NCBI GenBank assembly: GCA_022567555.1
Contig: JADFGT010000003.1
Location: forward strand, 1 to 64,000
Source: Armatimonadota bacterium
Lineage (GTDB): Bacteria; Armatimonadota; Fimbriimonadia; Fimbriimonadales; ATM1
Length of the DNA stretch: 64,000 nt
Reading direction: 5' to 3'
Positions within the stretch are counted from its first letter, which is position 1, and each line of letters begins with the position of its first letter. A program made the translations under genes and the position numbers. The notes beneath the pieces are model-generated. The model made no database searches. It saw nothing but the letters and a program-made list of their open reading frames with translations, and was not told where the DNA came from. This document shows positions 1 to 64,000 of this stretch, piece after piece.

Positions 1-1563
1 GCTGGGGCCGTCGCGGCCGGGGGCGGCGTGGCCGTGCTGCAACTGCTCGCCCGCTCGGGTGAGGCAGCGGTCCGCATGATCCCCGCCGACGCGGTGGTGG
101 CAGTCACCTTCGACACCGCGCCGTCGCCCGCGCAGGTGCCCCTTTTCAACCGCATCAAGTCGGCATTCGAGGACAGCGGCCTCGAAGACCTCGTTGACGG
201 GGGGCTGTTCGGCATGGACGAGAGCGGAGTGCTGAGCGAAATCCGCTCGCACATAAAGGGCAGTTTCGCGGCCGGCCTCTGGGGAGACTTGAAAGGCGGC
301 CAACCGGACGTGATCATAGCGCTCGCGCTGAACGACCCGTCCGGCGCCGAGCGCCTGGTCGCGCGCTATGCAAAACCCCGAAATGCGGACGGCATGCGTT
401 ATTACACGGTTCCCGACGAGAAGATGCTGATAACGTTCCACCGTGGCTACGCGCTTCTTTCAAACAGGGTTGAAGCCGCGCAGAAGGCGCTGCGAACCGC
501 GGAAGGCGTCGAGCCGAATCTGTATGACCAACCAGCGTTCCAGGCGGCCCGGGCGTCGCTACCCGCCGATGCGAACCTCATGGTGTTTGTAAACGGCGCG
601 GCGATCGCCGAGAGCGATCCCGAGGCGCGCGACGGTTTCAAGGCGCTCGGAATAGACGAGAACGGCTGGCTTGCGCTGGGAGTTACGCTCCGCGAAGAAG
701 GCATTCAAGTGGACGCGACGCTGCCGGCTGCGGGACAAGGCCTAACGGCCGCGATGGGACGCACCCAACCGCTTACCTTCGCGTCGCTCGAGCGGTTCCC
801 CGAGGGCGCAGTCGGCGCGGCGGGCCTGAGCGGCCCCGCGCGGTTCATCGAGGTGATTCTCGACATCGTCCGCGCGTCCGAAGGCACGGAGGAGATGGAC
901 AGCGGCATCGCCGAGTTGGAGGCCAAGACCGGCCTCTCATTTGAAAAGGATTTCCTGCCGGCCCTGCGCGGCGAGATCGTGGGCGCGCTCTATCCGCCGA
1001 TCACCCCGGGCGGCGACCCCACGGTCATCTTGGCGCTGGATAACAGCAGCGGCGGACGCGCCACAGAGGTCGCGCTCGACCTGTTCGAAAAACTGAACGC
1101 CGGCCTGTTCGACTCACCCGAAGAGCAGCCGAGGCTGATTGAAACGCGAATGGGCGACCTGCGCGTGTTCCGCCCCACCCACCAAGACGACGGCCAGCAG
1201 ATAGCGCTCGCGGTGTCGGCGGAGCAGGTTATGTTGATATCGGACCCCGGCCTGCTTATGCGAATCGCGGAAGGCCCCAGCGGAACGAACCTGTTGGAGA
1301 CCGAAGGCTTCGCGGACCTCGGCTACAACTCGGAGGCGCGCTTGCAGTTGCAGATAGACATGGAACGGTTCATCGGAGCGTTGGAAGAGGCCGGCGAGGC
1401 GCCGGAAGATTTCGACCTGCGGCAGATTCTCGCCGGGCGCGAACTGACGGCGACCTGGACCTATGACGGCGCGGCGGCGCGGTTCCGGCTGTTGATCCCG
1501 ATTGACATTCCGGAACTAATCATGGTCGCCGGCGCAAAGATCGTCTCGGAGCACGGCCGGTAG
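1..1563 (+). CDS. DUF3352-like membrane-anchored protein, 5' end outside window
   Basis: The reading frame is open from base 1, so the gene starts upstream. The first visible residues (AGAVAAGGGVAVLQLL) look like the end of an N-terminal transmembrane anchor. The rest is a roughly 500-residue extracytoplasmic region starting with an 'IPADAVVAVTFDTAPS' stretch, which resembles DUF3352-family proteins; their function is unknown. A GTG at 28 could be read as a start but would cut into the hydrophobic segment, so I treat the gene as 5' truncated. No catalytic motif is visible. A perfect 13-bp stem-loop follows the stop. Family assignment is by resemblance only. Confidence 0.7.
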   Translation, partial: AGAVAAGGGVAVLQLLARSGEAAVRMIPADAVVAVTFDTAPSPAQVPLFNRIKSAFEDSGLEDLVDGGLFGMDESGVLSEIRSHIKGSFAAGLWGDLKGGQPDVIIALALNDPSGAERLVARYAKPRNADGMRYYTVPDEKMLITFHRGYALLSNRVEAAQKALRTAEGVEPNLYDQPAFQAARASLPADANLMVFVNGAAIAESDPEARDGFKALGIDENGWLALGVTLREEGIQVDATLPAAGQGLTAAMGRTQPLTFASLERFPEGAVGAAGLSGPARFIEVILDIVRASEGTEEMDSGIAELEAKTGLSFEKDFLPALRGEIVGALYPPITPGGDPTVILALDNSSGGRATEVALDLFEKLNAGLFDSPEEQPRLIETRMGDLRVFRPTHQDDGQQIALAVSAEQVMLISDPGLLMRIAEGPSGTNLLETEGFADLGYNSEARLQLQIDMERFIGALEEAGEAPEDFDLRQILAGRELTATWTYDGAAARFRLLIPIDIPELIMVAGAKIVSEHGR

Positions 1564-1595
1564 CAACCGCACCGCAGCATCTGACTGCAATCTGA

Positions 1596-1625
1596 ATCGC
1601 TCGGCAAACTCCTTTGCCGAGCGAT
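1596..1625 (+). terminator. Strong stem-loop after the DUF3352-like gene
   Basis: Perfect inverted repeat: 13-nt arms (1596-1608 and 1613-1625, ATCGCTCGGCAAA) around a CTCC loop, 32 bases after the stop. There is no T run after it on the plus strand, so it may be a bidirectional or non-canonical terminator for the convergent genes on each side. Confidence 0.55.
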
Positions 1626-1637
1626 CGTAACACCGAT

Positions 1638-1680
1638 TCCCTCAACATCAGGCTACGCCGGAATGTTGTGGGACTTGAAA
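1638..1680. repeat. Hairpin repeat, CTCAACA family, copy 1
   Basis: CCCTCAACAT pairs imperfectly with ATGTTGTGGG, followed by GGACTTGAAA. The same outline recurs at 3613-3643, 4385-4425 and 13871-13900; the GGACTTGAAA tail is shared with the copy at 4385. Confidence 0.4.
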
Positions 1681-1701
1681 ATTCACTCATCCCACCCGCC
1701 G

Positions 1702-2643
1702 TCAGGGAGTGGGTGCTGCAGGGCCGCGCATATGCGGGGGTTGCCACCCTTGCTCGGCGCGAGCCTCCTCTTGGTCCACGACGAAATCATTCCACCAGAG
1801 CACGCGGTCATCGAGCTTCCCCCAATTGAAATCCTTTCCGCTACCGTAGAGTCGGCGGTCCGCGTTCCGCAGCTGCTGGTGATTACACAGCCCAACGAGT
1901 TCTGCAGGAAGGTACGCCTCTTTTGACATTTTTGGCTCGTAATAAGACACGAGTGTCATGTCCGGGGAGATCGGCATCGTTAGCTTCGAGTCTTCTCCGT
2001 ACGGGATGAGCGGAAAGTAAGGAGGCCCCGTCTCTTCACGCAGATCGGTAACCACTACGGGATTATCGGCGATGATAAAACGAGGCGCCCCCTCCGGCCT
2101 CCGCACAACGGCCCACCCCCTTCGGCGCATCAGGCGGAAGACCGGATCTAGGCTCACAAGAAGAAAGGGGTTCATAAAGTTTCCGCTGCGTGTGAAATCC
2201 ATCTCGCCCCGGAGATGAGCCGTTGCGTCGTCAGGATCAAGCCCGTGGCTGGTCGCAACTCGACGTGCGAGTTCCTCCACAGAATCAATGAAGCTGGTCA
2301 TTTGCTCGCGTCGCGCTGGGACGCGCTGCGCCTGAAGTGCTACAAGCATGACCAGGGCATCCAAGTCGTCGCATGTCAGCGGCGTACCCGGTGTAGCGAG
2401 CTTGCGAACGACGGCGCTCGCCCTATCCTCGATGCGTGAGAGAACTTGCTCAACCCCGTCCGACGGCCCGTCTTCCGTATCGATGGTATAGAAATCGGTC
2501 GAATGCGCGACCTGCGCTGGCTTCCGTCGGTATACCTTGAGCAAATCAAGGTCAAACTCATAGATGTAGCCATCGCAGTCCGCGAAGTTCCGAAGCACAA
2601 ACTGCGGGACGGTGTGATGCTTCTGTCGTCTCTGGTCGGCCAC
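1702..2643 (-). CDS. DUF4238 domain-containing protein
   Basis: A 313-residue cytoplasmic protein with no signal peptide or membrane segment. Its N-terminus (MADQRRQKHHTVPQFVLRNF) carries the HHxVPxFxLRxF signature of DUF4238, a family of unknown biochemical function. The domain covers most of the chain; later conserved patches include the 'DNPVVVTDL' segment near residue 195 and a closing 'W..GKLDDRVLWWNDF' region. It is convergent with the upstream DUF3352-like gene and is the first gene of an accessory stretch (1.7-5.5 kb). DUF4238 genes are often scattered and horizontally moved; a defence role is speculation. Start is ATG at 2643. Confidence 0.85.
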   Translation of the reverse strand: MADQRRQKHHTVPQFVLRNFADCDGYIYEFDLDLLKVYRRKPAQVAHSTDFYTIDTEDGPSDGVEQVLSRIEDRASAVVRKLATPGTPLTCDDLDALVMLVALQAQRVPARREQMTSFIDSVEELARRVATSHGLDPDDATAHLRGEMDFTRSGNFMNPFLLVSLDPVFRLMRRRGWAVVRRPEGAPRFIIADNPVVVTDLREETGPPYFPLIPYGEDSKLTMPISPDMTLVSYYEPKMSKEAYLPAELVGLCNHQQLRNADRRLYGSGKDFNWGKLDDRVLWWNDFVVDQEEARAEQGWQPPHMRGPAAPTP

Positions 2644-2670
2644 GGCTTCTATTTTACTCTGTGTACGGAC

Positions 2671-2826
2671 GGGTGGCCCGGACAGATTGCGTGAACACGC
2701 CTTCGGCGGCTTCCCTCCGCCATTCTCCGCCTTCCCTCCGGCATTCAGCGGGGGCGCAGAATCGTTCAGCGGAGGTGGCCCGGACAGATTGCGTGAACCC
2801 GCCTTCGGAGGGTTCCCTCCGGGGTA
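2671..2826. repeat. GC-rich dispersed repeat, copies a and b
   Basis: Two tandem partial copies start with GGTGGCCCGGACAGATTGCG (2672 and 2777), then GTGAAC(A/C)CGCCTTCGG, 'TCCCTCCG' units and a GAATCGTTC(A/G)GCGG unit. A further copy lies at 3170-3305. The repeats bracket the small gene at 2856-3131. Confidence 0.75.
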
Positions 2827-2855
2827 GTGTCCTAATTTGAAGAGAAACGTGGCAA

Positions 2856-3131
2856 CTACGGCAGAAACGAGGCGCGGAGAGCGGCTTGTGCGCCGTCTAT
2901 CGGGTGCTTGTGGAGAACGGCGTAGAACCGGCGCCTGTTAGAGTCCGGGACAGGTTCGGACCAAGCGTAGCAGAGCCGGGCTGTTGGGTGTCCTGCGATG
3001 TTAAAGATGCTGATTTCGCCGTCCCAGACAGGTTGGCCGTCTAACGTTTCCGTTACCTGGACGGTCTCTTTGAACTGAGCCCGGCAGTTGTGGAGTCGCT
3101 CGACGGCCTTCTGGAGTTCGCTGTTCGGCAA
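2856..3131 (-). CDS. Small conserved hypothetical protein
   Basis: About 91 residues from a TTG at 3131 (LPNSELQKAVERLHNC...). The frame is open further upstream to 3317, but that part only translates the GC-rich repeat (Pro/Ala/Glu/Arg-rich 'APAERF' units), so I prefer the shorter start. The core reads as one domain: an amphipathic helix, 'ETVQVTETLDGQPVWDGE', 'GHPTARLCYAWSEPV', then 'RRFYAVLHKHPID'. I recognise this as a small family scattered through environmental genomes, function unknown. A decayed copy of its C-terminus is found 51 kb away at 54111-54235. The start is the weak point. Confidence 0.5.
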   Translation of the reverse strand: MPNSELQKAVERLHNCRAQFKETVQVTETLDGQPVWDGEISIFNIAGHPTARLCYAWSEPVPDSNRRRFYAVLHKHPIDGAQAALRASFLP

Positions 3132-3169
3132 CGGCGGATTATGGCATGTGGGGGCGGCTTTCGCCGGAC

Positions 3170-3305
3170 GGGTGGCCCGGACAGATTGCGTGAACCCGCC
3201 TTCGGCGGCCTCCCTCCGCCGTTCTCGGCCTTCCCTGCGCCATTCAGCGGGGGCGCGGAATCGTTCGGCGGGGGCGGAGAATCGTTCGGCGGGTTCCCTC
3301 CGGGG
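3170..3305. repeat. GC-rich dispersed repeat, copy c
   Basis: Same unit as 2671-2826: GGTGGCCCGGACAGATTGCG at 3171, then GTGAACCCGCCTTCGGCGG, TCCCTCCG units and two GAATCGTTCGGCGG units. Read on the minus strand it gives an 'APAERF' periodic peptide, which is probably not translated. Confidence 0.75.
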
Positions 3306-3347
3306 TTCGGGTAGCATCGCGGCAACCTAACAGGGAGCCTTAAACCA

Positions 3348-3554
3348 ATGCCTGCCGAAGACTGGTACCCCTCTCGCCTCGCCGACCGGATTCCTTTTCA
3401 CGCCAACTTTTCCACCCAAGCCACCGCCACCGGCGTGGCCGACGGGCTCACTGCCGGCCAGCCCGAGCAGCGCGAATACCGCGTGCAGGGGATGGTCGCG
3501 AACCAGAGAGTGGGGACCGTCTCGCCGACCGTGAGCGCGGTCACGGTGCCGTAG
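3348..3554 (+). pseudogene. Probable internally deleted remnant of a small conserved protein
   Basis: A 68-residue frame. Its first half (MPAEDWYPSRLADRIPFHAN..) and last part (QPEQREYRVQGMVANQ..) resemble the two ends of a longer (about 200-residue) family of hypothetical proteins often found beside relatives of the 2856 gene. The middle appears to be missing, so this is probably a deleted remnant. No other evidence of function. This rests on recollection of the family and is uncertain. Confidence 0.3.
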
Positions 3555-3612
3555 AGCGTTAGGGCGCCCCTGCGCGCGAAGTAATATGCCGGAAAGGATC
3601 CCTGAGACCCGG

Positions 3613-3643
3613 AATCCTTCAACAATGAAATTGTTGAAGGATG
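3613..3643. repeat. Hairpin repeat, TTCAACA family, copy 2 (perfect stem)
   Basis: ATCCTTCAACAAT (3614-3626), loop GAA, ATTGTTGAAGGAT (3630-3642): a perfect 13-bp stem ending 19 bases before the ATG at 3662. About 50 bases including the following 'GAATCACGAAGGACTAAATG' align with the copy at 4385, which lies upstream of the next gene. Confidence 0.7.
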
Positions 3644-3661
3644 GGAATCACGAAGGACTAA

Positions 3662-4372
3662 ATGGACTGGCCAACCTTCTGGGCTGAGATTGCGCCCTCG
3701 CTGGTCGGCGCCCTCGCCGTCATAGCTTCCTTGGTGACTTCGGTTTACGTGATGCGGAACCAACTGCGAGCGACTGAGCGTGCCATGCTGGCTGAGCGAG
3801 AAAAGACCGTCGCAATATTGCGGGCTGAACGGCAAAAGCTCATGTCCGAATACCACCGGCAGCTTCGAGCACGCCAGATCAGCGCTATGGACGCTCTCGC
3901 TGTTCCTCTAAGCAACATGGTCTACTACGTGCTCGATCGAACGGAGGTTCGACTGGCTCCCGACGCCCCTGAGCACCACGACTATCCTTACCTCGAACTC
4001 TGGAACGGGTGGGAGGAGCTCTTCTTGAAGTACCGGCAGAAGAGCGGAGAGAACTACCACGTGCTGTTGCCCGACACGATCAATCATATCGAGAGTGCCG
4101 TCATCGAGCTGCAAGGTCTGATTGGGGAGCTATCCAGCATCCACTCTGACTTCCTCTCAGATTGCGGCCCATACCAGGAAGCCAGATTCAACGACATTGC
4201 ACAGAAGGTCTGGGGGATTCGAAATCGGCTCTTGGAACGAGCGTGGCGAGACCTGCATCTGAACGAGTTGGATGCCGCCTCTCAGCAGATCATGGGAGAG
4301 GAACTGAGTGCAGCGGATATCGAGTTTGCACTTCCCAGGCCCAAGCCGGAACCTCAGGCAGGGGGAAATTAA
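3662..4372 (+). CDS. Membrane-anchored coiled-coil protein of unknown function
   Basis: 236 residues. One transmembrane segment lies near the N-terminus (about residues 10-31, IAPSLVGALAVIASLVTSVY), followed by a charged helical region (35-75, rich in Arg, Glu and Lys) that looks like a coiled coil. A soluble helical domain then runs to about 215, with a Pro-rich tail. No catalytic motif was recognised. It is followed 88 bases later by a gene with a nuclease-like fold signature, and both genes are preceded by the same hairpin repeat, so they may have moved or be expressed as a pair. Base composition is less GC-rich than the flanks. Function is unknown. Confidence 0.7.
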   Translation: MDWPTFWAEIAPSLVGALAVIASLVTSVYVMRNQLRATERAMLAEREKTVAILRAERQKLMSEYHRQLRARQISAMDALAVPLSNMVYYVLDRTEVRLAPDAPEHHDYPYLELWNGWEELFLKYRQKSGENYHVLLPDTINHIESAVIELQGLIGELSSIHSDFLSDCGPYQEARFNDIAQKVWGIRNRLLERAWRDLHLNELDAASQQIMGEELSAADIEFALPRPKPEPQAGGN

Positions 4373-4384
4373 GTGGGTCCCCCG

Positions 4385-4425
4385 TTTCAAATCCTTCAAC
4401 AATCTCATTATTGTAGGACTTGAAA
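4385..4425. repeat. Hairpin repeat, TTCAACA family, copy 3
   Basis: TTTCAAATCCTTCAACAAT pairs imperfectly (16 of 19) with ATTATTGTAGGACTTGAAA. It lies 35 bases upstream of the ATG at 4461 and copies the arrangement seen upstream of 3662. Confidence 0.6.
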
Positions 4426-4460
4426 TCGCATACTAAATGAGATCGGGAGAAGGAACCTGA

Positions 4461-4928
4461 ATGGACGAAATTGTACACCTACCGCAGTTGGTGCGCGAAC
4501 TCTACAAAACCGTTGCAGAACTAGAACGCATGTTCCCAGGACGAAGATTTACGCCAGATGGTCATATGGTAGGGAGTATTGGAGAAGTGCTTGCGGCGCA
4601 CCGCTATGGGCTCAAGTTGCTCTCCGCATCCTCGCCGAAGCATGACGCCGTATCACCAAGTAGCATCAAGGTCCAGATCAAGGCCACACAAATTGATCGA
4701 GTTGCATTGTCGAGTGAGCCAGATCACCTGCTAGTTCTCCAGCTGCACAGGGACGGGACATTTCAGGAGATCTTCAACGGCCCAGGCCATATCGCTTGGA
4801 AGCAGGTTGGCAAGTTGCAGAAAAACGGTCAATGCGCTATCGGCGTATCCAAACTACGCCGTCTAATGGAGACGGTCCCTGAAAACAGCCAGCTTAAACC
4901 AGTGACGCCGCGTGCCGGGAGTGAGTGA
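4461..4928 (+). CDS. DUF6998-like protein with PD-(D/E)xK-like features
   Basis: 155 residues, soluble. The segment 'GSIGEVLAAHRYGL' (about 38-51) is followed by 'KHDAV' (69-73) and 'VQIKAT' (80-85). A conserved Glu on a helix, then an Asp, then a (Q/E)xK strand is the order seen in restriction-endonuclease-like folds. The whole resembles DUF6998, where the function is undescribed. 'FNGPGHIAW' near 108-116 is also typical. It could bind or cut nucleic acid, but a degenerate member is equally possible because the usual (D/E)xK has Gln here. Linked to the upstream membrane protein by position and by a shared leader hairpin. Family fit is by eye. Confidence 0.7.
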   Translation: MDEIVHLPQLVRELYKTVAELERMFPGRRFTPDGHMVGSIGEVLAAHRYGLKLLSASSPKHDAVSPSSIKVQIKATQIDRVALSSEPDHLLVLQLHRDGTFQEIFNGPGHIAWKQVGKLQKNGQCAIGVSKLRRLMETVPENSQLKPVTPRAGSE

Positions 4929-4945
4929 AATTGAGATCGTGTGCC

Positions 4946-5008
4946 GTGGACAGGTTGGCGAGGCTTCATCCGGTGTGAACTCGTATCTCTCGCAGCCAAT
5001 CTGTCCAC
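4946..5008. repeat. Foldback element, GTGGACA family, copy A
   Basis: GTGGACAGGTTGGC (4946-4959) pairs with GCCAATCTGTCCAC (4995-5008), 13 of 14. The whole 4941-5035 segment reappears inverted at about 14115-14215. Possibly a MITE-like element or a structured RNA. Confidence 0.65.
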
Positions 5009-5060
5009 GAACGGCGTCCGGTCAGCCGAGTGCCCGGCCGTTTCTATCCGGCTGAATGAG

Positions 5061-5093
5061 ATGCCGCACCGGTCAGACCGGCGCGGCATTTTC
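5061..5093 (+). terminator. Stem-loop with T run
   Basis: ATGCCGC-A-CCGGT CAG ACCGG-C-GCGGCAT followed by TTTTC. It sits after the plus-strand gene at 4461 and the foldback element. The core is shared with the hairpin at 5567-5599 on the other side of the 5216 gene. Confidence 0.65.
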
Positions 5094-5215
5094 ATGCCTC
5101 GCCACACGCAGTGGCGGGGCTACCATTCGCAGCCGACGCGCCTAACTCTGCGAGAGGTGAGGCGTCCAAAAGGCCGAATCTGCTACATCGCTGTGCAGAT
5201 TGAGAGCTTAGACGG

Positions 5216-5521
5216 CTATCCCCACTTCTTGGCGAGCTCGTCGAGCCCTGCTTTGCCGAGGTCTTCGGGGGTCATGCAGATGTGGAACTCGACCTTCGCG
5301 TCGAAGTTCAGGAAGAACGGTTCGGCGATCGAGGGGACGCTCGACGGCTCGGCGACTTCGATGGTCAACATACAGCCGCGGCATCCGTGGTTTTCGATGA
5401 AGTGGCACGACTCGGGCCGGAGGTCGTCCATGATCCGTTTGAGCATCGGCCCGGCTGTCCCGTCCCGGACCATGGCGTTGAATTTCTCAACGGGGAACTC
5501 TACGTAAACGAGCATTCTCAT
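5216..5521 (-). CDS. Small DUF3303-like hypothetical protein
   Basis: 101 residues starting MRMLVYVEFPVEKFNAMVRD. It reads as a compact alpha/beta domain: strand, helix, 'GCRGCMLTIEVAEPSSVP', then 'EPFFLNFDAKVEFHICMTPEDL'. This resembles small DUF3303-type or stress-responsive ferredoxin-like-fold proteins. No catalytic residues are evident. It stands alone, bracketed by two related hairpins at 5061 and 5567. A longer plus-strand frame over the same bases has no sensible composition and was discarded. Confidence 0.7.
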   Translation of the reverse strand: MRMLVYVEFPVEKFNAMVRDGTAGPMLKRIMDDLRPESCHFIENHGCRGCMLTIEVAEPSSVPSIAEPFFLNFDAKVEFHICMTPEDLGKAGLDELAKKWG

Positions 5522-5566
5522 GACGTTTCAGATCGTACCCCGTAGGCCACAGTCCCAACGACCTTG

Positions 5567-5599
5567 AGATGCCTCACCGGTCAGGCCGATGAGGCATCT
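5567..5599. terminator. Stem-loop upstream of the DUF3303-like gene
   Basis: AGATGCCTCA (5567-5576) pairs perfectly with TGAGGCATCT (5590-5599) around a CCGGTCAGGCCGA loop. It probably terminates the minus-strand basic protein gene that ends at 5628, read leftward. It shares its ACCGGTCAG core with 5061-5093. Confidence 0.55.
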
Positions 5600-5627
5600 G
5601 CAAAGAGTTATCCGCGAGCGCTACCCG

Positions 5628-6227
5628 CTACGCCTCGCTCTCAGCCTCGCCTGAGGCCGCTTCCTCAGGAGACGCCTGCGCCGCCGCCTCGGCCGGCTCC
5701 TCTTTGGCGGCCGGCTTTTTCTTCCTGGGGCGCATCTTTTTCTCCGGAGGCTTCTCTTCCGAAGGTGACTCCGCAGGGGCGGGCGATTCCTCGGGGGCCG
5801 ATTCGGCGGTCACGGCGGGCGTTTCCACAACGGCCGCGCCGGGCGCTTCGGCCACGACGGGGGCCTCGGCCTCGACCGGCTCAGGCGCGGCCGCAGAAGA
5901 CTCTACCGATTTGACCTCCGCCACCTGCACGGCGGCCTCCGCGGACGGCTTCTTCGCGGCGGCCTTCTTGGTCGTCCTCTTCTTAGCGGGCTTCTTCTCC
6001 GTAACAGCCTTCGCGGCGACCGTCGCTTTCTTCTTCGCCGGGGCCTTCCTCTTGGCTGCGGGCCTCTTGCGGGCCGCCTTGGGCGCTTCCGCCTCCGCGA
6101 CCGGCGCGGGGACCTTCACCCGAGGTCTCTTCCTGGCGGCCGCCGCCCTCAACTTCCTCAGAATCTCTTTGACCCGTTGCTCTTTTCGATGCCTTCTTTG
6201 GCGGATTTCTTTCTGCCTGATGCGCAT
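5628..6227 (-). CDS. Lys/Ala/Pro/Glu-rich basic protein, histone H1-like tail
   Basis: 199 residues from the ATG at 6227 (MRIRQKEIRQRRHRKEQRVK). The frame is open upstream but that part has no protein-like composition. The first 35 residues form a strongly basic helix. Residues 35-95 are Lys/Ala/Pro repeats such as 'AAKRKAPAKKKATVAAKA', like histone H1 C-terminal tails. The rest is an acidic Ala/Pro/Glu stretch with a second basic patch (KKMRPRKKKP). It is likely disordered and nucleic-acid or ribosome associated. The upstream 62-residue extension was rejected. Located downstream of, and on the same strand as, the SDR gene at 6262. Confidence 0.7.
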   Translation of the reverse strand: MRIRQKEIRQRRHRKEQRVKEILRKLRAAAARKRPRVKVPAPVAEAEAPKAARKRPAAKRKAPAKKKATVAAKAVTEKKPAKKRTTKKAAAKKPSAEAAVQVAEVKSVESSAAAPEPVEAEAPVVAEAPGAAVVETPAVTAESAPEESPAPAESPSEEKPPEKKMRPRKKKPAAKEEPAEAAAQASPEEAASGEAESEA

Positions 6228-6261
6228 AACTGCGTTACGCCCCCACCCGGGGGCCGGGCCA

Positions 6262-7200
6262 TTATACACGTCTGGGGCGGTCCCCATCCCCTGACCGGCG
6301 CGCGGCGTTCGCCGGAACGTAGGAGCGCAGCCCCTCCTCGTACGGCGTGAGGGGCAGGCCGAACACGCTCCGGACCCTCTCGTCCTCATCGCGGGTGCAG
6401 ACGTTCGGCTCGCGCAGCATCAGCAGCTGATCGCTCGTGACGGGGACTCGCACCCCGGCCTTCTGAAGCGGATCGAACACGAATCTCGCCACGAGCATGA
6501 CCAATCCGACCGGCACCGGCGGGTGCGCGCCCCTGACTCCCATCACCCGTTCCGCCGTGCCGATCACTTCTCGAAGCGACAGGCGTTCTGGCCCTCCGAG
6601 TCCGAACGTCTGATTGTCGGAGGCCGGCAGGCCGAGGCAAGAGCTCAGGATCGCCGCAACGTCCTCAACGTATACCGGCTGGAGCAGGTTCCTGCCGCCG
6701 CCCGGAAACGGCGTAAAGCCCCCCGCGAACAGGTTGATGAACCTGTCCTCCGGGCCGAAGATCACGCTCGGACGGACGATCGTGTACGCGACGCCTCCGT
6801 TCCGCACCGCCTCCTCGGCCTGCCACTTGGCGCGATGATAGCGGCTGCGGGCGTTCGCGTGGGTTCCCAACGCGCTAACGTACACGAACTTTCGGACTCC
6901 CGCCAGCTTGCCCGCCCGCACCATGTTCTTCGTGCCCTGCGCGATGACGGTTTCGAACCGGATTCCGCGCGCCTCGTTTATGATTCCGACGCAGTGGACA
7001 ATCGCATCCGCGCCGTCGCAGGCCCGGGCGAGGTCCTCCGCGTCCGTCACGTCGCCCGAGGCAGATTTCACGCCCAAATCAATCATCCATTGGGGCGGTC
7101 CCCGGCGAACAAGCGCCCTGACCTCCCGGCCGTCTGAAACAAGGCGCTTTATGAGGTGCGAACCGACGAAGCCCGCTGCGCCGGTCACCAAAACCAGCAT
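6262..7200 (-). CDS. Atypical SDR, NDUFA9-like NAD(P)-binding protein
   Basis: 312 residues. The N-terminal Rossmann motif is TGAAGFVGSH (residues 6-15). The YxxxK pair of extended/atypical SDRs appears in 'SRYHRAKWQAE', and 'YTIVRPSVIFGPED' is typical of the complex-I NDUFA9-like subgroup (SDR a5). These proteins bind NAD(P)H; in many bacteria they are annotated as NAD-dependent epimerases without a known substrate. A C-terminal substrate-binding region follows 'PVYVEDVA'. It diverges from the dehydrogenase at 7335 across a 134-base intergenic stretch that must hold both promoters. Start is ATG at 7200. Confidence 0.85.
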   Translation of the reverse strand: MLVLVTGAAGFVGSHLIKRLVSDGREVRALVRRGPPQWMIDLGVKSASGDVTDAEDLARACDGADAIVHCVGIINEARGIRFETVIAQGTKNMVRAGKLAGVRKFVYVSALGTHANARSRYHRAKWQAEEAVRNGGVAYTIVRPSVIFGPEDRFINLFAGGFTPFPGGGRNLLQPVYVEDVAAILSSCLGLPASDNQTFGLGGPERLSLREVIGTAERVMGVRGAHPPVPVGLVMLVARFVFDPLQKAGVRVPVTSDQLLMLREPNVCTRDEDERVRSVFGLPLTPYEEGLRSYVPANAARRSGDGDRPRRV

Positions 7201-7334
7201 CTCACATGGAATCTACCCGCCCTGGAGGCGGTATGCTCCGGCGTGAGGGGGTGAGTCCGAGCGAACGGGCGCCGCCCTTTTTTTGCGGCGCGAGCAGATC
7301 GGCCGGCCGCTACTTCGAACAATCGGGACACACG

Positions 7335-8495
7335 ATGGGAAAGACCTACGCGATTCTCGGCTCAGGCATGCAGGGCACGGCGGCGGCGTACGACCTGGCG
7401 CGGTTCGGCGACGCGGACCGCATCTTGATGGGCGACATCCATTTGCAGCAGGCCAATCGCAACTCCGAGCGAGCGAACCGCCTTGTCGGACGAGCCGTAT
7501 GCGAGCCGCACCAAGTGGACGCGCTTGATGAAGCCGAACTGGCCTCGTTCTTGGAGCCCGTAGACGTTTTGCTGAGTTGTGTTCCCTACTGGATGCATCC
7601 GCGAATAGCGCCGGTTGCCATCCACACCGCAACCAGCATGGTGGACATGGGCGGCGACACGGACGTCACGATGGAGACGCTGAAACTGAACGAAGCGGCC
7701 AGGGCCGCCAGGGTCTCTGTCGTCCCCGACACCGGCCTCGCTCCGGGCCTGGTGAACAATCTCGCCACCCATCTGATGTCTAAACTGGACAAAGTCGAGG
7801 ACGTGCGGCTCTACTCCGGAGGTTTGCCACAAAACCCAAAGCCCCCTTTCAACTACAAACTGGTTTTCAACATCGAGGGCCTCGTCACTGAATACGTTGA
7901 CGAGGCGCTCGCAATTCGTGACTGCAAACTTGTGCGCTTGAAGACTCTCGCCGATATCGAGCATATCGAATGGCCCGGCCTCGGAGAAATGGAGGCCTTC
8001 GTTACAAGCGGCGGCACGAGCACCGCGCCCTACACTTTCGACGGCAAAGTACGCACGTATGAATACAAGACTATCCGCTTTCCCGGCCACTGCGAACGCA
8101 TGCGGATCTTCCTGGACTTCGGCTTCTGGGGAACTGAGCCGATCGAAGTTAAGGGCAGCATGGTCAAGCCGCGCGACCTGTTTCAAACGCTGATGGCCGA
8201 CGCTTTGCGCGACGACGAGGACAAAGACCAGATCCTCGTCCGCGCCGCAGTCACCGGCTCGAAGAACGGCGACGACGTGCGCCTTCAGATAGACATTCAT
8301 GACAAAGAGGACACCGCGACCGGCTTCAGCGCAATGGAGCGCATGACGGGGTTTTCTACGTCCATATACGCAATCGAGATCGCTGCCGGTAACGTCGAAA
8401 ACGGATGCATACGCTATGAATCGGCCGTGCCGGGAACAAAGGTTGTAGAGGAATTGAAGCGGCGCGGCGTCCTGATAACCGAGACGAACGGCTGA
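7335..8495 (+). CDS. Saccharopine dehydrogenase-like oxidoreductase
   Basis: 386 residues from the ATG at 7335, chosen because the protein begins with the dinucleotide-binding motif directly (KTYAILGSGMQGTAAAYDLA); the 43 residues upstream are composition noise. The N-terminal Rossmann domain is followed by the saccharopine-dehydrogenase C-terminal domain ('VSVVPDTGLAPGLVNNLA', 'SGGLPQNPKPPFNYK'). The family reduces or oxidises amino-acid imine adducts with NAD(P). Neighbours give no pathway, although dapA and asd occur elsewhere in the window. Substrate (lysine or polyamine pathway) cannot be told from sequence. Confidence 0.87.
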   Translation: MGKTYAILGSGMQGTAAAYDLARFGDADRILMGDIHLQQANRNSERANRLVGRAVCEPHQVDALDEAELASFLEPVDVLLSCVPYWMHPRIAPVAIHTATSMVDMGGDTDVTMETLKLNEAARAARVSVVPDTGLAPGLVNNLATHLMSKLDKVEDVRLYSGGLPQNPKPPFNYKLVFNIEGLVTEYVDEALAIRDCKLVRLKTLADIEHIEWPGLGEMEAFVTSGGTSTAPYTFDGKVRTYEYKTIRFPGHCERMRIFLDFGFWGTEPIEVKGSMVKPRDLFQTLMADALRDDEDKDQILVRAAVTGSKNGDDVRLQIDIHDKEDTATGFSAMERMTGFSTSIYAIEIAAGNVENGCIRYESAVPGTKVVEELKRRGVLITETNG

Positions 8496-8497
8496 CC

Positions 8498-8962
8498 TTA
8501 TCCCTTTGTAAAACCCAGCGCCGCCTTGCCGGATTCTTCAGGGCTTACGAGCGTGAGCTCCTTTCCGCCGCTCTCAACCTTGTACACCCATGTGAATATC
8601 TCCTGCGAGATATCCGTCCCTTCGGCGAGGCCTGGTACGGTCATGATTGTCAGCGTAACTTCGCTATCATTGAACTGCCACGATCCGGTGATAACAGTGA
8701 TGGTGCCCGCCTTTATTGACATCTCGCCGCCGGCTTCGATGATGAGTTTCACCCGGTCCCTATGGGCGGCAAGCATTTCCATCACAGGAGAGCCACCCCC
8801 AGGCGCCGCGCCAGCGACGTCGCCCTGCCATTCTCCGACGAGGTCGGCCTCTTTGATGGAGCAGCCGACGAGCATGAGCGACAAGACGGTCATTGCAGCA
8901 ATGGTAGTCCGGTTCACATACAGAGGACGGCTGGCGGACGCTCGTAGGTTCAACCCGGACAT
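8498..8962 (-). CDS. Small lipoprotein
   Basis: 154 residues from the ATG at 8962. A hydrophobic segment ends in a lipobox, 'MTVLSLMLVGC' (Cys at about 35), so it is probably a lipid-anchored envelope protein. The mature part begins 'SIKEADLVGEWQGDV' and has alternating strands around 'GSWQFNDSEVTLTI', like the small lipocalin-style 'WxG/GxW' proteins. Function is unknown. It ends 3 bases from the stop of the convergent dehydrogenase gene. The start is uncertain: two further Met codons in frame upstream could be used. Confidence 0.7.
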   Translation of the reverse strand: MSGLNLRASASRPLYVNRTTIAAMTVLSLMLVGCSIKEADLVGEWQGDVAGAAPGGGSPVMEMLAAHRDRVKLIIEAGGEMSIKAGTITVITGSWQFNDSEVTLTIMTVPGLAEGTDISQEIFTWVYKVESGGKELTLVSPEESGKAALGFTKG

Positions 8963-9086
8963 CCGGGATGGGCCTTGGTCCATTTGGCGGGTTGCCGGGG
9001 GGTTATGCCGTACCGGGTTTCGGCCATGACCCCACACGATCAAATAAACGGCGAGCTCCCCGATCCTGTTCTGTCCCTTTTTCGTC

Positions 9087-10562
9087 CTACCTCGTCCCTC
9101 CGCCTGAACTCGCCTCCCGTTCCTCTCTCGCATCCTTGACTATGGTGCGCACGTTCTCCATCAGGATAGAGCCCTTGTACACGAACCCGTCCTTAATCGT
9201 CCACTCGATCGTTCCGCCCCAACTCGCTTCCCCGTTCTCATAAACGCCCGTCCCTGTCGGATACAGATACTTCAGGTTCCGCAGCGGATTGCCGTTCACA
9301 AGTATCAGGTCGGCCTTGAAACCGGCTTTGACCCGGCCCAGTTCATGCTCCATCCCAAGAATCTTGGCGTTGTTGCCGGTCGCATGTTTAATAACGTCCA
9401 GAGGATGAAAGCCGGCCTCTTGGTGCAACTCCAACTCATGCAGCAATCCGAAGCCGTGCATGCGATAGATGAAGCCCGCGTCTTCGCCGGCCCCGATTGT
9501 GCCGCCTCGCTCGGCGAACTCGCGCAGCGCTTTGAACCAAAGTTGATAGTTCCGCTTCCACTCGATCTCGTCCTGCGTGGTCCATTCGAAGAAGAAGGAG
9601 CCATGGCTTCGCGGGCTCGCCTCGAAGAACTTCTCTAACGCCGGGTGCAAATAATCTTTGAACCAGGGTTGGTTCTGCGCCGCATTCAGGTTGCGGCTCG
9701 CCTCATAAATCGAGAGTGTCGGGTCCCAGGCGACGCCGGCATCCACCATCGCCTGAAGGACCCGGCTCAACTTCTCCTGGTCCGCGTCCTTGAAAAGCCG
9801 CCCCGCCCAGCGAAAGCGGTCCAACTCGTTGCTGTAATTGTAATCGGGCGGAAACTGCTGCGAACCGTACGGAATTGCTGCGTCCGGAATCCCGTACCAG
9901 TGCTCGATGCTCGTCGTTCCGCCGCGGATGTCGTCCCATGCGTCGGTCTCTTCGACGCCCACGTGATGCGCCACGCGCAAGCCCAGTTTCTTGGCCTCGT
10001 CCAGAAGCGCCACGAGCGGCTCGCGCTCCATTCCGCCGATCTTTATGCCGTCGCCTCCGGCCTCCTTTATCCGGCGTACGCTTTCACGCGCCTGTTCGGC
10101 CGTACCGCCGCCCGCCCGCATATACAAAAAGATGCGCGGGGCGCGAACCTCACCGCTCGCGCTCTGATCGCGAAGCCTAAGGGCCTTTGTGCGGTCGCTG
10201 CCCACATCGCGCAACGTTGTGATGCCGCAGGCGAGCCACAGATCGAACTGATACTGGAACGGCATCGAGATCCCACCGCGGCCGTCCTGCAAATGAGCAT
10301 GCAGGTTTATGAATCCGGGGAGCAGGTAGCGGCCCTCGCCGTCTATGACGGCGTCGAACTCGCCGCGCGCGCCGCCGACGGATGCAATGCGGTCGTTCTC
10401 CACGACCACGCTTGTCGGTCCCGAAATGGGCGTCCCGTTGCCGTCAATGATGTAGACGTTTCGGATGAGCAGCCGGTCGTAGCGCTTGCCGTGCTCGGCG
10501 GCCGCAGGCTCCTGCGCGGAAACGAGCGCCGGCAGCAATAGTGCAGCGATGATGTATTTCAC
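9087..10562 (-). CDS. Secreted amidohydrolase, imidazolonepropionase-like
   Basis: 491 residues with a signal peptide (MKYIIAALLLPALVSAQ). Amidohydrolase metal ligands are visible: HxH in 'INLHAHLQD' (88 and 90), the candidate bridging Lys at 174 ('DGIKIGG'), His 199/200 ('RVAHHVG'), His 221 ('SIEHWYG') and Asp in 'GAGEDAGF' near 367. This is the layout of subtype I binuclear hydrolases acting on amide or ester bonds of peptides, ureas or cyclic imides. Such secreted forms are often prolidase-like. The gene upstream (10750, minus) is on the same strand but separated by about 190 bases. The substrate is not identifiable. Confidence 0.88.
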   Translation of the reverse strand: MKYIIAALLLPALVSAQEPAAAEHGKRYDRLLIRNVYIIDGNGTPISGPTSVVVENDRIASVGGARGEFDAVIDGEGRYLLPGFINLHAHLQDGRGGISMPFQYQFDLWLACGITTLRDVGSDRTKALRLRDQSASGEVRAPRIFLYMRAGGGTAEQARESVRRIKEAGGDGIKIGGMEREPLVALLDEAKKLGLRVAHHVGVEETDAWDDIRGGTTSIEHWYGIPDAAIPYGSQQFPPDYNYSNELDRFRWAGRLFKDADQEKLSRVLQAMVDAGVAWDPTLSIYEASRNLNAAQNQPWFKDYLHPALEKFFEASPRSHGSFFFEWTTQDEIEWKRNYQLWFKALREFAERGGTIGAGEDAGFIYRMHGFGLLHELELHQEAGFHPLDVIKHATGNNAKILGMEHELGRVKAGFKADLILVNGNPLRNLKYLYPTGTGVYENGEASWGGTIEWTIKDGFVYKGSILMENVRTIVKDAREEREASSGGGTR

Positions 10563-10749
10563 ATCGCCTCAGATTCGGGGCCCGTCGCTCAATTCCTCCC
10601 GCCACAGACCGCCTGAGGATCTCCGCGTCTTTGTGACTCTGTGGTTGTAACCGGAACTCACCACCAAGACACTAACCGGGCACGCACGGACGCTTAGCAG
10701 CTTTGTGCCTTCGTGGTTGAATCCGGAGAGCACGTGCATGACCATCGCC
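10563..10749. repeat. Intergenic stretch with a degenerate 'GTGGTTG' repeat
   Basis: Contains TTTGTGACTCTGTGGTTGTAA, CACCAAGACACTAAC and TTTGTGCCTTCGTGGTTGAA, three relatives of a 'TTGTGxCTxxGTGGTTxAA' unit. A fourth relative (CTTGGTGTCTCTGTGCCCGAA) lies at about 11551. Nothing coding is visible. Confidence 0.45.
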
Positions 10750-11430
10750 TTAGTCGAACGCGAACACCTCTTTTATCGCCTCAATGATGTTCATATAGAA
10801 GTTCCCGCCTATCTCGCGCATCACCTCGAACTCCAAGTCCGGCGAACCGAAAAACGGGCGGAGCGTCCAACCCAACTGGCTGCCGACGAACGCATACAGC
10901 ATAATCCAAAGCCAAATAATCCGAACTCGCGCGTCTGCCTCGCCTTCCTCGGAACCGCTGATTGTCATCATTCCGCGAAAGAAAAACCTCACGCCGAAGA
11001 TAGCGCACAAACCAAGAATGCCGACGTTCATCAACTTGAAGAACTGATAATGCGCGCTGGTCATCATAAAGAAGGCCGTTATCGGCGCGAAACTGAGCAA
11101 CAGCAGACCTGTTATCCCGAGGGCGCTCAACAACAGCACCAAGTGCTGTGCGAACGTTTGCTTGGTCCCAAACAGAAGATTGAGAATGTACAACGTCGGA
11201 AAGCAGATTGCCGACGTGAGCAGGTAAAGGATCGGCAGTTTGACCGCCGAACTCAGCGACTGCAGGCCGCTGTGGTAAGCACCGATGATCGCGCCATAGA
11301 TCGCGAAGAAAACCACCGAGGACCAGAAGAGCGAGACCATCTTGTCTTGGAGGTTCTCCCCCCTCCGAACCTCGTCCAGGAACTCGCCGGCGTCGCGAAG
11401 TATCGAAATCGGCACTGAAAAGCGTTTCAT
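10750..11430 (-). CDS. Yip1-like multi-pass membrane protein
   Basis: 226 residues from the ATG at 11430 (MKRFSVPISILRDAGEFLDE), preferred over the Met six codons upstream because GGAGGGG lies just before it. There are about five hydrophobic segments, with the typical 'LSSAVKLPILYLLTSAICFP' run and 'LYILNLLFGTKQTFAQHL' loop of Yip1-like or related bacterial membrane proteins. Their role is unknown. It stands alone on the minus strand, divergent from the M48 peptidase gene. Confidence 0.8.
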   Translation of the reverse strand: MKRFSVPISILRDAGEFLDEVRRGENLQDKMVSLFWSSVVFFAIYGAIIGAYHSGLQSLSSAVKLPILYLLTSAICFPTLYILNLLFGTKQTFAQHLVLLLSALGITGLLLLSFAPITAFFMMTSAHYQFFKLMNVGILGLCAIFGVRFFFRGMMTISGSEEGEADARVRIIWLWIMLYAFVGSQLGWTLRPFFGSPDLEFEVMREIGGNFYMNIIEAIKEVFAFD

Positions 11431-11756
11431 CGCCCCTCCAGCCTTCATGACAGAATATTGTACGATTTTCTATACGCCGGCTGCGGACGGGACATGACGA
11501 AGCCGTTGCCGGGTCCCCATTCGCACCTTCACGCCGCACTCCTTCCCGTCTTGGTGTCTCTGTGCCCGAATCCGCCACCGATACACAGGAAGCCGACACG
11601 CAGGGCGTCCCTGCGCAGGCCCACGCCACGGTTCTGCGCCGTTCCCGTCCCCGGTCCGGGCGGCTTAGCGTATAGTTAGGGGACCTCCGGACGCCCGAAG
11701 GGCAGACACGCCGGGCCCTGCCCAGGCGTCTGGAACCCAAGAGGAACAGGCACGAA
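11431..11756. other. Intergenic region, divergent promoters
   Basis: 326 bases between divergent genes. It holds one relative of the 'GGTGTCTCTGTG' repeat at about 11551 and must contain promoters for the Yip1-like and M48 genes. 'TAGTTA...AGAGGAACAGGCACGAAATG' gives a ribosome site just before 11757. No other structure was recognised. Confidence 0.4.
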
Positions 11757-12527
11757 ATGACCCACACGAGAGCAACCAGCGGCCTACTCGTAGGCGCCAT
11801 CGTCCTGACAGCGTTCGCCACAGGCTGCGGGGGAGCGACCATTTGGAGCAGAGAGGAGGAGATCCGGGTCGGCCGCGAAGCCTCCGAGAGACTGGAGGAG
11901 GAGTACGAGGTGAGCCGGAATCCGGCCGACGTCGCCCTCATCGAAGGCATCGGCCAGCGGCTTGTGGCTGCCGGCAAGGTGGACGACTGGCCCTTCACCT
12001 TCAAGGTGCTGGAGGAGCGGAGCGTGAACGCCGTGTCCCTGCCCGGAGGGCCGATCTACATTTTCCGAGGCCTGATAGACCTCACCGAAGGCGACGAGGA
12101 CGAACTGGCCGCCGTCATGGCACATGAGATGGCCCACATTCAGAAAAGGCACGTCTCCAAGATGATCGCCCAGGGGGTGTTCACCAACTTGATTATAGTG
12201 CTGGCAACCGGAGGAGCGGTCAGGACCGCCGCCCAACTCGTCGCCGTGATGGCGCAGCTCCGGTTCAGCCGGGACGATGAGTATGAGTCCGACCGGCTGG
12301 CCATCAGGTACACCTACCGGGCGGGCTACGACCCGAACGGCCTCGTCCGCTTCTTCGAGAAACTGAAGCGCCTCGAAAAGGAAGAGAGCCCGGACCCCGT
12401 CACGTTTAACCTCACGAGAACGCACCCATTGACAGACGCCCGCATAAACCGCGCAAGGGAGGAGATCGCGAAGGTCGTCCAGGAGGTCAACGCTGAACTC
12501 GAAGCCGAGTACTTGAGGGACAAGTGA
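11757..12527 (+). CDS. M48-family lipoprotein metalloprotease
   Basis: 256 residues. The lipobox is 'LTAFATGC' with Cys24. The HExxH zinc motif is in 'MAHEMAHIQKRH' (His123, Glu124, His127) and the third ligand is Glu175 in 'DDEYESDRLA'. 'NAVSLPGGPIYIFRGL' (about 91-106) is the usual M48 substrate-cleft strand. This matches the short BepA/LoiP-like peptidases without TPR repeats, which act at the periplasmic face in outer-membrane protein quality control. An AGAGGAACAGG ribosome site precedes the ATG. A short fragment of another gene overlaps the stop by four bases. Confidence 0.92.
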   Translation: MTHTRATSGLLVGAIVLTAFATGCGGATIWSREEEIRVGREASERLEEEYEVSRNPADVALIEGIGQRLVAAGKVDDWPFTFKVLEERSVNAVSLPGGPIYIFRGLIDLTEGDEDELAAVMAHEMAHIQKRHVSKMIAQGVFTNLIIVLATGGAVRTAAQLVAVMAQLRFSRDDEYESDRLAIRYTYRAGYDPNGLVRFFEKLKRLEKEESPDPVTFNLTRTHPLTDARINRAREEIAKVVQEVNAELEAEYLRDK

Positions 12528-12727
12528 AGGTCGCCGCCATTCTACCGGCCCGCAACGAACATGGCCGTATCGCCCGCCGTAGAAAGACGAAGGTCCGCCG
12601 GATCGCGCTGCGACGCGTGTCGCACACGTCCGAAGAGCGCAAGTTCGGCCTGGCGAACAGCACGGCGCAACGCGCAAAACAGCGCGCGGAAACCGGCCGG
12701 ACTCTCGTGAGCGCGCGCACCCTGTAA
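12524..12727 (+). pseudogene. Possible N-terminal stub of a glycosyltransferase family 2 gene
   Basis: A GTG in the GTGA overlap with the M48 stop opens a frame beginning (M/V)KVAAILPARNEHGRI, which is exactly how many family 2 glycosyltransferases begin (VAAxIPAxNE..I). After 16 residues the similarity is lost in an Arg-rich tail that ends at residue 67. It is read as a truncated gene fused to unrelated DNA. It could also be chance. Confidence 0.3.
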
Positions 12728-12742
12728 CCGGAGACTATTGCC

Positions 12743-13846
12743 TTGCCGATGACCGCGCTGTCACTCCTGCTTCTCCTCGCGTCCGGCCCGCATCTGTCCG
12801 ATTCGCAGATTCCTATCAAGCCGGACCCGCGATCCAAAAACGTCCTGGTCGTCCGAAACGCTAACGCGCCCGAAAGCGCGGAGATCGCGGACTTTTACAT
12901 GAAGCACCGCGCCATCCCGAAGGGCAACTTAGTGATCGTCCGAACCACCACGAAAGAGAACATCCCCCGTCAGACTTATGAGATTGGAATCCGCGACGCA
13001 GTGCGCGACCATATCGCCAAAAAGAAACTGGACATTGACTTTATCGTCCTGATACGCGGCGTCCCGCTGCGGCTGGACAACAACGGCGGTTATGCGGTGG
13101 ACGCGTTCCTCGCCGTGGACGCCCACCCAAGCCGCGCGAAGAAGCCGCTCGAGCCGCTCCCTAAAAAGGAACTTACAACAGGGGGAGTCCGCCGTGTTCT
13201 GAACCCATACTTCCGGGCGAAGCAGCCGTTCGACAGCGACAAGTACGGCCTCTATCTGGTCACGCGCCTGGACGGTTACACCGCGGAAGACGCCATCGGC
13301 CTTGTGATGCGCTCGCTGAAGGCCGAACCCGCCAAAGGCGAATTCCTGTTCGACGCCAGCCCCGCCAAGAGCGGGGGAGGCTATCGCACTACGCAGCAGA
13401 GGATGTTCCGCGCCCGGGATCTACTTCAGAAAAAGGGACTCCGCGTCAGCCTCGACGAAGGTGAAGCGTTCATCGGCGGCAGGAACGGCCTCATGGGCTA
13501 CGCCGGTTGGGGCAGCAACGACCCAAAGTTCAAGAAGTCGCTTTACAACTCGCTGCGCTTTCGACCCGGCGCGCTGGCCGAGACCTTCGTGTCAACCAGC
13601 GGCCGCACGTTCCGCCGCACAACCGGCGGCCAGAGCCTAATCGCCGACCTGATACAGCAAGGGGTAACCGGCGTGAAGGGATACGTGAGCGAGCCGTACA
13701 CGCTGGCGCTCGCCCACGTGGACATCCTTTTCGACCGCTACACCGACGGCCGGAACCTGGCGGAGAGTTTCTACGCCGCCTCACCGCTCCTCAAATGGAA
13801 GGACGTGGTCCTCGGCGACCCGCTCTGCGCCCCGTATCGAAAGTAG
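12743..13846 (+). CDS. TIGR03790-family secreted protein
   Basis: 367 residues from the TTG at 12743, or 365 from the ATG at 12749. There is a short N-terminal hydrophobic segment (MTALSLLLLLASGP). Motifs of the TIGR03790 family are present: 'NVLVVRNANAPESAEIADFY' near residues 34-53, 'DFIVLIRGVPLRL' near 99, and 'GVTGVKGYVSEPYTLALAH' with 'DVVLGDPLCAPY' at the end. The family is known mainly from environmental genomes and its function is unknown; some members carry C-terminal sorting tags, which this one lacks. It stands alone. Confidence 0.85.
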   Translation: MPMTALSLLLLLASGPHLSDSQIPIKPDPRSKNVLVVRNANAPESAEIADFYMKHRAIPKGNLVIVRTTTKENIPRQTYEIGIRDAVRDHIAKKKLDIDFIVLIRGVPLRLDNNGGYAVDAFLAVDAHPSRAKKPLEPLPKKELTTGGVRRVLNPYFRAKQPFDSDKYGLYLVTRLDGYTAEDAIGLVMRSLKAEPAKGEFLFDASPAKSGGGYRTTQQRMFRARDLLQKKGLRVSLDEGEAFIGGRNGLMGYAGWGSNDPKFKKSLYNSLRFRPGALAETFVSTSGRTFRRTTGGQSLIADLIQQGVTGVKGYVSEPYTLALAHVDILFDRYTDGRNLAESFYAASPLLKWKDVVLGDPLCAPYRK

Positions 13847-13870
13847 GGTTTTCATCCCGCCCCCATTTAG

Positions 13871-13900
13871 AACTCCCTCAACACGCGCCGTGTTGAGGAT
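13871..13900. repeat. Hairpin repeat, CTCAACA family, copy 4
   Basis: CTCAACACG CGC CGTGTTGAG (13877-13897) is a perfect 9-bp stem. It lies after the TIGR03790 gene and could act as its terminator, although a C run rather than a T run follows. Confidence 0.6.
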
Positions 13901-13958
13901 AATCCCCCCCCCAAAATGCGCCTCTACAAGCACTCCAAACACATGGTCGTCGAGTGGC

Positions 13959-14017
13959 GTGGACATGGTGGCCTGGAAGCTCGGACCCGATCTGGCCATC
14001 GCGGCCACCTTGTCCAC
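13959..14017. repeat. Foldback element, GTGGACA family, copy B
   Basis: GTGGACATGGTGGCC (13959-13973) pairs with GGCCACCTTGTCCAC (14003-14017) at 14 of 15 positions around a 29-base loop. Confidence 0.65.
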
Positions 14018-14141
14018 GTGAGGCCCGTACCGCGGCACAGCGCTTCAAGAGGTCACGGGCCAGGGACAAGATCGCCGCGAGGCTTCACTCCCGTTCTGCT
14101 CCGCCTTGCGGATGCCGGGCTCGGTAGTTCGTATGCCGTTC

Positions 14142-14204
14142 GTGGACAAGTTGGCTTCCGAAGAGACGAGTTCCCGCGCGATGGAGACTCGCCAACATGT
14201 CCAC
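14142..14204. repeat. Foldback element, GTGGACA family, copy C
   Basis: GTGGACAAGTTGGC (14142-14155) pairs with GCCAACATGTCCAC (14191-14204). The segment 14115-14215 is an inverted near-copy of 4941-5035, sharing the loop as well as the arms. Confidence 0.7.
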
Positions 14205-14230
14205 GGCACACGGCGGCAGGGCGCAGCTCG

Positions 14231-15217
14231 CTATCGGGAGCTTTCTTCGATGGGTAGAACCAAAACCCTGTTCTCCAGTCCAACATACACGGCTTCACCA
14301 TCCCTCGTGGGAACGAGATTATCCCCGAAATAGACCGTGCGGTAGTGTACATGCACACCTGGCGGCACATCGCAGAAGCTTTGATCGCTTGATACGACCA
14401 CCGCTAGAAGCCTGGCTTTCCGTTGACTGATGTTGAAAGAAATGACACCAAGCTCTTTTTCCGGCTTCGGTTTGACAGGTTTCTCGCTGAAGGAAAACCG
14501 CGGCGCGGACAGCCGGTCTTCTCGCGAGAATGAAGAAGTAGGCCCGAAGAACAGCGCAACGTTGGACTTTACGATCCGCAGCGAGTGACTGCCATACGGT
14601 ATCTGAATCTGCTCTCCGGCTGCCGTGGTAATCGGAATGTGCTCTCGCGCGTTGTCGGGGCCCAGGCCGGCTATCAATAGTACTGCACCGTCTAGGGTCG
14701 CCTGCAAGGCGAACAGCCTGTCGTGCTGAACATCAATGTCGAAGTTGCCATTCCTCAGGTATTCGTTCAATATGGTCACCCTACCGTCGGGTCTTGCGAC
14801 GAGCCAATGCTTCGTACCGAGTTGACGGACAAGATAACCAGCTCTCACGACCGGCCGCGTTCGAAGTCCCAGTCGAAGTCCCAGTTCAAGCTGGGTGTCG
14901 TCGGGATCTGACGGCGCTTTCACCAGCACTTCCGGCCGCCAGATGAGCAGCGAGCCTTCGGCGTCATATCCAATTGGTTCGTCCTCTGGCGCAAAAACAT
15001 GGCTTGCGTGAGTCACACCCTTGAGGTCGAATACTGTCACCCGGGTTTCGCGCCCAAACTCAAGTTGGACAGTCGCGACGCGATCGTCGGCTAACGGGCC
15101 GACCAGGTAGTAAAACGGTCCTGTGTCGAACGACGCAGGTACTTGCGACTGGCCTTCTATCCAGGGCATGCATAGCAGAATCGCAACTTGAAGCATCGGT
15201 TTCAGGGCACTTTTCAT
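14231..15217 (-). CDS. Secreted protein of unknown function
   Basis: 328 residues with an N-terminal signal peptide (MKSALKPMLQVAILLCMPW). The mature chain is strand-rich with recurring 'G..L...R.DGRVTIL' and 'DAEGSLLIWRPE' style segments that suggest a beta-propeller-like fold reporting or binding in the periplasm. No family could be named. The stretch 'SEKPVKPKPEKELG' near residue 245 is a likely flexible linker. It is convergent with the TIGR03790 gene across a repeat-filled gap. The short C-terminus 'LPIEESSR' ends in the foldback repeat border. Confidence 0.6.
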   Translation of the reverse strand: MKSALKPMLQVAILLCMPWIEGQSQVPASFDTGPFYYLVGPLADDRVATVQLEFGRETRVTVFDLKGVTHASHVFAPEDEPIGYDAEGSLLIWRPEVLVKAPSDPDDTQLELGLRLGLRTRPVVRAGYLVRQLGTKHWLVARPDGRVTILNEYLRNGNFDIDVQHDRLFALQATLDGAVLLIAGLGPDNAREHIPITTAAGEQIQIPYGSHSLRIVKSNVALFFGPTSSFSREDRLSAPRFSFSEKPVKPKPEKELGVISFNISQRKARLLAVVVSSDQSFCDVPPGVHVHYRTVYFGDNLVPTRDGEAVYVGLENRVLVLPIEESSR

Positions 15218-15558
15218 AGAATTCGAATACTCCTGATGATTTCGCCGGGTGCCAGGGACATGGTCGCCCTTCGGGCTTGGGCTGACGATACCTCCGCGGC
15301 GACCTTGTCAGTGATCCGACAACCTACGAGAGCCGAATCACTGGGCAAGGGTCCACGCGGAAAACCCACTCTTTCTTCATCCCATCCTATCCCCAGATAG
15401 CAAGGGTGTCCAACGACGCCGGCATGACTGAATCCTCCCCATCTGGGGATTGAGAGGAATGGAAATGACGGCTGGGTCAGTGGTCAGCCGCCCTCCGCCC
15501 AGCCTCACCCGGTAAAGCCGGGAGGCCGCGACGCCGAGAATCAGATAGGGGAGGCCCC
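15218..15558. other. Intergenic region with foldback element D and a CCCCAGAT inverted repeat
   Basis: 341 bases between divergent genes. Element D is at 15257-15309. TCCCCAGAT (15390-15398) and ATCTGGGGA (15441-15449) form a second inverted repeat, and the local TCCCC-AT-CTGGGGA can also pair. Promoters for both flanking genes should be here. The MshEN-pseudokinase ATG at 15559 follows GGGGAGG. Confidence 0.5.
15257..15309. repeat. Foldback element, GTGGACA family, copy D
   Basis: GACATGGTCGCC (15257-15268) pairs with GGCGACCTTGTC (15298-15309) at 11 of 12 positions. Confidence 0.6.
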
Positions 15559-16905
15559 ATGCCGCAAGAATATCTAAGGCTCGGCGAACTTCTGGTCGCC
15601 AAGGGCATCATCAGCAATCTGCAACTCTCCATCGCGCTCGCCGCGCAGCAGACGTCCAACCGTCGGCTCGGCGAAATCGTGGTGGAGCGCGGCTTCGCGA
15701 ACGAGAGGCAGATCGCGGAGTGCCTGGCGCACCAGTACGGCTTCGAACTGGTCGATCCCGCCGAGGTCGCGCCGCAGCCGGAGGCGCTCAGCGTCATGGA
15801 CGCCGATTTCGCCGTCTCCGCCTGCGCCCTGCCGGTCCGCCGGGCGGGCGGTTGCCTGGAGTGCCTGGTGGCCGATCCCGTAGACGTGGAGACCACCGAC
15901 CGGATCGCCCGCCTGGCCTCGACTCGCGTCCGGCTGAAAGTGGCGCCTCGCACCGCACTGCTCGCCGCCATCCGGAAGGCATACGGCCTTGACCAGGAGG
16001 CACGCTCCGCCGCAGGCGCCTCATACCCCGCTCCCCCCGGCCGGTTCTCCCAAATCCGGCCCAGGCGCGCCTTCGGCCAAATCGTCCTGCTTGACGCCTG
16101 GGACGACGAATTGAACCGAGCGGTTTCGCTACTCGCCGTGGCCGAAGGAGGGGATCAGCAGCGACGGCAATTCGATTTGGTGCGTGCAGCTGCACGCCGC
16201 TCCGCGCACGGGATCTGCGCCGTGCACGACTGGTTCCGGCATGAGGACCATTGGTGGGCGTCGCTGGAATCGCTACGCGGCGAGACGCTCGAAAACGTCC
16301 TCCGCACGAGGGGTCCGAGGTCTGTCCCCCAGGCCGCCGAGTTGGTGGCCACGGTCGCCGAGGGCGTGGACGAACTGTGCAAAGCGGCAGGGCACTCCGG
16401 ACTCGTCTGCCCCGCAAACGTTATGATTCTGGAAGGCGGGCGCGTGGTGCTCGCCCCCTTCGTCAAGCCCCCGGCCGAGTATCAGAGCCCGGAACTCGCA
16501 AGCGCGGGCGAGGCCGACAGTCGCAGCGATGTGTTCTCGCTCGGCACCCTACTCCTCGAAACCGCCACGGGATCCAACCCTTTCCGGCGCGCATCCGAAG
16601 AAGAGACCCTCGAGTCCCTCCGGAATCCTCCGGAGCCGGGCTCGTTGGCCGTTCCGCCGGCGCTCGCCCAGATCCTGTCAAGGTGCTTCCCGGCGGACCC
16701 TGACGAGCGCTTCGGCTCGCCCGTGCAGGTGGCGGTCGCGTTGCGCGCCTACGACTGGTCCGCCCCCCTCCAGAGGCCAAGCCCGGACCTGGGGGTCGCG
16801 ACCCGCGACGACCGCGACCAACTGTTGTCCTCGCTCACGAGCGAATCGGCACCCAGCGGCCGGACAGGTTTCTGGCGCCGCCTCTTTGGAAAGAGGGCCG
16901 CATAA
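15559..16905 (+). CDS. MshEN (GspE/PilB N-terminal) domain fused to a pseudokinase
   Basis: 448 residues. Residues 1-145 are the GspE/PilB N-terminal (MshEN) domain: 'LRLGELLVAKGIISNLQLSIAL', 'RLGEIVVERGFANERQIAECLA'. In PilB and MshE relatives this domain can bind cyclic di-GMP. Residues 165-415 follow a protein-kinase outline but are dead. The VAIK strand reads 'NRAVSLLAV' with no Lys, HRDLKPxN reads HSGLVCPAN (279-287), and DFG reads APF (299-301). The APE-type 'EYQSPE' and subdomain IX 'SRSDVFSLGTLLLE' are kept. The C-terminus GFWRRLFGKRAA is a likely amphipathic membrane helix. It lies 11 bases upstream of a MinD-type ATPase gene, so it probably works as a scaffold or second-messenger sensor for it. 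Confidence 0.85.
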   Translation: MPQEYLRLGELLVAKGIISNLQLSIALAAQQTSNRRLGEIVVERGFANERQIAECLAHQYGFELVDPAEVAPQPEALSVMDADFAVSACALPVRRAGGCLECLVADPVDVETTDRIARLASTRVRLKVAPRTALLAAIRKAYGLDQEARSAAGASYPAPPGRFSQIRPRRAFGQIVLLDAWDDELNRAVSLLAVAEGGDQQRRQFDLVRAAARRSAHGICAVHDWFRHEDHWWASLESLRGETLENVLRTRGPRSVPQAAELVATVAEGVDELCKAAGHSGLVCPANVMILEGGRVVLAPFVKPPAEYQSPELASAGEADSRSDVFSLGTLLLETATGSNPFRRASEEETLESLRNPPEPGSLAVPPALAQILSRCFPADPDERFGSPVQVAVALRAYDWSAPLQRPSPDLGVATRDDRDQLLSSLTSESAPSGRTGFWRRLFGKRAA

Positions 16906-16916
16906 ACGAAAGACTC

Positions 16917-17726
16917 ATGAGAACAATCTCTATCACCAGCGGCAAGGGCGGCGTCGGCAAAACCAGCATCGCCGTAAACCTTGGAATCGCGCTCGCAAAC
17001 CGTGGCAAGCGAGTCCTCCTGTTCGACGCAGACCTCGGCCTGGCAAACGTAGACGTCCTGCTGGGCACCAGGGCCCCGTACACGCTGCAGCATGTGTTGG
17101 CCGGGGAAAAACGAGTTACCGAGATCGTCGCCCGTGGTCCCGGCGGCCTCGACTTTATTGCGGGCGGCTCGGGCATTCAGGCTCTGGTTAACCTGAGCGG
17201 ACCGCAGCTGGACCGCTTCCTCACCGAACTGTCCGAACTTGAGCGGGAGACGGACATCCTCATCTTCGACACCGGCGCCGGGATTGACGACACGGTCATG
17301 GCCTTCTTGGAGGCAGCCGACGAGACGCTTCTCGTGGCCACGCCGGACCCGGCCAGCATCACCGACGCCTACGCCACGGCCAAAACGCTTTTCGCCCGCA
17401 AACCTGCCGCAAATATCCGCATGGTCCTGAACATGGTCGCAAACGTGCAGCAGGGCGAGATCGTCTACGGACGCGTGAACACGATTTGCAGGCAGTTTCT
17501 CGACAAGACGCTGCACTACCTCGGCGCCGTGCGCAGCGACCCGGATGTCGTGGCGTGCACGCGCAAACGCCAACCGTTTATCCTTGCCGCTCCGAAATCC
17601 GCGGCCTCGACCGACGTCGGTAAATTGGCCGATCGCATTCTGGGACAGTTTGAGCAAAAAGATAGACGCTCGCTCGTCGAAAGGCTCCGCAGCGTGTTCG
17701 GCATAGCGCTCAAGAAGTCCGCTTAG
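16917..17726 (+). CDS. MinD/FlhG-type P-loop ATPase
   Basis: 269 residues. The deviant Walker A is 'SGKGGVGKTSIAVN' (8-21), switch I 'FDADLGLANVDVLLG' and Walker B/switch II 'LIFDTGAGIDDTV'. The 'DTGAGI' form and the overall length suit the FlhG/YlxH/MinD2 branch rather than cell-division MinD. The C-terminus 'RRSLVERLRSVFGIALKKSA' looks like the amphipathic membrane-targeting helix of this family. Such ATPases set the number or place of flagella, pili or secretion machines. No flagellar gene is in the window. Being in one transcript with an MshEN protein points to a type IV pilus or type II secretion-like machine elsewhere. Confidence 0.9.
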   Translation: MRTISITSGKGGVGKTSIAVNLGIALANRGKRVLLFDADLGLANVDVLLGTRAPYTLQHVLAGEKRVTEIVARGPGGLDFIAGGSGIQALVNLSGPQLDRFLTELSELERETDILIFDTGAGIDDTVMAFLEAADETLLVATPDPASITDAYATAKTLFARKPAANIRMVLNMVANVQQGEIVYGRVNTICRQFLDKTLHYLGAVRSDPDVVACTRKRQPFILAAPKSAASTDVGKLADRILGQFEQKDRRSLVERLRSVFGIALKKSA

Positions 17727-17774
17727 CCCCGTCGAGGTTCCAGTTGATTTATTGCGACTCGCGCGACCCGCGCT

Positions 17775-18362
17775 TTACAGCGTGTCCCGCCGCTCGTCTA
17801 TCTTTCGGATGAAGGTGTGCGACAACTGCCGGGCTTGCGACAAGAACTCATCGAACTCCTTCTTGGCCTGGTCATGTTCAAAGCGCAGCTCTTGCAGGCG
17901 CACCTTCATCTCGTCATACAGACGCGCAACCCGCTCCTCGGCCTCGCGGACCATCGCCTCGCTCTCAACGCGGGCTTCCGCGCGCATCTGTTCGGCGGTT
18001 CGCTGCGCGGCCCTCAGTATCTCTTGGCCGCTGCCCGCCTCATCCATCAGCCGGGCGTTCTCGGCCTGGAGCCGCTCGCACTCCGCCTGAAGCCGCCCCG
18101 CCTCCTCCGACATGCGAGTCTCCTCAGCCTCGTCGTGCCGCACCTCGCTCTCGGCGGCGACCAGCCTGCTCTCAAGTTCTCGCTTCTCCTCCTCTAAGGT
18201 TGCGCGCTGCACCTTGAGTTGGCGAAGTTCGACCTGCACACTCTCGACCTGCTTAGTTACCTGGTCAAGGAACTCATCCACTGCGTCCCGCCTGTAGCCG
18301 CGCAGCTGCCGCTCGAAGAGCGGCCGCGTCGGCAGGCCGGGTTCTTGGTCTTTCTTAGGCAT
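17775..18362 (-). CDS. DivIVA-domain coiled-coil protein
   Basis: 195 residues. The N-terminal 'FERQLRGYRRDAVDEFLDQV' (about 16-35) is the DivIVA signature (FxxxLRGYxxxxVDxFL). The rest is one long coiled coil up to about 165, then 'QAKKEFDEFLSQARQLSHTF'. DivIVA proteins bind curved membrane at poles and septa and recruit partners, including MinD-type ATPases in some bacteria. It is convergent with the MinD/FlhG gene, so a polar positioning set is plausible, but it is not in the same transcript. Start is ATG at 18362. Confidence 0.88.
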   Translation of the reverse strand: MPKKDQEPGLPTRPLFERQLRGYRRDAVDEFLDQVTKQVESVQVELRQLKVQRATLEEEKRELESRLVAAESEVRHDEAEETRMSEEAGRLQAECERLQAENARLMDEAGSGQEILRAAQRTAEQMRAEARVESEAMVREAEERVARLYDEMKVRLQELRFEHDQAKKEFDEFLSQARQLSHTFIRKIDERRDTL

Positions 18363-18464
18363 TGCGCTTCTCCGTTAACCTATGGAACCGTACGGTTCGG
18401 GTACAAATTGTGTGCCAAACTGCCGCGCCCTTCCCATATCCGTCGCGGGAGAGGCCCGGTCCGC

Positions 18465-18556
18465 GGAGAGATGGCAGAGCGGTCGAATGCGGCGGTCTTG
18501 AAAACCGCTTTCCGGTTTCCGCCGGGACGGGGGTTCGAATCCCCCTCTCTCCGCCA
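18465..18556 (+). tRNA. tRNA-Ser (anticodon UGA)
   Basis: 92 bases including an encoded CCA. The acceptor GGAGAGA (18465-18471) pairs with TCTCTCC (18546-18552), discriminator G, then CCA. The anticodon stem GCGGT/ACCGC holds the loop CTTGAAA with anticodon TGA. A long variable arm (TTTCCGGTTTCCGCCGGGA) marks a class II tRNA, and the T arm is GGGGGTTCGAATCCCCC. Confidence 0.97.
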
Positions 18557-18720
18557 GATCCCCTGGCCGTTCTGGTTAATATTCGCCCTCGGACGACGGC
18601 CACCCGCCCGCCTTGTTGCCAGGTTTCAGGGAAGCGGGGCGCTGCCTGCGAGCAATACCGGCGGTCTGGGGTCCCGGAGGGCGCCGTGAGAGGAGCTTCT
18701 CTGTCGCCGTCCTTCCACCG

Positions 18721-18790
18721 AGGCTATTGCGTTGGGATGGCCGAAGCGCTCTGGAGTGCGCCACTTTCGTGCCGCTTTCCAATCGCGGCC
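18721..18790. repeat. Dispersed repeat, GCGCTCTGGAGTGC family, copy 1
   Basis: 'GCTATTGCGTTGGGATGGCC' then GAAGCGCTCTGGAGTGCGCC, ACTTTCGTGCCGCTTTCCAA. Same orientation and about 80 % alike over 68 bases to 49908-49972. The surrounding 18557-19023 has no gene that I can support. Confidence 0.7.
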
Positions 18791-19023
18791 AACCCGGCCG
18801 AGAGAGAGCGCGGCGGCGAATCGCCGCAAGGGTGCGCCGGTGGCAATGCGCAGTTGCGGTGGCACGAGCAGCCGCGTGTTCCCTCGGCAATGAGATTCCC
18901 GAGGGATTTGAAGCGAACAGGGACGGGGGCTTCTTCACAACAGCCTCGTGGAAGGGTGGCGGCAGGGAAATGAACGCAGGCGCGCATGTCGAGCGCGAGA
19001 GGTAGACTTGATCAGGTCACATC

Positions 19024-21312
19024 GTGATGAAGAGTGAGGACGATCCCCGAAGCGAGAATGGCTGGAGTCGTCGCGAGTTTGGTCAGATACTCGCTGGGTT
19101 GGGAGTAGCAACCGGGACAGCATTTGGCGGATGGGGAATCCTGGAACTCGTCCGGCCTAAAGGTAGAGCGACGTCCTGGCGAAAGTCTGTCTGCAGGTTT
19201 TGCGGAGTTGGCTGCGGCGTACGTCTTGGATTGAACAACGGCGTAATCACGGAGGTTCGCGGGGACGAGGAAGCGCACAACAAGGGTGTCATCTGCATAA
19301 AGGGCGCCATGCTCGGGGCGCTGCCGAGCCTCATCGGCCGGGCTCTAAAACCGAAGATTCGTAAGGCCGGGAAACTCGTAGAAGCGACGTGGGAGGAGGC
19401 GATGTCGCTCGTCGCAAATCGGTTTTCCGATAGCATACGGGAGTTCGGTCCAGATTCGGTCGCATTCTACGGTTCCGGTCAACTCTACAGCGAGGAGACC
19501 TACACAGCCAACAAGCTCTTCAAGGCTGGGATCGGCACAAACAACGTTGACGGCAATCCGCGGCTCTGTATGGCCTCGGCGGCTGTCGGATACGTTCAAA
19601 CATTCGGTAATGATGAGCCTCCAGGGGCGTTGGAGGACATTGACCACGCGCACTGCTTCTTTATCATAGGGGCCAATCCGTATGAATGCCACCCGTCCAT
19701 TTTCGAGCGCATTATGCAGCGCAAGCGCTCACATCCGAACACAGTTCTCATATGTGTCGATCCACGAAGAACTTCTACCGCGGATCGATGCGATTTGCAC
19801 CTGCCGTTGAAACCTGGAACAGACCTCTTGCTGCTGAACGCTATGATGCATGTTATCGTTGAGGACCGGCTGTACGACCGCGACTTCATTGATGAGCATG
19901 TTCGCTTTAGCGACGGAGAGGACACTGTCGACTTTCAAGCGCTTGAGAGCTTTCTGCGGGACTACACGCCTGAAGATATCAGTCCTCGAGTCGGCTTGTC
20001 GGCAGAGATCGTCAGGCGAACGGCCCACCTGTTCGCCCGATCGAAGGGAACGGTCTCACTCTGGACGATGGGAATCAATCAGCGGGTTCAGGGAGTCCAC
20101 CTGAATAACACGATCAATTCCCTCCACCTTGTTACAGGACAGATCTGCCGCCCGGGGGCGACTCCCTTATCGCTCACAGGGCAGGCCAATGCGTGCGGAG
20201 GCGTTAGAGATACGGGTGGTTTGGCGCACCTACTGCCTGCCGGCAGAGTCGTTGCAAACGAAAAGCATCGGCGTGAGGTCGAAGAGTTGTGGGGAGTGCC
20301 CCGTGGAACGATCTCGCCGACGCCGGGCCTCGACGCCGTAAATCTTTTCCGTGCAATGGAGGACGGTCGAGTGCGCGCGACCCTCGTTATGTGCACCAAT
20401 CCCGCCCAATCGCTTCCGGCAGCGGGCCGCTATAGAAAGGCGATGGAGCGCTGTTTTCTGGTCGTAGCGGAAGCCTTCGAGGACTCGGAGACCGCTCGCT
20501 TCGCCGACGTTCTTCTTCCGGCTGCTCTGTGGGTGGAAAAAGAGGGCGTGTTTGGGCAAACGGACCGCCGTTATCAGCTCGTGGAAAAAGTGCTCGATCC
20601 TCCGGGCGAAGCGCGGTCTGACCTAGAGATCCTGGTTGACTTGGCGATTCGACTTCGTCACGGGGACCTGATCACGGCAAGGACGCCGGAGACCGTTTGG
20701 GACGAGTGGCGGAAGTTCTCCGAGACGAGCGCGTACAACTTCAAGGGAATCACATACGATCGGTTGCAGAAGAATCGTGGTCTCCAGTGGCCTTGCCCGA
20801 ACGAATCTCATCCAGGAACTGTGCGACGCTACGTGGGAGGCGACGATCCGCTCGTAAGCAGTGGAAAGAGGATCGAATTCTACGGCCAGCCTGACCGGCG
20901 GGCGGTCGTGTACTTGCGGCGTTACCAGGAATCTCCGGAGCAGACCGACGACGAGTTTCCATTCATATTAACGACAGGGCGTGTTCTTGAGCAGTGGCAT
21001 ACGGCCACAATTACTGGCCGTATACCCGAACTCCAGATGGCTTCCGGTCCTGCTCGTTTCGAATTCAATGACCAGGATGCCCAACGGATGGATATTCAGG
21101 ATGGCACACGGCTCGAGGTCAGGAGCCGCTATGGAACTGTGGAAGGGGCCGCCGTAGTGACCGGTCGCCCTCGAAAAGGAACGATTTTCGCCGCGTTCTA
21201 TGACACCAAGCTGCTACTGAACATTGCCGTGGCGGATAATTACGACGCCGTTTCCAAGCAGCCTGAGTACAAGATCACCGCAGTTTCAGTGCGGAAGACG
21301 GGAGGTCAATAG
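19024..21312 (+). CDS. napA: Periplasmic nitrate reductase catalytic subunit (NapA-like)
   Basis: 762 residues. A twin-arginine signal is present (SRREFGQIL, residues 15-23). The [4Fe-4S] cysteines are C57, C60, C64 and C91 ('CRFCGVGC', 'GVICIKG'). The molybdenum ligand is Cys182 in 'GNPRLCMASAAVGYVQTFG', the form typical of NapA rather than NarG (Asp) or FdhH (Sec). 'FGNDEPPG' follows as in NapA. It is somewhat shorter than classical NapA (about 830). It is followed 3 bases later by a tetrahaem cytochrome gene and then a small membrane protein: an operon with no napB, napD, napG or napH. A related assimilatory or other oxyanion reductase is the main alternative. Confidence 0.87.
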   Translation: MMKSEDDPRSENGWSRREFGQILAGLGVATGTAFGGWGILELVRPKGRATSWRKSVCRFCGVGCGVRLGLNNGVITEVRGDEEAHNKGVICIKGAMLGALPSLIGRALKPKIRKAGKLVEATWEEAMSLVANRFSDSIREFGPDSVAFYGSGQLYSEETYTANKLFKAGIGTNNVDGNPRLCMASAAVGYVQTFGNDEPPGALEDIDHAHCFFIIGANPYECHPSIFERIMQRKRSHPNTVLICVDPRRTSTADRCDLHLPLKPGTDLLLLNAMMHVIVEDRLYDRDFIDEHVRFSDGEDTVDFQALESFLRDYTPEDISPRVGLSAEIVRRTAHLFARSKGTVSLWTMGINQRVQGVHLNNTINSLHLVTGQICRPGATPLSLTGQANACGGVRDTGGLAHLLPAGRVVANEKHRREVEELWGVPRGTISPTPGLDAVNLFRAMEDGRVRATLVMCTNPAQSLPAAGRYRKAMERCFLVVAEAFEDSETARFADVLLPAALWVEKEGVFGQTDRRYQLVEKVLDPPGEARSDLEILVDLAIRLRHGDLITARTPETVWDEWRKFSETSAYNFKGITYDRLQKNRGLQWPCPNESHPGTVRRYVGGDDPLVSSGKRIEFYGQPDRRAVVYLRRYQESPEQTDDEFPFILTTGRVLEQWHTATITGRIPELQMASGPARFEFNDQDAQRMDIQDGTRLEVRSRYGTVEGAAVVTGRPRKGTIFAAFYDTKLLLNIAVADNYDAVSKQPEYKITAVSVRKTGGQ

Positions 21313-21315
21313 GCT

Positions 21316-22008
21316 ATGAACTGGCTCCTCGATTTGCCCACGCTCGTGAAAGTCCTGGGAGTCACATCTTGCGTCTTTGGAATCGCTCTGTGTTATAGGC
21401 TAATAAGAGTAGGACGCGATTCTCTTTCTCGCGACAAGATGGTGAACTTGCGTATAGCGAGCATCTCGGCGCTGACGTTCAACAAGCTCTTGGCTTTCAT
21501 GGCGTTCATTGTAGTTGCGGGCATGTCCGTGTCGATCGCCAACTATCACGTCTTCAGCGGAGTTAAGGAGGTGCGTTCTTGCAACTCGTGCCACGTGATG
21601 CGCCCAATGGTAAACGATATGACTGACCCGTCGAGTGAAACGCTCGCTGCCCGCCACTTCTCGAACAAGTGGATCTCAAGCCAACAGTGCTACACGTGCC
21701 ACACCGACTACGGACTCGCTGGAACTCTAAAGGCGAAGATGGACGGATACAGGCACCTGGCTCGTTACACGACGGGCACATACACAGAGCCGATTGCGTC
21801 GCCGTCTGTTTATAACACCGACAACTGCATGCAATGTCATGCCGGTACCCGAAAGTTTGAGATGGTCTCCAGCCACATTGCGCTTCGCAAGGGGCTTTCG
21901 GATGGTTCGCTCAGCTGCCTCAACTGCCACGGCAGCGCGCACCCTACGCGCGCTCAGCGCACACCGGGGCATCCCGACTACAACGACCTGATGAAGCAGG
22001 GGGACTGA
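21316..22008 (+). CDS. NapC/NirT-type membrane tetrahaem cytochrome c
   Basis: 230 residues. There are two hydrophobic segments near the N-terminus (about 8-28 and 56-76), then four CxxCH haem sites: C89-H93, C125-H129, C171-H175 and C201-H205. This is the layout of NapC/NirT/NrfH quinol dehydrogenases, which pass electrons from menaquinol or ubiquinol to periplasmic reductases. Two membrane segments rather than one is unusual. Located 3 bases after napA and overlapping the next gene by one base (TGATG), so translation of the three is probably coupled. The partner is the NapA-like enzyme. Confidence 0.9.
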   Translation: MNWLLDLPTLVKVLGVTSCVFGIALCYRLIRVGRDSLSRDKMVNLRIASISALTFNKLLAFMAFIVVAGMSVSIANYHVFSGVKEVRSCNSCHVMRPMVNDMTDPSSETLAARHFSNKWISSQQCYTCHTDYGLAGTLKAKMDGYRHLARYTTGTYTEPIASPSVYNTDNCMQCHAGTRKFEMVSSHIALRKGLSDGSLSCLNCHGSAHPTRAQRTPGHPDYNDLMKQGD

Positions 22009-22193
22009 TGGGCCTAAGAGTTGAAGCGTGGGCAGCGATAATTGCATTCATCACGACGGCCGCCTTCATCGTCTGGCCTAACCCTTACTTTATGGCGCTC
22101 TTTGCTTTCTTCGCCCAGCCTCTCTTTATGATTGTAGCACTCCTTTACTTGCGTCGCGTGTTCAGAGAGTTGCGCAAGAAGGACGTCCTTTGA
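22008..22193 (+). CDS. Small two-helix membrane protein of the nap operon
   Basis: 61 residues, starting in the TGATG overlap with the cytochrome gene. It has two hydrophobic helices (about 6-24 and 28-47) and a basic C-terminus (RRVFRELRKKDVL). It resembles no named Nap subunit; it may stabilise the cytochrome or the quinol site. Its reality rests on the tight overlap and clean membrane-protein composition. Confidence 0.65.
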   Translation: MGLRVEAWAAIIAFITTAAFIVWPNPYFMALFAFFAQPLFMIVALLYLRRVFRELRKKDVL

Positions 22194-22335
22194 CACTGCC
22201 CAGACCGGGATCAATCTCTGCGTGATCTTGCGAAACCGCCCAGATTGCACCCCGCTTCTCGATCCCCCAGCAGCCAACTGACTCACTCCCCGGCCTAATG
22301 AATACCGGCTGCGGCTTGCAGAGGCCGCCCCCGAG

Positions 22336-22394
22336 ATGCCTCGGCAGCCGGTACCGGCCCCAGCCAAGGAAGTGGCTATCGGCTGCCGCGGCAT
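22336..22394. repeat. Inverted repeat between the nap operon and the MFS gene
   Basis: ATGCCTCGGCAGCCG (22336-22350) pairs with CGGCTGCCGCGGCAT (22380-22394) at 14 of 15 positions; a shorter GGTACCGGCC palindrome lies between. It sits between two convergent genes, so it may be a bidirectional terminator, although no T run is seen. Confidence 0.5.
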
Positions 22395-22430
22395 TGCAGT
22401 ATGCGGCGTTCGGTCAGGCCGTAACGACCT

Positions 22431-23810
22431 TCAATCGGCCGTATCAACGCGAGCGGTTGCGTCAACCGCAATCACGTCGGGCAATCCTTGCGCGGCACAC
22501 GGCCCACGCTTGCCGGCTGCACCAACGATCACATCTCCGAGACCCCCGAAGCGCCGGACAAGGAAAACGACCGGCACCGCGAGGAGTGTGGCAAGTCCGC
22601 CGGCTAAAAAGCCGAACGGAATCGAGTGATGTTTCGAGACGTACCCCAACCCGCTTTGCATCCCGATTCCGCCCGCATTCCCAATCATCGAATCGAAGGA
22701 GATGACAGTCGCTCTCTGCTCTGACGGGATGACTTTGTGCAGGTAAGCCTGTCTTACTGGACCCATCACGCCCAGAGCAACAGCCATCAGAAGCAAGAAT
22801 GGCAGCGTCACCCAAAAGGATTCCCCAAGCCCGACGCCGACTGATGCGGCGGTGAACACGCCACCCCCCCAGAGCATGAGCGTCGTCCTCTTTCCGCAGA
22901 AGCGACTGAACCATTCAACAACGCCGTTTCCTATCATCGCTGCGACCGCGACTAAAGCGGCGATCATCCCCGCCAACCAGACGGCTCCGTCGTCTCCCCA
23001 TAAGTCCAGCAAATGCGGCTGCCAAGCATACCAAGCCCACGTTGTAAAACCAATTTGCAGAAATGCCGCCACCATCAGCAGCCGGATGGGCGGGTTCTTC
23101 CAGCCGTACGCGACACCTGCCTTCGCAATTGCGTTCATTTCCGATGGTAGGCTGCCGAGCCGCAACACGCGCGGTGAGAACCCCAGATCGTGCATCGCGT
23201 ACCAGGCGAAAACGAACACGACACCCAGCAGTGCGGCGCGGACCAAAAATGGAAGCGCCAGATTGAATGTGCCCAACAGACCGCCGCCCAACGTTCCGAC
23301 CAGCATGGCGGCCCCGGTCACGATCGCCCCACGGGCGAAGACGGAATCGAGGTCGCCCCTGTGCCCAGTGGCTTTAAGGGCGTCAACGAGCCAGGCTTCG
23401 ACGGCACCCGAATAGAACGTGAAACCGAGCCCCATCACAACTGACACGATAGCAAACCCGAGTAGCCCCCCCCCGAACTCGCCCACGGCAACATAGCACA
23501 GTGTCGTGATGAGAAGAATGGCGACGCTGAGCAGGAATGACATTCGCCGCCCGCGAGTGTCCGCGAGAACGCCGGTAGGTATCTCAAAAAGGACCATGCC
23601 GGCCGTGAACGCGGAGTTGGCGATAAAAACTCCCAAAATATCAAGCCCCGAATCGAGAAGATAGAGCGTGTTGACACCCCAGATCAGCGCGGCCGCCATC
23701 GTGTAAGCGCCGGCGATGGCGAAGTAACTTCTGATGACACGGCGGGATGAATGAGTGTTCTGACTACCCCTCCTCTTCGCGGTCGCGTCGCCCGTATCTC
23801 CGCTTGGCAT
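22431..23810 (-). CDS. MFS transporter
   Basis: 459 residues with about twelve membrane helices. The MFS motif A region appears as 'GVLADTRGRRMSFLLSV' (about 80-96), and 'GVLFEIPTGV'-like sequence precedes it. This is the fold of drug- or metabolite-efflux MFS proteins with the 'EAWLVDAL' helix typical of the MFS_1 subgroup found beside no specific pathway. The last 35 residues (GKRGPCAAQGLPDVIAVDAT..) are a polar extension that may be an artefact of a late stop. Convergent with the nap operon. The substrate cannot be predicted. Confidence 0.88.
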   Translation of the reverse strand: MPSGDTGDATAKRRGSQNTHSSRRVIRSYFAIAGAYTMAAALIWGVNTLYLLDSGLDILGVFIANSAFTAGMVLFEIPTGVLADTRGRRMSFLLSVAILLITTLCYVAVGEFGGGLLGFAIVSVVMGLGFTFYSGAVEAWLVDALKATGHRGDLDSVFARGAIVTGAAMLVGTLGGGLLGTFNLALPFLVRAALLGVVFVFAWYAMHDLGFSPRVLRLGSLPSEMNAIAKAGVAYGWKNPPIRLLMVAAFLQIGFTTWAWYAWQPHLLDLWGDDGAVWLAGMIAALVAVAAMIGNGVVEWFSRFCGKRTTLMLWGGGVFTAASVGVGLGESFWVTLPFLLLMAVALGVMGPVRQAYLHKVIPSEQRATVISFDSMIGNAGGIGMQSGLGYVSKHHSIPFGFLAGGLATLLAVPVVFLVRRFGGLGDVIVGAAGKRGPCAAQGLPDVIAVDATARVDTAD

Positions 23811-23980
23811 TGGAGCATTCTACACCTTAGCCTCCGAGGCCCGCGCCCGCCCCAGACGCCGCCCCGCCGTTCACGCCCGCAGCGGCCCTTCCGCCTGCTT
23901 CGGACCCGCCGGCCGATCATCTGCTTTAGCGAACTCAGAGAGAGACCTTCACCTGACGCATCAGATGAAACTCACCGCCG

Positions 23981-24649
23981 ATGAAACTGTCTTGCCCACG
24001 TCCGGTAACCTTGCCCCGCATGGACGAAGGGCGAATCGGTGTTGACGAAAGCGGCAAAGGAGACTACTTCGGCCCCCTGGTCATTGCCGCCTGCTACGTA
24101 GGTCCCGAACACCTCGCCGAACTCGAGGGCGTTCGGGACTCGAAGCGCCTGACCGACGGACGGGCACACCAACTCGCCGCCACCATCCGTAGGACCTGCC
24201 CGCATGCCGTAGTCGCCATCGGGCCGGCCAAGTACAACGAACTGTACGCCAAGATGCGTAACCTGAATCGCCTGCTGGCCTGGGGCCACGCCCGCGCCAT
24301 AGAAAGCGTTCTGGAGCAGCATACGGCTGACCTAATTGTCAGCGATCAGTTCGCCGACGCGGAAACCGTGAAGAAGCGGCTGTTCGAACTGGGACGGCGA
24401 GTGCGCCTCGAATCGCGCGTTCGCGCAGAGCGAGACATCGCCGTGGCCGCCGCATCCGTGCTGGCACGGGCCGAGTTTCTAAGGCGGCTCCATGCCCTGT
24501 CAGGGCGGTGGGAAACTCCTCTGCATAAGGGGGCGGGTCCACCGGTTGTGGAGGCCGGGCGACGCTTCGTCCGACAGCACGGCAGCGAGAAACTCAGCGA
24601 AGTGGCAAAACTGCACTTCAAGACGACCAAAGATGTAATCGGAGGGTGA
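23981..24649 (+). CDS. rnhC: Ribonuclease HIII, short form
   Basis: 222 residues. The signature 'GVDESGKGDYFGPLV' (20-34) is specific to RNase HIII; the other acidic residues of the active site are in 'GVRDSKRL' and 'VSDQFAD'. It hydrolyses the RNA strand of RNA-DNA hybrids. The usual N-terminal TBP-like substrate-binding domain of about 80 residues is absent: the catalytic motif begins almost at the start. The ATG at 24020 (MDEGRIGVDES) is an equally good start. Naming follows the motif; HII-like activity cannot be excluded. Confidence 0.88.
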   Translation: MKLSCPRPVTLPRMDEGRIGVDESGKGDYFGPLVIAACYVGPEHLAELEGVRDSKRLTDGRAHQLAATIRRTCPHAVVAIGPAKYNELYAKMRNLNRLLAWGHARAIESVLEQHTADLIVSDQFADAETVKKRLFELGRRVRLESRVRAERDIAVAAASVLARAEFLRRLHALSGRWETPLHKGAGPPVVEAGRRFVRQHGSEKLSEVAKLHFKTTKDVIGG

Positions 24650-24797
24650 GCGCCGGCCCTCTGATGCACCGGATGGCGCCTCCGGCCCGTCCATGTGTAT
24701 TGTAATGGTTCCCAAAGTGAAGCGCCCGGGCGCATTCGCCGCGCCGGACTCGCAGGTAACATCGAGCGAAGCACCCTATCGAGTTGGAGCTCGCAGA

Positions 24798-25733
24798 ATG
24801 AATCGAGTTGCGCTAAACGCATTCTTCGCCGCATCGGCCGCGCTGTTGGTGACCGGATGTGCGAAGATGACCGCCCTTACGGAAGTGAACGAAGACGGCT
24901 CCTGGACGCGCACGGTGAAGTTCACGGTGGTCAGATCGGGTGATACGCCGATTTCTGGACTGGAAATCGAAGAAATCTTCGAACTTCCAGCCGGTGCGGA
25001 ATGGAAGATCACGAAAGAAGACGCCGGCGATGAAACGATATATACTGCGGTGCGATCCGTTGCGCCCGGTGAAGACGCATTTCAAGACGTTGTCATAAAG
25101 GACAAGAATAAGGTGATTATGGTGAACGAGATTTCGGTGCGGCAGATCGCTCCCGGAAGGCTCGAATACCGCGAAGTTATCCGGTGGAGAGGTAAGACGC
25201 CGGAAGAGATTACTGAACCTGACGCCGAAATCATTCAGGCGATTAAGGAAGCGCTTCCCGAGGGTGTCGGCGCCGATGAGGACATACGCGACGTGGCGCT
25301 CTCGCTCCAGCGAGGCTTTTGGCGTGTGCTGTTCGGGCCCGGCGACCCCATCTTCGGTCAGATGATAATGCATCCCGACCTGGCTGAACGGCGCTTCAAG
25401 CAGCGTATCGGGGTCGAAATGAACAGCGTATTGGAATCGAAATTCGGCGACAATCTGACCGTCGCACAGCGCCGCGATGTCGCCGTTAAAATGATTTCAT
25501 TCGCCAATCTCGATGAAGTGGTGGATGAAGAGAAGTCGGAGGCGGAGAAGTCTGGCCCAGGGGGGGCAAGCGGACTCGTTGCCCTTACATTCGTCGTGAA
25601 ACTTCCCGGCAGAATCGTGGAGACGAACGGCGAAGTGGACAAGCTAACCGGCGAAGTCTTCTGGGGTCTCTATCCGGAAGCCGCCGCCGTCGGTGAAATC
25701 GTCCTGCGTGCGGTGTGCGAAGTCGGCAACTGA
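24798..25733 (+). CDS. Lipoprotein of unknown function
   Basis: 311 residues from the ATG at 24798, chosen because a signal sequence with lipobox follows directly (MNRVALNAFFAASAALLVTGC). The 35 codons upstream in frame are not protein-like. The mature part is strand-rich with acidic patches ('EVNEDGSWTRTVKFTV', 'VVDEEKSEAEKSGPGG') and no cysteines after the first few residues. It ends with a 'NGEVDKLTGEVFWGLYPEAAA' segment. No family could be named. It is anchored to the envelope. Confidence 0.72.
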   Translation: MNRVALNAFFAASAALLVTGCAKMTALTEVNEDGSWTRTVKFTVVRSGDTPISGLEIEEIFELPAGAEWKITKEDAGDETIYTAVRSVAPGEDAFQDVVIKDKNKVIMVNEISVRQIAPGRLEYREVIRWRGKTPEEITEPDAEIIQAIKEALPEGVGADEDIRDVALSLQRGFWRVLFGPGDPIFGQMIMHPDLAERRFKQRIGVEMNSVLESKFGDNLTVAQRRDVAVKMISFANLDEVVDEEKSEAEKSGPGGASGLVALTFVVKLPGRIVETNGEVDKLTGEVFWGLYPEAAAVGEIVLRAVCEVGN

Positions 25734-25764
25734 CCCCTGCGCCCGCACGACGGCCGCGCCGGCA

Positions 25765-26232
25765 TCACTCCAATTCGAGTTCCATGAATACCGCGCCGTC
25801 CATCGGATTGTGCGTATACGGCTCGATCTCCAGAAAACCGAGCGAACGGTACAGAGACCGTGCTTCCTCCATTCTGGACAGCGTGTCCAATCGCATTGTC
25901 TTGTACCCGATTCGGCGCGCTTCTTCGATGACCGCTTGCGCCAGGCGCCGGCCTATTCCCTTGCCGCGGAACTCCAGCCGCGCGTAAAGCCGCTTCATCT
26001 CACAAACGCCTTCAGCGATCCTCCGCAAACCGACGCAACCCGCAATACGCCCCCCTAACACCGCCAGATACAGTCTCCCCGCAGGCGGCGCGTAATTCCC
26101 CGGCAGCGTCCTCAACTCCTCATCAAAGTTCTGAAAGCAGAGGTGAAAGCCAAGCCATTCCACATATTCGACGAACAACTCGCGCACTTGCGAGATCTGT
26201 TCCTCGGAGGCCGCACCGACAATCTGAACCAC
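25765..26232 (-). CDS. GNAT-family N-acetyltransferase
   Basis: 155 residues. The acetyl-CoA pyrophosphate loop is 'RLEFRGKGIGRRLAQAVI' (about 84-101), preceded by the strand 'CEMKRLYA' and followed by 'LDTLSRMEEARSLYRSLGF', the typical GNAT ending. It transfers an acetyl group from acetyl-CoA to an amine whose identity is not visible. Convergent with the lipoprotein gene. ATG at 26232. Confidence 0.9.
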   Translation of the reverse strand: MVQIVGAASEEQISQVRELFVEYVEWLGFHLCFQNFDEELRTLPGNYAPPAGRLYLAVLGGRIAGCVGLRRIAEGVCEMKRLYARLEFRGKGIGRRLAQAVIEEARRIGYKTMRLDTLSRMEEARSLYRSLGFLEIEPYTHNPMDGAVFMELELE

Positions 26233-26378
26233 TACTTACTCTCTTACGTCCCGATCGGTCACCGGTATCCCTCCGGCCTATGATCTTTCACGGTCATGCG
26301 AAGCTGCGAACCCCGCCACATGATCCACCAAGAAATCCCCACACCGTGGCAGGAGCGATAAACGTCAAACGAATAACG

Positions 26379-27494
26379 TCAAACCACCTTCCCCGTCCTG
26401 AACACATCCAGGTCCGGCTCTTCAAACTCAAACGTCGGATACAGCCCTCCACCGAAGTTCAGATCAATTAGCGGCCGAATAATCTGCTCGTTCATCACGC
26501 GCTCGGCCAGGTCGCGCCGAAGGCCCGCCAACTGCATAATCAACACCTGCAAGTGCACCTTTCCCAAAGCGAGCGACCCCACGCGCCGCGAGTCGTCCGT
26601 TGTCAGCGTCTGGCCCAGAATCGCGCGCGCAATCTCCCGATTGTGATAATCAATTGCATCCATGTAGGCCGACCGCGCCTCGCGGCCCCCGTCCAACAAG
26701 CTCACGTCAATGTCGTCCGGGTGGACCACGGCGCTCTGCCGCTGCAGTTTCTCCAATGCGTCCAGCAGCGCTGCCTGCGCGTCCTGCGGAAGCCCCCGCT
26801 TGAACCGGCCGATAACGGTAGGCGAAGCGAACTTCTCAAGGTGCCCGCTCCACTGCTTAATCAGCTCCCGCTTTATGCACCAGTGCCGGTGCGCCGCCCG
26901 CAGGTCCGATTCTCCCGCCGGAGCGCCGTACCGCTGGCTGTGCGCGTAGACCACGAACTTCGAAATGGGTAGATTTCGCTGCTTCTCGCCCGGAACATGC
27001 AGCGTCAAACCCTTGATATTCAGGAACTCGTCTACGTCGAAGCCGAAAAGCGCCGGGTCTTTCGGCTTCACCGCATACAACCGCACCATGCCCGGGAACT
27101 CGCGCTCGTCCGTGACGAACACCTTCTCCAAGATGGCGTACCCCTTGGCGATCGCGTCCATTGCATCGAAAAGCACGCCGGTCGCACTCCCGTTCATCTC
27201 GTTCAACACATACTCGATGAACGCTGACCGCCGCCGCGACTCCGACGATTCATCTGCCGCCTCAATGTGCCACGGCACCGCGAGAGCGCCGAGTTTCTTT
27301 ACGACGACCGCACTCCTAACTAACGGGTCGGTAAGCATCTCATCATAAACGCTGAGGCTCAACCTCTGCCCGAACGCCTGACCCGCCGCACCCGGCCACA
27401 TGAAACTTCCCGTGACGGCGCGCGCTATCGCAGGCGCTTCATCACGCTGCCTCCTCTTTCGTCCGTTCCTGTTTCTGTTGAATAGTCGCAACAT
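26379..27494 (-). CDS. DUF935-family phage portal protein (Mu gp29-like)
   Basis: 371 residues. It follows the DUF935/Mu gp29 portal outline: an early 'DPLVRSAVVVKKLGALAVPWHI' segment, then 'AIAKGYAILEKVF', 'KDPALFGFDVDEFL', 'PISKFVVYAHSQRYGAPAGESDLRAAHRHW' (split in text only) and 'ILGQTLTTDDSRRVGSLALGKVH'. Such proteins form the DNA-entry ring of the capsid. A clear AAGGAGAAGGAAGCA ribosome site precedes the ATG. It lies directly downstream of a broken terminase and no other head, tail or integrase gene is present, so this is a prophage remnant or a reused packaging pair. It is slightly shorter than phage homologues. Confidence 0.85.
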   Translation of the reverse strand: MLRLFNRNRNGRKRRQRDEAPAIARAVTGSFMWPGAAGQAFGQRLSLSVYDEMLTDPLVRSAVVVKKLGALAVPWHIEAADESSESRRRSAFIEYVLNEMNGSATGVLFDAMDAIAKGYAILEKVFVTDEREFPGMVRLYAVKPKDPALFGFDVDEFLNIKGLTLHVPGEKQRNLPISKFVVYAHSQRYGAPAGESDLRAAHRHWCIKRELIKQWSGHLEKFASPTVIGRFKRGLPQDAQAALLDALEKLQRQSAVVHPDDIDVSLLDGGREARSAYMDAIDYHNREIARAILGQTLTTDDSRRVGSLALGKVHLQVLIMQLAGLRRDLAERVMNEQIIRPLIDLNFGGGLYPTFEFEEPDLDVFRTGKVV

Positions 27495-27526
27495 TGCTTC
27501 CTTCTCCTTCGCTCTCGTCCGTCATC

Positions 27527-28183
27527 TTATGCGCGGGGCCGCGAAATAATGCCGACACCTCTCCCGTGCGGCAAACCACGACACGCCATCGCGAGAGCGC
27601 ACACCAGATCGTCATGAAAACCAGCCGACGCTGCATAACGAATCCCGCTGCTTTCGTCTGCACTTCCCTCATAGTGCTCCAGTTCGCGCAACAGCATCAC
27701 GTCGGAGGGAAGCCGCAAGCGGCCTCTTTCCAACACCCAGACCAGCCGCTCAATCAGTTCCACCTTCGACTTGCGCGTGCACAGAAAACCCTCGACCGGA
27801 ACACCCGGCAGCGAATCACGCAGTTCATCCGTGACAGGGTCTCCGACCCCTGTCGCGTCGCAAATCAGGCGAGAAGTGTTGAGACTTTCAGCGCAAACCT
27901 TCACTTTACTTATGACCTCTGCCCACCGCAGGCCGCTCCACCGGTCCGTGTGAATAACCTCGGAACGCTCCCGCGTGCCTCGCACGGCCACGACCGCGGT
28001 GTAGTCGCAATAGCGCGCCCAGTCCACGCCCAACACAACCTGGCCGTTCGCAACCGCCGGCGCGGCAAGCGCAGCGTCCAACGCGTCCGCGCTGAAAACG
28101 GACGCAGAAGCATCCAGGAACTCCGCAAAATATTCGGTGCGGTAAGCGCGATCCGTTAAGATTTCACGCTGGATTCCAAGATA
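27527..28183 (-). pseudogene. Terminase large subunit, C-terminal nuclease part after an amber stop
   Basis: Same frame as the N-terminal part, starting right after a TAG at 28184-28186. The first 34 codons read YLGIQREILTDRAYRTEYFA and on into the RNase H-like nuclease: 'GVDWARYCDYTAV' (first Asp), 'CDATGVGDPVTDEL' (second) and 'FHDDLVCALAMA' (final Asp). No ATG exists; a TTG at 28081 opens the shorter frame. Since the protein family runs straight through this point, the stop is a nonsense mutation, a sequencing error or a suppressed codon. The nuclease residues are intact, so the break is recent. Confidence 0.8.
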
Positions 28184-28795
28184 CTATTTGCTGACCAGCG
28201 GGTTCTCGATACTGGGCGAACGACGGCTCCAAAAACCGTGCTCCTTACTTTCGCCCATCCGGAAGAAGCGATAAAAGTGGTTGCGGCCCCGAGGTGTACT
28301 GATGAGCGTCATGCGGCCATTGCTCGCCGCAAGCATCGGCATCGCAACCTCCGTAATCAGAGATTCCGGAACAAACGCCGCTTCATCAATCAGCACATGG
28401 TCGGCGCCCCGTCCTCGCAGGTTTTTCGCTTCATGCCCGGACCGCGCGTCCAAAACGTGAATGATCGCCGCCTTCTTGACGCCTCCTTCGTGCACACGGA
28501 TTATGGGATGGGGTGTTGTGACGGCTGTGAACGCCACACCGGCTGTTGCCAGCATCCACTTCATGCGCTCGAACACAATTCGCACCTGCGCCAACGTCGG
28601 CGCGATGGCCAACTGCCGGCTGGTGGCCCGCGTCGTTATCCGGTGCGTCATCTCGGCCGCGGCGGCGTCGGTCTTGCCCCACCGCCGCCCGCAGGCCAAC
28701 ACGCGGAACCGGGCCTGGCAGCGCAAGTAAGCGCGCTGGCCCTCGTGCGGCGTCCAACCAGCCTTTCTCAGCCTCTTGACGAAGTCATCGGCCAT
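28184..28795 (-). CDS. Terminase large subunit, N-terminal ATPase part
   Basis: 203 residues. The packaging ATPase motifs are Walker A-like 'ACGRRWGKTDAAAAEM' (about 34-49) and Walker B with catalytic Glu 'HVLIDEAAFVPE' (about 133-144), with the coupling motif 'TLISTPRGRNHFYRFF'. It is the motor that packages phage DNA into the portal. The frame stops at a TAG after 'SIENPLVSK' but continues in the same frame into the nuclease domain (27527-28183). TAG ends other genes here normally, so this is not a recoded genome. Next to the DUF935 portal gene. Confidence 0.88.
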   Translation of the reverse strand: MADDFVKRLRKAGWTPHEGQRAYLRCQARFRVLACGRRWGKTDAAAAEMTHRITTRATSRQLAIAPTLAQVRIVFERMKWMLATAGVAFTAVTTPHPIIRVHEGGVKKAAIIHVLDARSGHEAKNLRGRGADHVLIDEAAFVPESLITEVAMPMLAASNGRMTLISTPRGRNHFYRFFRMGESKEHGFWSRRSPSIENPLVSK

Positions 28796-28849
28796 CCGAG
28801 AGTTCGGGCGGCGCCGAGCGCAGAGTCAACCAGGTTCACCCGAAGCCGC

Positions 28850-31591
28850 TCACCGTCTGGCCGCAACCGCCGGCTCCGTGTCCCTGCCGAACCGGCTGTA
28901 AAGCCACGATATCCCGATGAGCGCAAGCCCAAGACCGCCGACCGAGAGAACTCGATAGAGGGTGACCAAGAAACTCAGGTCGAACACGAAGACCTTCACC
29001 ACGGTAATCCCCATCAGCCCCAGCGCGAGCAGTCGCAGCGGCCGGTACTTCCGCATGGTCCCGATAACCAGCATTGCAACTCCGCAGATCGTCCACACCA
29101 ATGAGACTCCCATCTGCGCTGCGCGATCCCAGTGGTCGCCGAACGCGTCGCCATAAAACCGGAAAGTCTCATACGTCTCCTGCGTCAGACCCCAAATGAA
29201 CACGATGCCCGCGACGAGGCCAAGGCTCTTCGCAAACGACGTTTCCGCAACGGACAACTCTTCGCCGCGTCTGACCGCCACGGCCGCTCCAAACGCCAGC
29301 ATGCCGATCACCGTTGCGAACGCAAGGAAACGCACGCTAATGAACGGAATCCAGCCGCCGAACTCAACCGAGACGAGCGAACTTATCAAGAGCATGAACA
29401 AACCTATGCCGCCCACGATATAGCCCGCCACGCGAAGGCCGGTGTTCACCCAAGCCAGCCCAATCAAGAAAAGGGCGCAGGCGTAAACGGCCCAGAACGT
29501 GGCGATGACGAAAAACGCGGCGACCTCCCAAGCCCCCGCTACGGGGAAACCCCATGACCTGAAGCCAAAGAAGATCTCGAACGAAACCGCCAGAAGCACG
29601 AAAATCCCCAAAACGATCGGCGCACCGGCGGCGGCGTCCGATTCCGACCGGTCCAACCGTTCCTTTTCGCGCGACAGCATCCACGCGAATGCCGCCAAAG
29701 AAAACGCAACGACCAGATAAGATGCCGACCGCAGGTTCCAGAACGGACTCCAATCCGCAGGCGGGAGGAACAGACTCCCGGACAGGGGCAGAACGGCCGC
29801 AACGGTGGCGACGATAATCGCACAGAATCGAACGATGAGATGCCCGAGGGCGAGTCCCGCCATGAACGTCAGCAACGAATAGACCGCCAGAAAAGCGCAG
29901 GCGGAGAACAGCGCCGCCGACTGCCATGTGCCCGCGCTCGGCAGTTGCGACCATTCGAAACCCCTGAAGGTCTCCTGCGTAATCAGCCAGCCGCCCGCGA
30001 GCACGGTGAAGACCGCGTACGCGGGCGAGAGGTCATCCTGCGGCCGCGCTTCGCCGCCCGCCCCGGTCTCCGATTTGCCGTTCCGTGTGAATACCGCCAT
30101 CAACCCGCCGCCGGCCACCGCAATCAGAAGCGGAAGGGCGCGCTCGTTCAGAAACAGTGTTTGCCTCTCCGGCTCGACCGCAACCATGGTAAGCATCAAA
30201 GCAAAAAGAGATAATCCCCAAACGATTTGGCCGGCGCGCTGCAAGAGAGCGCTGCTCATTCGATAGCCCAGCAAAACAAGAATCGCCGCCTCAGCGCTCC
30301 ATGCAATAGCGATCAGTTCCTGTTCGAGTTGAATAGGGATGACGAGCGTTATGAACAGCAGCCCGAGTCCGGCGGCGCTCCACCGCAACAGCCGGTTCTG
30401 CGGCGCCAATTCATTTGTCGCATAACAGAACAGCGCAAAGAACAGGGCCGTCGAGGCCGGGAAGACGCCCTGGTAGTCGCCCAATCCACCCGCGACAATC
30501 GCGTAGCCCGCAAGACCATAGATGAGCGAGCTCGCAAACAGGAGCACGAGGTCTTCCGGCTTCGTCTCCTCTTTATGCAGAAGGCTATAAAACGTGGAGG
30601 CTCCCAAGAAAAGCAGAAAGTAGACCGTTACAAACCAGAACACCGGCCAGCGTAGACTCTCCGAATAGGAATCGAAACTCCAGCTCAATACGAGCACGCC
30701 GGTTGCGATGAAACTCAGCCACGTGATCTCCCGCCACCGCTTGAACAAAGACACGGCCAGAATGCCGGCGTTCAGCACCGCAACATAGGTTAGAAACGGC
30801 ACCGCTTTCGACGCGCCTTCCCCCGCGCTGTCCAACAGCACCGGAGTCAGAAAACCGCCCAAGGTCGCGAGCGCAATCCGTGAGACGGTGTCATACCGCA
30901 CCGACAGCATCACCCCGAATGCCGTAACGGCGCCCATCAGTGCAAATGCCATGTAAAACGGCAGAATCTCATACTGCTGATAGCCCGCCCACGTGCTCAG
31001 ATACAGAATCGCCAGCCCGCCGCCGGTCAAACCTTCGCCGAACCATTGCGCAGTGCGGCCACGAGCGAAGGCCCCGGCGCCGACGAACGACAGCCCAAAA
31101 CCAAAGCCGGCGGCGAGCCGGCCGGCGGGGCTCAGGTATTGCCAGGCGTAAGATAGGAAGAACGCGACGGCCAGAAAAACCGCGAAGGCGCCGACCCACA
31201 GCGCCCACTTTCCGCCGACTACCGCCTCCCAGTCAACGGCCGGCCGCGAAGGCGGCGGACCGCCGGGAGGCTCCGGCTCCGTGGGCGGCTGAGGCGGGCC
31301 GGGCGGGGCAACGAGCGACGGCCTCGGCGCCGTTGCCGGCGGCTGAGGGACGGACGGCGCCCGGGGGGTCCCCTCGCGCGCCTCCTCGATCTCGCGCTGA
31401 AGGCGCCTCAGCGCCTCCGCCGACGGAGCCGGCTCCGAAACGAGCGGAGGCGAGCCGGGCTCGACCACGCCGGGAGCCGCAGCTTCGAGCCGCTCCTCCA
31501 TGCGCCACATGCGCTCGATCAGTTCTTCCAACCGGCGCTCAATCCGTTCGAGCTTCTCGCCCGAGGAGCCCTCGGAGTTCTGTTCCGCCAT
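28850..31591 (-). CDS. DUF2339 multi-pass membrane protein
   Basis: 913 residues from the ATG at 31591 (MAEQNSEGSSGEKLERIERR), preferred because AGGGAGGG lies before it. Residues 8-40 form a charged helix (coiled coil), 45-125 a Pro-rich linker, and the rest has more than twenty hydrophobic helices, opening with 'VVGGKWALWVGAFAVFLAVA' which is the DUF2339 hallmark. The function is unknown; the family is widespread and large. It lies upstream of the phage packaging remnant on the same strand, with 54 bases between, but is unlikely to be related to it. Confidence 0.9.
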   Translation of the reverse strand: MAEQNSEGSSGEKLERIERRLEELIERMWRMEERLEAAAPGVVEPGSPPLVSEPAPSAEALRRLQREIEEAREGTPRAPSVPQPPATAPRPSLVAPPGPPQPPTEPEPPGGPPPSRPAVDWEAVVGGKWALWVGAFAVFLAVAFFLSYAWQYLSPAGRLAAGFGFGLSFVGAGAFARGRTAQWFGEGLTGGGLAILYLSTWAGYQQYEILPFYMAFALMGAVTAFGVMLSVRYDTVSRIALATLGGFLTPVLLDSAGEGASKAVPFLTYVAVLNAGILAVSLFKRWREITWLSFIATGVLVLSWSFDSYSESLRWPVFWFVTVYFLLFLGASTFYSLLHKEETKPEDLVLLFASSLIYGLAGYAIVAGGLGDYQGVFPASTALFFALFCYATNELAPQNRLLRWSAAGLGLLFITLVIPIQLEQELIAIAWSAEAAILVLLGYRMSSALLQRAGQIVWGLSLFALMLTMVAVEPERQTLFLNERALPLLIAVAGGGLMAVFTRNGKSETGAGGEARPQDDLSPAYAVFTVLAGGWLITQETFRGFEWSQLPSAGTWQSAALFSACAFLAVYSLLTFMAGLALGHLIVRFCAIIVATVAAVLPLSGSLFLPPADWSPFWNLRSASYLVVAFSLAAFAWMLSREKERLDRSESDAAAGAPIVLGIFVLLAVSFEIFFGFRSWGFPVAGAWEVAAFFVIATFWAVYACALFLIGLAWVNTGLRVAGYIVGGIGLFMLLISSLVSVEFGGWIPFISVRFLAFATVIGMLAFGAAVAVRRGEELSVAETSFAKSLGLVAGIVFIWGLTQETYETFRFYGDAFGDHWDRAAQMGVSLVWTICGVAMLVIGTMRKYRPLRLLALGLMGITVVKVFVFDLSFLVTLYRVLSVGGLGLALIGISWLYSRFGRDTEPAVAARR

Positions 31592-31710
31592 CTCTGCACC
31601 CTCCCTCGCGGACAACCCGTATAAACGGCCTATTCTAGTCCCAAACGGTCCGGCCCGCGCCGGGAATCTCGATCAAAGCACTCCTCGAGCCGTAACCCCA
31701 AACGTCTGGA

Positions 31711-33558
31711 TCACGGTCTGTCGTTGTAGAACTTCCAGATCGTCCTGAAGTCCCGTGTCAGCTCCTGCTGCGTCAAACTCGCGCGGATCATCTCGACCGG
31801 GATCGAGTTCTCCTTCAGAACCGCGTCGTGGAACTCGCGGTTCGTCATTTTCCCCGACCCGACAAGTTCTTTGTGAAGCGCACGAAGTTGCAGTCCGCCG
31901 AGCATGTAAGCGCACTGATACAGCGGACTGTAGCCGCCGCCGACCCAGCGTCGAACCTCCGCCGTCGCTCCGTCCCGTTCATGGCCGCCTCGGTCAACGA
32001 GGAAATCTATCATCTCCTCAACCTCCATCTTCTCCAAATGAAAACTGAGGGATAGGATAATGCGCGAACAGCGATGCATGCGCCAGAACAGCATCCCGAT
32101 TCGGTTCTCCGGTGTCTGCTGGAAGTCCAGGTCCCACAACAGCATTTCCCAATACAGCGCCCAACCTTCGCCGAGAAAAGGCGTGCTGAAGATGCGCCGG
32201 TGCGTGCGATATCGCTGCGCCATGAACCCTTGCAGGTGATGTCCGGGGATGAGTTCATGCTGCACGGTCGCGCGTGAGAAATGAATGTTGTTGCCGCGCA
32301 TGCTCATGAGTTTCTGCTCGTGAGACATTTCGCCGGTCGGGAACGAGACGTTTATCTTCTGCCCGCTGTATGAGAAGTACGGGTTGACCAACTGGCGCCG
32401 GAGCGGCATCATCTCAATCCGCCACGTCTCGCGGCACAGTTCGGGGATCGTCACGAGGTCGTGCTCATCGAGGAACTGAATCGCTTCGCGGGCCTGGTCC
32501 CGCACAAGATCGTCCTGCTTGCCGGGCTCCACGTGCAGCGACTTGACATATTCGAGCGCCTTGTGCCAGTCGTCGCCGTATCCAAGTTCGCGAGAAGCGC
32601 GCAGCATCTCCGCATCGCACCACGCGAACTCGCGGTTTGCTATCTCAACCAGTTCCTCCGGCGTGTACGGGATCATTTCATGGACCAGGTCGCTCAGCAA
32701 CGCCTCGCGCCCAATGGGGTCTCCAATAATAGGCTCTTCACCATCCTGCCTCACACCCACAACGCGCTCGCGAACGAAAGAAGCGTATTCCTGAAGGGCC
32801 CTGTCCACTTTCTTGTATGGCGCATCCACCCACCATGTGAACATGGGATCGTAACCGCTGTAAAAGGTGAACCAGTGCTCCAGCGTGCTTCGCAGACCGC
32901 GGATCGCGCCGGCGGCGCGGTTCGCCACCGTTCTCTTCACCTCGATGCCGCCGCCGGATTTGAGGCCTTCCTCGATACTCGCCCGCGCCTGTTCGATCTC
33001 CTTGTCAAGGCGCTCCAGCCGCTCAGCGGTTTCGATGGGCTCGATCGGCTCCATTCGACGGCGGTCCTCCTCGAGTGCGATGATCGTCCCCGAGAACGGC
33101 AGAAGCACCCTCATCTCCGCGATGTTCCTCTCTTCGCGGGCTATTCGCCGCAGCTCATACTCAAGTTCGTTCTTGAACAGCAGATAGTCAACGCGGCCGT
33201 CCTGGCCCATCGCGTCGAAATCAACGGCGTCCAACCTCTCTATCCATTCGGTGAACAACCGCTTCATGCGGCTCTGCCGAATCGGCGACAACGATACGTC
33301 GTAAAACCTCCCAAGCCCCGCCCGGTCAGTCGCATAGCGCTCGATGGTGCGCCGCATTTCGCTGAACGACTGATCATCCGGGGCGTCGAACCGACGGCCT
33401 GCCTGTGCGCCCTCGAAGTTGGGTGTTACGGCAAGCCGTGAACGCAAACCACCGTCGAGAACGGCGAAACCGTGAGGTTCCTCCGCCCCCTGAGGCTGGC
33501 CGAAACCCGCGGCCGAAAGAAACAATGTACTAAGAAAAAGACCCGGACTCACCATCAC
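31711..33558 (-). CDS. DUF885-family secreted metalloprotein
   Basis: 615 residues with a signal peptide (MMVSPGLFLSTLFLSAAGFG). The DUF885 zinc site is visible as 'VQHELIPGHHLQGF' (HExxxGHH-like) with the downstream 'FLGEGWALYWEML' Glu. The family relates to thermolysin-like and PF05960 peptidases; several members are carboxypeptidase-like, but activity is generally unproven. An HxH-like 'YYHFSRATVQHE' environment and an N-terminal helical domain are present. The gene stands alone between DUF2339 and the PEP-CTERM gene and ends in a good 'ACTTCCTCCC' ribosome site read on the minus strand. Confidence 0.9.
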   Translation of the reverse strand: MMVSPGLFLSTLFLSAAGFGQPQGAEEPHGFAVLDGGLRSRLAVTPNFEGAQAGRRFDAPDDQSFSEMRRTIERYATDRAGLGRFYDVSLSPIRQSRMKRLFTEWIERLDAVDFDAMGQDGRVDYLLFKNELEYELRRIAREERNIAEMRVLLPFSGTIIALEEDRRRMEPIEPIETAERLERLDKEIEQARASIEEGLKSGGGIEVKRTVANRAAGAIRGLRSTLEHWFTFYSGYDPMFTWWVDAPYKKVDRALQEYASFVRERVVGVRQDGEEPIIGDPIGREALLSDLVHEMIPYTPEELVEIANREFAWCDAEMLRASRELGYGDDWHKALEYVKSLHVEPGKQDDLVRDQAREAIQFLDEHDLVTIPELCRETWRIEMMPLRRQLVNPYFSYSGQKINVSFPTGEMSHEQKLMSMRGNNIHFSRATVQHELIPGHHLQGFMAQRYRTHRRIFSTPFLGEGWALYWEMLLWDLDFQQTPENRIGMLFWRMHRCSRIILSLSFHLEKMEVEEMIDFLVDRGGHERDGATAEVRRWVGGGYSPLYQCAYMLGGLQLRALHKELVGSGKMTNREFHDAVLKENSIPVEMIRASLTQQELTRDFRTIWKFYNDRP

Positions 33559-33575
33559 ACTTCCTCCCTACGCGT

Positions 33576-33840
33576 TCATGGAATGCGTCGCTGTTGAGGC
33601 AGTATCCTACCCGGCGGCCCAGCGACTCGCACCTCGAGGTACCCAGGCTTAAAGAACTCATCTCCCGACACAAAGTCTACGGACACCCACTCGCATCCTG
33701 CCGCCCTCTTCCACCTGCAAGACCAGACACTGACACAGCAGAAACACCTGCCCTGTGGGATCGCTCTGGTCAATCACAAACTCGTGCCGGCTGGCGATGT
33801 ACGCCGCAACGGACACCTCAGAGATGACGGCGGCAATGCC
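33576..33840 (-). pseudogene. Possible frameshifted remnant in the gap before the PEP-CTERM gene
   Basis: Two minus-strand frames join sensibly: 'EVSVAAYIASRHEFVIDQSD' and 'GQVFLLCQCLVLQVEEGG' in one frame and 'CEWVSVDFVSGDEFFKPGYL' then 'EVRVAGPPGRILPQ' in another, as if one base was lost near 33700. No family was recognised. The rest of the 33559-34107 gap has nothing that I can support. Confidence 0.25.
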
Positions 33841-34107
33841 GCTGCCGTCGCCGCATCCACCGCTCGAACGGCCATATTCGTTCCAGTCAGACTCTCAACC
33901 GCGATCGTCTCACCCGCGCGAAGTCTACGGCCAAGAGGTCCCCGAATCGAGCGGCCGGGTATAGTAGTGACATCCGCGGATGGCTCAGGACCATATTGCT
34001 TGCGGTACTTCGGGAACTTTCTCATCCCGGGCGACGTCGGAAATTTGGGCCAGGACAGAATTGGCCCGGTATTTGCATTGATGGACTTTCATGAGAGGAG
34101 GTCTCAA

Positions 34108-34734
34108 ATGAACAGAACCAGGGGATCAGTTTTGCGTTGCGTGTTGCTGTGTGCCGCGTGTGTTATGGCGGCATCTGCTCGCGCGATGGTCACGTTCGAT
34201 TTCACAGAATTAGTTACAGGTCAACCGCCCGGCGGCAGCGCGCCCTGGGCTACCCTGACCATTGAGAACGCAGGTACGGATGCGGTGGACATGACCCTCG
34301 CGCACAATTCGAGTTCCGCATCGGGCCAGTTCATCTCGCTCCTGCTCCTGAACATGGACCCTTTTCCGACCGATCCGGCCCTCATCGAGAGCAGCCCGAA
34401 AATCGTTGATTGGGATTTCGGACAGGACGCCATCAATAGAGCCGGTGGAATGTTCGACATGCAAGTCATATTTGAGACATCCAACGCGGGCGGAGGCGTC
34501 AATCGCCTAAAGCCGGGAGAGTCCGTCTCATGGCAGGTCACAGGTGGCGGCCTTACCGAAACCGACTTCCAGGCGCTTTCGACAGGCGATCTGAACGTTT
34601 TCGCGATGATTCACCTGCAAGGGATCGCAGGAGGCGGGTCCGCGCATCTTGCGCCGGTCCCCGAGCCGGCATCCCTGCTCGTGTTGGGCGCAGGCTCGGC
34701 TCTTCTGCTGGTACGGCGACGCCGAAGCGCATAA
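34108..34734 (+). CDS. PEP-CTERM sorting-domain protein
   Basis: 208 residues from the ATG at 34108, which follows an excellent GAGAGGAGGT ribosome site; a longer frame upstream is rejected. There is an N-terminal signal peptide (VLLCAACVMAASARA) and, at the C-terminus, the PEP-CTERM tripartite signal: VPEPASLLVLG, a hydrophobic helix and 'RRRRSA'. Such proteins are exported and processed by an exosortase, commonly with an exopolysaccharide-linked surface. The body is strand-rich with no recognised domain. The matching exosortase is not in the window. Convergent with the UGA-containing cytochrome gene. Confidence 0.9.
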   Translation: MNRTRGSVLRCVLLCAACVMAASARAMVTFDFTELVTGQPPGGSAPWATLTIENAGTDAVDMTLAHNSSSASGQFISLLLLNMDPFPTDPALIESSPKIVDWDFGQDAINRAGGMFDMQVIFETSNAGGGVNRLKPGESVSWQVTGGGLTETDFQALSTGDLNVFAMIHLQGIAGGGSAHLAPVPEPASLLVLGAGSALLLVRRRRSA

Positions 34735-34866
34735 CGACGACGAGACCCAATGGCCGCCTTACTGATTCATCGGCTTTTCGGTAACCGGGAAAGGCGGCCT
34801 GTCAAACAGAAGTTTCAACGTGGCGTGTCCGTCTTTGGGCTTCACCGAAGCCCATCCGCCCCCACC

Positions 34867-35610
34867 TCACCCATAGTTGATTCGGCCTTCCGCCAGCACC
34901 TTGCCGCCCGTTCCGCTCAGACGAAAGCCTATTGGGATGCGTTTCCAATCCTTATAGATACTGAGTCCTGAGGCGTTTACGCCCGTGATCGCCATGTTCA
35001 CAGCCCCGTTCTGATAACGCTTAGCAATCACGATCGCATCGCTCACGAACACGGGCCTTTCCTCGCCCGCGGAGACTCGGATTCTACGGATTCTCTCCCC
35101 CGTACCCGAGATAAACCAATCGGTTCCCGCTTCGTCTCGCCTTATGATGCGGTAGCCGGTCAGCATGTATGCGCCTGTGGGCAGCGCGCGCCGCCGGTCC
35201 TGTGCCTTCTGGTTCTCGCCGTCCCAGTGGAGGCGGAAATACCGGCCATGAAGATCCCGCAGCAGCAGCGAGCCGCGCTCAAAGTTCGCCGTCAAATAGC
35301 CGTCTTCGTCCGAAGCCGCCTTAGGAGGCTTGATTACCGCCTCGGGCAGAGGCAGCGGCTTGCTTTCCAGGTATTTCACGAGGGCCGCACGGGCCCTCTC
35401 CGGCGTGCTCGTTCACGCCGTCGAAGAAATCTGCTCCAGCCACGCCCTATCGGTCGCGAACCTCGTGTCCGGCGGCTGGTGGCAGCCGATGCACTGCTCC
35501 TGAAACATCTTTCCTATTTCCGTGGCCCCCTGCGGATCCTGCCCGCCCGCCAATAGCACAGCACTGGGAACGACAGCCGCACAGACTGCGGCCGAAATGA
35601 GCAACTTCAT
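34867..35610 (-). CDS. c-type cytochrome with in-frame UGA (candidate selenoprotein)
   Basis: Read through, the frame gives 247 residues from the ATG at 35610, which has a GGAGATCAC ribosome site. It has a signal peptide (MKLLISAAVCAAVVPSAVLL), one haem site CIGCH (40-44) and 'DRAWLEQISSTA', then UGA as codon 66 (35413-35415). It continues TSTPERARAALVKYLESKPL, with a strand-rich C-terminal domain ('GYLTANFERGSLLLRDLHGR', 'DWFISGTGERIRRIRV'). Without readthrough it is a 65-residue haem protein plus an unstarted 170-residue frame (GTG at 35379). A stem-loop sits 14 bases after the UGA (35380-35398). Alternatives: nonsense mutation or sequencing error. A second UGA gene lies 2 kb away. Confidence 0.6.
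35380..35398 (-). promoter_or_regulatory. Possible bacterial SECIS hairpin in the cytochrome gene
   Basis: GAGGGCC (35398-35392), loop CGTGC, GGCCCTC (35386-35380): a perfect 7-bp stem. The apical loop begins 21 bases after the UGA and has G in its second position, which fits the published range for bacterial SECIS elements. GC-rich coding DNA makes such hairpins by chance, so this is supporting evidence only. Confidence 0.4.
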
Positions 35611-35805
35611 GTGATCTCCTTCATGGCCATTATGACGAATCCACGTTCGCCGGGTTCGGCGGCAGCATCTTCCATGTCCAGCTGCCGCTTGCACTCAGCG
35701 TCGCCGCCGCACCCGGCGACGGCTACATATGCGACCCGGCCGGCCTGGGTAAAGGGTCGCCTGGGCCCGTTGAGGACATTCCGTTGGCGCCGGACTGGAC
35801 GCGCC

Positions 35806-36630
35806 TCAGGGCTGCGCCGAGGGCTCCGTCGGCGCCTGCATATCCGGCAATGCGGTGGACCCGAACACGCGCAGAAGCGCCTCTGACGACCCTTCGGTCC
35901 ACCACTTCCCTATCGCCCGCGATTTCGCTTCCTTCACTCCCTGCCGGCGGCCCAGCAAATACGCGCCAAGCCCGGTCAGCACGAGTGCCGTCATCAACCC
36001 GAGCCAATGGCTGTTCTCAACAACACCGCCCGACATGGTTTCGACGAAAACCGAGAGGACAAACAGCGCGACCAGCGCCGAGGCGGCGACCAGGGAAACG
36101 ATTGCCTTCAGATCAGCCCGAACGATCTCACGCCCCCCGGCCGACTCAGAGCCCTCCCTTCCCCTGAGTTGGTTGACGAGCGCAACCTCCTTTGCCTTTG
36201 CCTCGCCGACGGCCTTGAATGTGTCTTCCGGAGCGACCATCCCGCCGGCCACTTCCATGTACATCGGCTCGATGGTTTTCTTCCATCGAGCCTGATACTC
36301 GGCTCGCGCACGGCATCTCGCCGCGCCTCTGCCGACCTTGGACCACACCAGGCACCAGAGCCCGCCCATGCCGATCTTCAACGTGAGCACCACGACAGCC
36401 GCCGGGTACGCGGGATTCGGGTCGCCCCAATGCTCGGATATCCACAGGCCGGCGGGACCACCGACGCTCAAGAGGATCCACACGGCTCCCAGCGCCACGC
36501 CGATCAGCACCAGCACCCCGAGGCCGACGACCAATGCATGCGCAGCCGGGAACGAGACGCGCAGGACCTGCAGGCGCGCGCCGAGGGCCTCCTGGACCGT
36601 TCTAAGAGAGCTCTTCCCCTTCTTCTTCAT
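35806..36630 (-). CDS. Four-helix membrane protein of unknown function
   Basis: 274 residues. Two hydrophobic segments lie near the N-terminus (about 34-56 and 75-98), then a charged soluble region (100-180: 'KKTIEPMYMEVAGGMVAPED', 'AKAKEVALVNQLRGREG'), then two more membrane segments (about 182-203 and 213-231) and a polar tail. No family is recognised. It lies on the same strand as 36782 and the selenoprotein gene upstream, but 150 bases separate it from the next one. Possibly a membrane scaffold. Confidence 0.65.
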   Translation of the reverse strand: MKKKGKSSLRTVQEALGARLQVLRVSFPAAHALVVGLGVLVLIGVALGAVWILLSVGGPAGLWISEHWGDPNPAYPAAVVVLTLKIGMGGLWCLVWSKVGRGAARCRARAEYQARWKKTIEPMYMEVAGGMVAPEDTFKAVGEAKAKEVALVNQLRGREGSESAGGREIVRADLKAIVSLVAASALVALFVLSVFVETMSGGVVENSHWLGLMTALVLTGLGAYLLGRRQGVKEAKSRAIGKWWTEGSSEALLRVFGSTALPDMQAPTEPSAQP

Positions 36631-36781
36631 GTGGCACCTCCGTCTCCGCCTACATTCTAACAGGGTTACAGGGCCCTGCTGCCGTATTGGGCCGGCCTTC
36701 GGGGTGCCAAGGAGATTGAAACTGACTCACATCACTTCCCGACCCGAGCATCATCGGGACCGGGACTGAGTGTAGAGAGGG

Positions 36782-37507
36782 CTAACCTCCCCCAACCGGC
36801 TCGATCTGGCTAATCACTTCGTGGTTTATCTGCCAAACGCTCCGCTCGGTGCTGTGTTCCCCCTTCTTCTTCATTTCCTGTGTTAGTTGCAGAGCATACT
36901 CTTTGGCAGCCGCGTCCACTTCCGCCGCAGCCCGCAACAGGTCGGTTACAAAGGTTCTCCGCAACCAATCCTCGTCGCTCACCATCATCTCGACACACGC
37001 TTTGGCCTCATCATCGAAGGCTTGCGTGTTCCGAACGCGTTCGATGTGGCGCTCCAATTCCTTCTGCATCCTGACGGCTTCAGCAGTGCCTTCAGGCCCC
37101 CACTTCTTGACCAGCGCTTCGTACTCTGAGGCCGGCAGGTTCGCCCTAACCGCGTTTTGGTATCCCCGGACGAAAGCCTCAGCGCTCTTTAGTCGGCTTC
37201 GCTCAGGCATCGCTATCAAGATCTTCTGAAGGCGTGACCGATCCGGCTCGAATGCTGGATCGGCCGGGATAAACGTGAAATACATCTGGCCGGAAGCCAC
37301 ATCGCCAATGACCAGCAATTCGTTGAGGCTGCCCGATTTTGCGTCGCGTGAGCCAACCTCAAAACCGTGTCGGTAAAACGCGTTTCCTGTTGACCTGCCG
37401 GCAAAGTAGAGAACCGCCGCCGCGAAACAAGCGAAGATGGCAATTGCTACAGCCCATCGCCATAGCGGTTTTCGCTTCCCATTGCGCGCATTATCCGCTT
37501 GACTCAC
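36782..37507 (-). CDS. Single-pass membrane protein of unknown function
   Basis: 241 residues from a GTG at 37507. One transmembrane segment (about 17-38, 'WRWAVAIAIFACFAAAVLYF') is followed by a soluble, helix-rich domain with many Glu and Arg ('LEDAV'-free, with 'GFEVGSRDAKSG' near 50 and 'FDDEAKACVEMM' near 165). The start overlaps the end of the SelW-like gene by 17 bases, so translation may be coupled. No named domain; unrelated to SelW by sequence. Confidence 0.65.
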   Translation of the reverse strand: MSQADNARNGKRKPLWRWAVAIAIFACFAAAVLYFAGRSTGNAFYRHGFEVGSRDAKSGSLNELLVIGDVASGQMYFTFIPADPAFEPDRSRLQKILIAMPERSRLKSAEAFVRGYQNAVRANLPASEYEALVKKWGPEGTAEAVRMQKELERHIERVRNTQAFDDEAKACVEMMVSDEDWLRRTFVTDLLRAAAEVDAAAKEYALQLTQEMKKKGEHSTERSVWQINHEVISQIEPVGGG

Positions 37508-37721
37508 GAATCTTTTGAGTGACCTCTTCGTTCTCTGGAATGACCCCGAGGTCGTCGCGGTTCGTATGCACGACGCGGCCGTCCACCATGACCTCGAAAA
37601 TGCCGCCGTGCCCCTTCTTGAACTTGGACTCGGCGCCGAACTCCCTCTTTATCTCAGCCGCCAAACTGGAGGCGTACGGGAAGTAATCTCACTCAGTGCA
37701 GTATTCGATCCGGACTTTCAT
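37491..37721 (-). CDS. SelW/Rdx-family selenoprotein (CxxU)
   Basis: 76 residues from the ATG at 37721, with UGA as codon 11 (37689-37691) and TAA at 37491-37493. The frame reads MKVRIEYCTE-Sec-DYFPYASSLAAEIKREFG, then 'HGGIFEVMVDGRVV' and 'NEEVTQKIRE'. This is the SelW/SelT/SelH (Rdx) thioredoxin-like fold with its CxxU redox motif at the N-terminus and the GxFEVxVDG strand. The family is thiol/selenol redox-active, with glutathione or protein partners. A plain ORF search misses it because UGA reads as a stop. A SECIS-like hairpin follows (37657-37673). It overlaps the next minus-strand gene by 17 bases. Confidence 0.88.
37657..37673 (-). promoter_or_regulatory. Candidate bacterial SECIS hairpin of the SelW-like gene
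   Basis: GCCTCCA, loop GTT, TGGCGGC: seven pairs with one mismatch. The loop begins 22 bases after the UGA and starts with G, matching the placement rules for bacterial SECIS elements read by SelB. Confidence 0.6.
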
Positions 37722-37788
37722 ACGCCCTCTTGAAGGCGGAATTATACTCGTTCTTTCCCGCCACACTCCCACGGGTAGCGGGCGGCGC

Positions 37789-38754
37789 TTATCCTGGGCT
37801 TACGGCCGCCTTCGCCGGGATCAGATTCATCTCCCTCATTGCGCCCTTGACCGCCTTCTTCTGCTCGTCCGTCGGCGGAATCATCGGCAGGCGATAGACA
37901 GTTGTCTTGAAGCCCAACAGAGAGACGGCGTACTTCACTGGAATCGGGTTGGTCGTTATGAACAGCGCATTGATGAGCGGCACGAGTTTCTTTGACATCT
38001 GGGCAGCGGCATACGCCCCCCCGCCCTGACCCTCTCCCGCAGAGGGGGGAGGCGATGAGAAAAACGTCTCCATCATCTCCATTATCTGTTTTCCCGCGAC
38101 ATGCCCGGCGACGGAAACGACCCCGATTCCGCCCACGCTCAATACCGGCAGGGTCAGAATGTCGTCGCCGGAATAAACGCGAAAGCCTTCCGGAACCGAC
38201 GCGCACACCTCGGCCACCTGCGCCAGGTTTCCGCTCGCCTCCTTTACCGCGCAAATATTCGGGACATCTGAAGCCAGCCGCACAAGCGTCGGCGTCTGCA
38301 CGTTCACCGCCGTGCGACCCTGAATGTTGTAGATCATTACCGGCAAGTCGGTGGACTCCGCTACCTTCCGGAAGTGCGCGTAAAGCCCGTCCTGATTCGG
38401 CTTGTTGTAATAGGGCGAAACGAGCATGACGCCGTGCGCCCCCATCTCGGTGGCTGCCTGCGTCATGTGAACGCTGTGCTCGGTGTCATAGGTGCCCGCG
38501 CCGAACACGACCGCCGCCTTGTCGCGCACCGCGTTCAGCACCGCGCTCAGCAGCTCGGCCTTTTCTTTGTCGGAAAGCGTCGGCGATTCGCCCGTGGTGC
38601 CGGCGATGACCAACCCGGTGTTCTTCTGCTCGTCAACAAGGAAGTTCGCCAGCCGTTCGGCCTCGTCATAGTTGACCGAGCCGTCCTCGTTCATCGGCGT
38701 TACCATCGCGGTAAGCAGCGGTCCCCACTCTTTTGGTGATTGAAATGCGCCCAT
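37789..38754 (-). CDS. dapA: 4-hydroxy-tetrahydrodipicolinate synthase with an in-frame insert
   Basis: 321 residues. The catalytic Lys is K171 in 'CAVKEASGN', Tyr is Y142 in 'MIYNIQGRTAVN', and the Thr-Thr pair is in 'AGTTGESPTL' (52-60). It condenses pyruvate with aspartate semialdehyde, the first step of the lysine/diaminopimelate branch. Asd, which makes the second substrate, lies 280 bases upstream on the same strand, supporting the role. Residues about 232-247 (FSSPPPSAGEGQGGGA) are foreign: they are the translation of a dispersed repeat (38014-38061) inserted in frame in the helical C-terminal domain. It is longer than usual for that reason. Confidence 0.92.
   Translation of the reverse strand: MGAFQSPKEWGPLLTAMVTPMNEDGSVNYDEAERLANFLVDEQKNTGLVIAGTTGESPTLSDKEKAELLSAVLNAVRDKAAVVFGAGTYDTEHSVHMTQAATEMGAHGVMLVSPYYNKPNQDGLYAHFRKVAESTDLPVMIYNIQGRTAVNVQTPTLVRLASDVPNICAVKEASGNLAQVAEVCASVPEGFRVYSGDDILTLPVLSVGGIGVVSVAGHVAGKQIMEMMETFFSSPPPSAGEGQGGGAYAAAQMSKKLVPLINALFITTNPIPVKYAVSLLGFKTTVYRLPMIPPTDEQKKAVKGAMREMNLIPAKAAVSPG
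38014..38061. repeat. Palindromic repeat inside dapA
   Basis: CCCGCCCTGACCCTCTCCCG and GCAGAGGGGGGAGGCG: the arms CCCTCTCCC and GGGGGGAGG-type runs pair around GCAGA. This 'CCCTGACCCTCTCCCGCAGAGGG' form is a common REP-like element in many genomes. It is a multiple of three long and keeps dapA in frame. Confidence 0.6.
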
Positions 38755-39036
38755 AGTTCGCTCCGTTTTCAGTCTGAAGTCGTTAATTCGAGTCGTAGCG
38801 CGCAGGCTCCTCCCGAACTGCCCGAAGAAACCCGCTCACGGGCCGGCCTCCGCCATTCTACTTGCCCGCCGTGGCACGGGCACGACCCTCATCTGCTTCG
38901 CTCGAACGCTTGAGCCGGAAGTCGGGTCGCCGCTACACAGTTGTATCCTTGAGCGCACGGCGTCGCCTATCCGGCTGCGCCGTGCAAGTGTGTTCACACA
39001 GACCGGCGCCCCAATGAACGATACCGTTCGCCACGC

Positions 39037-40065
39037 TCAGGCCGGGACGGGAATGCGGCCCTCTGCAATCAGCCTCTCGGCGATCTGGATGCCGTTCAGC
39101 GCGGCGCCTTTCCGCAACTGATCGCCGCACACAAAAAGGCTCACAGCGTTCGGGTTGGAGCAGTCCGCGCGAATGCGGCCGACCAACACGTCGTCACGCT
39201 CCGCCGCGATGACCGGCATCGGAAACCGGTTCGCCTCGCGATCGTCCACAACCGCCATACCCGGCGCGGACTCATACGCCTCCCGCGCAGCCTCCACCGA
39301 CGGCGCAGGGCCCTCGAACTCCACGTTCACGGCGATGCTGTGCGCCCGCAGTACGGGCACGCGGATGCAAGTGATCTCTATCGCCAGGTCGGGCATGTCA
39401 AGCGTCTTGCGCGTCTCGTGGATGACCTTCCACTCCTCCTGGTTGTATCCGCCTTCGTTCACCGGCGTGTTGTGGCTAAACAGGTTATACGCGATCGGGT
39501 ACGGGAAGACCTCACAGCGCGGCTCGCGCCCCTCCCCAATTGCCCGCGTCTGCTCCGTCAGTTCGTGCATGCCGCGCATGCCGGCGCCGCTGGCGCTCTG
39601 ATAAGAGGAGGCGACGACGCGCCGGAGCGCACCGAATTTTCGCAATGGCGCAAGCGCCATTGCGAGGATGATGCCCGTGCAGTTCCCCACTGGAAATAGC
39701 CGGTGACCCTCGCGCACATGGTGCCAGTTTATCTCCGGGATCACCAGCGGGTTCTCCGGCTCCATCCGAAATGCGCTCGAGTTGTCAATGACAACGGCGC
39801 CCTCATCCAGCGCAACCGGCATCCACTCCCGCGAGGCCCCGGCCCCTGCCGAGAAGAATGCGATCTGCACGCCGTCGAAGGCCGCCTCGGAGACCGCCTG
39901 TACGGGAACCATGCCGCTCTTGAACCTCAGCGAGCGCCCGTGCGAGCGCGCACTCGCAAGGAGCCGAAGAGCCGAGATCGGAAAGTGGCGGTCGGCCAGA
40001 AGCTTAAGGAACTCCTGACCCACGGCCCCCGTCGCGCCCAGAATCGCCGCTCGGAAATGGGTCAC
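39037..40065 (-). CDS. asd: Aspartate-semialdehyde dehydrogenase
   Basis: 342 residues. The NADP-binding start is 'AAILGATGAVGQEFL' (6-20) and the active-site Cys is C129 in 'FPVGNCTGIILAMAL'; the catalytic His is in 'CIRVPVLRAHSIAVN'. It reduces aspartyl phosphate to aspartate semialdehyde, feeding lysine, threonine and methionine. The usual PNCxxxQ context reads GNCTGIIL here, a variant. Upstream of dapA on the same strand, though 280 bases apart. ATG at 40065. Confidence 0.92.
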   Translation of the reverse strand: MTHFRAAILGATGAVGQEFLKLLADRHFPISALRLLASARSHGRSLRFKSGMVPVQAVSEAAFDGVQIAFFSAGAGASREWMPVALDEGAVVIDNSSAFRMEPENPLVIPEINWHHVREGHRLFPVGNCTGIILAMALAPLRKFGALRRVVASSYQSASGAGMRGMHELTEQTRAIGEGREPRCEVFPYPIAYNLFSHNTPVNEGGYNQEEWKVIHETRKTLDMPDLAIEITCIRVPVLRAHSIAVNVEFEGPAPSVEAAREAYESAPGMAVVDDREANRFPMPVIAAERDDVLVGRIRADCSNPNAVSLFVCGDQLRKGAALNGIQIAERLIAEGRIPVPA

Positions 40066-40329
40066 TACAAAAGGTTACCTGCCTGGAAGGGCCTTCACGC
40101 CGGACCGTTCCGGCAACGCGCTAGTCCAGGCCTCGACGGCGGCTCACGCTGCCTGCTGACCATCAAGAAACGGATGCCGCACTACTGAACGTGGACCCGA
40201 ATCGGATGCAGCCGCGCTAATCGCATCGGCGCACGAGATCATCCACCTGCTGAGAGGCGGTTAGACGCGCATGCCTCCGCGCTAAGACGGGGGGAGGCGC
40301 CCGCCCCTCCCGGATGGAGGGGGACTGGG

Positions 40330-42732
40330 CTAACGCTTCGGAGGGTCGAGGTCCTGCCAGAACATCTTGGGCAGCTTCTTCTCAACGGGCCAGACCTGGT
40401 CGAGCGTGTCGCCGACGAACAGCTCACCGTTCTTCATCACGTAGCGGATCGTGTTCGTGTTGCGGATGTCGTCGAGCGGGTTCTCGTCCAGCACGATCAG
40501 GTCGGCGAGCTTTCCTGCCTCGAGGGAGCCGAGGTCACTGGCCAGCCCGATCGCCTCGGCGCCGAAGATCGTGGCGCACTTGAGCGTCTCGTGCTCGGTC
40601 ATGCCGCCGCTCTGCATCGCCCATATCTCCCAGTGGGCACCGAGGCCCTGGAGCTGTCCGTGGGAGCCGAGGCACACACGGCCCCCGGCGCGGACGACGT
40701 CGCGCAGACCTCGCGCGATCCCTTCGTGGCCGTACTCTTCGAGTAGGAACCACTGCCCCCTGCGCCGGGTCATCTCGTCGATCAGAGCGTGCGGAATGAA
40801 CCGCCGCAGCTTCATGTCGCCGTGCACGTCTGTGTGCTGAAAGAAGTAGTTCTCCGTCCACGGCGCGCCGTGAGCCACCAGGAGCGTCGGCGTGTAGAAC
40901 GTCTTAGTCCGTGCGACGAACTCGGTCACGTCTCTGTAGAGCGGATGGACGGGAAGCGAGTGCTCGTGGCCGCTGTAGCCGTCGAACATGTGCGTGAGGT
41001 TGAGCTTCAGATCGCCCCCGCCCTCGGTGGTCGGAGTGAGGCCGTACTCGCGGCACGCCATTGCGATCCACTGCCGCACGATGCGGTCGCCGGCCAAGTA
41101 CTGCTTCAGCGTCTGGCTGTTGTACGCGTCGCGGTACCGCTTGATGTAGCGAAACGTTGCATCCTTGTCGGTCACTCCGCTTGAGAAGAGAACCCCTGGA
41201 CGCAAGACGCCCGGGCCGGTCGAGAAGATCCGCGGGCCGAGCATCTGGCCGGTGTCCATCAGGTCCATGTAGGAGAACACGTCGGTCGTCATGCTCTGCG
41301 GGTCGCGCGTCGTCGTGACGCCGTACGCGAGGTTGGCCAGGTACGTCCAGTTCTGCAGCTGGAGCACGTCGCGCGGCGGGCGCATGTGGGCGTGAATATC
41401 GACGAAGCCGGGGATGATCGTCTTGCCTGTGACATCGATCACCTTTGCACCGGCCGGTCGCTCGACCTTCCCTTTCGGCCCGACCGCGACGATGCGATTG
41501 CAGGTGATGACGATATCGCCGCTCGCGATGACCTCGTCGCCGTTCATCGTGACGATCCGCGCTCCTGAAAGCACTACCCTGCCCTCAGGCTTCGCACGAG
41601 TCATCTCGACGACGATCTCGGTCTCGTGCGGCTCGTCGCTCTTGACGTCCTGGACGTAGAACGTCGCGCCCCACGACCAGGTGACCGAGCGGCCGTCCGC
41701 CGACCAGGCGAGGTAGTCGCCGCCGTGCTCGGACATCTTCTTGACCGGGGCCGGGCCGCCGGGAAGGGAGAAGGTGAGCGTCTGGCCGCCCGAAGGCGGG
41801 ATCGTGACGATGTAATGCCGCCCTCGCGCGCTGACGAACGCCGAAGTTCCGTCCGGGGACATGGCAACGGACTGAGCTCCGCCAGTCACGCGGACGTGCG
41901 TCTTTCGATCGAGCCCGTCTAAGCGCACTGAGGTCAGGCTGCCGAAGAAGCCAAAGAAGCTGAGGTACACGCGCTCGGGCTGGCCTTTGACGAAGTGCGG
42001 CGAGGAGCCGCGCGCAGGGCCGATCGTCGTCGGCTTGCCTCCGTAGATCGGCATCCATACCAACTCGCGTCCCATGAGGGCGAAGAGCGCGCCGACCATT
42101 TCGTCGCCGGTCCCTGGCAGGATGCCCTCGTGCCAGACGTCCGGCTCGATCGAGAACATGCGGTCGATCGCGCTGCCCATCGTGAACACGATCCTCTCGC
42201 CGTCGAGCGTAACCGCAGGGTCGGAGTAGAAGGCGTTGCTTCGGGTTAGCCTCATCGGCTTTCCACCGTCCACCCTCACCTTCATCACGCTGCCGCCTGT
42301 ACCGGTCCACGTAACGTAGACGATCTCCTTGCCGTCCGGAGTCCAGGCCGGCATGAACTCGCCGACGTCTTTGTCTTCGGTCAATCGCCTGGGCTCTCCG
42401 GACGGCAGGTCCTGCACCCAGATTTTGTTGAACGCCGTAAACGCGACCTGCGTGCCGCTCGGCGAGAGCTTCGGCCAGCGCACCAGCCGCGCCGTAACGT
42501 CCGGGCCGTCCTCGACCTTGTACTCGAAGTGGACGGTCGGGTTTACCTTGACCGAAACGTTCGCCGTGAACGGGATGTCGGTCATCTTGCCGGACTTGAA
42601 GTCGATGCGCGCGATCTTGCCGTTGACAGGGACGATGAGCGACTTGCCGTCGGGCATGAAGGCGTAGCCGGGGTACGTGTCGCGGCTGGCTTTGACTCCT
42701 GCTCGTCGCGGGTGACCGGGTAGGCGAGCCAC
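40330..42732 (-). CDS. Secreted propeller-amidohydrolase, C-terminal part (frameshifted)
   Basis: 800 residues as read, but the first 13 (MARLPGHPRRAGV) come from the wrong frame. The true protein enters near 'KASRDTYPGYAFMPDGKSLI'. A TolB-like beta-propeller (to about 370, with repeated 'W.PDG..I' motifs such as 'AWTPDGKEIVYVTW') is followed by an amidohydrolase domain: HxH in 'FVDIHAHMRPP', the 'SGHEHSLP' segment, and a later 'GSHG' and 'NPLDDIRNTNTIRYVMKNGE' ending. These periplasmic amidohydrolases with WD40-like N-termini are known in several phyla and have unknown substrates. The N-terminal part is in the next entry; a one-base loss joins them. Confidence 0.75.
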   Translation of the reverse strand: MARLPGHPRRAGVKASRDTYPGYAFMPDGKSLIVPVNGKIARIDFKSGKMTDIPFTANVSVKVNPTVHFEYKVEDGPDVTARLVRWPKLSPSGTQVAFTAFNKIWVQDLPSGEPRRLTEDKDVGEFMPAWTPDGKEIVYVTWTGTGGSVMKVRVDGGKPMRLTRSNAFYSDPAVTLDGERIVFTMGSAIDRMFSIEPDVWHEGILPGTGDEMVGALFALMGRELVWMPIYGGKPTTIGPARGSSPHFVKGQPERVYLSFFGFFGSLTSVRLDGLDRKTHVRVTGGAQSVAMSPDGTSAFVSARGRHYIVTIPPSGGQTLTFSLPGGPAPVKKMSEHGGDYLAWSADGRSVTWSWGATFYVQDVKSDEPHETEIVVEMTRAKPEGRVVLSGARIVTMNGDEVIASGDIVITCNRIVAVGPKGKVERPAGAKVIDVTGKTIIPGFVDIHAHMRPPRDVLQLQNWTYLANLAYGVTTTRDPQSMTTDVFSYMDLMDTGQMLGPRIFSTGPGVLRPGVLFSSGVTDKDATFRYIKRYRDAYNSQTLKQYLAGDRIVRQWIAMACREYGLTPTTEGGGDLKLNLTHMFDGYSGHEHSLPVHPLYRDVTEFVARTKTFYTPTLLVAHGAPWTENYFFQHTDVHGDMKLRRFIPHALIDEMTRRRGQWFLLEEYGHEGIARGLRDVVRAGGRVCLGSHGQLQGLGAHWEIWAMQSGGMTEHETLKCATIFGAEAIGLASDLGSLEAGKLADLIVLDENPLDDIRNTNTIRYVMKNGELFVGDTLDQVWPVEKKLPKMFWQDLDPPKR

Positions 42733-43589
42733 CGCTCCTCGTGCGTCTCAAGGTTGCGCACCCGAAGGCCGGTCTGGGCCTCGAACCGGGTCGCGTACAC
42801 CAAGTGCTTCCCGTCGGACGAGATTGCGGGCCGCATCGCGCTGCCCTGGGCGTTCGTGAGCAGCTGCGTGTCGCCGGTTTTGAGATCGTAGCGAGAGACC
42901 TGCCAGATCGGGAACATTTCGTTGTAGCTGTTCCGCCCGTTGCGGGACGCGAAGTACACGTACCTGCCGTCGGGCGATGCGACCGCTCCCATCTGATTCT
43001 GCGATCCGCCACCACCGCCCGGGCCGAATGCGGGGGCTGGTGCCTGACCGCTCAGCGCGAGGCCGCTGCCGCCATCAACGTGGTACATGCGAAGGGTCGG
43101 TAGCCATGTGCTCGCACTCGCGCCTGACTTGGAGACGACGATGTACTTGCCGTCGGGCGTCCAGTCCGGCGCAAAGTAGCTGCTGTCGCGCCCTTTGGTG
43201 AGCGCTTTGGCGTTCTCACCGTCGGCATCGGCGATCCACAGGTTGTCCGCGCCGCTGCGGTCGCTGACGAACACGATCTTCTCGCCGTCCGGCGAGAAGC
43301 GCGGCTGGCTCTCGAACGACATGCCGCCCACGATGCGCTCGGCCTCGCCGCCCATGATCGGCAGCGTGTAAAGGTCGCCGAGCAGGTCGAACACGATCGT
43401 GCTCCCGTCCGGCGAGACGTCGAGCGACATCCAAGTGACCTCGTCGGTCGTGAACTCGATGGTCTCCGTGCCCTGGAGCGGGAGCCCCTCATCCGGCTTG
43501 TCCGACTTCTTCTCTTCATCTTGGGCGAAGGCAGCGCAGCAGAATAGTGACAGGAAGGCGGCTAGAACGAGGTGGTTCATTCGGTGCAT
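42582..43589 (-). CDS. Secreted propeller-amidohydrolase, N-terminal part (frameshifted)
   Basis: From the ATG at 43589 the protein has a signal peptide (MNHLVLAAFLSLFCCAAFAQ) and then TolB-type blades: 'EVTWMSLDVSPDGSTIVFDL', 'QPRFSPDGEKIVFVSDRSGA', 'YVYFASRNGRN'. The good sequence runs to 'RWLAYPVTRDEQES', after which the frame turns to Ser/Ala/Arg noise (PAATRTPATPSCPTASRSSS). The correct continuation ('ASRDTYPGYAFMPDG') is in the frame of the previous entry, with the change near 42689-42705. So the gene is one long (about 1,080-residue) protein broken by a single-base deletion, or a read error. Confidence 0.75.
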   Translation of the reverse strand: MHRMNHLVLAAFLSLFCCAAFAQDEEKKSDKPDEGLPLQGTETIEFTTDEVTWMSLDVSPDGSTIVFDLLGDLYTLPIMGGEAERIVGGMSFESQPRFSPDGEKIVFVSDRSGADNLWIADADGENAKALTKGRDSSYFAPDWTPDGKYIVVSKSGASASTWLPTLRMYHVDGGSGLALSGQAPAPAFGPGGGGGSQNQMGAVASPDGRYVYFASRNGRNSYNEMFPIWQVSRYDLKTGDTQLLTNAQGSAMRPAISSDGKHLVYATRFEAQTGLRVRNLETHEERWLAYPVTRDEQESKPAATRTPATPSCPTASRSSSLSTARSRASTSSPAR

Positions 43590-43735
43590 GGCGACCGATT
43601 CTACACGGTTTTCCGTCGCGCCATGGCAGGGCCATGGAGGGCCCATCCGTGCTGCGTGTGGGCTTGCTCGCCTTGGCGTCGGGCGGGGTTGCAAGCAATG
43701 GGGGGCAGGTGACCTGGGTTTCGACGCCTTACCGC

Positions 43736-45235
43736 TCAGACCTCGGCCGACATCCCTTGCGCCATCACGATCTCTTTGCCGTGGTTCACCGTGAACGCCG
43801 TTCGGTGCGTCACCGCGTCGAGCAGCCCCTCAGCGGACGGGTGCCCGTTGCCAGAGCCCTTCACGCCGCCGAAAGGCAAGTGAACCTCCGCGCCGATGGA
43901 CGGGAGGTTCACGTAACCGATGCCGTAGTCCGCATGGTCTCGCACATATCGCATCTTCCGGAAGTCTTCGGTGCAGACCGCCATCGCCAGGCCAAGGTCC
44001 GTGTCGTTATGTACAGCCACCGCCTCCTCCACTCCGTCCACCGGAATGATCGCCACATGGGGGCTGAACGCCTCTTCGCGCAAACAGAACGTCCCCGGCC
44101 GATACTCCATTCGGTAAACGAACGGCTTCACAAAGTAGCCGTGCGCATACTCAAGACCTTCGAGTTCGCCGCCTTCCCTAAGCACGTCTGCCCCTTCCTC
44201 TTTCGCCTTCCGGTTATGCAAGTGGTATTTCTCCACGCCCGCCTTGTTGATCATAGGACCGTAGAAAACGTCGTCAGTCAGACCGTTTCCGACATTGATG
44301 CGGTCGGTCGCGCGCAGGAACCGCTCTTGAAACTCGTCCACGACCTTGCGGTCCACAATCAGGCGGTTTGAACTGACGCACCTCTGGCCGGCCGTCTTGA
44401 ACGCACTGATGACACAGGAAGGAACAGCGATGCCCATGTCGGCGTCGTCCAACACGATCACGGCGTTCTTTCCGCCCATCTCGGTGGCGACGAACTTATG
44501 AACTTCGGTGGCCGCCTGGCGCTGGATCAGTTTGCCGACCTCATAACTGCCGGTGAACAGAATCACGTCAACGTCCGGGTGTTCCGATAGCGCCGCGCCC
44601 GCCTTCTCGCCGATGCCGTGCACTATGTTGACCACTCCTCTCGGCATGCCCGCCTCTTCCAGCAATCTAAAAATGAAGTCGCCGCAGATCGGCGTCTCCT
44701 CGCTCGGCTTGAAAACGACTGTGTTGCCGGAAACCAGAGACGGCGTCATCTCCCATAAAGGAATCGCAACCGGAAAGTTCCACGGCGTGATGCAGCCGAC
44801 GACGCCCTTCGGTTTTCGCCGGATGTAAGCGTCCTTCTCAGGGATCTCGCTTGCGATGACCTCGCCCACGGGCATCCGGCCCAGCGAGGCCGCGTACTGC
44901 GCCATGTGCAGCGCCTCCACCACGTCCGCGCGGCCTTCGTTCAGCGGCTTGCCGCACTCGCGCGTGACCAGGCGGGCCATCTCTTCCAAGTCCCGCTTCA
45001 TCAATTGGGCGAACTTGTCGAGAACCTCCGCGCGCCGGACCCAGCCCAGCTCGTACCAACCTCTAAACGCGGACCGCGCCGCCTTCACCGCCTCGTCCAC
45101 GTCCCTCTCGTCGGAATCCGGCACCGTCCCCACGATCTCCGTCGTGTCGGCGGGATTCAAACTGCTGAGCCGCTCCCCGGAAGCCGCCTCGCGCCACTCT
45201 CCGTTAATGAAGTTCTTGGCTTCGATGGACTGCAT
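43736..45235 (-). CDS. NAD(P)-dependent aldehyde dehydrogenase
   Basis: 499 residues from the ATG at 45235, which follows AAGGAGTGGTGCC; a Met 14 codons upstream is rejected. Catalytic Cys is C286 in 'FKTAGQRCVSSN' and the general base Glu is E252 in 'ATEMGGKNAVIV'. 'TPWNFPVAIPLWE' (150-162) and 'LFTGSYEVGK' are cofactor-binding motifs. It oxidises an aldehyde to an acid with NAD(P). The 'EMGGKNAVI' and 'FGGVKGSGNGHPSAEG' ending resemble the alpha-aminoadipate semialdehyde/lactaldehyde-type branch, but the substrate is not fixed. Divergent from the DUF4091 gene across about 150 bases. Confidence 0.92.
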   Translation of the reverse strand: MQSIEAKNFINGEWREAASGERLSSLNPADTTEIVGTVPDSDERDVDEAVKAARSAFRGWYELGWVRRAEVLDKFAQLMKRDLEEMARLVTRECGKPLNEGRADVVEALHMAQYAASLGRMPVGEVIASEIPEKDAYIRRKPKGVVGCITPWNFPVAIPLWEMTPSLVSGNTVVFKPSEETPICGDFIFRLLEEAGMPRGVVNIVHGIGEKAGAALSEHPDVDVILFTGSYEVGKLIQRQAATEVHKFVATEMGGKNAVIVLDDADMGIAVPSCVISAFKTAGQRCVSSNRLIVDRKVVDEFQERFLRATDRINVGNGLTDDVFYGPMINKAGVEKYHLHNRKAKEEGADVLREGGELEGLEYAHGYFVKPFVYRMEYRPGTFCLREEAFSPHVAIIPVDGVEEAVAVHNDTDLGLAMAVCTEDFRKMRYVRDHADYGIGYVNLPSIGAEVHLPFGGVKGSGNGHPSAEGLLDAVTHRTAFTVNHGKEIVMAQGMSAEV

Positions 45236-45391
45236 GGCACCACTCCTTTTCTCGGATTTCAAATCGTCCCGTATCATAAGCCGGAGTATACCGAGGCTGC
45301 AAAGACCCCGAGGGGCCGCCGGCGGCGGAAGCGATTGCGGAGGGCTCCGGCAACGGCCATCATCCTGGACGCCGATGGTAGAATCCGTAAC

Positions 45392-47305
45392 ATGCGCAGG
45401 CTCGCTCTTCTGCCGGTGCTTCCCGCCGTCTCAGGTCTCCTGATGTTCGGATATGCCGGACCCGACAGTTCCGCCGGCAACACGTACCTGTTAGTCGCCG
45501 AGTCGTCGATGGTGAAGGTTTTGCCGGACGTTCCGCTCGGAGACGGTCCGCACAGGGAGACGCTCGAATTCGCGGTCGCGGGAGGCGAGGTCAAGGCCGG
45601 ACAGATCGTGATCAAGCCCGGGACGGAGCCGTTGCGCGACGTCGAGTTCTCCGTCTCGGCGCTCAAAGGCCCGGATGGAAGCGTGCTTTCCGGATCGGCA
45701 GTAACGCTCTCCGTGATGGGCTACGTCCAGACAGATCCGGAAGCAAAGCTGGCGTTTCCGGTCGAGCGGTCGGGCTGGTTTCCCGACCCGATCCTTCCGT
45801 TCGTCGAGCGGTTCGACGTGCAGGAGGGCAAGGTCCAGAGCCTGTGGCTGAGCGTCACTTGCCCTCCGGGGCAGCGCGCGGGCGTTTATAGCGGTCGCGT
45901 GACCGTCTCGCCCGCGAACGCCGAGGAGCAGACGATGCCAGTCGAGGTCCGAGTGTTCGGCTTTGACGTTCCGAAAAAGCGAAGCCTTCCCACTGCGACC
46001 GCCACGTTCATGGACCACCCCGAGCGCATCCACGGCGACGCCTGGAATCGGGAGATGTACTGGCGCTACGTGGACTTCCTCCACGCGCATCGCATCAACA
46101 TGAACAACATCTATCGCACGGGCGAGGACCCACCGACGGTCGACGATGTCAAGCGGCTGGTGGCCGGCGGGCAGGACTCGTGGTGCCTGCGTTTCGTACG
46201 GCAGCCCGCGAAATTCGGCAACGAGCGCGGCGGGGACCCCGAGACCTTCGACGAGTACGTTTCGACCGCCATCGCGGAAGCGAAGGCGGCCTATGAAGTG
46301 TTCGTAGAGGCCGGCGCGGAAGATCTCTGCTACATCTACCTCTTCGACGAAGTCCGCGAAGAGTACTACGATCTGCTTAAGGAAACGGCTACGCGTGTCC
46401 GTGAGGCACTGCCGGGAGTTCCCCTGGTCACGTCGGCGTTCGATCTGGACTACGGCATCGAGTCCGGCGTGGCCGACGTCATCGACAGATGGGGCGCGAT
46501 AATCTTTGCATTCACGACCGATGAGTACCTCGCGAACATCGAAAAGGCCCGTGCGAACGGCGTCAAGGTCTCATGGTACGTCGCTATCTGGCCACCCAAT
46601 CCGTTCCCGAACTTCTATGTCGAATACGACGCCATTGAGCTTCGGCTCTTGATGGGCGCGATGACGCAGAAGTACAGACCGGACGGCTTCGGCTACTGGG
46701 CGACCACGTGGTGGGGCAACAATGACGACCCAATCACCAAAGGGCCGTACACGGACTGGAACCCGTTTACTGGCGCCAGCAACGGCGATGGGAGCCTGTT
46801 CTGCCCCGGCCCGGACGGGCCGCTCACGACCATACGGTTTGAGAATTTCCGCGACGGTCTGGAGGACTACGAGTACTACCGCCTGCTTGAGAAGGCGATC
46901 GCCGCCGGGAGGGAGCGGGGGGTCTCTGAGTCGCAGCTCGCGAGCGCTGAGGCGCTCCTGACAGTCCCCGAGGAGATCGTCAAAGCCTTGGACGACTACA
47001 CGCGCGACGCACTGCTCCTTGAGCGACACCGGCTACGGGTCGCGGAGGCCATCGAGGGCCTCACGCCGAAGAGCCTCGTTCCTACTGGCGAGGGCCAGAC
47101 CAGCGGGGCAGCCTCTCCCGCCCGCGCGGCAGAGCCAGACAACGCCGTCCCTACTGTTGTAGGTGACCGTCTGAGCAACCATGCCCTTCAATACATCTCG
47201 TCGTCCCCTGAAGCGGACCACCGATCTTTCCGCTCGAGAACTGGGGAATGCGGGCTTGACGTAGCACCACCTACTGCACGCTCCTCTAACGGCAATTCAG
47301 CGTAA
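45392..47305 (+). CDS. DUF4091 secreted glycoside-hydrolase-like protein
   Basis: 637 residues from the ATG at 45392, chosen because a signal peptide follows (MRRLALLPVLPAVSGLLMFG); the long upstream extension of the frame runs antisense through the ALDH gene and is rejected. The central DUF4091 domain has '(Y)IYLFDEVREEYYDLL' with an acidic pair, 'GVKVSWYVAIWPPNPFPNFY' and 'GFGYWATTWWGNNDDPITKG', and it ends with 'ENFRDGLEDYEYYRLLEKAI', the family hallmark. The fold is a TIM-barrel hydrolase of unknown sugar specificity. The last 70 residues (LVPTGEGQTSGAASPARAAE onward) look like translated repeat DNA. Confidence 0.88.
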   Translation: MRRLALLPVLPAVSGLLMFGYAGPDSSAGNTYLLVAESSMVKVLPDVPLGDGPHRETLEFAVAGGEVKAGQIVIKPGTEPLRDVEFSVSALKGPDGSVLSGSAVTLSVMGYVQTDPEAKLAFPVERSGWFPDPILPFVERFDVQEGKVQSLWLSVTCPPGQRAGVYSGRVTVSPANAEEQTMPVEVRVFGFDVPKKRSLPTATATFMDHPERIHGDAWNREMYWRYVDFLHAHRINMNNIYRTGEDPPTVDDVKRLVAGGQDSWCLRFVRQPAKFGNERGGDPETFDEYVSTAIAEAKAAYEVFVEAGAEDLCYIYLFDEVREEYYDLLKETATRVREALPGVPLVTSAFDLDYGIESGVADVIDRWGAIIFAFTTDEYLANIEKARANGVKVSWYVAIWPPNPFPNFYVEYDAIELRLLMGAMTQKYRPDGFGYWATTWWGNNDDPITKGPYTDWNPFTGASNGDGSLFCPGPDGPLTTIRFENFRDGLEDYEYYRLLEKAIAAGRERGVSESQLASAEALLTVPEEIVKALDDYTRDALLLERHRLRVAEAIEGLTPKSLVPTGEGQTSGAASPARAAEPDNAVPTVVGDRLSNHALQYISSSPEADHRSFRSRTGECGLDVAPPTARSSNGNSA

Positions 47306-47377
47306 CCTCACCCTCGGCCATATCATATTGCGCCGCCACTCACTCCGCCTCGCCCCGAGCCTGCCGACGGGTCGCCG

Positions 47378-48358
47378 CTACGTCTCTACCGGTTCTTGCG
47401 TCCGGAGTTTCAACATCTCCACATACTTCAGACAACACGCGCGCGCGCGGGCTCGAATCCGGTTGATGTATTTCGCCCGCTCCGTCGGCGACAGAGCGCC
47501 CCGCGCGTCCAGCAGATTGAAGACGTGGCTGCATTTGAGGGCAAGGTCGAAGGCGGGGTACACAAGGGCGACTGACAACCGGCGACCGGCGACCGACGAT
47601 TCCTCTCCTTCGTCAATCGTTAGTCGCCTATCGCCTACCGTCGTGTGCCTCCCCAACTCCTCGCCCCACACCGCCGCCGTCTCTATGACCCTCTTGCTCT
47701 CCGCCTCATACATGTCAAACAACTTGAAGAGCATCTCCACGTCGGCGACCTCGAAGTTATAAAGATTGTTCTGCACTTCCAAGTCATGCTCCACGTCGCG
47801 ATAACTCACGCCCGGGCCCCAATCCAGGTCCTCCCAAAAACTGCTGCCGCCCGACAGCATCAGACACATCCGCTCCGGCCCATAAGTGATCTCCGCGCTC
47901 ACGGGGTTCAGTTCGATGCCGCCCATCTGCTGGAAAAACGTGAACTGTGTTATCTCCGCGCCGTTCAGCCACACCTCCCAGCCGACGCCGCTCGCGCCCA
48001 TGCTCGGCGACTCCCAATCGTCCTCCACCAGCCGGACGTCGTTCTCGGTAACGTCGAAGCCGAGGGCGTTCAGCGAGCCGAGATACAGGTCCACGATGTC
48101 GTCCGGGCTCGGCTTCATGATGACCTGATACTGGTAGTAGCGCTGATTGCGCATCGGGTTGCGGGCGTAGCGGCCGTCCGCGGGCCGGCGCGTGGGCTGC
48201 ACGTAGGCGCAGTTCCACGGGTCCGGGCCTAAGCACTTGAGCACGGTCGCCGGGTGCATCGTCCCCGCACCCACCTCCATGTCGTAGGGCTGCAAGATCA
48301 CGCAGCCCTGCTCTGCCCAGTACTCGTTCAAGCGGCGGAAGAAATCTTGAAGGGTCAT
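47378..48358 (-). CDS. glyQ: Glycine--tRNA ligase alpha subunit with an in-frame insert
   Basis: 326 residues. It matches GlyQ closely: '[20 protein letters not shown]', '[22 protein letters not shown]', '[20 protein letters not shown]', '[20 protein letters not shown]' and '[15 protein letters not shown]'. It charges tRNA-Gly together with GlyS, which is not in the window. Residues about 239-264 (between 'EELGRH' and '[15 protein letters not shown]') have no counterpart in GlyQ. They are the translation of a dispersed 'GTCGCC/GTCAGTC' repeat, in frame, in the C-terminal helical region. It is longer than the usual 290-300 residues for this reason. Confidence 0.93.
47567..47644. repeat. GTCGCC repeat element inside glyQ
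   Basis: CGACTGACAACCGGCGACCG, GCGACCGACGATTCC and GTCAATCGTTAGTCGCC are the minus-strand form of the GTCGCCGGTCGTCAGTCGTC family also seen at 49999-50033 and 57394-57420. The 78-base span is a multiple of three. Confidence 0.65.
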
Positions 48359-48487
48359 CGGGCGCAGTTTACAGTATACTATCGGTTGTGAACGTGACCG
48401 GCACGGACTCCACAGCGTGCGCAGGGGAGCGTCGGCTACACGCCATCGCCGAGTCCACAGAGAAGAACGTTAAGGCGGCTCTCGAAT

Positions 48488-48982
48488 ATGCGACACAGCA
48501 AGACTGAACGGCCACAGAATGACCCTAAGACTCCGGACGTGAAGGAACTCCGAGTCTCGCTGTTCCAACCGGCAGCATTCGTCGTGGCGCTCATCTGCGC
48601 TGCCTTCGGCGTCTTACTCATCATGTTTCCCCACTTTGTACAGATGCACCCGATGAAGGCTGTGAACACACTCGGAGACTACTTGCTGTTCTCTGGCGCC
48701 GGCCTCTTGTTCCTTGGCCCTTTCGCGGTGGCGGCGCGCGACTGGCGAAACCGCCGGGCCGAAATTGTGTTGGATGACAACGGCCTGCATCTGGTACGGA
48801 GCGGTCGCAGGATCGAAACGATCTCATGGCGAGAGTTCGGAGGTCTGATACGAAAGAGATCTATTGCTGACGCTCACACAACAAAGGCTGTGAACAAGTC
48901 GCGAACGAAGGAGATTCGGCTTCCGGAAATGACCTCCGCCCGCAGTTCGAGAATGTATTCCGTCCGCAAACTGCTTCGTTAA
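48488..48982 (+). CDS. Two-helix membrane protein, same frame as the next gene
   Basis: 164 residues. Two membrane helices (about 30-50 and 65-83) precede a soluble C-terminal domain with 'AEIVLDDNGLHLVRSGRRIE' (about 90-109) and 'ISWREF', which resembles the bPH-like domain of small bacterial membrane proteins. It ends in TAA at 48980-48982. The next frame (48983-49852) opens immediately after, in the same reading frame. So this may be one protein broken by a stop codon, or two related proteins made in tandem. Divergent from glyQ. Confidence 0.6.
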   Translation: MRHSKTERPQNDPKTPDVKELRVSLFQPAAFVVALICAAFGVLLIMFPHFVQMHPMKAVNTLGDYLLFSGAGLLFLGPFAVAARDWRNRRAEIVLDDNGLHLVRSGRRIETISWREFGGLIRKRSIADAHTTKAVNKSRTKEIRLPEMTSARSSRMYSVRKLLR

Positions 48983-49852
48983 TTGCAGAAGAGAACTCCG
49001 GAAGGCGGCTATGGGCTGCCGGGTGTGCGGCGGACCTACCGGCCGACGCGGCCCGCCCTCGCCCGGACATTCTTGTTTGCGGGCATTCTTATCTTGGCCC
49101 CTACCGCGTGGCTGACTCGGCTCATGTCGTTGGCTGCGAAATCGCCCGAATCTCCCACCGCACTCGGCATCGACCTGATCCCAGGCGGCCGCCTGTTTCC
49201 CTGGCTCCTCGCGGCGTGGTTGCTGGGAGCGGCGCTTGCAGCCGTCGGGCTGATCGGCCTGAGGGGAAGGGCATTGGCGAAGTACGCGAAGTCACAGCTA
49301 TCCCCGGCCCGCCGTGCCTACTTCGACTTCTTGACCGACCATGAGGGGCACCCTCCGCGTACCGACATGCTTCCCGGCGAGCGATACGAATACGCACGAA
49401 GATTCGGTTTACCGGGACAGCTCAAAAGCCATGTGAGGATGTGGACCCTGTTTGCAGCCGCATTCTTCGCGTTTACAGTTTTCGGAGCATTCGTAATGTT
49501 GAGCGACCCGGATCCGGATGTTCCAGCCAGAATCATCTACATCGATTTTTTTTCGATTCCCTTCTTCGCTGCCCTTTCCGGTTTGTGTTGGCACGCCGTA
49601 CGAACGTATCGGCGACTTCTCCGAGGAAGCCGAGACGAATTCTCCGTCACTGACACTGAGCTACTCGTTCACCGCGGTTCCGAGACGATCTCGTATCCGA
49701 TCGCATCGCGACGAGTGATGCGACGCAAATTCTGGGAACCCGGGTTTGGCGCAGAGGTTGAGGAATTTCGGAACGAGTCCGGAAGGTACTGGTTGGACCG
49801 GCGATTCATAGTACTGGAGCGCGACACGCGCAACAGCAAGCCGGCTCGATGA
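48983..49852 (+). CDS. Membrane protein, bPH-like C-terminus
   Basis: Up to 289 residues, directly after the TAA of the previous gene and in its frame. No ATG is near the start; a TTG at 48983 or a GTG in 'PGVRRTYRPT' may serve. Membrane segments near 28-48, 70-90 and 150-170 and 185-205. The C-terminal part 'EFSVTDTELLVHRGSETISY' is the same type of small strand-rich module as in the preceding gene, so the two probably derive from one family. Function unknown. The start is uncertain. Confidence 0.55.
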   Translation: MQKRTPEGGYGLPGVRRTYRPTRPALARTFLFAGILILAPTAWLTRLMSLAAKSPESPTALGIDLIPGGRLFPWLLAAWLLGAALAAVGLIGLRGRALAKYAKSQLSPARRAYFDFLTDHEGHPPRTDMLPGERYEYARRFGLPGQLKSHVRMWTLFAAAFFAFTVFGAFVMLSDPDPDVPARIIYIDFFSIPFFAALSGLCWHAVRTYRRLLRGSRDEFSVTDTELLVHRGSETISYPIASRRVMRRKFWEPGFGAEVEEFRNESGRYWLDRRFIVLERDTRNSKPAR

Positions 49853-49907
49853 AGTCGGTGCATCCCGCCAGCCTGCCATCGGGCGGCCATGCTGAGCGAA
49901 GGAGCCT

Positions 49908-49972
49908 ATTGCGTTGTGATGACCGAAGCGCTCTGGAGTGCTGCACTTTAGTGCCGCTTTTCAACCGGGACC
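49908..49972. repeat. Dispersed repeat, GCGCTCTGGAGTGC family, copy 2
   Basis: CCTATTGCGTTGTGATGACC, GAAGCGCTCTGGAGTGCTGC, ACTTTAGTGCCGCTTTTCAA, alike to 18721-18790. It precedes a GTCGCC-type repeat. Confidence 0.7.
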
Positions 49973-49998
49973 AGCCCTGCATAGACAAAGCGACGATG

Positions 49999-50033
49999 AA
50001 TCGCCGGTCGCCCGTCGTCAGTCGTCAATCGCC
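49999..50033. repeat. GTCGCC repeat element
   Basis: AATCGCCGGTCGCCCGTCGT then CAGTCGTCAATCGCC. It reaches into the last codons of the FMN reductase gene (stop at 50025). Same family as 47567-47644 and 57394-57420. Confidence 0.65.
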
Positions 50034-50579
50034 CCTCCCCGCAATAAACTCTTTGAACGCCGCCAACTGCTTCCGTATCTGCTCACTCGCCCGCTCGTCC
50101 GTCAGCGCCCCGCTCTCATCGAACACATCGCCCGCCGGGCCGATGAACACTTCCGGAAACTGCATCTGTATCATGCTCAGAGCGCCCAGTACCTGCCGCA
50201 AATGATACTGCGCGCGAGAGCCGCCCATCCTGCCGGGCGAAACGCTTTGCAGAATGACCGGCTTCCCATCGAACGCGGATTCACCATAAGGCCGCGAAGC
50301 CCAGTCAATCGCGTTCTTCATCACCCCTGAAAAGGAAAAGTTGTGCTCGGGTACGGCCATCAGCACACCGTCCGACTCCGCAATTCGTTTCTTGAAGTCG
50401 GCGACCGCGCTCGGCATCGCGTCCTCCAGGTCCATGTTGTAAGGCGGGATGTCCTTGAGATCGTAGGCATTTATCTCCATCCCTTCCGGCGCAAGACCCT
50501 TCGATGCCTCAATCAGTTTCTTATGTAACGAACCTTTCCGCAAAGAACCGGCGAAGGCGAATACCCGAACTTTCGGCAT
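50025..50579 (-). CDS. NADPH-dependent FMN reductase family protein
   Basis: 184 residues. 'FAFAGSLRKGSLHKKLIEAS' (6-25) is the FMN phosphate loop of the NADPH_dep_FMN_red family and 'PEHNFSFSGVMKNAIDWASR' (79-98) holds the isoalloxazine contacts. 'SPGRMGGSRAQYHLRQVL' (114-131) completes the signature. It is a flavodoxin-like quinone or azo-type reductase. It stands alone on the minus strand, divergent from the DUF2807 gene. ATG at 50579. Confidence 0.9.
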   Translation of the reverse strand: MPKVRVFAFAGSLRKGSLHKKLIEASKGLAPEGMEINAYDLKDIPPYNMDLEDAMPSAVADFKKRIAESDGVLMAVPEHNFSFSGVMKNAIDWASRPYGESAFDGKPVILQSVSPGRMGGSRAQYHLRQVLGALSMIQMQFPEVFIGPAGDVFDESGALTDERASEQIRKQLAAFKEFIAGRGD

Positions 50580-50758
50580 GGCAGCGAATATACTACACGT
50601 TTCGGGTCTTTGGGTCTCGGTTTTAACGTCTCCAACCTATGCCGCGCACCCAGACGACCGCCGGGACTTTCGGTCCATTCCGCACCAGTTACGCCACCCG
50701 CCTGACATCAGCGACGTTTTACGTTCAGAATGTCCAGACGGGAATTGGAGGCATCACG

Positions 50759-51460
50759 ATGAAGATCGCATTCGGTGTTGCAGCGGCCCTGCTCCTCGGA
50801 GGCTGCTTTGCGTTCAAACAGATCGAGGGGTCGGGCGTCGAGGCGACCAAAACACACGAGCTCGACACGTTCAACCGAATCGAGCTCAAGGGCTCGGCCG
50901 ACCTGGTCGTAACGGTCGGTGTGGAGCAGTCGGTGACGGTCAGAGGCGACGACAACCTGGTCGAACTGATAGAGATTGAAGTCAAGGGCGGCACGCTCGT
51001 CATCAAAACGCCCAACAATATGCGCCCGCGCGTCGGTCTCAGCGTTGAGATACAGGTCCCGTCGCTGGACGGTCTTGCGCTGGCCGGCTCGGGTGACATC
51101 GAAGTGTCGGGCGTGCAGTCGGACGACTTCAGTCTGGAAATTGCCGGCTCCGGGAATATCAATGTCGCCAATTTTCAGGGCGAGTCGTTGAGCGTGGAGA
51201 TAGCCGGCTCCGGCGACGTCACGCTGTCCGGCGAAGCTGAGGAACTGACGATTGAGATCGCAGGTTCCGGCGACGTGAAAGCGCGGGAACTGATCACCAA
51301 GAGGGTGGACGTGTCCATCGCGGGAAGCGGCGACGCGGACGTGCACGCCACCGAGTCCCTGAACGTTTCGATCGCCGGCTCCGGCGACGTAACCTACTCC
51401 GGCGATCCGGCCGACGTGGAAAAGAGCGTCCTCGGTTCCGGCGATGTGAAGCCCGGATGA
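50759..51460 (+). CDS. DUF2807 (head GIN) lipoprotein
   Basis: 233 residues from the ATG at 50759, with GGAGG upstream. The lipobox is 'GVAAALLLGGC'. The rest is DUF2807: repeating strands with 'IAGSGDV' turns about every 17-20 residues ('LALAGSGDIEVSG', 'SVEIAGSGDVTLSG', 'VSIAGSGDADVHA'), a parallel beta-helix-like adhesin or scaffold fold. The family is widespread with unproven function, often as an envelope protein. A stem-loop follows at 51494. Confidence 0.88.
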   Translation: MKIAFGVAAALLLGGCFAFKQIEGSGVEATKTHELDTFNRIELKGSADLVVTVGVEQSVTVRGDDNLVELIEIEVKGGTLVIKTPNNMRPRVGLSVEIQVPSLDGLALAGSGDIEVSGVQSDDFSLEIAGSGNINVANFQGESLSVEIAGSGDVTLSGEAEELTIEIAGSGDVKARELITKRVDVSIAGSGDADVHATESLNVSIAGSGDVTYSGDPADVEKSVLGSGDVKPG

Positions 51461-51493
51461 GCCAGCGGACAAGAAACAGACCATAACGCGAAC

Positions 51494-51520
51494 GACGGGC
51501 CGTCCGCTGGGACGGCCGTC
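51494..51520 (+). terminator. Stem-loop after the DUF2807 gene
   Basis: GACGGGCCGTCC, loop GCTG, GGACGGCCGTC: an 11-bp stem with one bulged G. No T run follows, so it may be a weak or alternative terminator. Confidence 0.4.
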
Positions 51521-51710
51521 AGCTTGGCCTGGACGGAGTCGGCTACGCCGGGCACTGCCCTCTATTCTGACGCCGCCTGCAGCCGGACCGACTATGATAG
51601 TGGTACGCTCGGCACAGCCCGGGAGCCGCTTCGGCTAGGAAAAAAAGGAGATCGGCCGCAGGGCTACTGTTACGTCAAGGCAGTCGATCTTCTCGCCCGC
51701 CGTAATCCCT

Positions 51711-52616
51711 TCAGCGCGTTGATGGCCAATCGTATGTCTCGGAAGCCTCGATTGTCATCGTCGATTCGGCGCCCTCTAACTCATCCACTCCCGAGATGCT
51801 GTTTGTATACTCGATTTTCAGCCGCCTTGACAGGAGGCGTTTTCGTTCGACATCAATGTTGAGCGTCATCTGCCGAATCCTACCTTCAAGGAAGATTTGC
51901 ACAGATTGACCTTCAATAACTCCAGAGATGATAACCCGTATTCGCCCCTGGACGTGGACTTCAGCCACTCCATCCGCTAATGAGGCGAACGTGCCGGTCA
52001 CACGGCCATCCAGCACGTCCAAGGACATCTCTTCGCCTTCTTGGGAGAGACGTTTTACGCGTTGCTCGAAGGCGCCGCGAAACGCTTCAACCGGAACGTC
52101 CCACCGGGCGCCCACGTCCACGGAACCGGCCGGAAGCAGATCACGGCCCTGGTCGGGAGGGTCTAATCGTTCCAAGAGGGAGCGGACCGGAGCCGAGAGT
52201 TCTGCGGGTTCGATCACCCGCGTACCGCCGTCGCTGTACCGCAATCGAATCGGTTGGCCTGTGGGCAACTCTGGAAACGGCGTGACCGTTTCTTCTTCCC
52301 CCGGCGCCCGCGACCGCGTTTCACCCTCGGCGGAATCCAGAGTAAAGATCGCCTCGCGGACTCGACCGTCTCCTGACTGCGCCTCCACCCCGAAAGACCC
52401 ACGCAACCGTGTGGTGGAAATCGCCTCGAAGGCCTCTTCACCCTGTGCCACGTTTATCGTTAGGACCGCATCTATTCGCAATCCGGCCGTCACACCGGTT
52501 GGGAATTCGATCTGTAAGAGGGTAGCTGTCTCTTTCGCTGGCGCCGCATCGAGCCAACCGCCTGCCAGGCTCACCACCCAAACAATACTAATGGAGAACA
52601 GTACGCGCTTATTCAT
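51711..52616 (-). CDS. Secreted protein of unknown function
   Basis: 301 residues with a signal peptide (MNKRVLFSISIVWVVSLAGG). Strand-rich, with 'RIDAVLTINVAQGEEAFEAI' near 47 and 'GARWDVPVEAFRGAFEQRVK' near 170, the latter reminding of DUF6263-type proteins. Acidic overall. Its start overlaps the stop of the next upstream gene by 4 bases (ATGA), so it is the second gene of an operon with the Cys-rich membrane protein. The function of the pair is unknown. Confidence 0.65.
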   Translation of the reverse strand: MNKRVLFSISIVWVVSLAGGWLDAAPAKETATLLQIEFPTGVTAGLRIDAVLTINVAQGEEAFEAISTTRLRGSFGVEAQSGDGRVREAIFTLDSAEGETRSRAPGEEETVTPFPELPTGQPIRLRYSDGGTRVIEPAELSAPVRSLLERLDPPDQGRDLLPAGSVDVGARWDVPVEAFRGAFEQRVKRLSQEGEEMSLDVLDGRVTGTFASLADGVAEVHVQGRIRVIISGVIEGQSVQIFLEGRIRQMTLNIDVERKRLLSRRLKIEYTNSISGVDELEGAESTMTIEASETYDWPSTR

Positions 52617-53941
52617 AGTTCTTCACCACTCGTACACTCACAAGGAACGGACGACTTGCAGAAGCAGCTTTTATGGCCGCACTTGCAAGTATAGCTGTGG
52701 CTGCAACCGTCCTTACCGCGCTCGCCGATGCACCTGTAGCCCTTATTGTTGCAGCGCTTAACGTGCTCAATCGAAGCTTCATTCGCAAGAGCAGCAACCC
52801 CGCACACTACTCCAAGCCACCCGGCCGTCAATATGGCAGCAAGTCCACAGCCGATGACTAAAACCGCCCTGCTCCCCCATCGGTTAAAGGCAGATGCACC
52901 GTGTACCTCGCTACATAGTCGGTCCGGGCCGCAACTGCACGGGTCCGTCTGCATCTGAAAAAGTACGTTCGGGAGAACCTGCATTAAGAGGAAACTGTTA
53001 CCCACGAATGCGAACAATCTGTACTCGCCGACGCTGGCTGCCCGCAGCGTGACCATCGTCTCTGCGCCCTGCACCGGTACGTTGATGGCCGCGCCGTCCT
53101 CGATGAGCTCCTGGTCACCCTGAGGCTCAAAAACCACGACGTCTGAATCTTTTCTGATAGTGACGACGCTTCCCGGTGGAACGTCGGTCCGGACAGTCAC
53201 CTGAATCCGCTCTCCCCTGAAAGCGATGGGGCTCAGGCCGGCCAACTGGAGATCGCCGACCTGGACCTGGTGCCACTCGCTCTGGCTCTTGTCATCGTTG
53301 ACGGCCTGCATGCCGTACGGCCCGGACGGCAGTTCCTGGGTGTCCACCACCAGTTCGACCGGCGACCAAGCCTCCGGGGTGAGATGAGTGGGTTGTCCCT
53401 CCTTATCCACCACGCGTATAAATGACCCTACATCGAACCCAGTTCCAAGATGCCGTGTTTCCGGACTCTTGCGCATGAACTTGGAAGGCTCTCGAAGAAC
53501 GGGTTTATCCGGCGTCTGGGTCAGGGCGATGACAATCAGCGATATCCCTAAAGCGGGGATGACCCAGTCACCTGAACGTTCAGGCGCCTTGGCGACCACC
53601 CTCCCTTCGGCGTCAGCCGTCACTTCCTGACCGTCTATGTCTATGACTACGCCCGACGCCATAGCTCCGTCCTGTTCGTATAACCGAACGCCGAAATCCT
53701 CACCGGCGACCACCACACGGGGCGCAACAACCTTGTGTTCCTGTGTGCTGCCTGGCCGCGCACCGGGCACGCTTGATGCCTCCGCGAAGGAGAGGGTGTT
53801 ATACCAACCGAGACTTCCAGCGGGCTGGAAAGGCCTCAAACCTGCATTTTCATAGGAGGCAGCCACCTCCTGGCTCGGAGCGGGCATCCCCGCGGACAAA
53901 CTGATTAGCGAAACGACTAGCGCGTAGCAGACCCCATTCAT
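52613..53941 (-). CDS. Membrane protein with Cys-rich C-terminal domain
   Basis: 442 residues from the ATG at 53941, with AGGAGGGATGAG before it. A signal sequence (YALVVSLISLSAG) leads into an extracytoplasmic strand-rich domain, with a hydrophobic stretch near 140-155 ('WVIPALGISLIVIALTQ'). A second hydrophobic segment (about 360-385, 'AVLVIGCGLAAILTAGWLGV') precedes a tail with about a dozen cysteines: 'CNNKGYRCIGERGKDGC', 'YTCKCGHKSCFCKSSVPCEC'. The tail looks like a metal-binding or disulphide-rich knuckle domain. No family was recognised. First gene of the pair with 51711. Confidence 0.65.
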   Translation of the reverse strand: MNGVCYALVVSLISLSAGMPAPSQEVAASYENAGLRPFQPAGSLGWYNTLSFAEASSVPGARPGSTQEHKVVAPRVVVAGEDFGVRLYEQDGAMASGVVIDIDGQEVTADAEGRVVAKAPERSGDWVIPALGISLIVIALTQTPDKPVLREPSKFMRKSPETRHLGTGFDVGSFIRVVDKEGQPTHLTPEAWSPVELVVDTQELPSGPYGMQAVNDDKSQSEWHQVQVGDLQLAGLSPIAFRGERIQVTVRTDVPPGSVVTIRKDSDVVVFEPQGDQELIEDGAAINVPVQGAETMVTLRAASVGEYRLFAFVGNSFLLMQVLPNVLFQMQTDPCSCGPDRLCSEVHGASAFNRWGSRAVLVIGCGLAAILTAGWLGVVCGVAALANEASIEHVKRCNNKGYRCIGERGKDGCSHSYTCKCGHKSCFCKSSVPCECTSGEEL

Positions 53942-54110
53942 CTCATCCCTCCTGCAACACCACAATTATACGCGTGTTCCGGGCGCCCTTCACGACTCTG
54001 CCGATGGACCCCGAATCACCCCAGCGATGAACCGTGACTATACAACAATCTGCGGTCGCATTTGCCAATAGGGCCTTCGGTAATGTCCTAATTGGCAGAC
54101 AATCCGCCGA

Positions 54111-54235
54111 TTATGCCAAGAACGAGGCCGTGAGAGCGGCTTGGGGGCCGTCTACCGGGGAGATGCGCAGCACAACATAGAACCGCCGGCGATTTAGTTC
54201 GGGACAGGTTCGGACCAGGCGTAGCAGAGTCGGGC
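54111..54235 (-). pseudogene. Decayed copy of the small gene at 2856
   Basis: Two minus-strand frames match the C-terminus of the 2856 gene: 'ARLCYAWSEPVPN' in one frame and 'LNRRRFYVVLRISPVDGPQA' in the next, with one base missing at the join (CCGAACTAAATCGCC against CCGGACTCTAACAGGCGCC). It ends at the TAA 54111-54113. The upstream half of the gene is missing. A remnant of a dispersed small gene or element. Confidence 0.65.
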
Positions 54236-54261
54236 CGTCCTCCGGAACGGCCCGGCGTTTT
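54231..54261 (+). terminator. Stem-loop with T run
   Basis: CGGGCCGT (54231-54238), loop CCTCCGGA, ACGGCCCG (54247-54254), then GCGTTTTCC. It sits 34 bases before the DHDPS-family ATG, so it may terminate a transcript from the decayed copy or act as an attenuator. Confidence 0.5.
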
Positions 54262-54294
54262 CCGTCCGTCCGGATAGGCCATCATCAGCCCAAC

Positions 54295-55146
54295 ATGCTC
54301 ACCGGAGCCTACACCGCGCTCGTCACACCGTTCGACTCTAATGGCGAAATAGACTTCCCTGCCGTCGCCCGTCTCCTTGCTTGGCACGAGCACAGCGGCA
54401 TGGACGGCGTGCTAATCGCCGGAACAAACGGCGAGGGACCGAGCCTTTCGGCCGTCGAGAAGCGCGACCTGGTCCGCGCCGCCGTCGAGCACGCAGGGAA
54501 TCTCAAGGTCATAGCGGGCCTCGGCACTCCCTCGCTCACAGAGGCGATCTGGCTCTCGGACCAGGCACAGAAGGCGGGCGCCGCCGCTTCGCTCGTTCTG
54601 CCGCCCTATTACTTCCCGGCGACTGAATCAGGAATCGAACAATGGTTCCGGGCCCTGTTGGAAAGCAGTGACCTGCCGTGCATTCTATACAACTTTCCGA
54701 AGACAACCGGCGTCACGCTTTCGCCCGCTCTGCTCAGAAACGTTTTCACCTATCCGCACGCTGTCGGGGTCAAGGACAGTTCGGGCGACCCCGACCTCTT
54801 GACGGCATATCTGGAGGTCGCCAAAGAGAAGCAAAGGATCATCTTGGTCGGCGACGAACGGCTGCTCCTAAGGGCGTTGCGAAATGGGGGGGCGGGCACG
54901 ATCAGCGGGCTCGCAAACAGCCTGCCCGTGCTCGTCTCCCGCCAGGTCCGCGAACGCTCGGATACGTTTCAACAACTGATTGACGAGGCCGTCGCGGCAC
55001 TGAAGAAACACCCGCAGCCCGCAGTCCATAAATGCGTCTTGGATCACAGAGGTCTGCCCGGAGGCCCCATGCGCCCGCCGCTGGAGCCTCTCTCACACGA
55101 TGCCGCCGAGGAAGTGTGCCGCTTTATTGACAGATTTGGCTTCTGA
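54295..55146 (+). CDS. DHDPS-family aldolase, not the lysine-pathway copy
   Basis: 283 residues. The Schiff-base Lys is in 'AVGVKDSSGDPDLL', the Tyr in 'CILYNFPKTTGVTL', and the first motif reads GTNGEG (Thr-Asn) where DapA has Thr-Thr. It belongs to the DHDPS/NAL superfamily, which cleaves or joins pyruvate to aldehydes. The true dapA is at 37789 beside asd, so this copy probably acts on another substrate, such as a sugar acid or hydroxyproline-derived compound. It stands alone on the plus strand. Start is the ATG at 54295. Confidence 0.88.
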   Translation: MLTGAYTALVTPFDSNGEIDFPAVARLLAWHEHSGMDGVLIAGTNGEGPSLSAVEKRDLVRAAVEHAGNLKVIAGLGTPSLTEAIWLSDQAQKAGAAASLVLPPYYFPATESGIEQWFRALLESSDLPCILYNFPKTTGVTLSPALLRNVFTYPHAVGVKDSSGDPDLLTAYLEVAKEKQRIILVGDERLLLRALRNGGAGTISGLANSLPVLVSRQVRERSDTFQQLIDEAVAALKKHPQPAVHKCVLDHRGLPGGPMRPPLEPLSHDAAEEVCRFIDRFGF

Positions 55147-55331
55147 GCCGGGCCTGCGTCAATGGGTGGCCGCAACCTGTGTACGGGCGACTCGACCGGA
55201 GGAGGCTGGAATCAACGTGCGCGGCCGAGAGTCGCCCAGACCGGGCCCATCGAAACACACTGACGCGCCCCCTGCGCGGGGCAGGGCGTGCGGGACGGCT
55301 GAATCCGGCAGCCTCTCTTGAATGTGACGGG

Positions 55332-55387
55332 TGCCGGGCCTGTCCAGCGGAATCCACCTGAGGGCGATCCCGACAGGCGGCCCGGCA
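55332..55387 (+). ncRNA. Long stem-loop, candidate structured RNA
   Basis: TGCCGGGCC (55332-55340) pairs perfectly with GGCCCGGCA (55379-55387), and TGTC (55341-55344) with GACA (55372-55375), around a 27-base loop. It lies in a long gap upstream of a terminator. The RNA class is not recognised and it may be a repeat instead. Confidence 0.35.
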
Positions 55388-55619
55388 ATACTGCGTGCTC
55401 ATTTGCCAGACTTGCACCGGGGTTTGGTTCTGCGGCGACGAAGGAATCGTCTCATGCGCCAGGCTGCGCGGCAGTGGCAACCGGAAGAAGGCGCAGCGCA
55501 GAAAGTGTAAGGCTCTCGGCTGCACGCACGGCGGAGGCTCAGCCTGCGGTCACTGGTGGTGCGATTGCGCCTGGGGCCGATGCGTCTGCTAAGCGCCGCC
55601 CGCCCTTAACCCCCGAGCA

Positions 55620-55657
55620 GAGCCGCGACCCTCCCCACGGGTCGCGGCTCTTGTTTG
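55620..55657 (+). terminator. Strong rho-independent-type terminator
   Basis: GAGCCGCGACCC (55620-55631), loop TCCCCAC (55632-55638), GGGTCGCGGCTC (55639-55650), then TTGTTTG. The stem has 12 perfect pairs. It closes a plus-strand transcript before the ABC exporter. Confidence 0.75.
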
Positions 55658-55718
55658 CAGCGCGTCCGCTGAACCGAAAACGGAAATCCGAAAACCCACT
55701 TGATGTACACTCTCACCC

Positions 55719-56597
55719 ATGCGCGCCGAGCTGAAGGAACTGTGGCGGTATCGCGAACTGCTGTGGACCTTCGTGATCCGCGAACTCCGCATCAGGTACA
55801 AAAACTCGATCCTCGGCTTCTTCTGGTCCATCCTGAACCCGCTCGCCATCGTGCTCGTGATGACGGTCGTGTTCAAGTTTGTGATGAACCAGGACATACC
55901 GAACTACAGCGCTTACATCTTAGCCGCCTACCTCCCGTTCATGTTCTTCCAACTCTCGCTGATGGACTCGTCGCAGTCAGTGCTTATACAGATTGACCTC
56001 CTAAAGAAGATCTATTTCCCTCGCGAAATCCTCCCCATCGGATCAGTCATCGCCAACTTCATCCATTTCGTGCTGGCAATGGTCATCTTCTTTGTCTATC
56101 TTCTCGCCATCTGGCTCATTAATCCGGGCGATCCTCCATTTAGAATCACGGCGCTCTACCTCCCGTTCCTGATGGTCATCCAGTTCTGTCTCACTCTCGG
56201 CATATCGCTTTATGTGTCTGCCTTAAACACATTCTACGAGGACGTGAAGTATATCGTAAACGTTGGTCTCTACCTCTTGTTCTTCTTGTGCCCTGTCATC
56301 TATTTCAGTGAGCAGGTGCTATATGCGGAGAAGATTCCGGAGGAGATGCGGGGAACGGTTTACACCCTGTATCATCTCAACCCGATCTCCATGCTGATGA
56401 CCGCGTATCGCAAGATTATCCTCGACCCGCAGCCCCTGCCTGCGCTGCGGGGCCCGGACTCGGATGTAACTGTGCTTCCAAGCCTGCCTCTGGACCTTCC
56501 CCTCCTTGCGGTGGCGGCCGCCGTCAGCGTTGCGTCGCTCATCTTCGGCTACTGGTACTTCAATCTCAAGAAGTGGCAATTCGTGGAGAGGCCATGA
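55719..56597 (+). CDS. ABC-2 type exporter permease (polysaccharide type)
   Basis: 292 residues with six membrane helices. The start 'LWRYRELLWTFVIRELRIRY' and 'NSILGFFWSILNPL' are the interfacial helix and first transmembrane segment of the ABC2_membrane/TagG-Wzm family. 'PREILPIGSVIANFIHF' and 'LYHLNPISMLMTAYRKIILD' are further conserved loops. With the ATPase that overlaps its stop by four bases, it moves lipid-linked surface polysaccharide (O antigen, teichoic-type or capsule) across the inner membrane. No biosynthesis genes are beside it. Confidence 0.92.
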   Translation: MRAELKELWRYRELLWTFVIRELRIRYKNSILGFFWSILNPLAIVLVMTVVFKFVMNQDIPNYSAYILAAYLPFMFFQLSLMDSSQSVLIQIDLLKKIYFPREILPIGSVIANFIHFVLAMVIFFVYLLAIWLINPGDPPFRITALYLPFLMVIQFCLTLGISLYVSALNTFYEDVKYIVNVGLYLLFFLCPVIYFSEQVLYAEKIPEEMRGTVYTLYHLNPISMLMTAYRKIILDPQPLPALRGPDSDVTVLPSLPLDLPLLAVAAAVSVASLIFGYWYFNLKKWQFVERP

Positions 56598-57382
56598 ACG
56601 AAGTCGCCATCCGAGTCCGCAACCTCGTCAAGGAGTTCGACCTCATCCACTCGGGCTACTCCTCGCTGAAAGGGATGCTCCTTTGGTGGAAGCACAGAAG
56701 GCGCGAGACAGTCCGGGCGCTCAAGGGCGTCTCCCTGGAAGTGCGAAAAGGCGAGTGCGTCGGCGTCATCGGCAAGAACGGCGCTGGCAAGAGCACGCTA
56801 CTCGGCGTTTTGGCCCGCGTCTATAAACCGAACTCAGGCGAAGTGGAACTGAACGGTCGCGTCGCGCCGCTTCTGGAACTGGGCGCTGGTTTCCACCCCG
56901 ATCTGACGGGTTATGAAAACGTGTTCTTCAACGGCGTGATCCTGGGTCTCACGCGGAAGCAAGTGGACGAAAGAATGGACCAGATCGTCGCATTCAGCGA
57001 GATCGGCGATTACATGGATGCGCCTGTTCGCACCTATTCGAGCGGCATGGTGCTCCGCCTCGGATTCAGCGTTGCGATCCATGTGGACGCTTCGATTCTC
57101 TTGGTGGACGAAGCGCTTGCGGTGGGCGATATCGAGTTCCAGCGCAATTGCCTGCAGAGAATCAGCGAGTTCCAGCGCGCGGGGGGGGCGATTCTGTTCG
57201 TTTCGCACGACATGCGGGCGGTGCGCCAGGCCGCATCCCGGGTCATCTGGATGCGAGAGGGCGAGGTGGAGATGGACGGCCCGACCGAAGAGGTCGTCTC
57301 CGCCTACGAGCGCTCAAGCGAACATCAGGGTCCGGCCGGGACGCCCGAGGAGCGTGGATTGCCGATAGACGAGCGACGATAG
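56594..57382 (+). CDS. ABC-2 exporter ATP-binding protein (Wzt/TagH type)
   Basis: 262 residues from the ATG at 56594 (ATGA overlap with the permease). Walker A is 'GKNGAGKSTLLG', the signature motif 'YSSGMVLRLGFSVAIH', Walker B 'ILLVDEALAVGD' and the switch His 'FVSHDM'. 'SGYSSLKGMLLWWKHRRRET' near the start is typical of the TagH/Wzt class. The chain ends soon after the nucleotide-binding domain (about 262 residues), so the C-terminal carbohydrate-binding domain of Wzt is absent. A GTCGCC-type repeat begins about 12 bases after the stop. Confidence 0.93.
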   Translation: MNEVAIRVRNLVKEFDLIHSGYSSLKGMLLWWKHRRRETVRALKGVSLEVRKGECVGVIGKNGAGKSTLLGVLARVYKPNSGEVELNGRVAPLLELGAGFHPDLTGYENVFFNGVILGLTRKQVDERMDQIVAFSEIGDYMDAPVRTYSSGMVLRLGFSVAIHVDASILLVDEALAVGDIEFQRNCLQRISEFQRAGGAILFVSHDMRAVRQAASRVIWMREGEVEMDGPTEEVVSAYERSSEHQGPAGTPEERGLPIDERR

Positions 57383-57393
57383 AGTCACTCACC

Positions 57394-57420
57394 AGTCGCC
57401 GGTCGTCAGTCGTCAGTCGC
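57394..57420. repeat. GTCGCC repeat element
   Basis: AGTCGCCGGTCGTCAGTCGT then CAGTCGC. Same family as the elements at 49999 and inside glyQ. Confidence 0.7.
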
Positions 57421-57422
57421 TC

Positions 57423-58160
57423 CTACTGGCACCCGTTCGGCGGCGGGGGAGGAGGGCCGGATCGGTTGTCTAAGAAGATCGGGTCGCCCATAACGCTGGT
57501 TACGTCGGTCTGAAGCGGCTGGCTCAGAACCATAATCGCGTGGCAGTTCTGAATCATGGCGCTGTAGCGAACCGTTCGGTACACCCACTCGTTGTAGTAT
57601 TCCACCTGCCAGCCGCCCACCACCAGGTTGACCTTAGTCGCCGTAATGGGCACCGATGCCAAGAAACTGCCGTCAGCCATCGTCTGTGCAAGGCCGACCT
57701 GCGTGTTCGCGTCGTCATAGAACGCGACCAAAACGAACGGTATCCCCAGGAAGGTAGAACCGTCTCGAACGAACCCGCTCACCCACGCCTGTCTCGGTTT
57801 CGTCACGATGTCGAGGGACTCGACCGTTTCCGTTCGGTACATGGCGTTGATCCTCGCCGAGCCGACGCCGGTGACGGGAAGCGCCCCACTCGGGCCGAGT
57901 GTCCCTGGGACCCCCTGCACATTCGTCATGCTCCAGCCGTCCGCCGTCAAGACGAACCGGCGCGATCCCGCGTCGTAGCCGGCGAGTACAAACTGCACCA
58001 CCTCCCCAACGATCAGGTTCAGCGGATCGCGCCCCGGCAGTTCGACCTGTATCAGAACAAACGTGGGCAACCCGGCGCCGCCGCCGCCGCCGCAGCCCAC
58101 CAGAAGCAGCATCGGCATCAGCAGCCCCAGCAGAAGAGACCTCATTCTCAAACTGTTCAC
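57423..58160 (-). CDS. Lipoprotein of unknown function
   Basis: 245 residues. A signal sequence with lipobox 'LLLGLLMPMLLLVGC' is followed by a Gly tract. The mature region has strands typical of Ig-like or carboxypeptidase-regulatory folds ('AWVSGFVRDGSTFLGIPFVL', 'GSFLASVPITATKVNLVVGG'). The C-terminus is Pro-rich. It is envelope-anchored. Convergent with the ABC exporter; no family was named. Confidence 0.72.
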   Translation of the reverse strand: MNSLRMRSLLLGLLMPMLLLVGCGGGGGAGLPTFVLIQVELPGRDPLNLIVGEVVQFVLAGYDAGSRRFVLTADGWSMTNVQGVPGTLGPSGALPVTGVGSARINAMYRTETVESLDIVTKPRQAWVSGFVRDGSTFLGIPFVLVAFYDDANTQVGLAQTMADGSFLASVPITATKVNLVVGGWQVEYYNEWVYRTVRYSAMIQNCHAIMVLSQPLQTDVTSVMGDPIFLDNRSGPPPPPPNGCQ

Positions 58161-58483
58161 CTTCCACGCTGCGGACGCCGTCGCGGCCGCAACTTGATCA
58201 CAGTATAGACGCCCGACAGCGGTTGCCGTGTTCGACCATTCTTGAGTACCCGGAAGCGGCCCGGCGCCGCCCCGGGCGGGTACAATCTCACGAGTTCCCT
58301 TGCCGCCTCAGACGGCCGCGCGCCGGGTGCGTTGCCGGCCCCGCCCAGGCGTCCGAAGCGGAGTTTCCTGCTTGTCTACACCCATGCCCGCTCCCTTGCC
58401 CGGGGGAGCCCGGAGGGGCGGACGCCGGGGGAGGCTGCGGCCCAAGCCCGAGGGACGAAAAGAACCGAATACCGGAGAAGAAA

Positions 58484-60946
58484 TTGCCCGAACCAGAAAT
58501 CAACGAACGATCGATACAGGTCGCCGACGAGATGGCCCGCTCCTACGTGAACTACGCGATGAGCGTCATCATCGCGCGTGCCCTGCCGGACGTCCGCGAC
58601 GGGTTGAAACCGGTCCAGAGGCGCATTCTTTACACAATGCGAGAGGGCAACTGGACCCCAGAGAATCGAGCCACAAAGTGCGCAAAGATTTGCGGGGACT
58701 GCCAGGGCAACTACCATCCCCACGGCCAGGAGGTCATCTACCCTGCGCTCGTGCGCCTCGGACAAGACTTCAGCCTGCGCTATCCGCTGGTTGACCCCCA
58801 AGGAAACTTCGGAAGCGTTGACGGCGACCCGCCCGCAGCCATGCGCTACACGGAGGCCCGCCTGACCCCGATAGCCATGGAGATGCTCGAAGACATCGAG
58901 CGCGAGACCGTGGACTGGACTGAAACTTATTCCCAGGAGCGCAACGAGCCCCTTTACCTGCCGGGAAAGTTCCCGAACCTTCTCTGCAACGGCACCACGG
59001 GCATCGCCGTCGGCATGGCCACCAACATGCCGCCGCACAACCTGAGCGAAGTGGTTGAAGCGACCCTGCTGAGGATGGATAAGCCGAACTGCACGATCGA
59101 AGAGATCTTGGAGGTTCTCCCCGGTCCGGACTTTCCCACTTACGGCGTCATCCTCGGAACCCGAGAGATTAGGAACATGTATGAGACCGGCCGCGGCCGG
59201 CTGACGATGCAGGCGAAAACGGCGATCGAGCCAAAGGACGGCGGGCGCAGCGTCATCGTCGTTACGGAGATCCCTTACCAGGTCAACAAGTCAAACCTGA
59301 TACAGCAGATCGCCAACATTATACGAACTCGCAAGATGGAAGCCGTCGCGAATGTCGAAGACTTCAGCGACCGGCACGGTATGCGCGTCGAAATCACCAT
59401 CAAGCGGGATGGAAACCCGAATAAAGCGCTGAATTACCTTATAAAACACACCTCTTTGCGCACGACCTTCGGCGCAATCATGCTCAGCCTCATTGACGGA
59501 GTGCCGCGCGTCGCACCGGTCACGCAACTTCTGGACGAGTTCATCCGCCTTCGTCAAAGCGTCATACAGCGGCGCACCCGGTTCGATCTGAACCGGTCGC
59601 TGGAAGAAGCGCACATCAGCGAGGGCTACCAGATTGCCCGGGCAAACCTCGAAGAAGTCATCCGAGTAATCCGAAACGCGGAGGACCCCGAAACGGCACG
59701 ACAGGAACTCGTGCGCCGGTTCCGCATGACCATGTTTCAGGCGAACGTGATCCTGAACATGCAACTCCGCCGGCTAACCAAGTTGGAGCAGCGGAAGTTG
59801 GAGGAGGAATATAAGCGCATCCTCCGTCGCGTGGCGGACTTGATGGACATTCTCTCCGACTCGGAGCGCGCCGACCGCATCCTGCGCGAAGAACTGAAGG
59901 TACTACGCAAGAAGTACGGCGACGAACGCAGAACCAAGATCATCCCGGTCGAGCCGGGCGAGATGAGCGACGAGGACATGATTCCCGATGAAGACGCGAT
60001 CATCTCCATCAGCCGCGACGGATACATCAAGCGCGTGAGCATAGACGCCTACCGCAGCCAGCGGCGCGGCGGCAAGGGCGTCGTCGGCCAGAGCATCAAG
60101 GAGATGGATGAGGTCGCAAACCTGTTCCAGCTCACTACGCACCAGGTCATCCTCTTCTTCACCGACCGCGGACGCGTATTTCGGCTCAAGGCATACGAAA
60201 TACCTGAGTCGGGCCGCTATGCCAAGGGAACGCCGGTCATCAACTACATCCAGATCGAGAGCGGCGAGCGCGTCACAGCAACCGTCACCGTACGCGACGT
60301 CGCCGGAGATGGCTACCTCGTAATGGTCACTAAGGGCGGCGAGGTCAAACGCACACCCATAAGCAACTTCCAGAACATCAGGTCCAACGGCATCCGTGCG
60401 TTCGACATCGAAGAGGGCGACCGGCTCGACTGGGTCATGCGCAGCACCGGCGACCAAGACGTCATCATCATCACGCGCAACGGCATGAGCATCCGCTTCA
60501 ACGAAAGTCAACTTAGAGGCCGCAGCCGCGCCGCGGGCGGCGTCCGTGGCATCCGTCTGCGAAAGGGCGACAGAGTCGTGGCCTCAATGCTTGTCGAAGA
60601 CCCGGACCGCAGCGTCCTCGTCGTCGGCGAAATGGGCCTCGGCAAGCGCACACCGTTGTCCGACTACCGTCCACAGAATCGCGGCGGAAAAGGTCTGGTC
60701 ACGATGAACGTGACCAAGAAGACGGGCAAGGTCGTGGGGGCGAAGATCGTGGACGATTCGGACCGGCTCGTCATGATGACTACGAAGGGGCAAGCGATCC
60801 GCCTGCGCGTGAATGAGATTCGCACTGTCGGCCGAATCGCCCAAGGCGTGAAACTCATCAACTTAGCTGAGAGCGACCGGGTCGCGAGCGTCGCCCGCCT
60901 TGTCAAGTACAGCGATAAGGGCGACGCGGACGAGACGACGGATTAG
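58484..60946 (+). CDS. gyrA: DNA gyrase subunit A
   Basis: 820 residues from a TTG at 58484, chosen because GGAGAAG lies before it and no ATG precedes the conserved start ([20 protein letters not shown]). The catalytic tyrosine is Y122 in '[10 protein letters not shown]'. The GyrA box '[10 protein letters not shown]' and the C-terminal six-blade pinwheel are present, which sets it apart from ParC. It introduces negative supercoils with GyrB. In the quinolone region, positions 82, 83 and 87 are Gln, Glu and Pro ([10 protein letters not shown]) instead of Asp, Ser and Asp in E. coli. The long upstream extension of the frame is rejected as non-coding. Confidence 0.96.
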
Positions 60947-61153
60947 AGGTCGCGCGTCGCGCTCGCTGGGCGGTCCGGCCGGGCTTTCGAGGCCCTAACC
61001 GGACTCGACGTCCCTGCGTCCATCCGGCCGGAGAACCGGACAGAATCGCTCCTCGGCCCAAAAAAACCTACCGGTGCGGAGCCAAAGTGTCGTATACTTA
61101 GAGCTGCAAAGAGCAGGTCTGGCCGCATCGGCCGTTCGTAAGGGAGGCAGGTC
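60947..61153. other. Intergenic region before the CRTAC1 gene
   Basis: 207 bases, GC-rich. It contains an 'AAAAAACC' run and ends in the ribosome site AGGGAGGCAGG before the ATG at 61154. No hairpin was recognised with confidence. Confidence 0.4.
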
Positions 61154-64000
61154 ATGGTGCAGTGTCATAGCAGGTCCGTCAGTGAGACCGGGGGGCTCTG
61201 GGGCGCCCGGGTCCCGTGTTTGGCCGTCGCCGCTTGCCTTGCAACAGCGTGGCTCGTGGCTGGGTGCGGCTGTGCAGGGCAGAGTTCGGAGGGCGGAATC
61301 GCGTGGAAGCCGCTCGCGCCCGCGCAGGGCAGCGACGGGCCCCTCTTCCGCAAACTGAAGCCCGAAGAGACTGGTATCGAGTTCACGAACTACCTGTTCG
61401 AGAACCACGTCACGAACTACATTCTTAATGGCTCCGGCGTCTGCGTCGGCGACTACGACGGCGACGGCAGGCCCGATATCTACATGGTATCGCTCGACGG
61501 TCCGAACCGGCTGTATCGCCAGGTCGGCGACCTTAAGTTCGAAGATGTGACGGACAAGGCCGGCGTTGACGGGGGCGGCGCATGGGGAACAGGCGCTTCC
61601 TTCGCCGACGTGGACAACGACGGCGACCTGGACCTTTACGTCTGCAACCTCAATTCGGCGGACAACCTCTTCATCAACCAGGGCGACGGCACATTCAAAG
61701 AGGCGGCGAGCGCCGCCGGCCTCGGAAACGAAGGCGCAAGCATGATGGCCGCTTTCGCCGACTACGACCGCGACGGCGATCTTGACCTGTATCTTCTCAC
61801 GAACCGCGTCTACGGCATGGTTGATGAGCTTCCGCGGGACAAGGTGATCTGGGTTGACGGAAAACCCTTACAGAATCCGGACTACAGAGATCAGTATTTC
61901 GTCATGGGGGACCAGGTTTTGGAAGCGGGTCAGGCCGACTTCCTCTATCGTAACGACGGCAACGGAAAGTTCACGGACGTAACAGAAGAGGCCGGCATCG
62001 CCGGGCATGACATGGGCCTCTCAGCCACCTGGTGGGACTACAACGCAGACGGTTGGATTGACCTATACGTGGGCAACGACTTTATGACACCGGACCACCT
62101 CTATAGGAACAATGGCGACGGTACCTTTACAGACGTGATTGATTCAATCGTCCCGCACACGACATGGTATTCAATGGGGGCGGACTTCGGCGACATAAAC
62201 GGCGACGGTATGGCTGACTTCATGATCGCGGACATGTCCAGCACCACGCACTATAAAGAAAAGACGGCCATGGGCGGAATGTCCGGGTCAAAATGGTTTC
62301 TCGAAAGCGCGGAGCCGCGCCAATACATGCGCAACGCCGTTTACCTAAACACAGGCGGAGAACGGTTCATGGAAGTCGCCTATCTGGCAGGCATTGCGAG
62401 CACGGACTGGACGTGGACCGTCAGACTCGAAGACCTGGACAACGATGGGCTTGTAGACCTCTTTACAACCAACGGAATGGCCAAGAACGCCCTGGATTCC
62501 GACCTCAGGAAAGAGGCCCAGGAGCTGATTGAGCAAGGGTTACAACAGAGGGCGAACATACTGATGCGCGAAAGCCCGCCGCTCCTCGAAGCGAACATGG
62601 CGTTCCGCAACATGGGCGACCTGAACTTCGAAAACGTGAGCGCCGAGTGGGGCTTGGACCTGTTCGGCGTCACTCACGGAGCGGTCATCGCCGACCTGGA
62701 CCGCGACGGCGATCTCGACATCGTCATCAACAACCTGAACGAACGGGCCACGCTCTACCGGAACGAAGGAACCGCGGGACACCGCGTCCTCGTCCGGCTC
62801 GAGGGTACGGAGAGCAACCGGTTCGGAGTGGGGGCGAAGGTCACGATTCATACGCGGGCGGGCGTGCAGGTGAGGCAGTTGACTCTCGCCAGGGGTTACA
62901 TGTCGGCGAGCGAACCGGTCATTCACTTCGGCCTCGGCAAGGAGAGCAAGATTCAGCGCCTTAGTGTGGAGTGGCCAAGCGGCGCCCGGCAGACCTTTGA
63001 AGGCCTGAAAGCCGACCGGTTCTACACCATAACCGAGCCGCGCGGCAGTTTCAAGTTCGCAGCGCCTCCACAGGCGCCGGAGGGCCAGTTCGAGGATTAC
63101 ACGGCCGCGAGCGGCCTCAACTTCACCCATGCCGAGAGGGTGTTCGACGATTACGCGAGGGAGCCGCTCCTTCCGAGCAGGCTGTCGCAACTTGGACCCG
63201 GCCTGGCGTGGGGCGACGCCGACGGCGATGGAGACGAAGACCTTTACGTCGGCGGCGCCGCCGGACAGGCGGGCGCCCTGTTTCTCAACAACGGCGACGG
63301 CACGTTTAAAAAGGCGAGCGGCGGGCCCTGGGCCGCCGACTCGGCCTCCGAAGACATGGCGCCCCTGTGGTTCGACGCCGACGGCGACGGCGACCAGGAC
63401 CTTTACGTGGTGAGCGGAGGCGTCGAGTGCGACCCCGGCGACCCCGTGCTCCGCGACCGTCTATACATCAACGACGGCAGCGGCTCGTTCACCAGAGCCC
63501 CCGGCGGGACCCTGCCTGATGTCGCCGACAGCGGCAGCGTCGTCGCAGCATGCGATTTCGACCGGGACGGCGACCTCGACCTGTTCGTTGGCGGCCGCGT
63601 CATCCCCGGCAAGTACCCGCTCACCCCCAACAGCCGGCTCCTACGCAACGAAGGCGGCCGGTTTCTGGATGTGACTGACGAGACCGCGGCCGGATTGATG
63701 CGGGCCGGACTGGTCACCGGGGCCGTCTGGTCAGACACCGACGGCGACGGCTGGACAGACCTGCTGCTCACCGTCGAGTGGGGGCCGGTCAAGGTCTTCC
63801 GCAACATACGCGGCGAACTGTCGGAAGCCACTGAGGAAGCCGGACTGGCCGGGTACACCGGATGGTGGAACGGAATCGCGGCCGGGGACGTGGACGGCGA
63901 CGGAGACATCGATTACGTGGTCACCAACTTCGGCCTCAACACGAAGTACCACGCCACAGAAGCGGTGCCCGCAACCCTGTACCTCGCCGACTTTGACCGC
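61154..64000 (+). CDS. CRTAC1-type FG-GAP/ASPIC lipoprotein, 3' end outside window
   Basis: The frame is open from the ATG at 61154 to the last base (949 codons) and does not stop. A lipobox 'TAWLVAGC' follows a signal sequence. Calcium-binding FG-GAP/VCBS repeats run through it with DxDxDG loops ('VGDYDGDGRPDIYM', 'DVDNDGDLDLYVCN', 'DYDRDGDLDLYLLT'). At about residues 530-620 comes the ASPIC/UnbV module ('GTAGHRVLVRLEGTESNRFG'), then a second propeller set. CRTAC1-like proteins are surface or secreted and often occur in groups with SusD-like or sorting systems. Large; the remainder must be checked outside the window. Confidence 0.93.
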   Translation, partial: MVQCHSRSVSETGGLWGARVPCLAVAACLATAWLVAGCGCAGQSSEGGIAWKPLAPAQGSDGPLFRKLKPEETGIEFTNYLFENHVTNYILNGSGVCVGDYDGDGRPDIYMVSLDGPNRLYRQVGDLKFEDVTDKAGVDGGGAWGTGASFADVDNDGDLDLYVCNLNSADNLFINQGDGTFKEAASAAGLGNEGASMMAAFADYDRDGDLDLYLLTNRVYGMVDELPRDKVIWVDGKPLQNPDYRDQYFVMGDQVLEAGQADFLYRNDGNGKFTDVTEEAGIAGHDMGLSATWWDYNADGWIDLYVGNDFMTPDHLYRNNGDGTFTDVIDSIVPHTTWYSMGADFGDINGDGMADFMIADMSSTTHYKEKTAMGGMSGSKWFLESAEPRQYMRNAVYLNTGGERFMEVAYLAGIASTDWTWTVRLEDLDNDGLVDLFTTNGMAKNALDSDLRKEAQELIEQGLQQRANILMRESPPLLEANMAFRNMGDLNFENVSAEWGLDLFGVTHGAVIADLDRDGDLDIVINNLNERATLYRNEGTAGHRVLVRLEGTESNRFGVGAKVTIHTRAGVQVRQLTLARGYMSASEPVIHFGLGKESKIQRLSVEWPSGARQTFEGLKADRFYTITEPRGSFKFAAPPQAPEGQFEDYTAASGLNFTHAERVFDDYAREPLLPSRLSQLGPGLAWGDADGDGDEDLYVGGAAGQAGALFLNNGDGTFKKASGGPWAADSASEDMAPLWFDADGDGDQDLYVVSGGVECDPGDPVLRDRLYINDGSGSFTRAPGGTLPDVADSGSVVAACDFDRDGDLDLFVGGRVIPGKYPLTPNSRLLRNEGGRFLDVTDETAAGLMRAGLVTGAVWSDTDGDGWTDLLLTVEWGPVKVFRNIRGELSEATEEAGLAGYTGWWNGIAAGDVDGDGDIDYVVTNFGLNTKYHATEAVPATLYLADFDR

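Follow-up and report, generated by a model that had tools for sequence, protein, structure and literature searches.

Does the minus-strand frame at 37721-37491 encode a selenoprotein, with its in-frame UGA read as selenocysteine (Sec), or does the UGA mark a broken gene or no gene at all? The frame lies in a 64,000-nt stretch of DNA from an uncultured Armatimonadota bacterium (Fimbriimonadales), which was analysed at its full length and is referred to below as the window.

The SelW frame, its protein and its stem-loop

With TGA translated as Sec, the reverse complement of 37491-37721 yields a complete protein of 76 amino acids, MKVRIEYCTEUDYFPYASSLAAEIKREFGAESKFKKGHGGIFEVMVDGRVVHTNRDDLGVIPENEEVTQKIRESSG, which begins at an ATG codon (position 37721) and ends before a TAA stop codon (37493-37491). 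The UGA is codon 11 (37689-37691, minus strand). The frame is intact on both sides of this codon, and reading with the standard code gives pieces only. A preliminary description of this DNA had proposed a 76-residue Rdx protein with Sec at codon 11, a CxxU motif and a GxFEVxVDG strand, hidden from normal gene callers. Each of these points was confirmed by the translation, in which YCTEU and GIFEVMVDG are present; the strand (minus) was absent from that description. The upstream neighbour is dapA (37789-38754, minus strand; TIGR00674, 298.7 bits).

The SelW protein matched PF10262 (Rdx) with 53.1 bits (cut-off: 22.6; E = 3.8e-14) over residues 2-73 of 76, and TIGR02174 (CXXU_selWTH) with 46.1 bits, above the cut-off of 34.2. 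Residues 8-11 (CTEU) constitute the CxxU motif at the end of strand 1. In Cys homologues of solved structure (3dex and 2fa8), a Cys aligns to the UGA codon, for example, in EYCTQC of 3dex. The AlphaFold model (pLDDT: 95.6) has a thioredoxin-like beta-alpha-beta-beta fold, and the best Foldseek matches of this model (2oka, 2fa8, 3dex and 2npb) were all SelW-related, with TM scores of 0.82-0.87 over nearly the whole length. Against mouse SelW, the TM score was 0.66.

The open frame and its hairpin might in principle have arisen by chance, with no gene present. A window-wide codon-usage scan for Sec genes gave the SelW frame no better than rank 25 among 712 TGA frames, in agreement with such an origin, and the scan as a whole was not discriminating. 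The E value of the PF10262 match, the structural match of the model and the conservation across the phylum described below all argue against chance. We regard this explanation, already refuted by homology, as the least probable of those considered, with a negligible chance of being correct. One further feature was counted against the gene reading, namely, that the Shine-Dalgarno-like AAGAGGG is just 3 nt from the ATG.

Bacterial SECIS elements are hairpins whose loop lies about 16-37 nt downstream of the UGA and starts with G. A stem-loop of this type (GCCUCCA-GUU-UGGCGGC; 37657-37673, minus strand) begins 15 nt after the UGA of the SelW frame. Its loop, GUU, has G as the first base and is 22 nt from the UGA, in line with the features above. 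A hairpin with this spacing and G had been proposed in the preliminary description; both details held, but one U x C mismatch in the 7-bp stem of the window copy, which was counted against the element, was unmentioned there. Across 28 homologues, 93.4% of the cells in the stem were paired, compared with 21-60% when the partner strand was slid. Covariation reached 0.246 (shuffled mean: 0.142), and both sides had changed in seven cells. Because the stem overlies conserved codons for Ala and Leu, protein constraint accounts for some of its constancy. Such constraint does not explain the compensations (C-G to A-U, G-C and U-A).

Selenocysteine machinery and conservation of the UGA codon

The genome of the window is a fragmented MAG of 2.95 Mb in 179 contigs, estimated to be 91.5% complete. 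The whole-genome search for selA, selB, selC and selD called for by the preliminary description recovered all four: SelA (489 bits; cut-off: 268), SelB (370 bits; cut-off: 242), SelD (354 bits; cut-off: 125) and a tRNA-Sec with anticodon UCA (77.7 bits). SelD has an in-frame UGA of its own in ESAGUASK, at the N-terminal active-site position, and is predicted from its sequence to be itself a selenoprotein.

A reassigned genetic code, in which UGA would generally encode Trp, Gly or another residue, was considered because two genes within 3 kb, the SelW frame and the haem-protein gene described below, have three in-frame UGAs between them. However, TGA serves as an ordinary stop codon in the window, where it terminates 8 of the 16 checked genes, and the long conserved genes dapA and asd contain no in-frame TGA. 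Moreover, the in-frame UGAs align with Cys of Cys homologues or sit in redox motifs, and the tRNA with anticodon UCA is a tRNA-Sec. Reassignment is therefore very improbable, though slightly less so than a chance frame.

A single-sequence search of the window genome and the 40 genomes nearest to it found the SelW gene in 10, each time with one UGA. A profile search of 291 Armatimonadota genomes gave 41 matches, 40 of them with an in-frame UGA. In every SelW homologue whose sequence was read, this UGA is the U of CxxU, and alignment of the homologues, also suggested earlier, revealed either Sec or Cys at codon 11. SelW loci of Planctomycetota, Holophagae and Deltaproteobacteria share this UGA and the hairpin. 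For the scan across collections, a broad Rdx alignment gave no conserved stretch, and five short forms were used instead. Among 41 genomes, the Sec machinery was detected in 13 of 13 that carry the Rdx gene, and the gene in none of the 21 without the machinery (Fisher p = 4e-6, a nominal value because the genomes are related).

These data bear on the possibility that a Cys-type Rdx gene was broken by a TGC-to-TGA mutation and is now a pseudogene, or appears so through a sequencing error. Such an event would take one base change, the assembly is a MAG, and the window copy has one mismatch in its stem. On the other hand, a UGA at this codon in 40 of the 41 phylum matches and in other phyla, that is, in independent genomes, already refutes this explanation. 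The stem-loop kept with covariation, the full Sec machinery in the genome and the frame intact on either side of the UGA are likewise at odds with it, and we judge it highly unlikely, if a little less so than reassignment. On the combined sequence and model evidence, the frame at 37721-37491 (minus strand) is almost certainly the gene of a true SelW-like (Rdx, PF10262) selenoprotein.

By analogy with the SelW family, from which both Sec insertion in the cell and a redox role are inferred, SelB would deliver Sec-tRNA(UCA) to the UGA at codon 11, and the stem-loop inside the coding region, from 15 nt downstream, would guide the insertion. The product would be a thioredoxin-fold thiol/selenol oxidoreductase, in which the CxxU pair Cys8/Sec11 most likely cycles via a selenenyl-sulfide bond.

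A c-type haem protein with two in-frame UGA codons

Read-through frames in the gaps between genes of the window were listed as a source of further candidates, and one gene was the sole convincing addition. Nine other such frames had no match in Pfam. At about 2661-3340 of the window, the read-through translations repeat the peptide VARTDCVNPPS..SLR, which suggests a repeated DNA unit between the genes there.

The convincing candidate (35610-34759, minus strand) corresponds to a second UGA gene nearby that the preliminary description had mentioned, and it proved to have two Sec codons, with UGA-containing homologues in Armatimonadota and Planctomycetota. It lies 2 kb downstream of the SelW gene on the same strand and encodes 283 amino acids before a TAA stop codon. 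A functional connection of the two selenoprotein genes through gene order was considered and rejected, the neighbours not being conserved in relatives (no tblastn match in homologous loci). The N-terminus resembles a signal peptide, and the single CxxCH motif is CIGCH at residues 40-44. The first UGA is codon 66 (35413-35415), and the second is codon 248 (34867-34869), within a YGUGGGG motif.

The protein matched no Pfam family, and a search with five members (E up to 1) gave no relevant NCBIfam match. No match was found in plasmids, and searching PDB with the sequence of the haem domain returned nothing useful. Homologues were found in genomes, and 34 full-length members were parsed, 5 from Armatimonadota and 29 from Planctomycetota. 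The four other Armatimonadota homologues have UGA at both sites. Overall, site 1 is Sec in 28 of the 34 members and Cys in six (codon TGC or TGT), and site 2 is UGA in all 34. A profile of the C-terminal part matched 77 places in 51 of 392 sampled Planctomycetota genomes, with an in-frame UGA in 74 of them. Of 33 genomes that have the family, 30 gave a SelB score above the cut-off, compared with 12 of 20 without it (p = 0.01). The full profile, run on 396 Acidobacteriota genomes, gave only weak haem-domain matches without UGA, plus one protein with a C-terminal FGUGG domain.

The latter protein (L111) carries this Sec motif as FGUGGTCTYSW but lacks the haem domain. In Planctomycetota, another protein that shares the C-terminal FGUGG domain (L080/L081; MEFG-U-GGACGYS) is encoded immediately upstream of selB. 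Four other Planctomycetota genomes (G319, G350, G393 and G492) have 4-7 matches each to the [YF]GUGG profile, nearly all with UGA and many in long frames. The proteins with this domain possibly constitute a large selenoprotein superfamily. Additionally, one homologue of the haem protein (L103) has an additional, third UGA in frame (RLR-U-SPDD), at a position occupied by Trp in several relatives, which we read as a sequencing error or degeneration.

Each of the two UGAs is followed by a stem-loop: GAGGGCC-CGUGC-GGCCCUC (35380-35398, minus strand) after the first and GGGCUUC-GGU-GAAGCCC (34837-34853, minus strand) after the second. A few near-duplicates and the shifted-hairpin members L106 and L107 were excluded from the alignments; in these two, the protein has an insertion after Sec, and the site-1 hairpin seems to be displaced correspondingly by a few codons. 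At site 1, 91.1% of the stem cells were paired, compared with 33-61% in slid versions, and covariation was 0.371 against 0.239. At site 2, pairing reached 94.1% (slid: 37-52%) and covariation 0.607 (against 0.220), with 36 cells altered on both sides and two-sided changes in six of the seven pairs. The site-1 hairpin, scored as at least five of seven pairs, was present in 25 of 28 UGA members and in one of six Cys members, indicating that it tracks the UGA and not the protein family (Fisher p = 0.001, a nominal value because the UGA and Cys groups are partly separate lineages).

In the structure model (pLDDT: 89), a helical haem domain (residues 26-82) is followed by a beta-sandwich part (residues 90-280), which weakly resembles DUF3823 structures and contains Sec248. 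Sec66 follows the histidine of CxxCH by 22 residues and lies after the second helix of the haem domain, shortly before the third and last. Because the axial Met of small class I cytochromes sits in roughly this place, His/Sec coordination is a reasonable hypothesis; by this analogy, Sec66 might be a natural selenolate ligand of the haem, an assignment that we consider tentative and rather doubtful at present.

Relation to known selenoproteins

SelW-like (SELENOW-like) bacterial selenoproteins have long been known (PMC1794560, PMC2398784 and the table in PMC13188914), and few Cys homologues in Sec-using organisms were reported in 2006. The protein described here shares with them the N-terminal CxxU, the Rdx fold, the size, a UGA predicted to be decoded by SelB, with a hairpin just downstream, and the scarcity of Cys homologues in Sec-using organisms. 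It differs in its host lineage, Armatimonadota (Fimbriimonadales). Its best NCBIfam match was the Campylobacter type, NF041051 (SelTWH_Campy), over nearly the whole length; it is not an equivalog of that family because the score of 70.6 bits is below the curated cut-off of 88. The gene is thus a further SelW-like selenoprotein, of a kind already known. A literature search, whose coverage was incomplete and left most subscription papers outside, found no paper on Armatimonadota selenoproteins.

Among c-type cytochromes, the multihaem selenoprotein ExtKL (NF040886) is known, including a Geobacter cluster (PMC1914089). The haem protein has a c-type haem and Sec codons in common with ExtKL and with the octahaem tetrathionate reductase family (TIGR04315). 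However, these two have NCBIfam models and are multihaem proteins with a single Sec, whereas the protein here has one CxxCH and two Sec sites and matches neither. It also had no match among double selenoproteins of NCBIfam such as NF041212, NF045648 and NF047649. A review of May 2026 lists 119 prokaryotic selenoprotein families and subfamilies, in which the only cytochromes named are the multihaem ExtKL and the octahaem family, and a single-haem family with two Sec is absent from that list. Titles and abstracts contained no obvious report of natural Sec ligands of haem, a picture that papers beyond this search could change. With high confidence, although less than for the SelW gene, we propose that the protein represents a family not yet listed, whose members are exported c-type proteins with a single haem and two selenocysteines; its two-Sec character has good support.

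With the SelW gene, a branch of Armatimonadota joins the lineages that use selenocysteine, and the gene exemplifies those that are truncated or missed by standard callers. At this locus, the haem protein has more novelty than the SelW gene and also matters more. Since no family model exists for it, the family would show up as fragments in annotated genomes. It suggests the existence of an exported redox protein with haem and selenium, apparently undescribed as far as the literature was searched, and it raises the question of whether selenocysteine may serve as a natural axial ligand of haem c.
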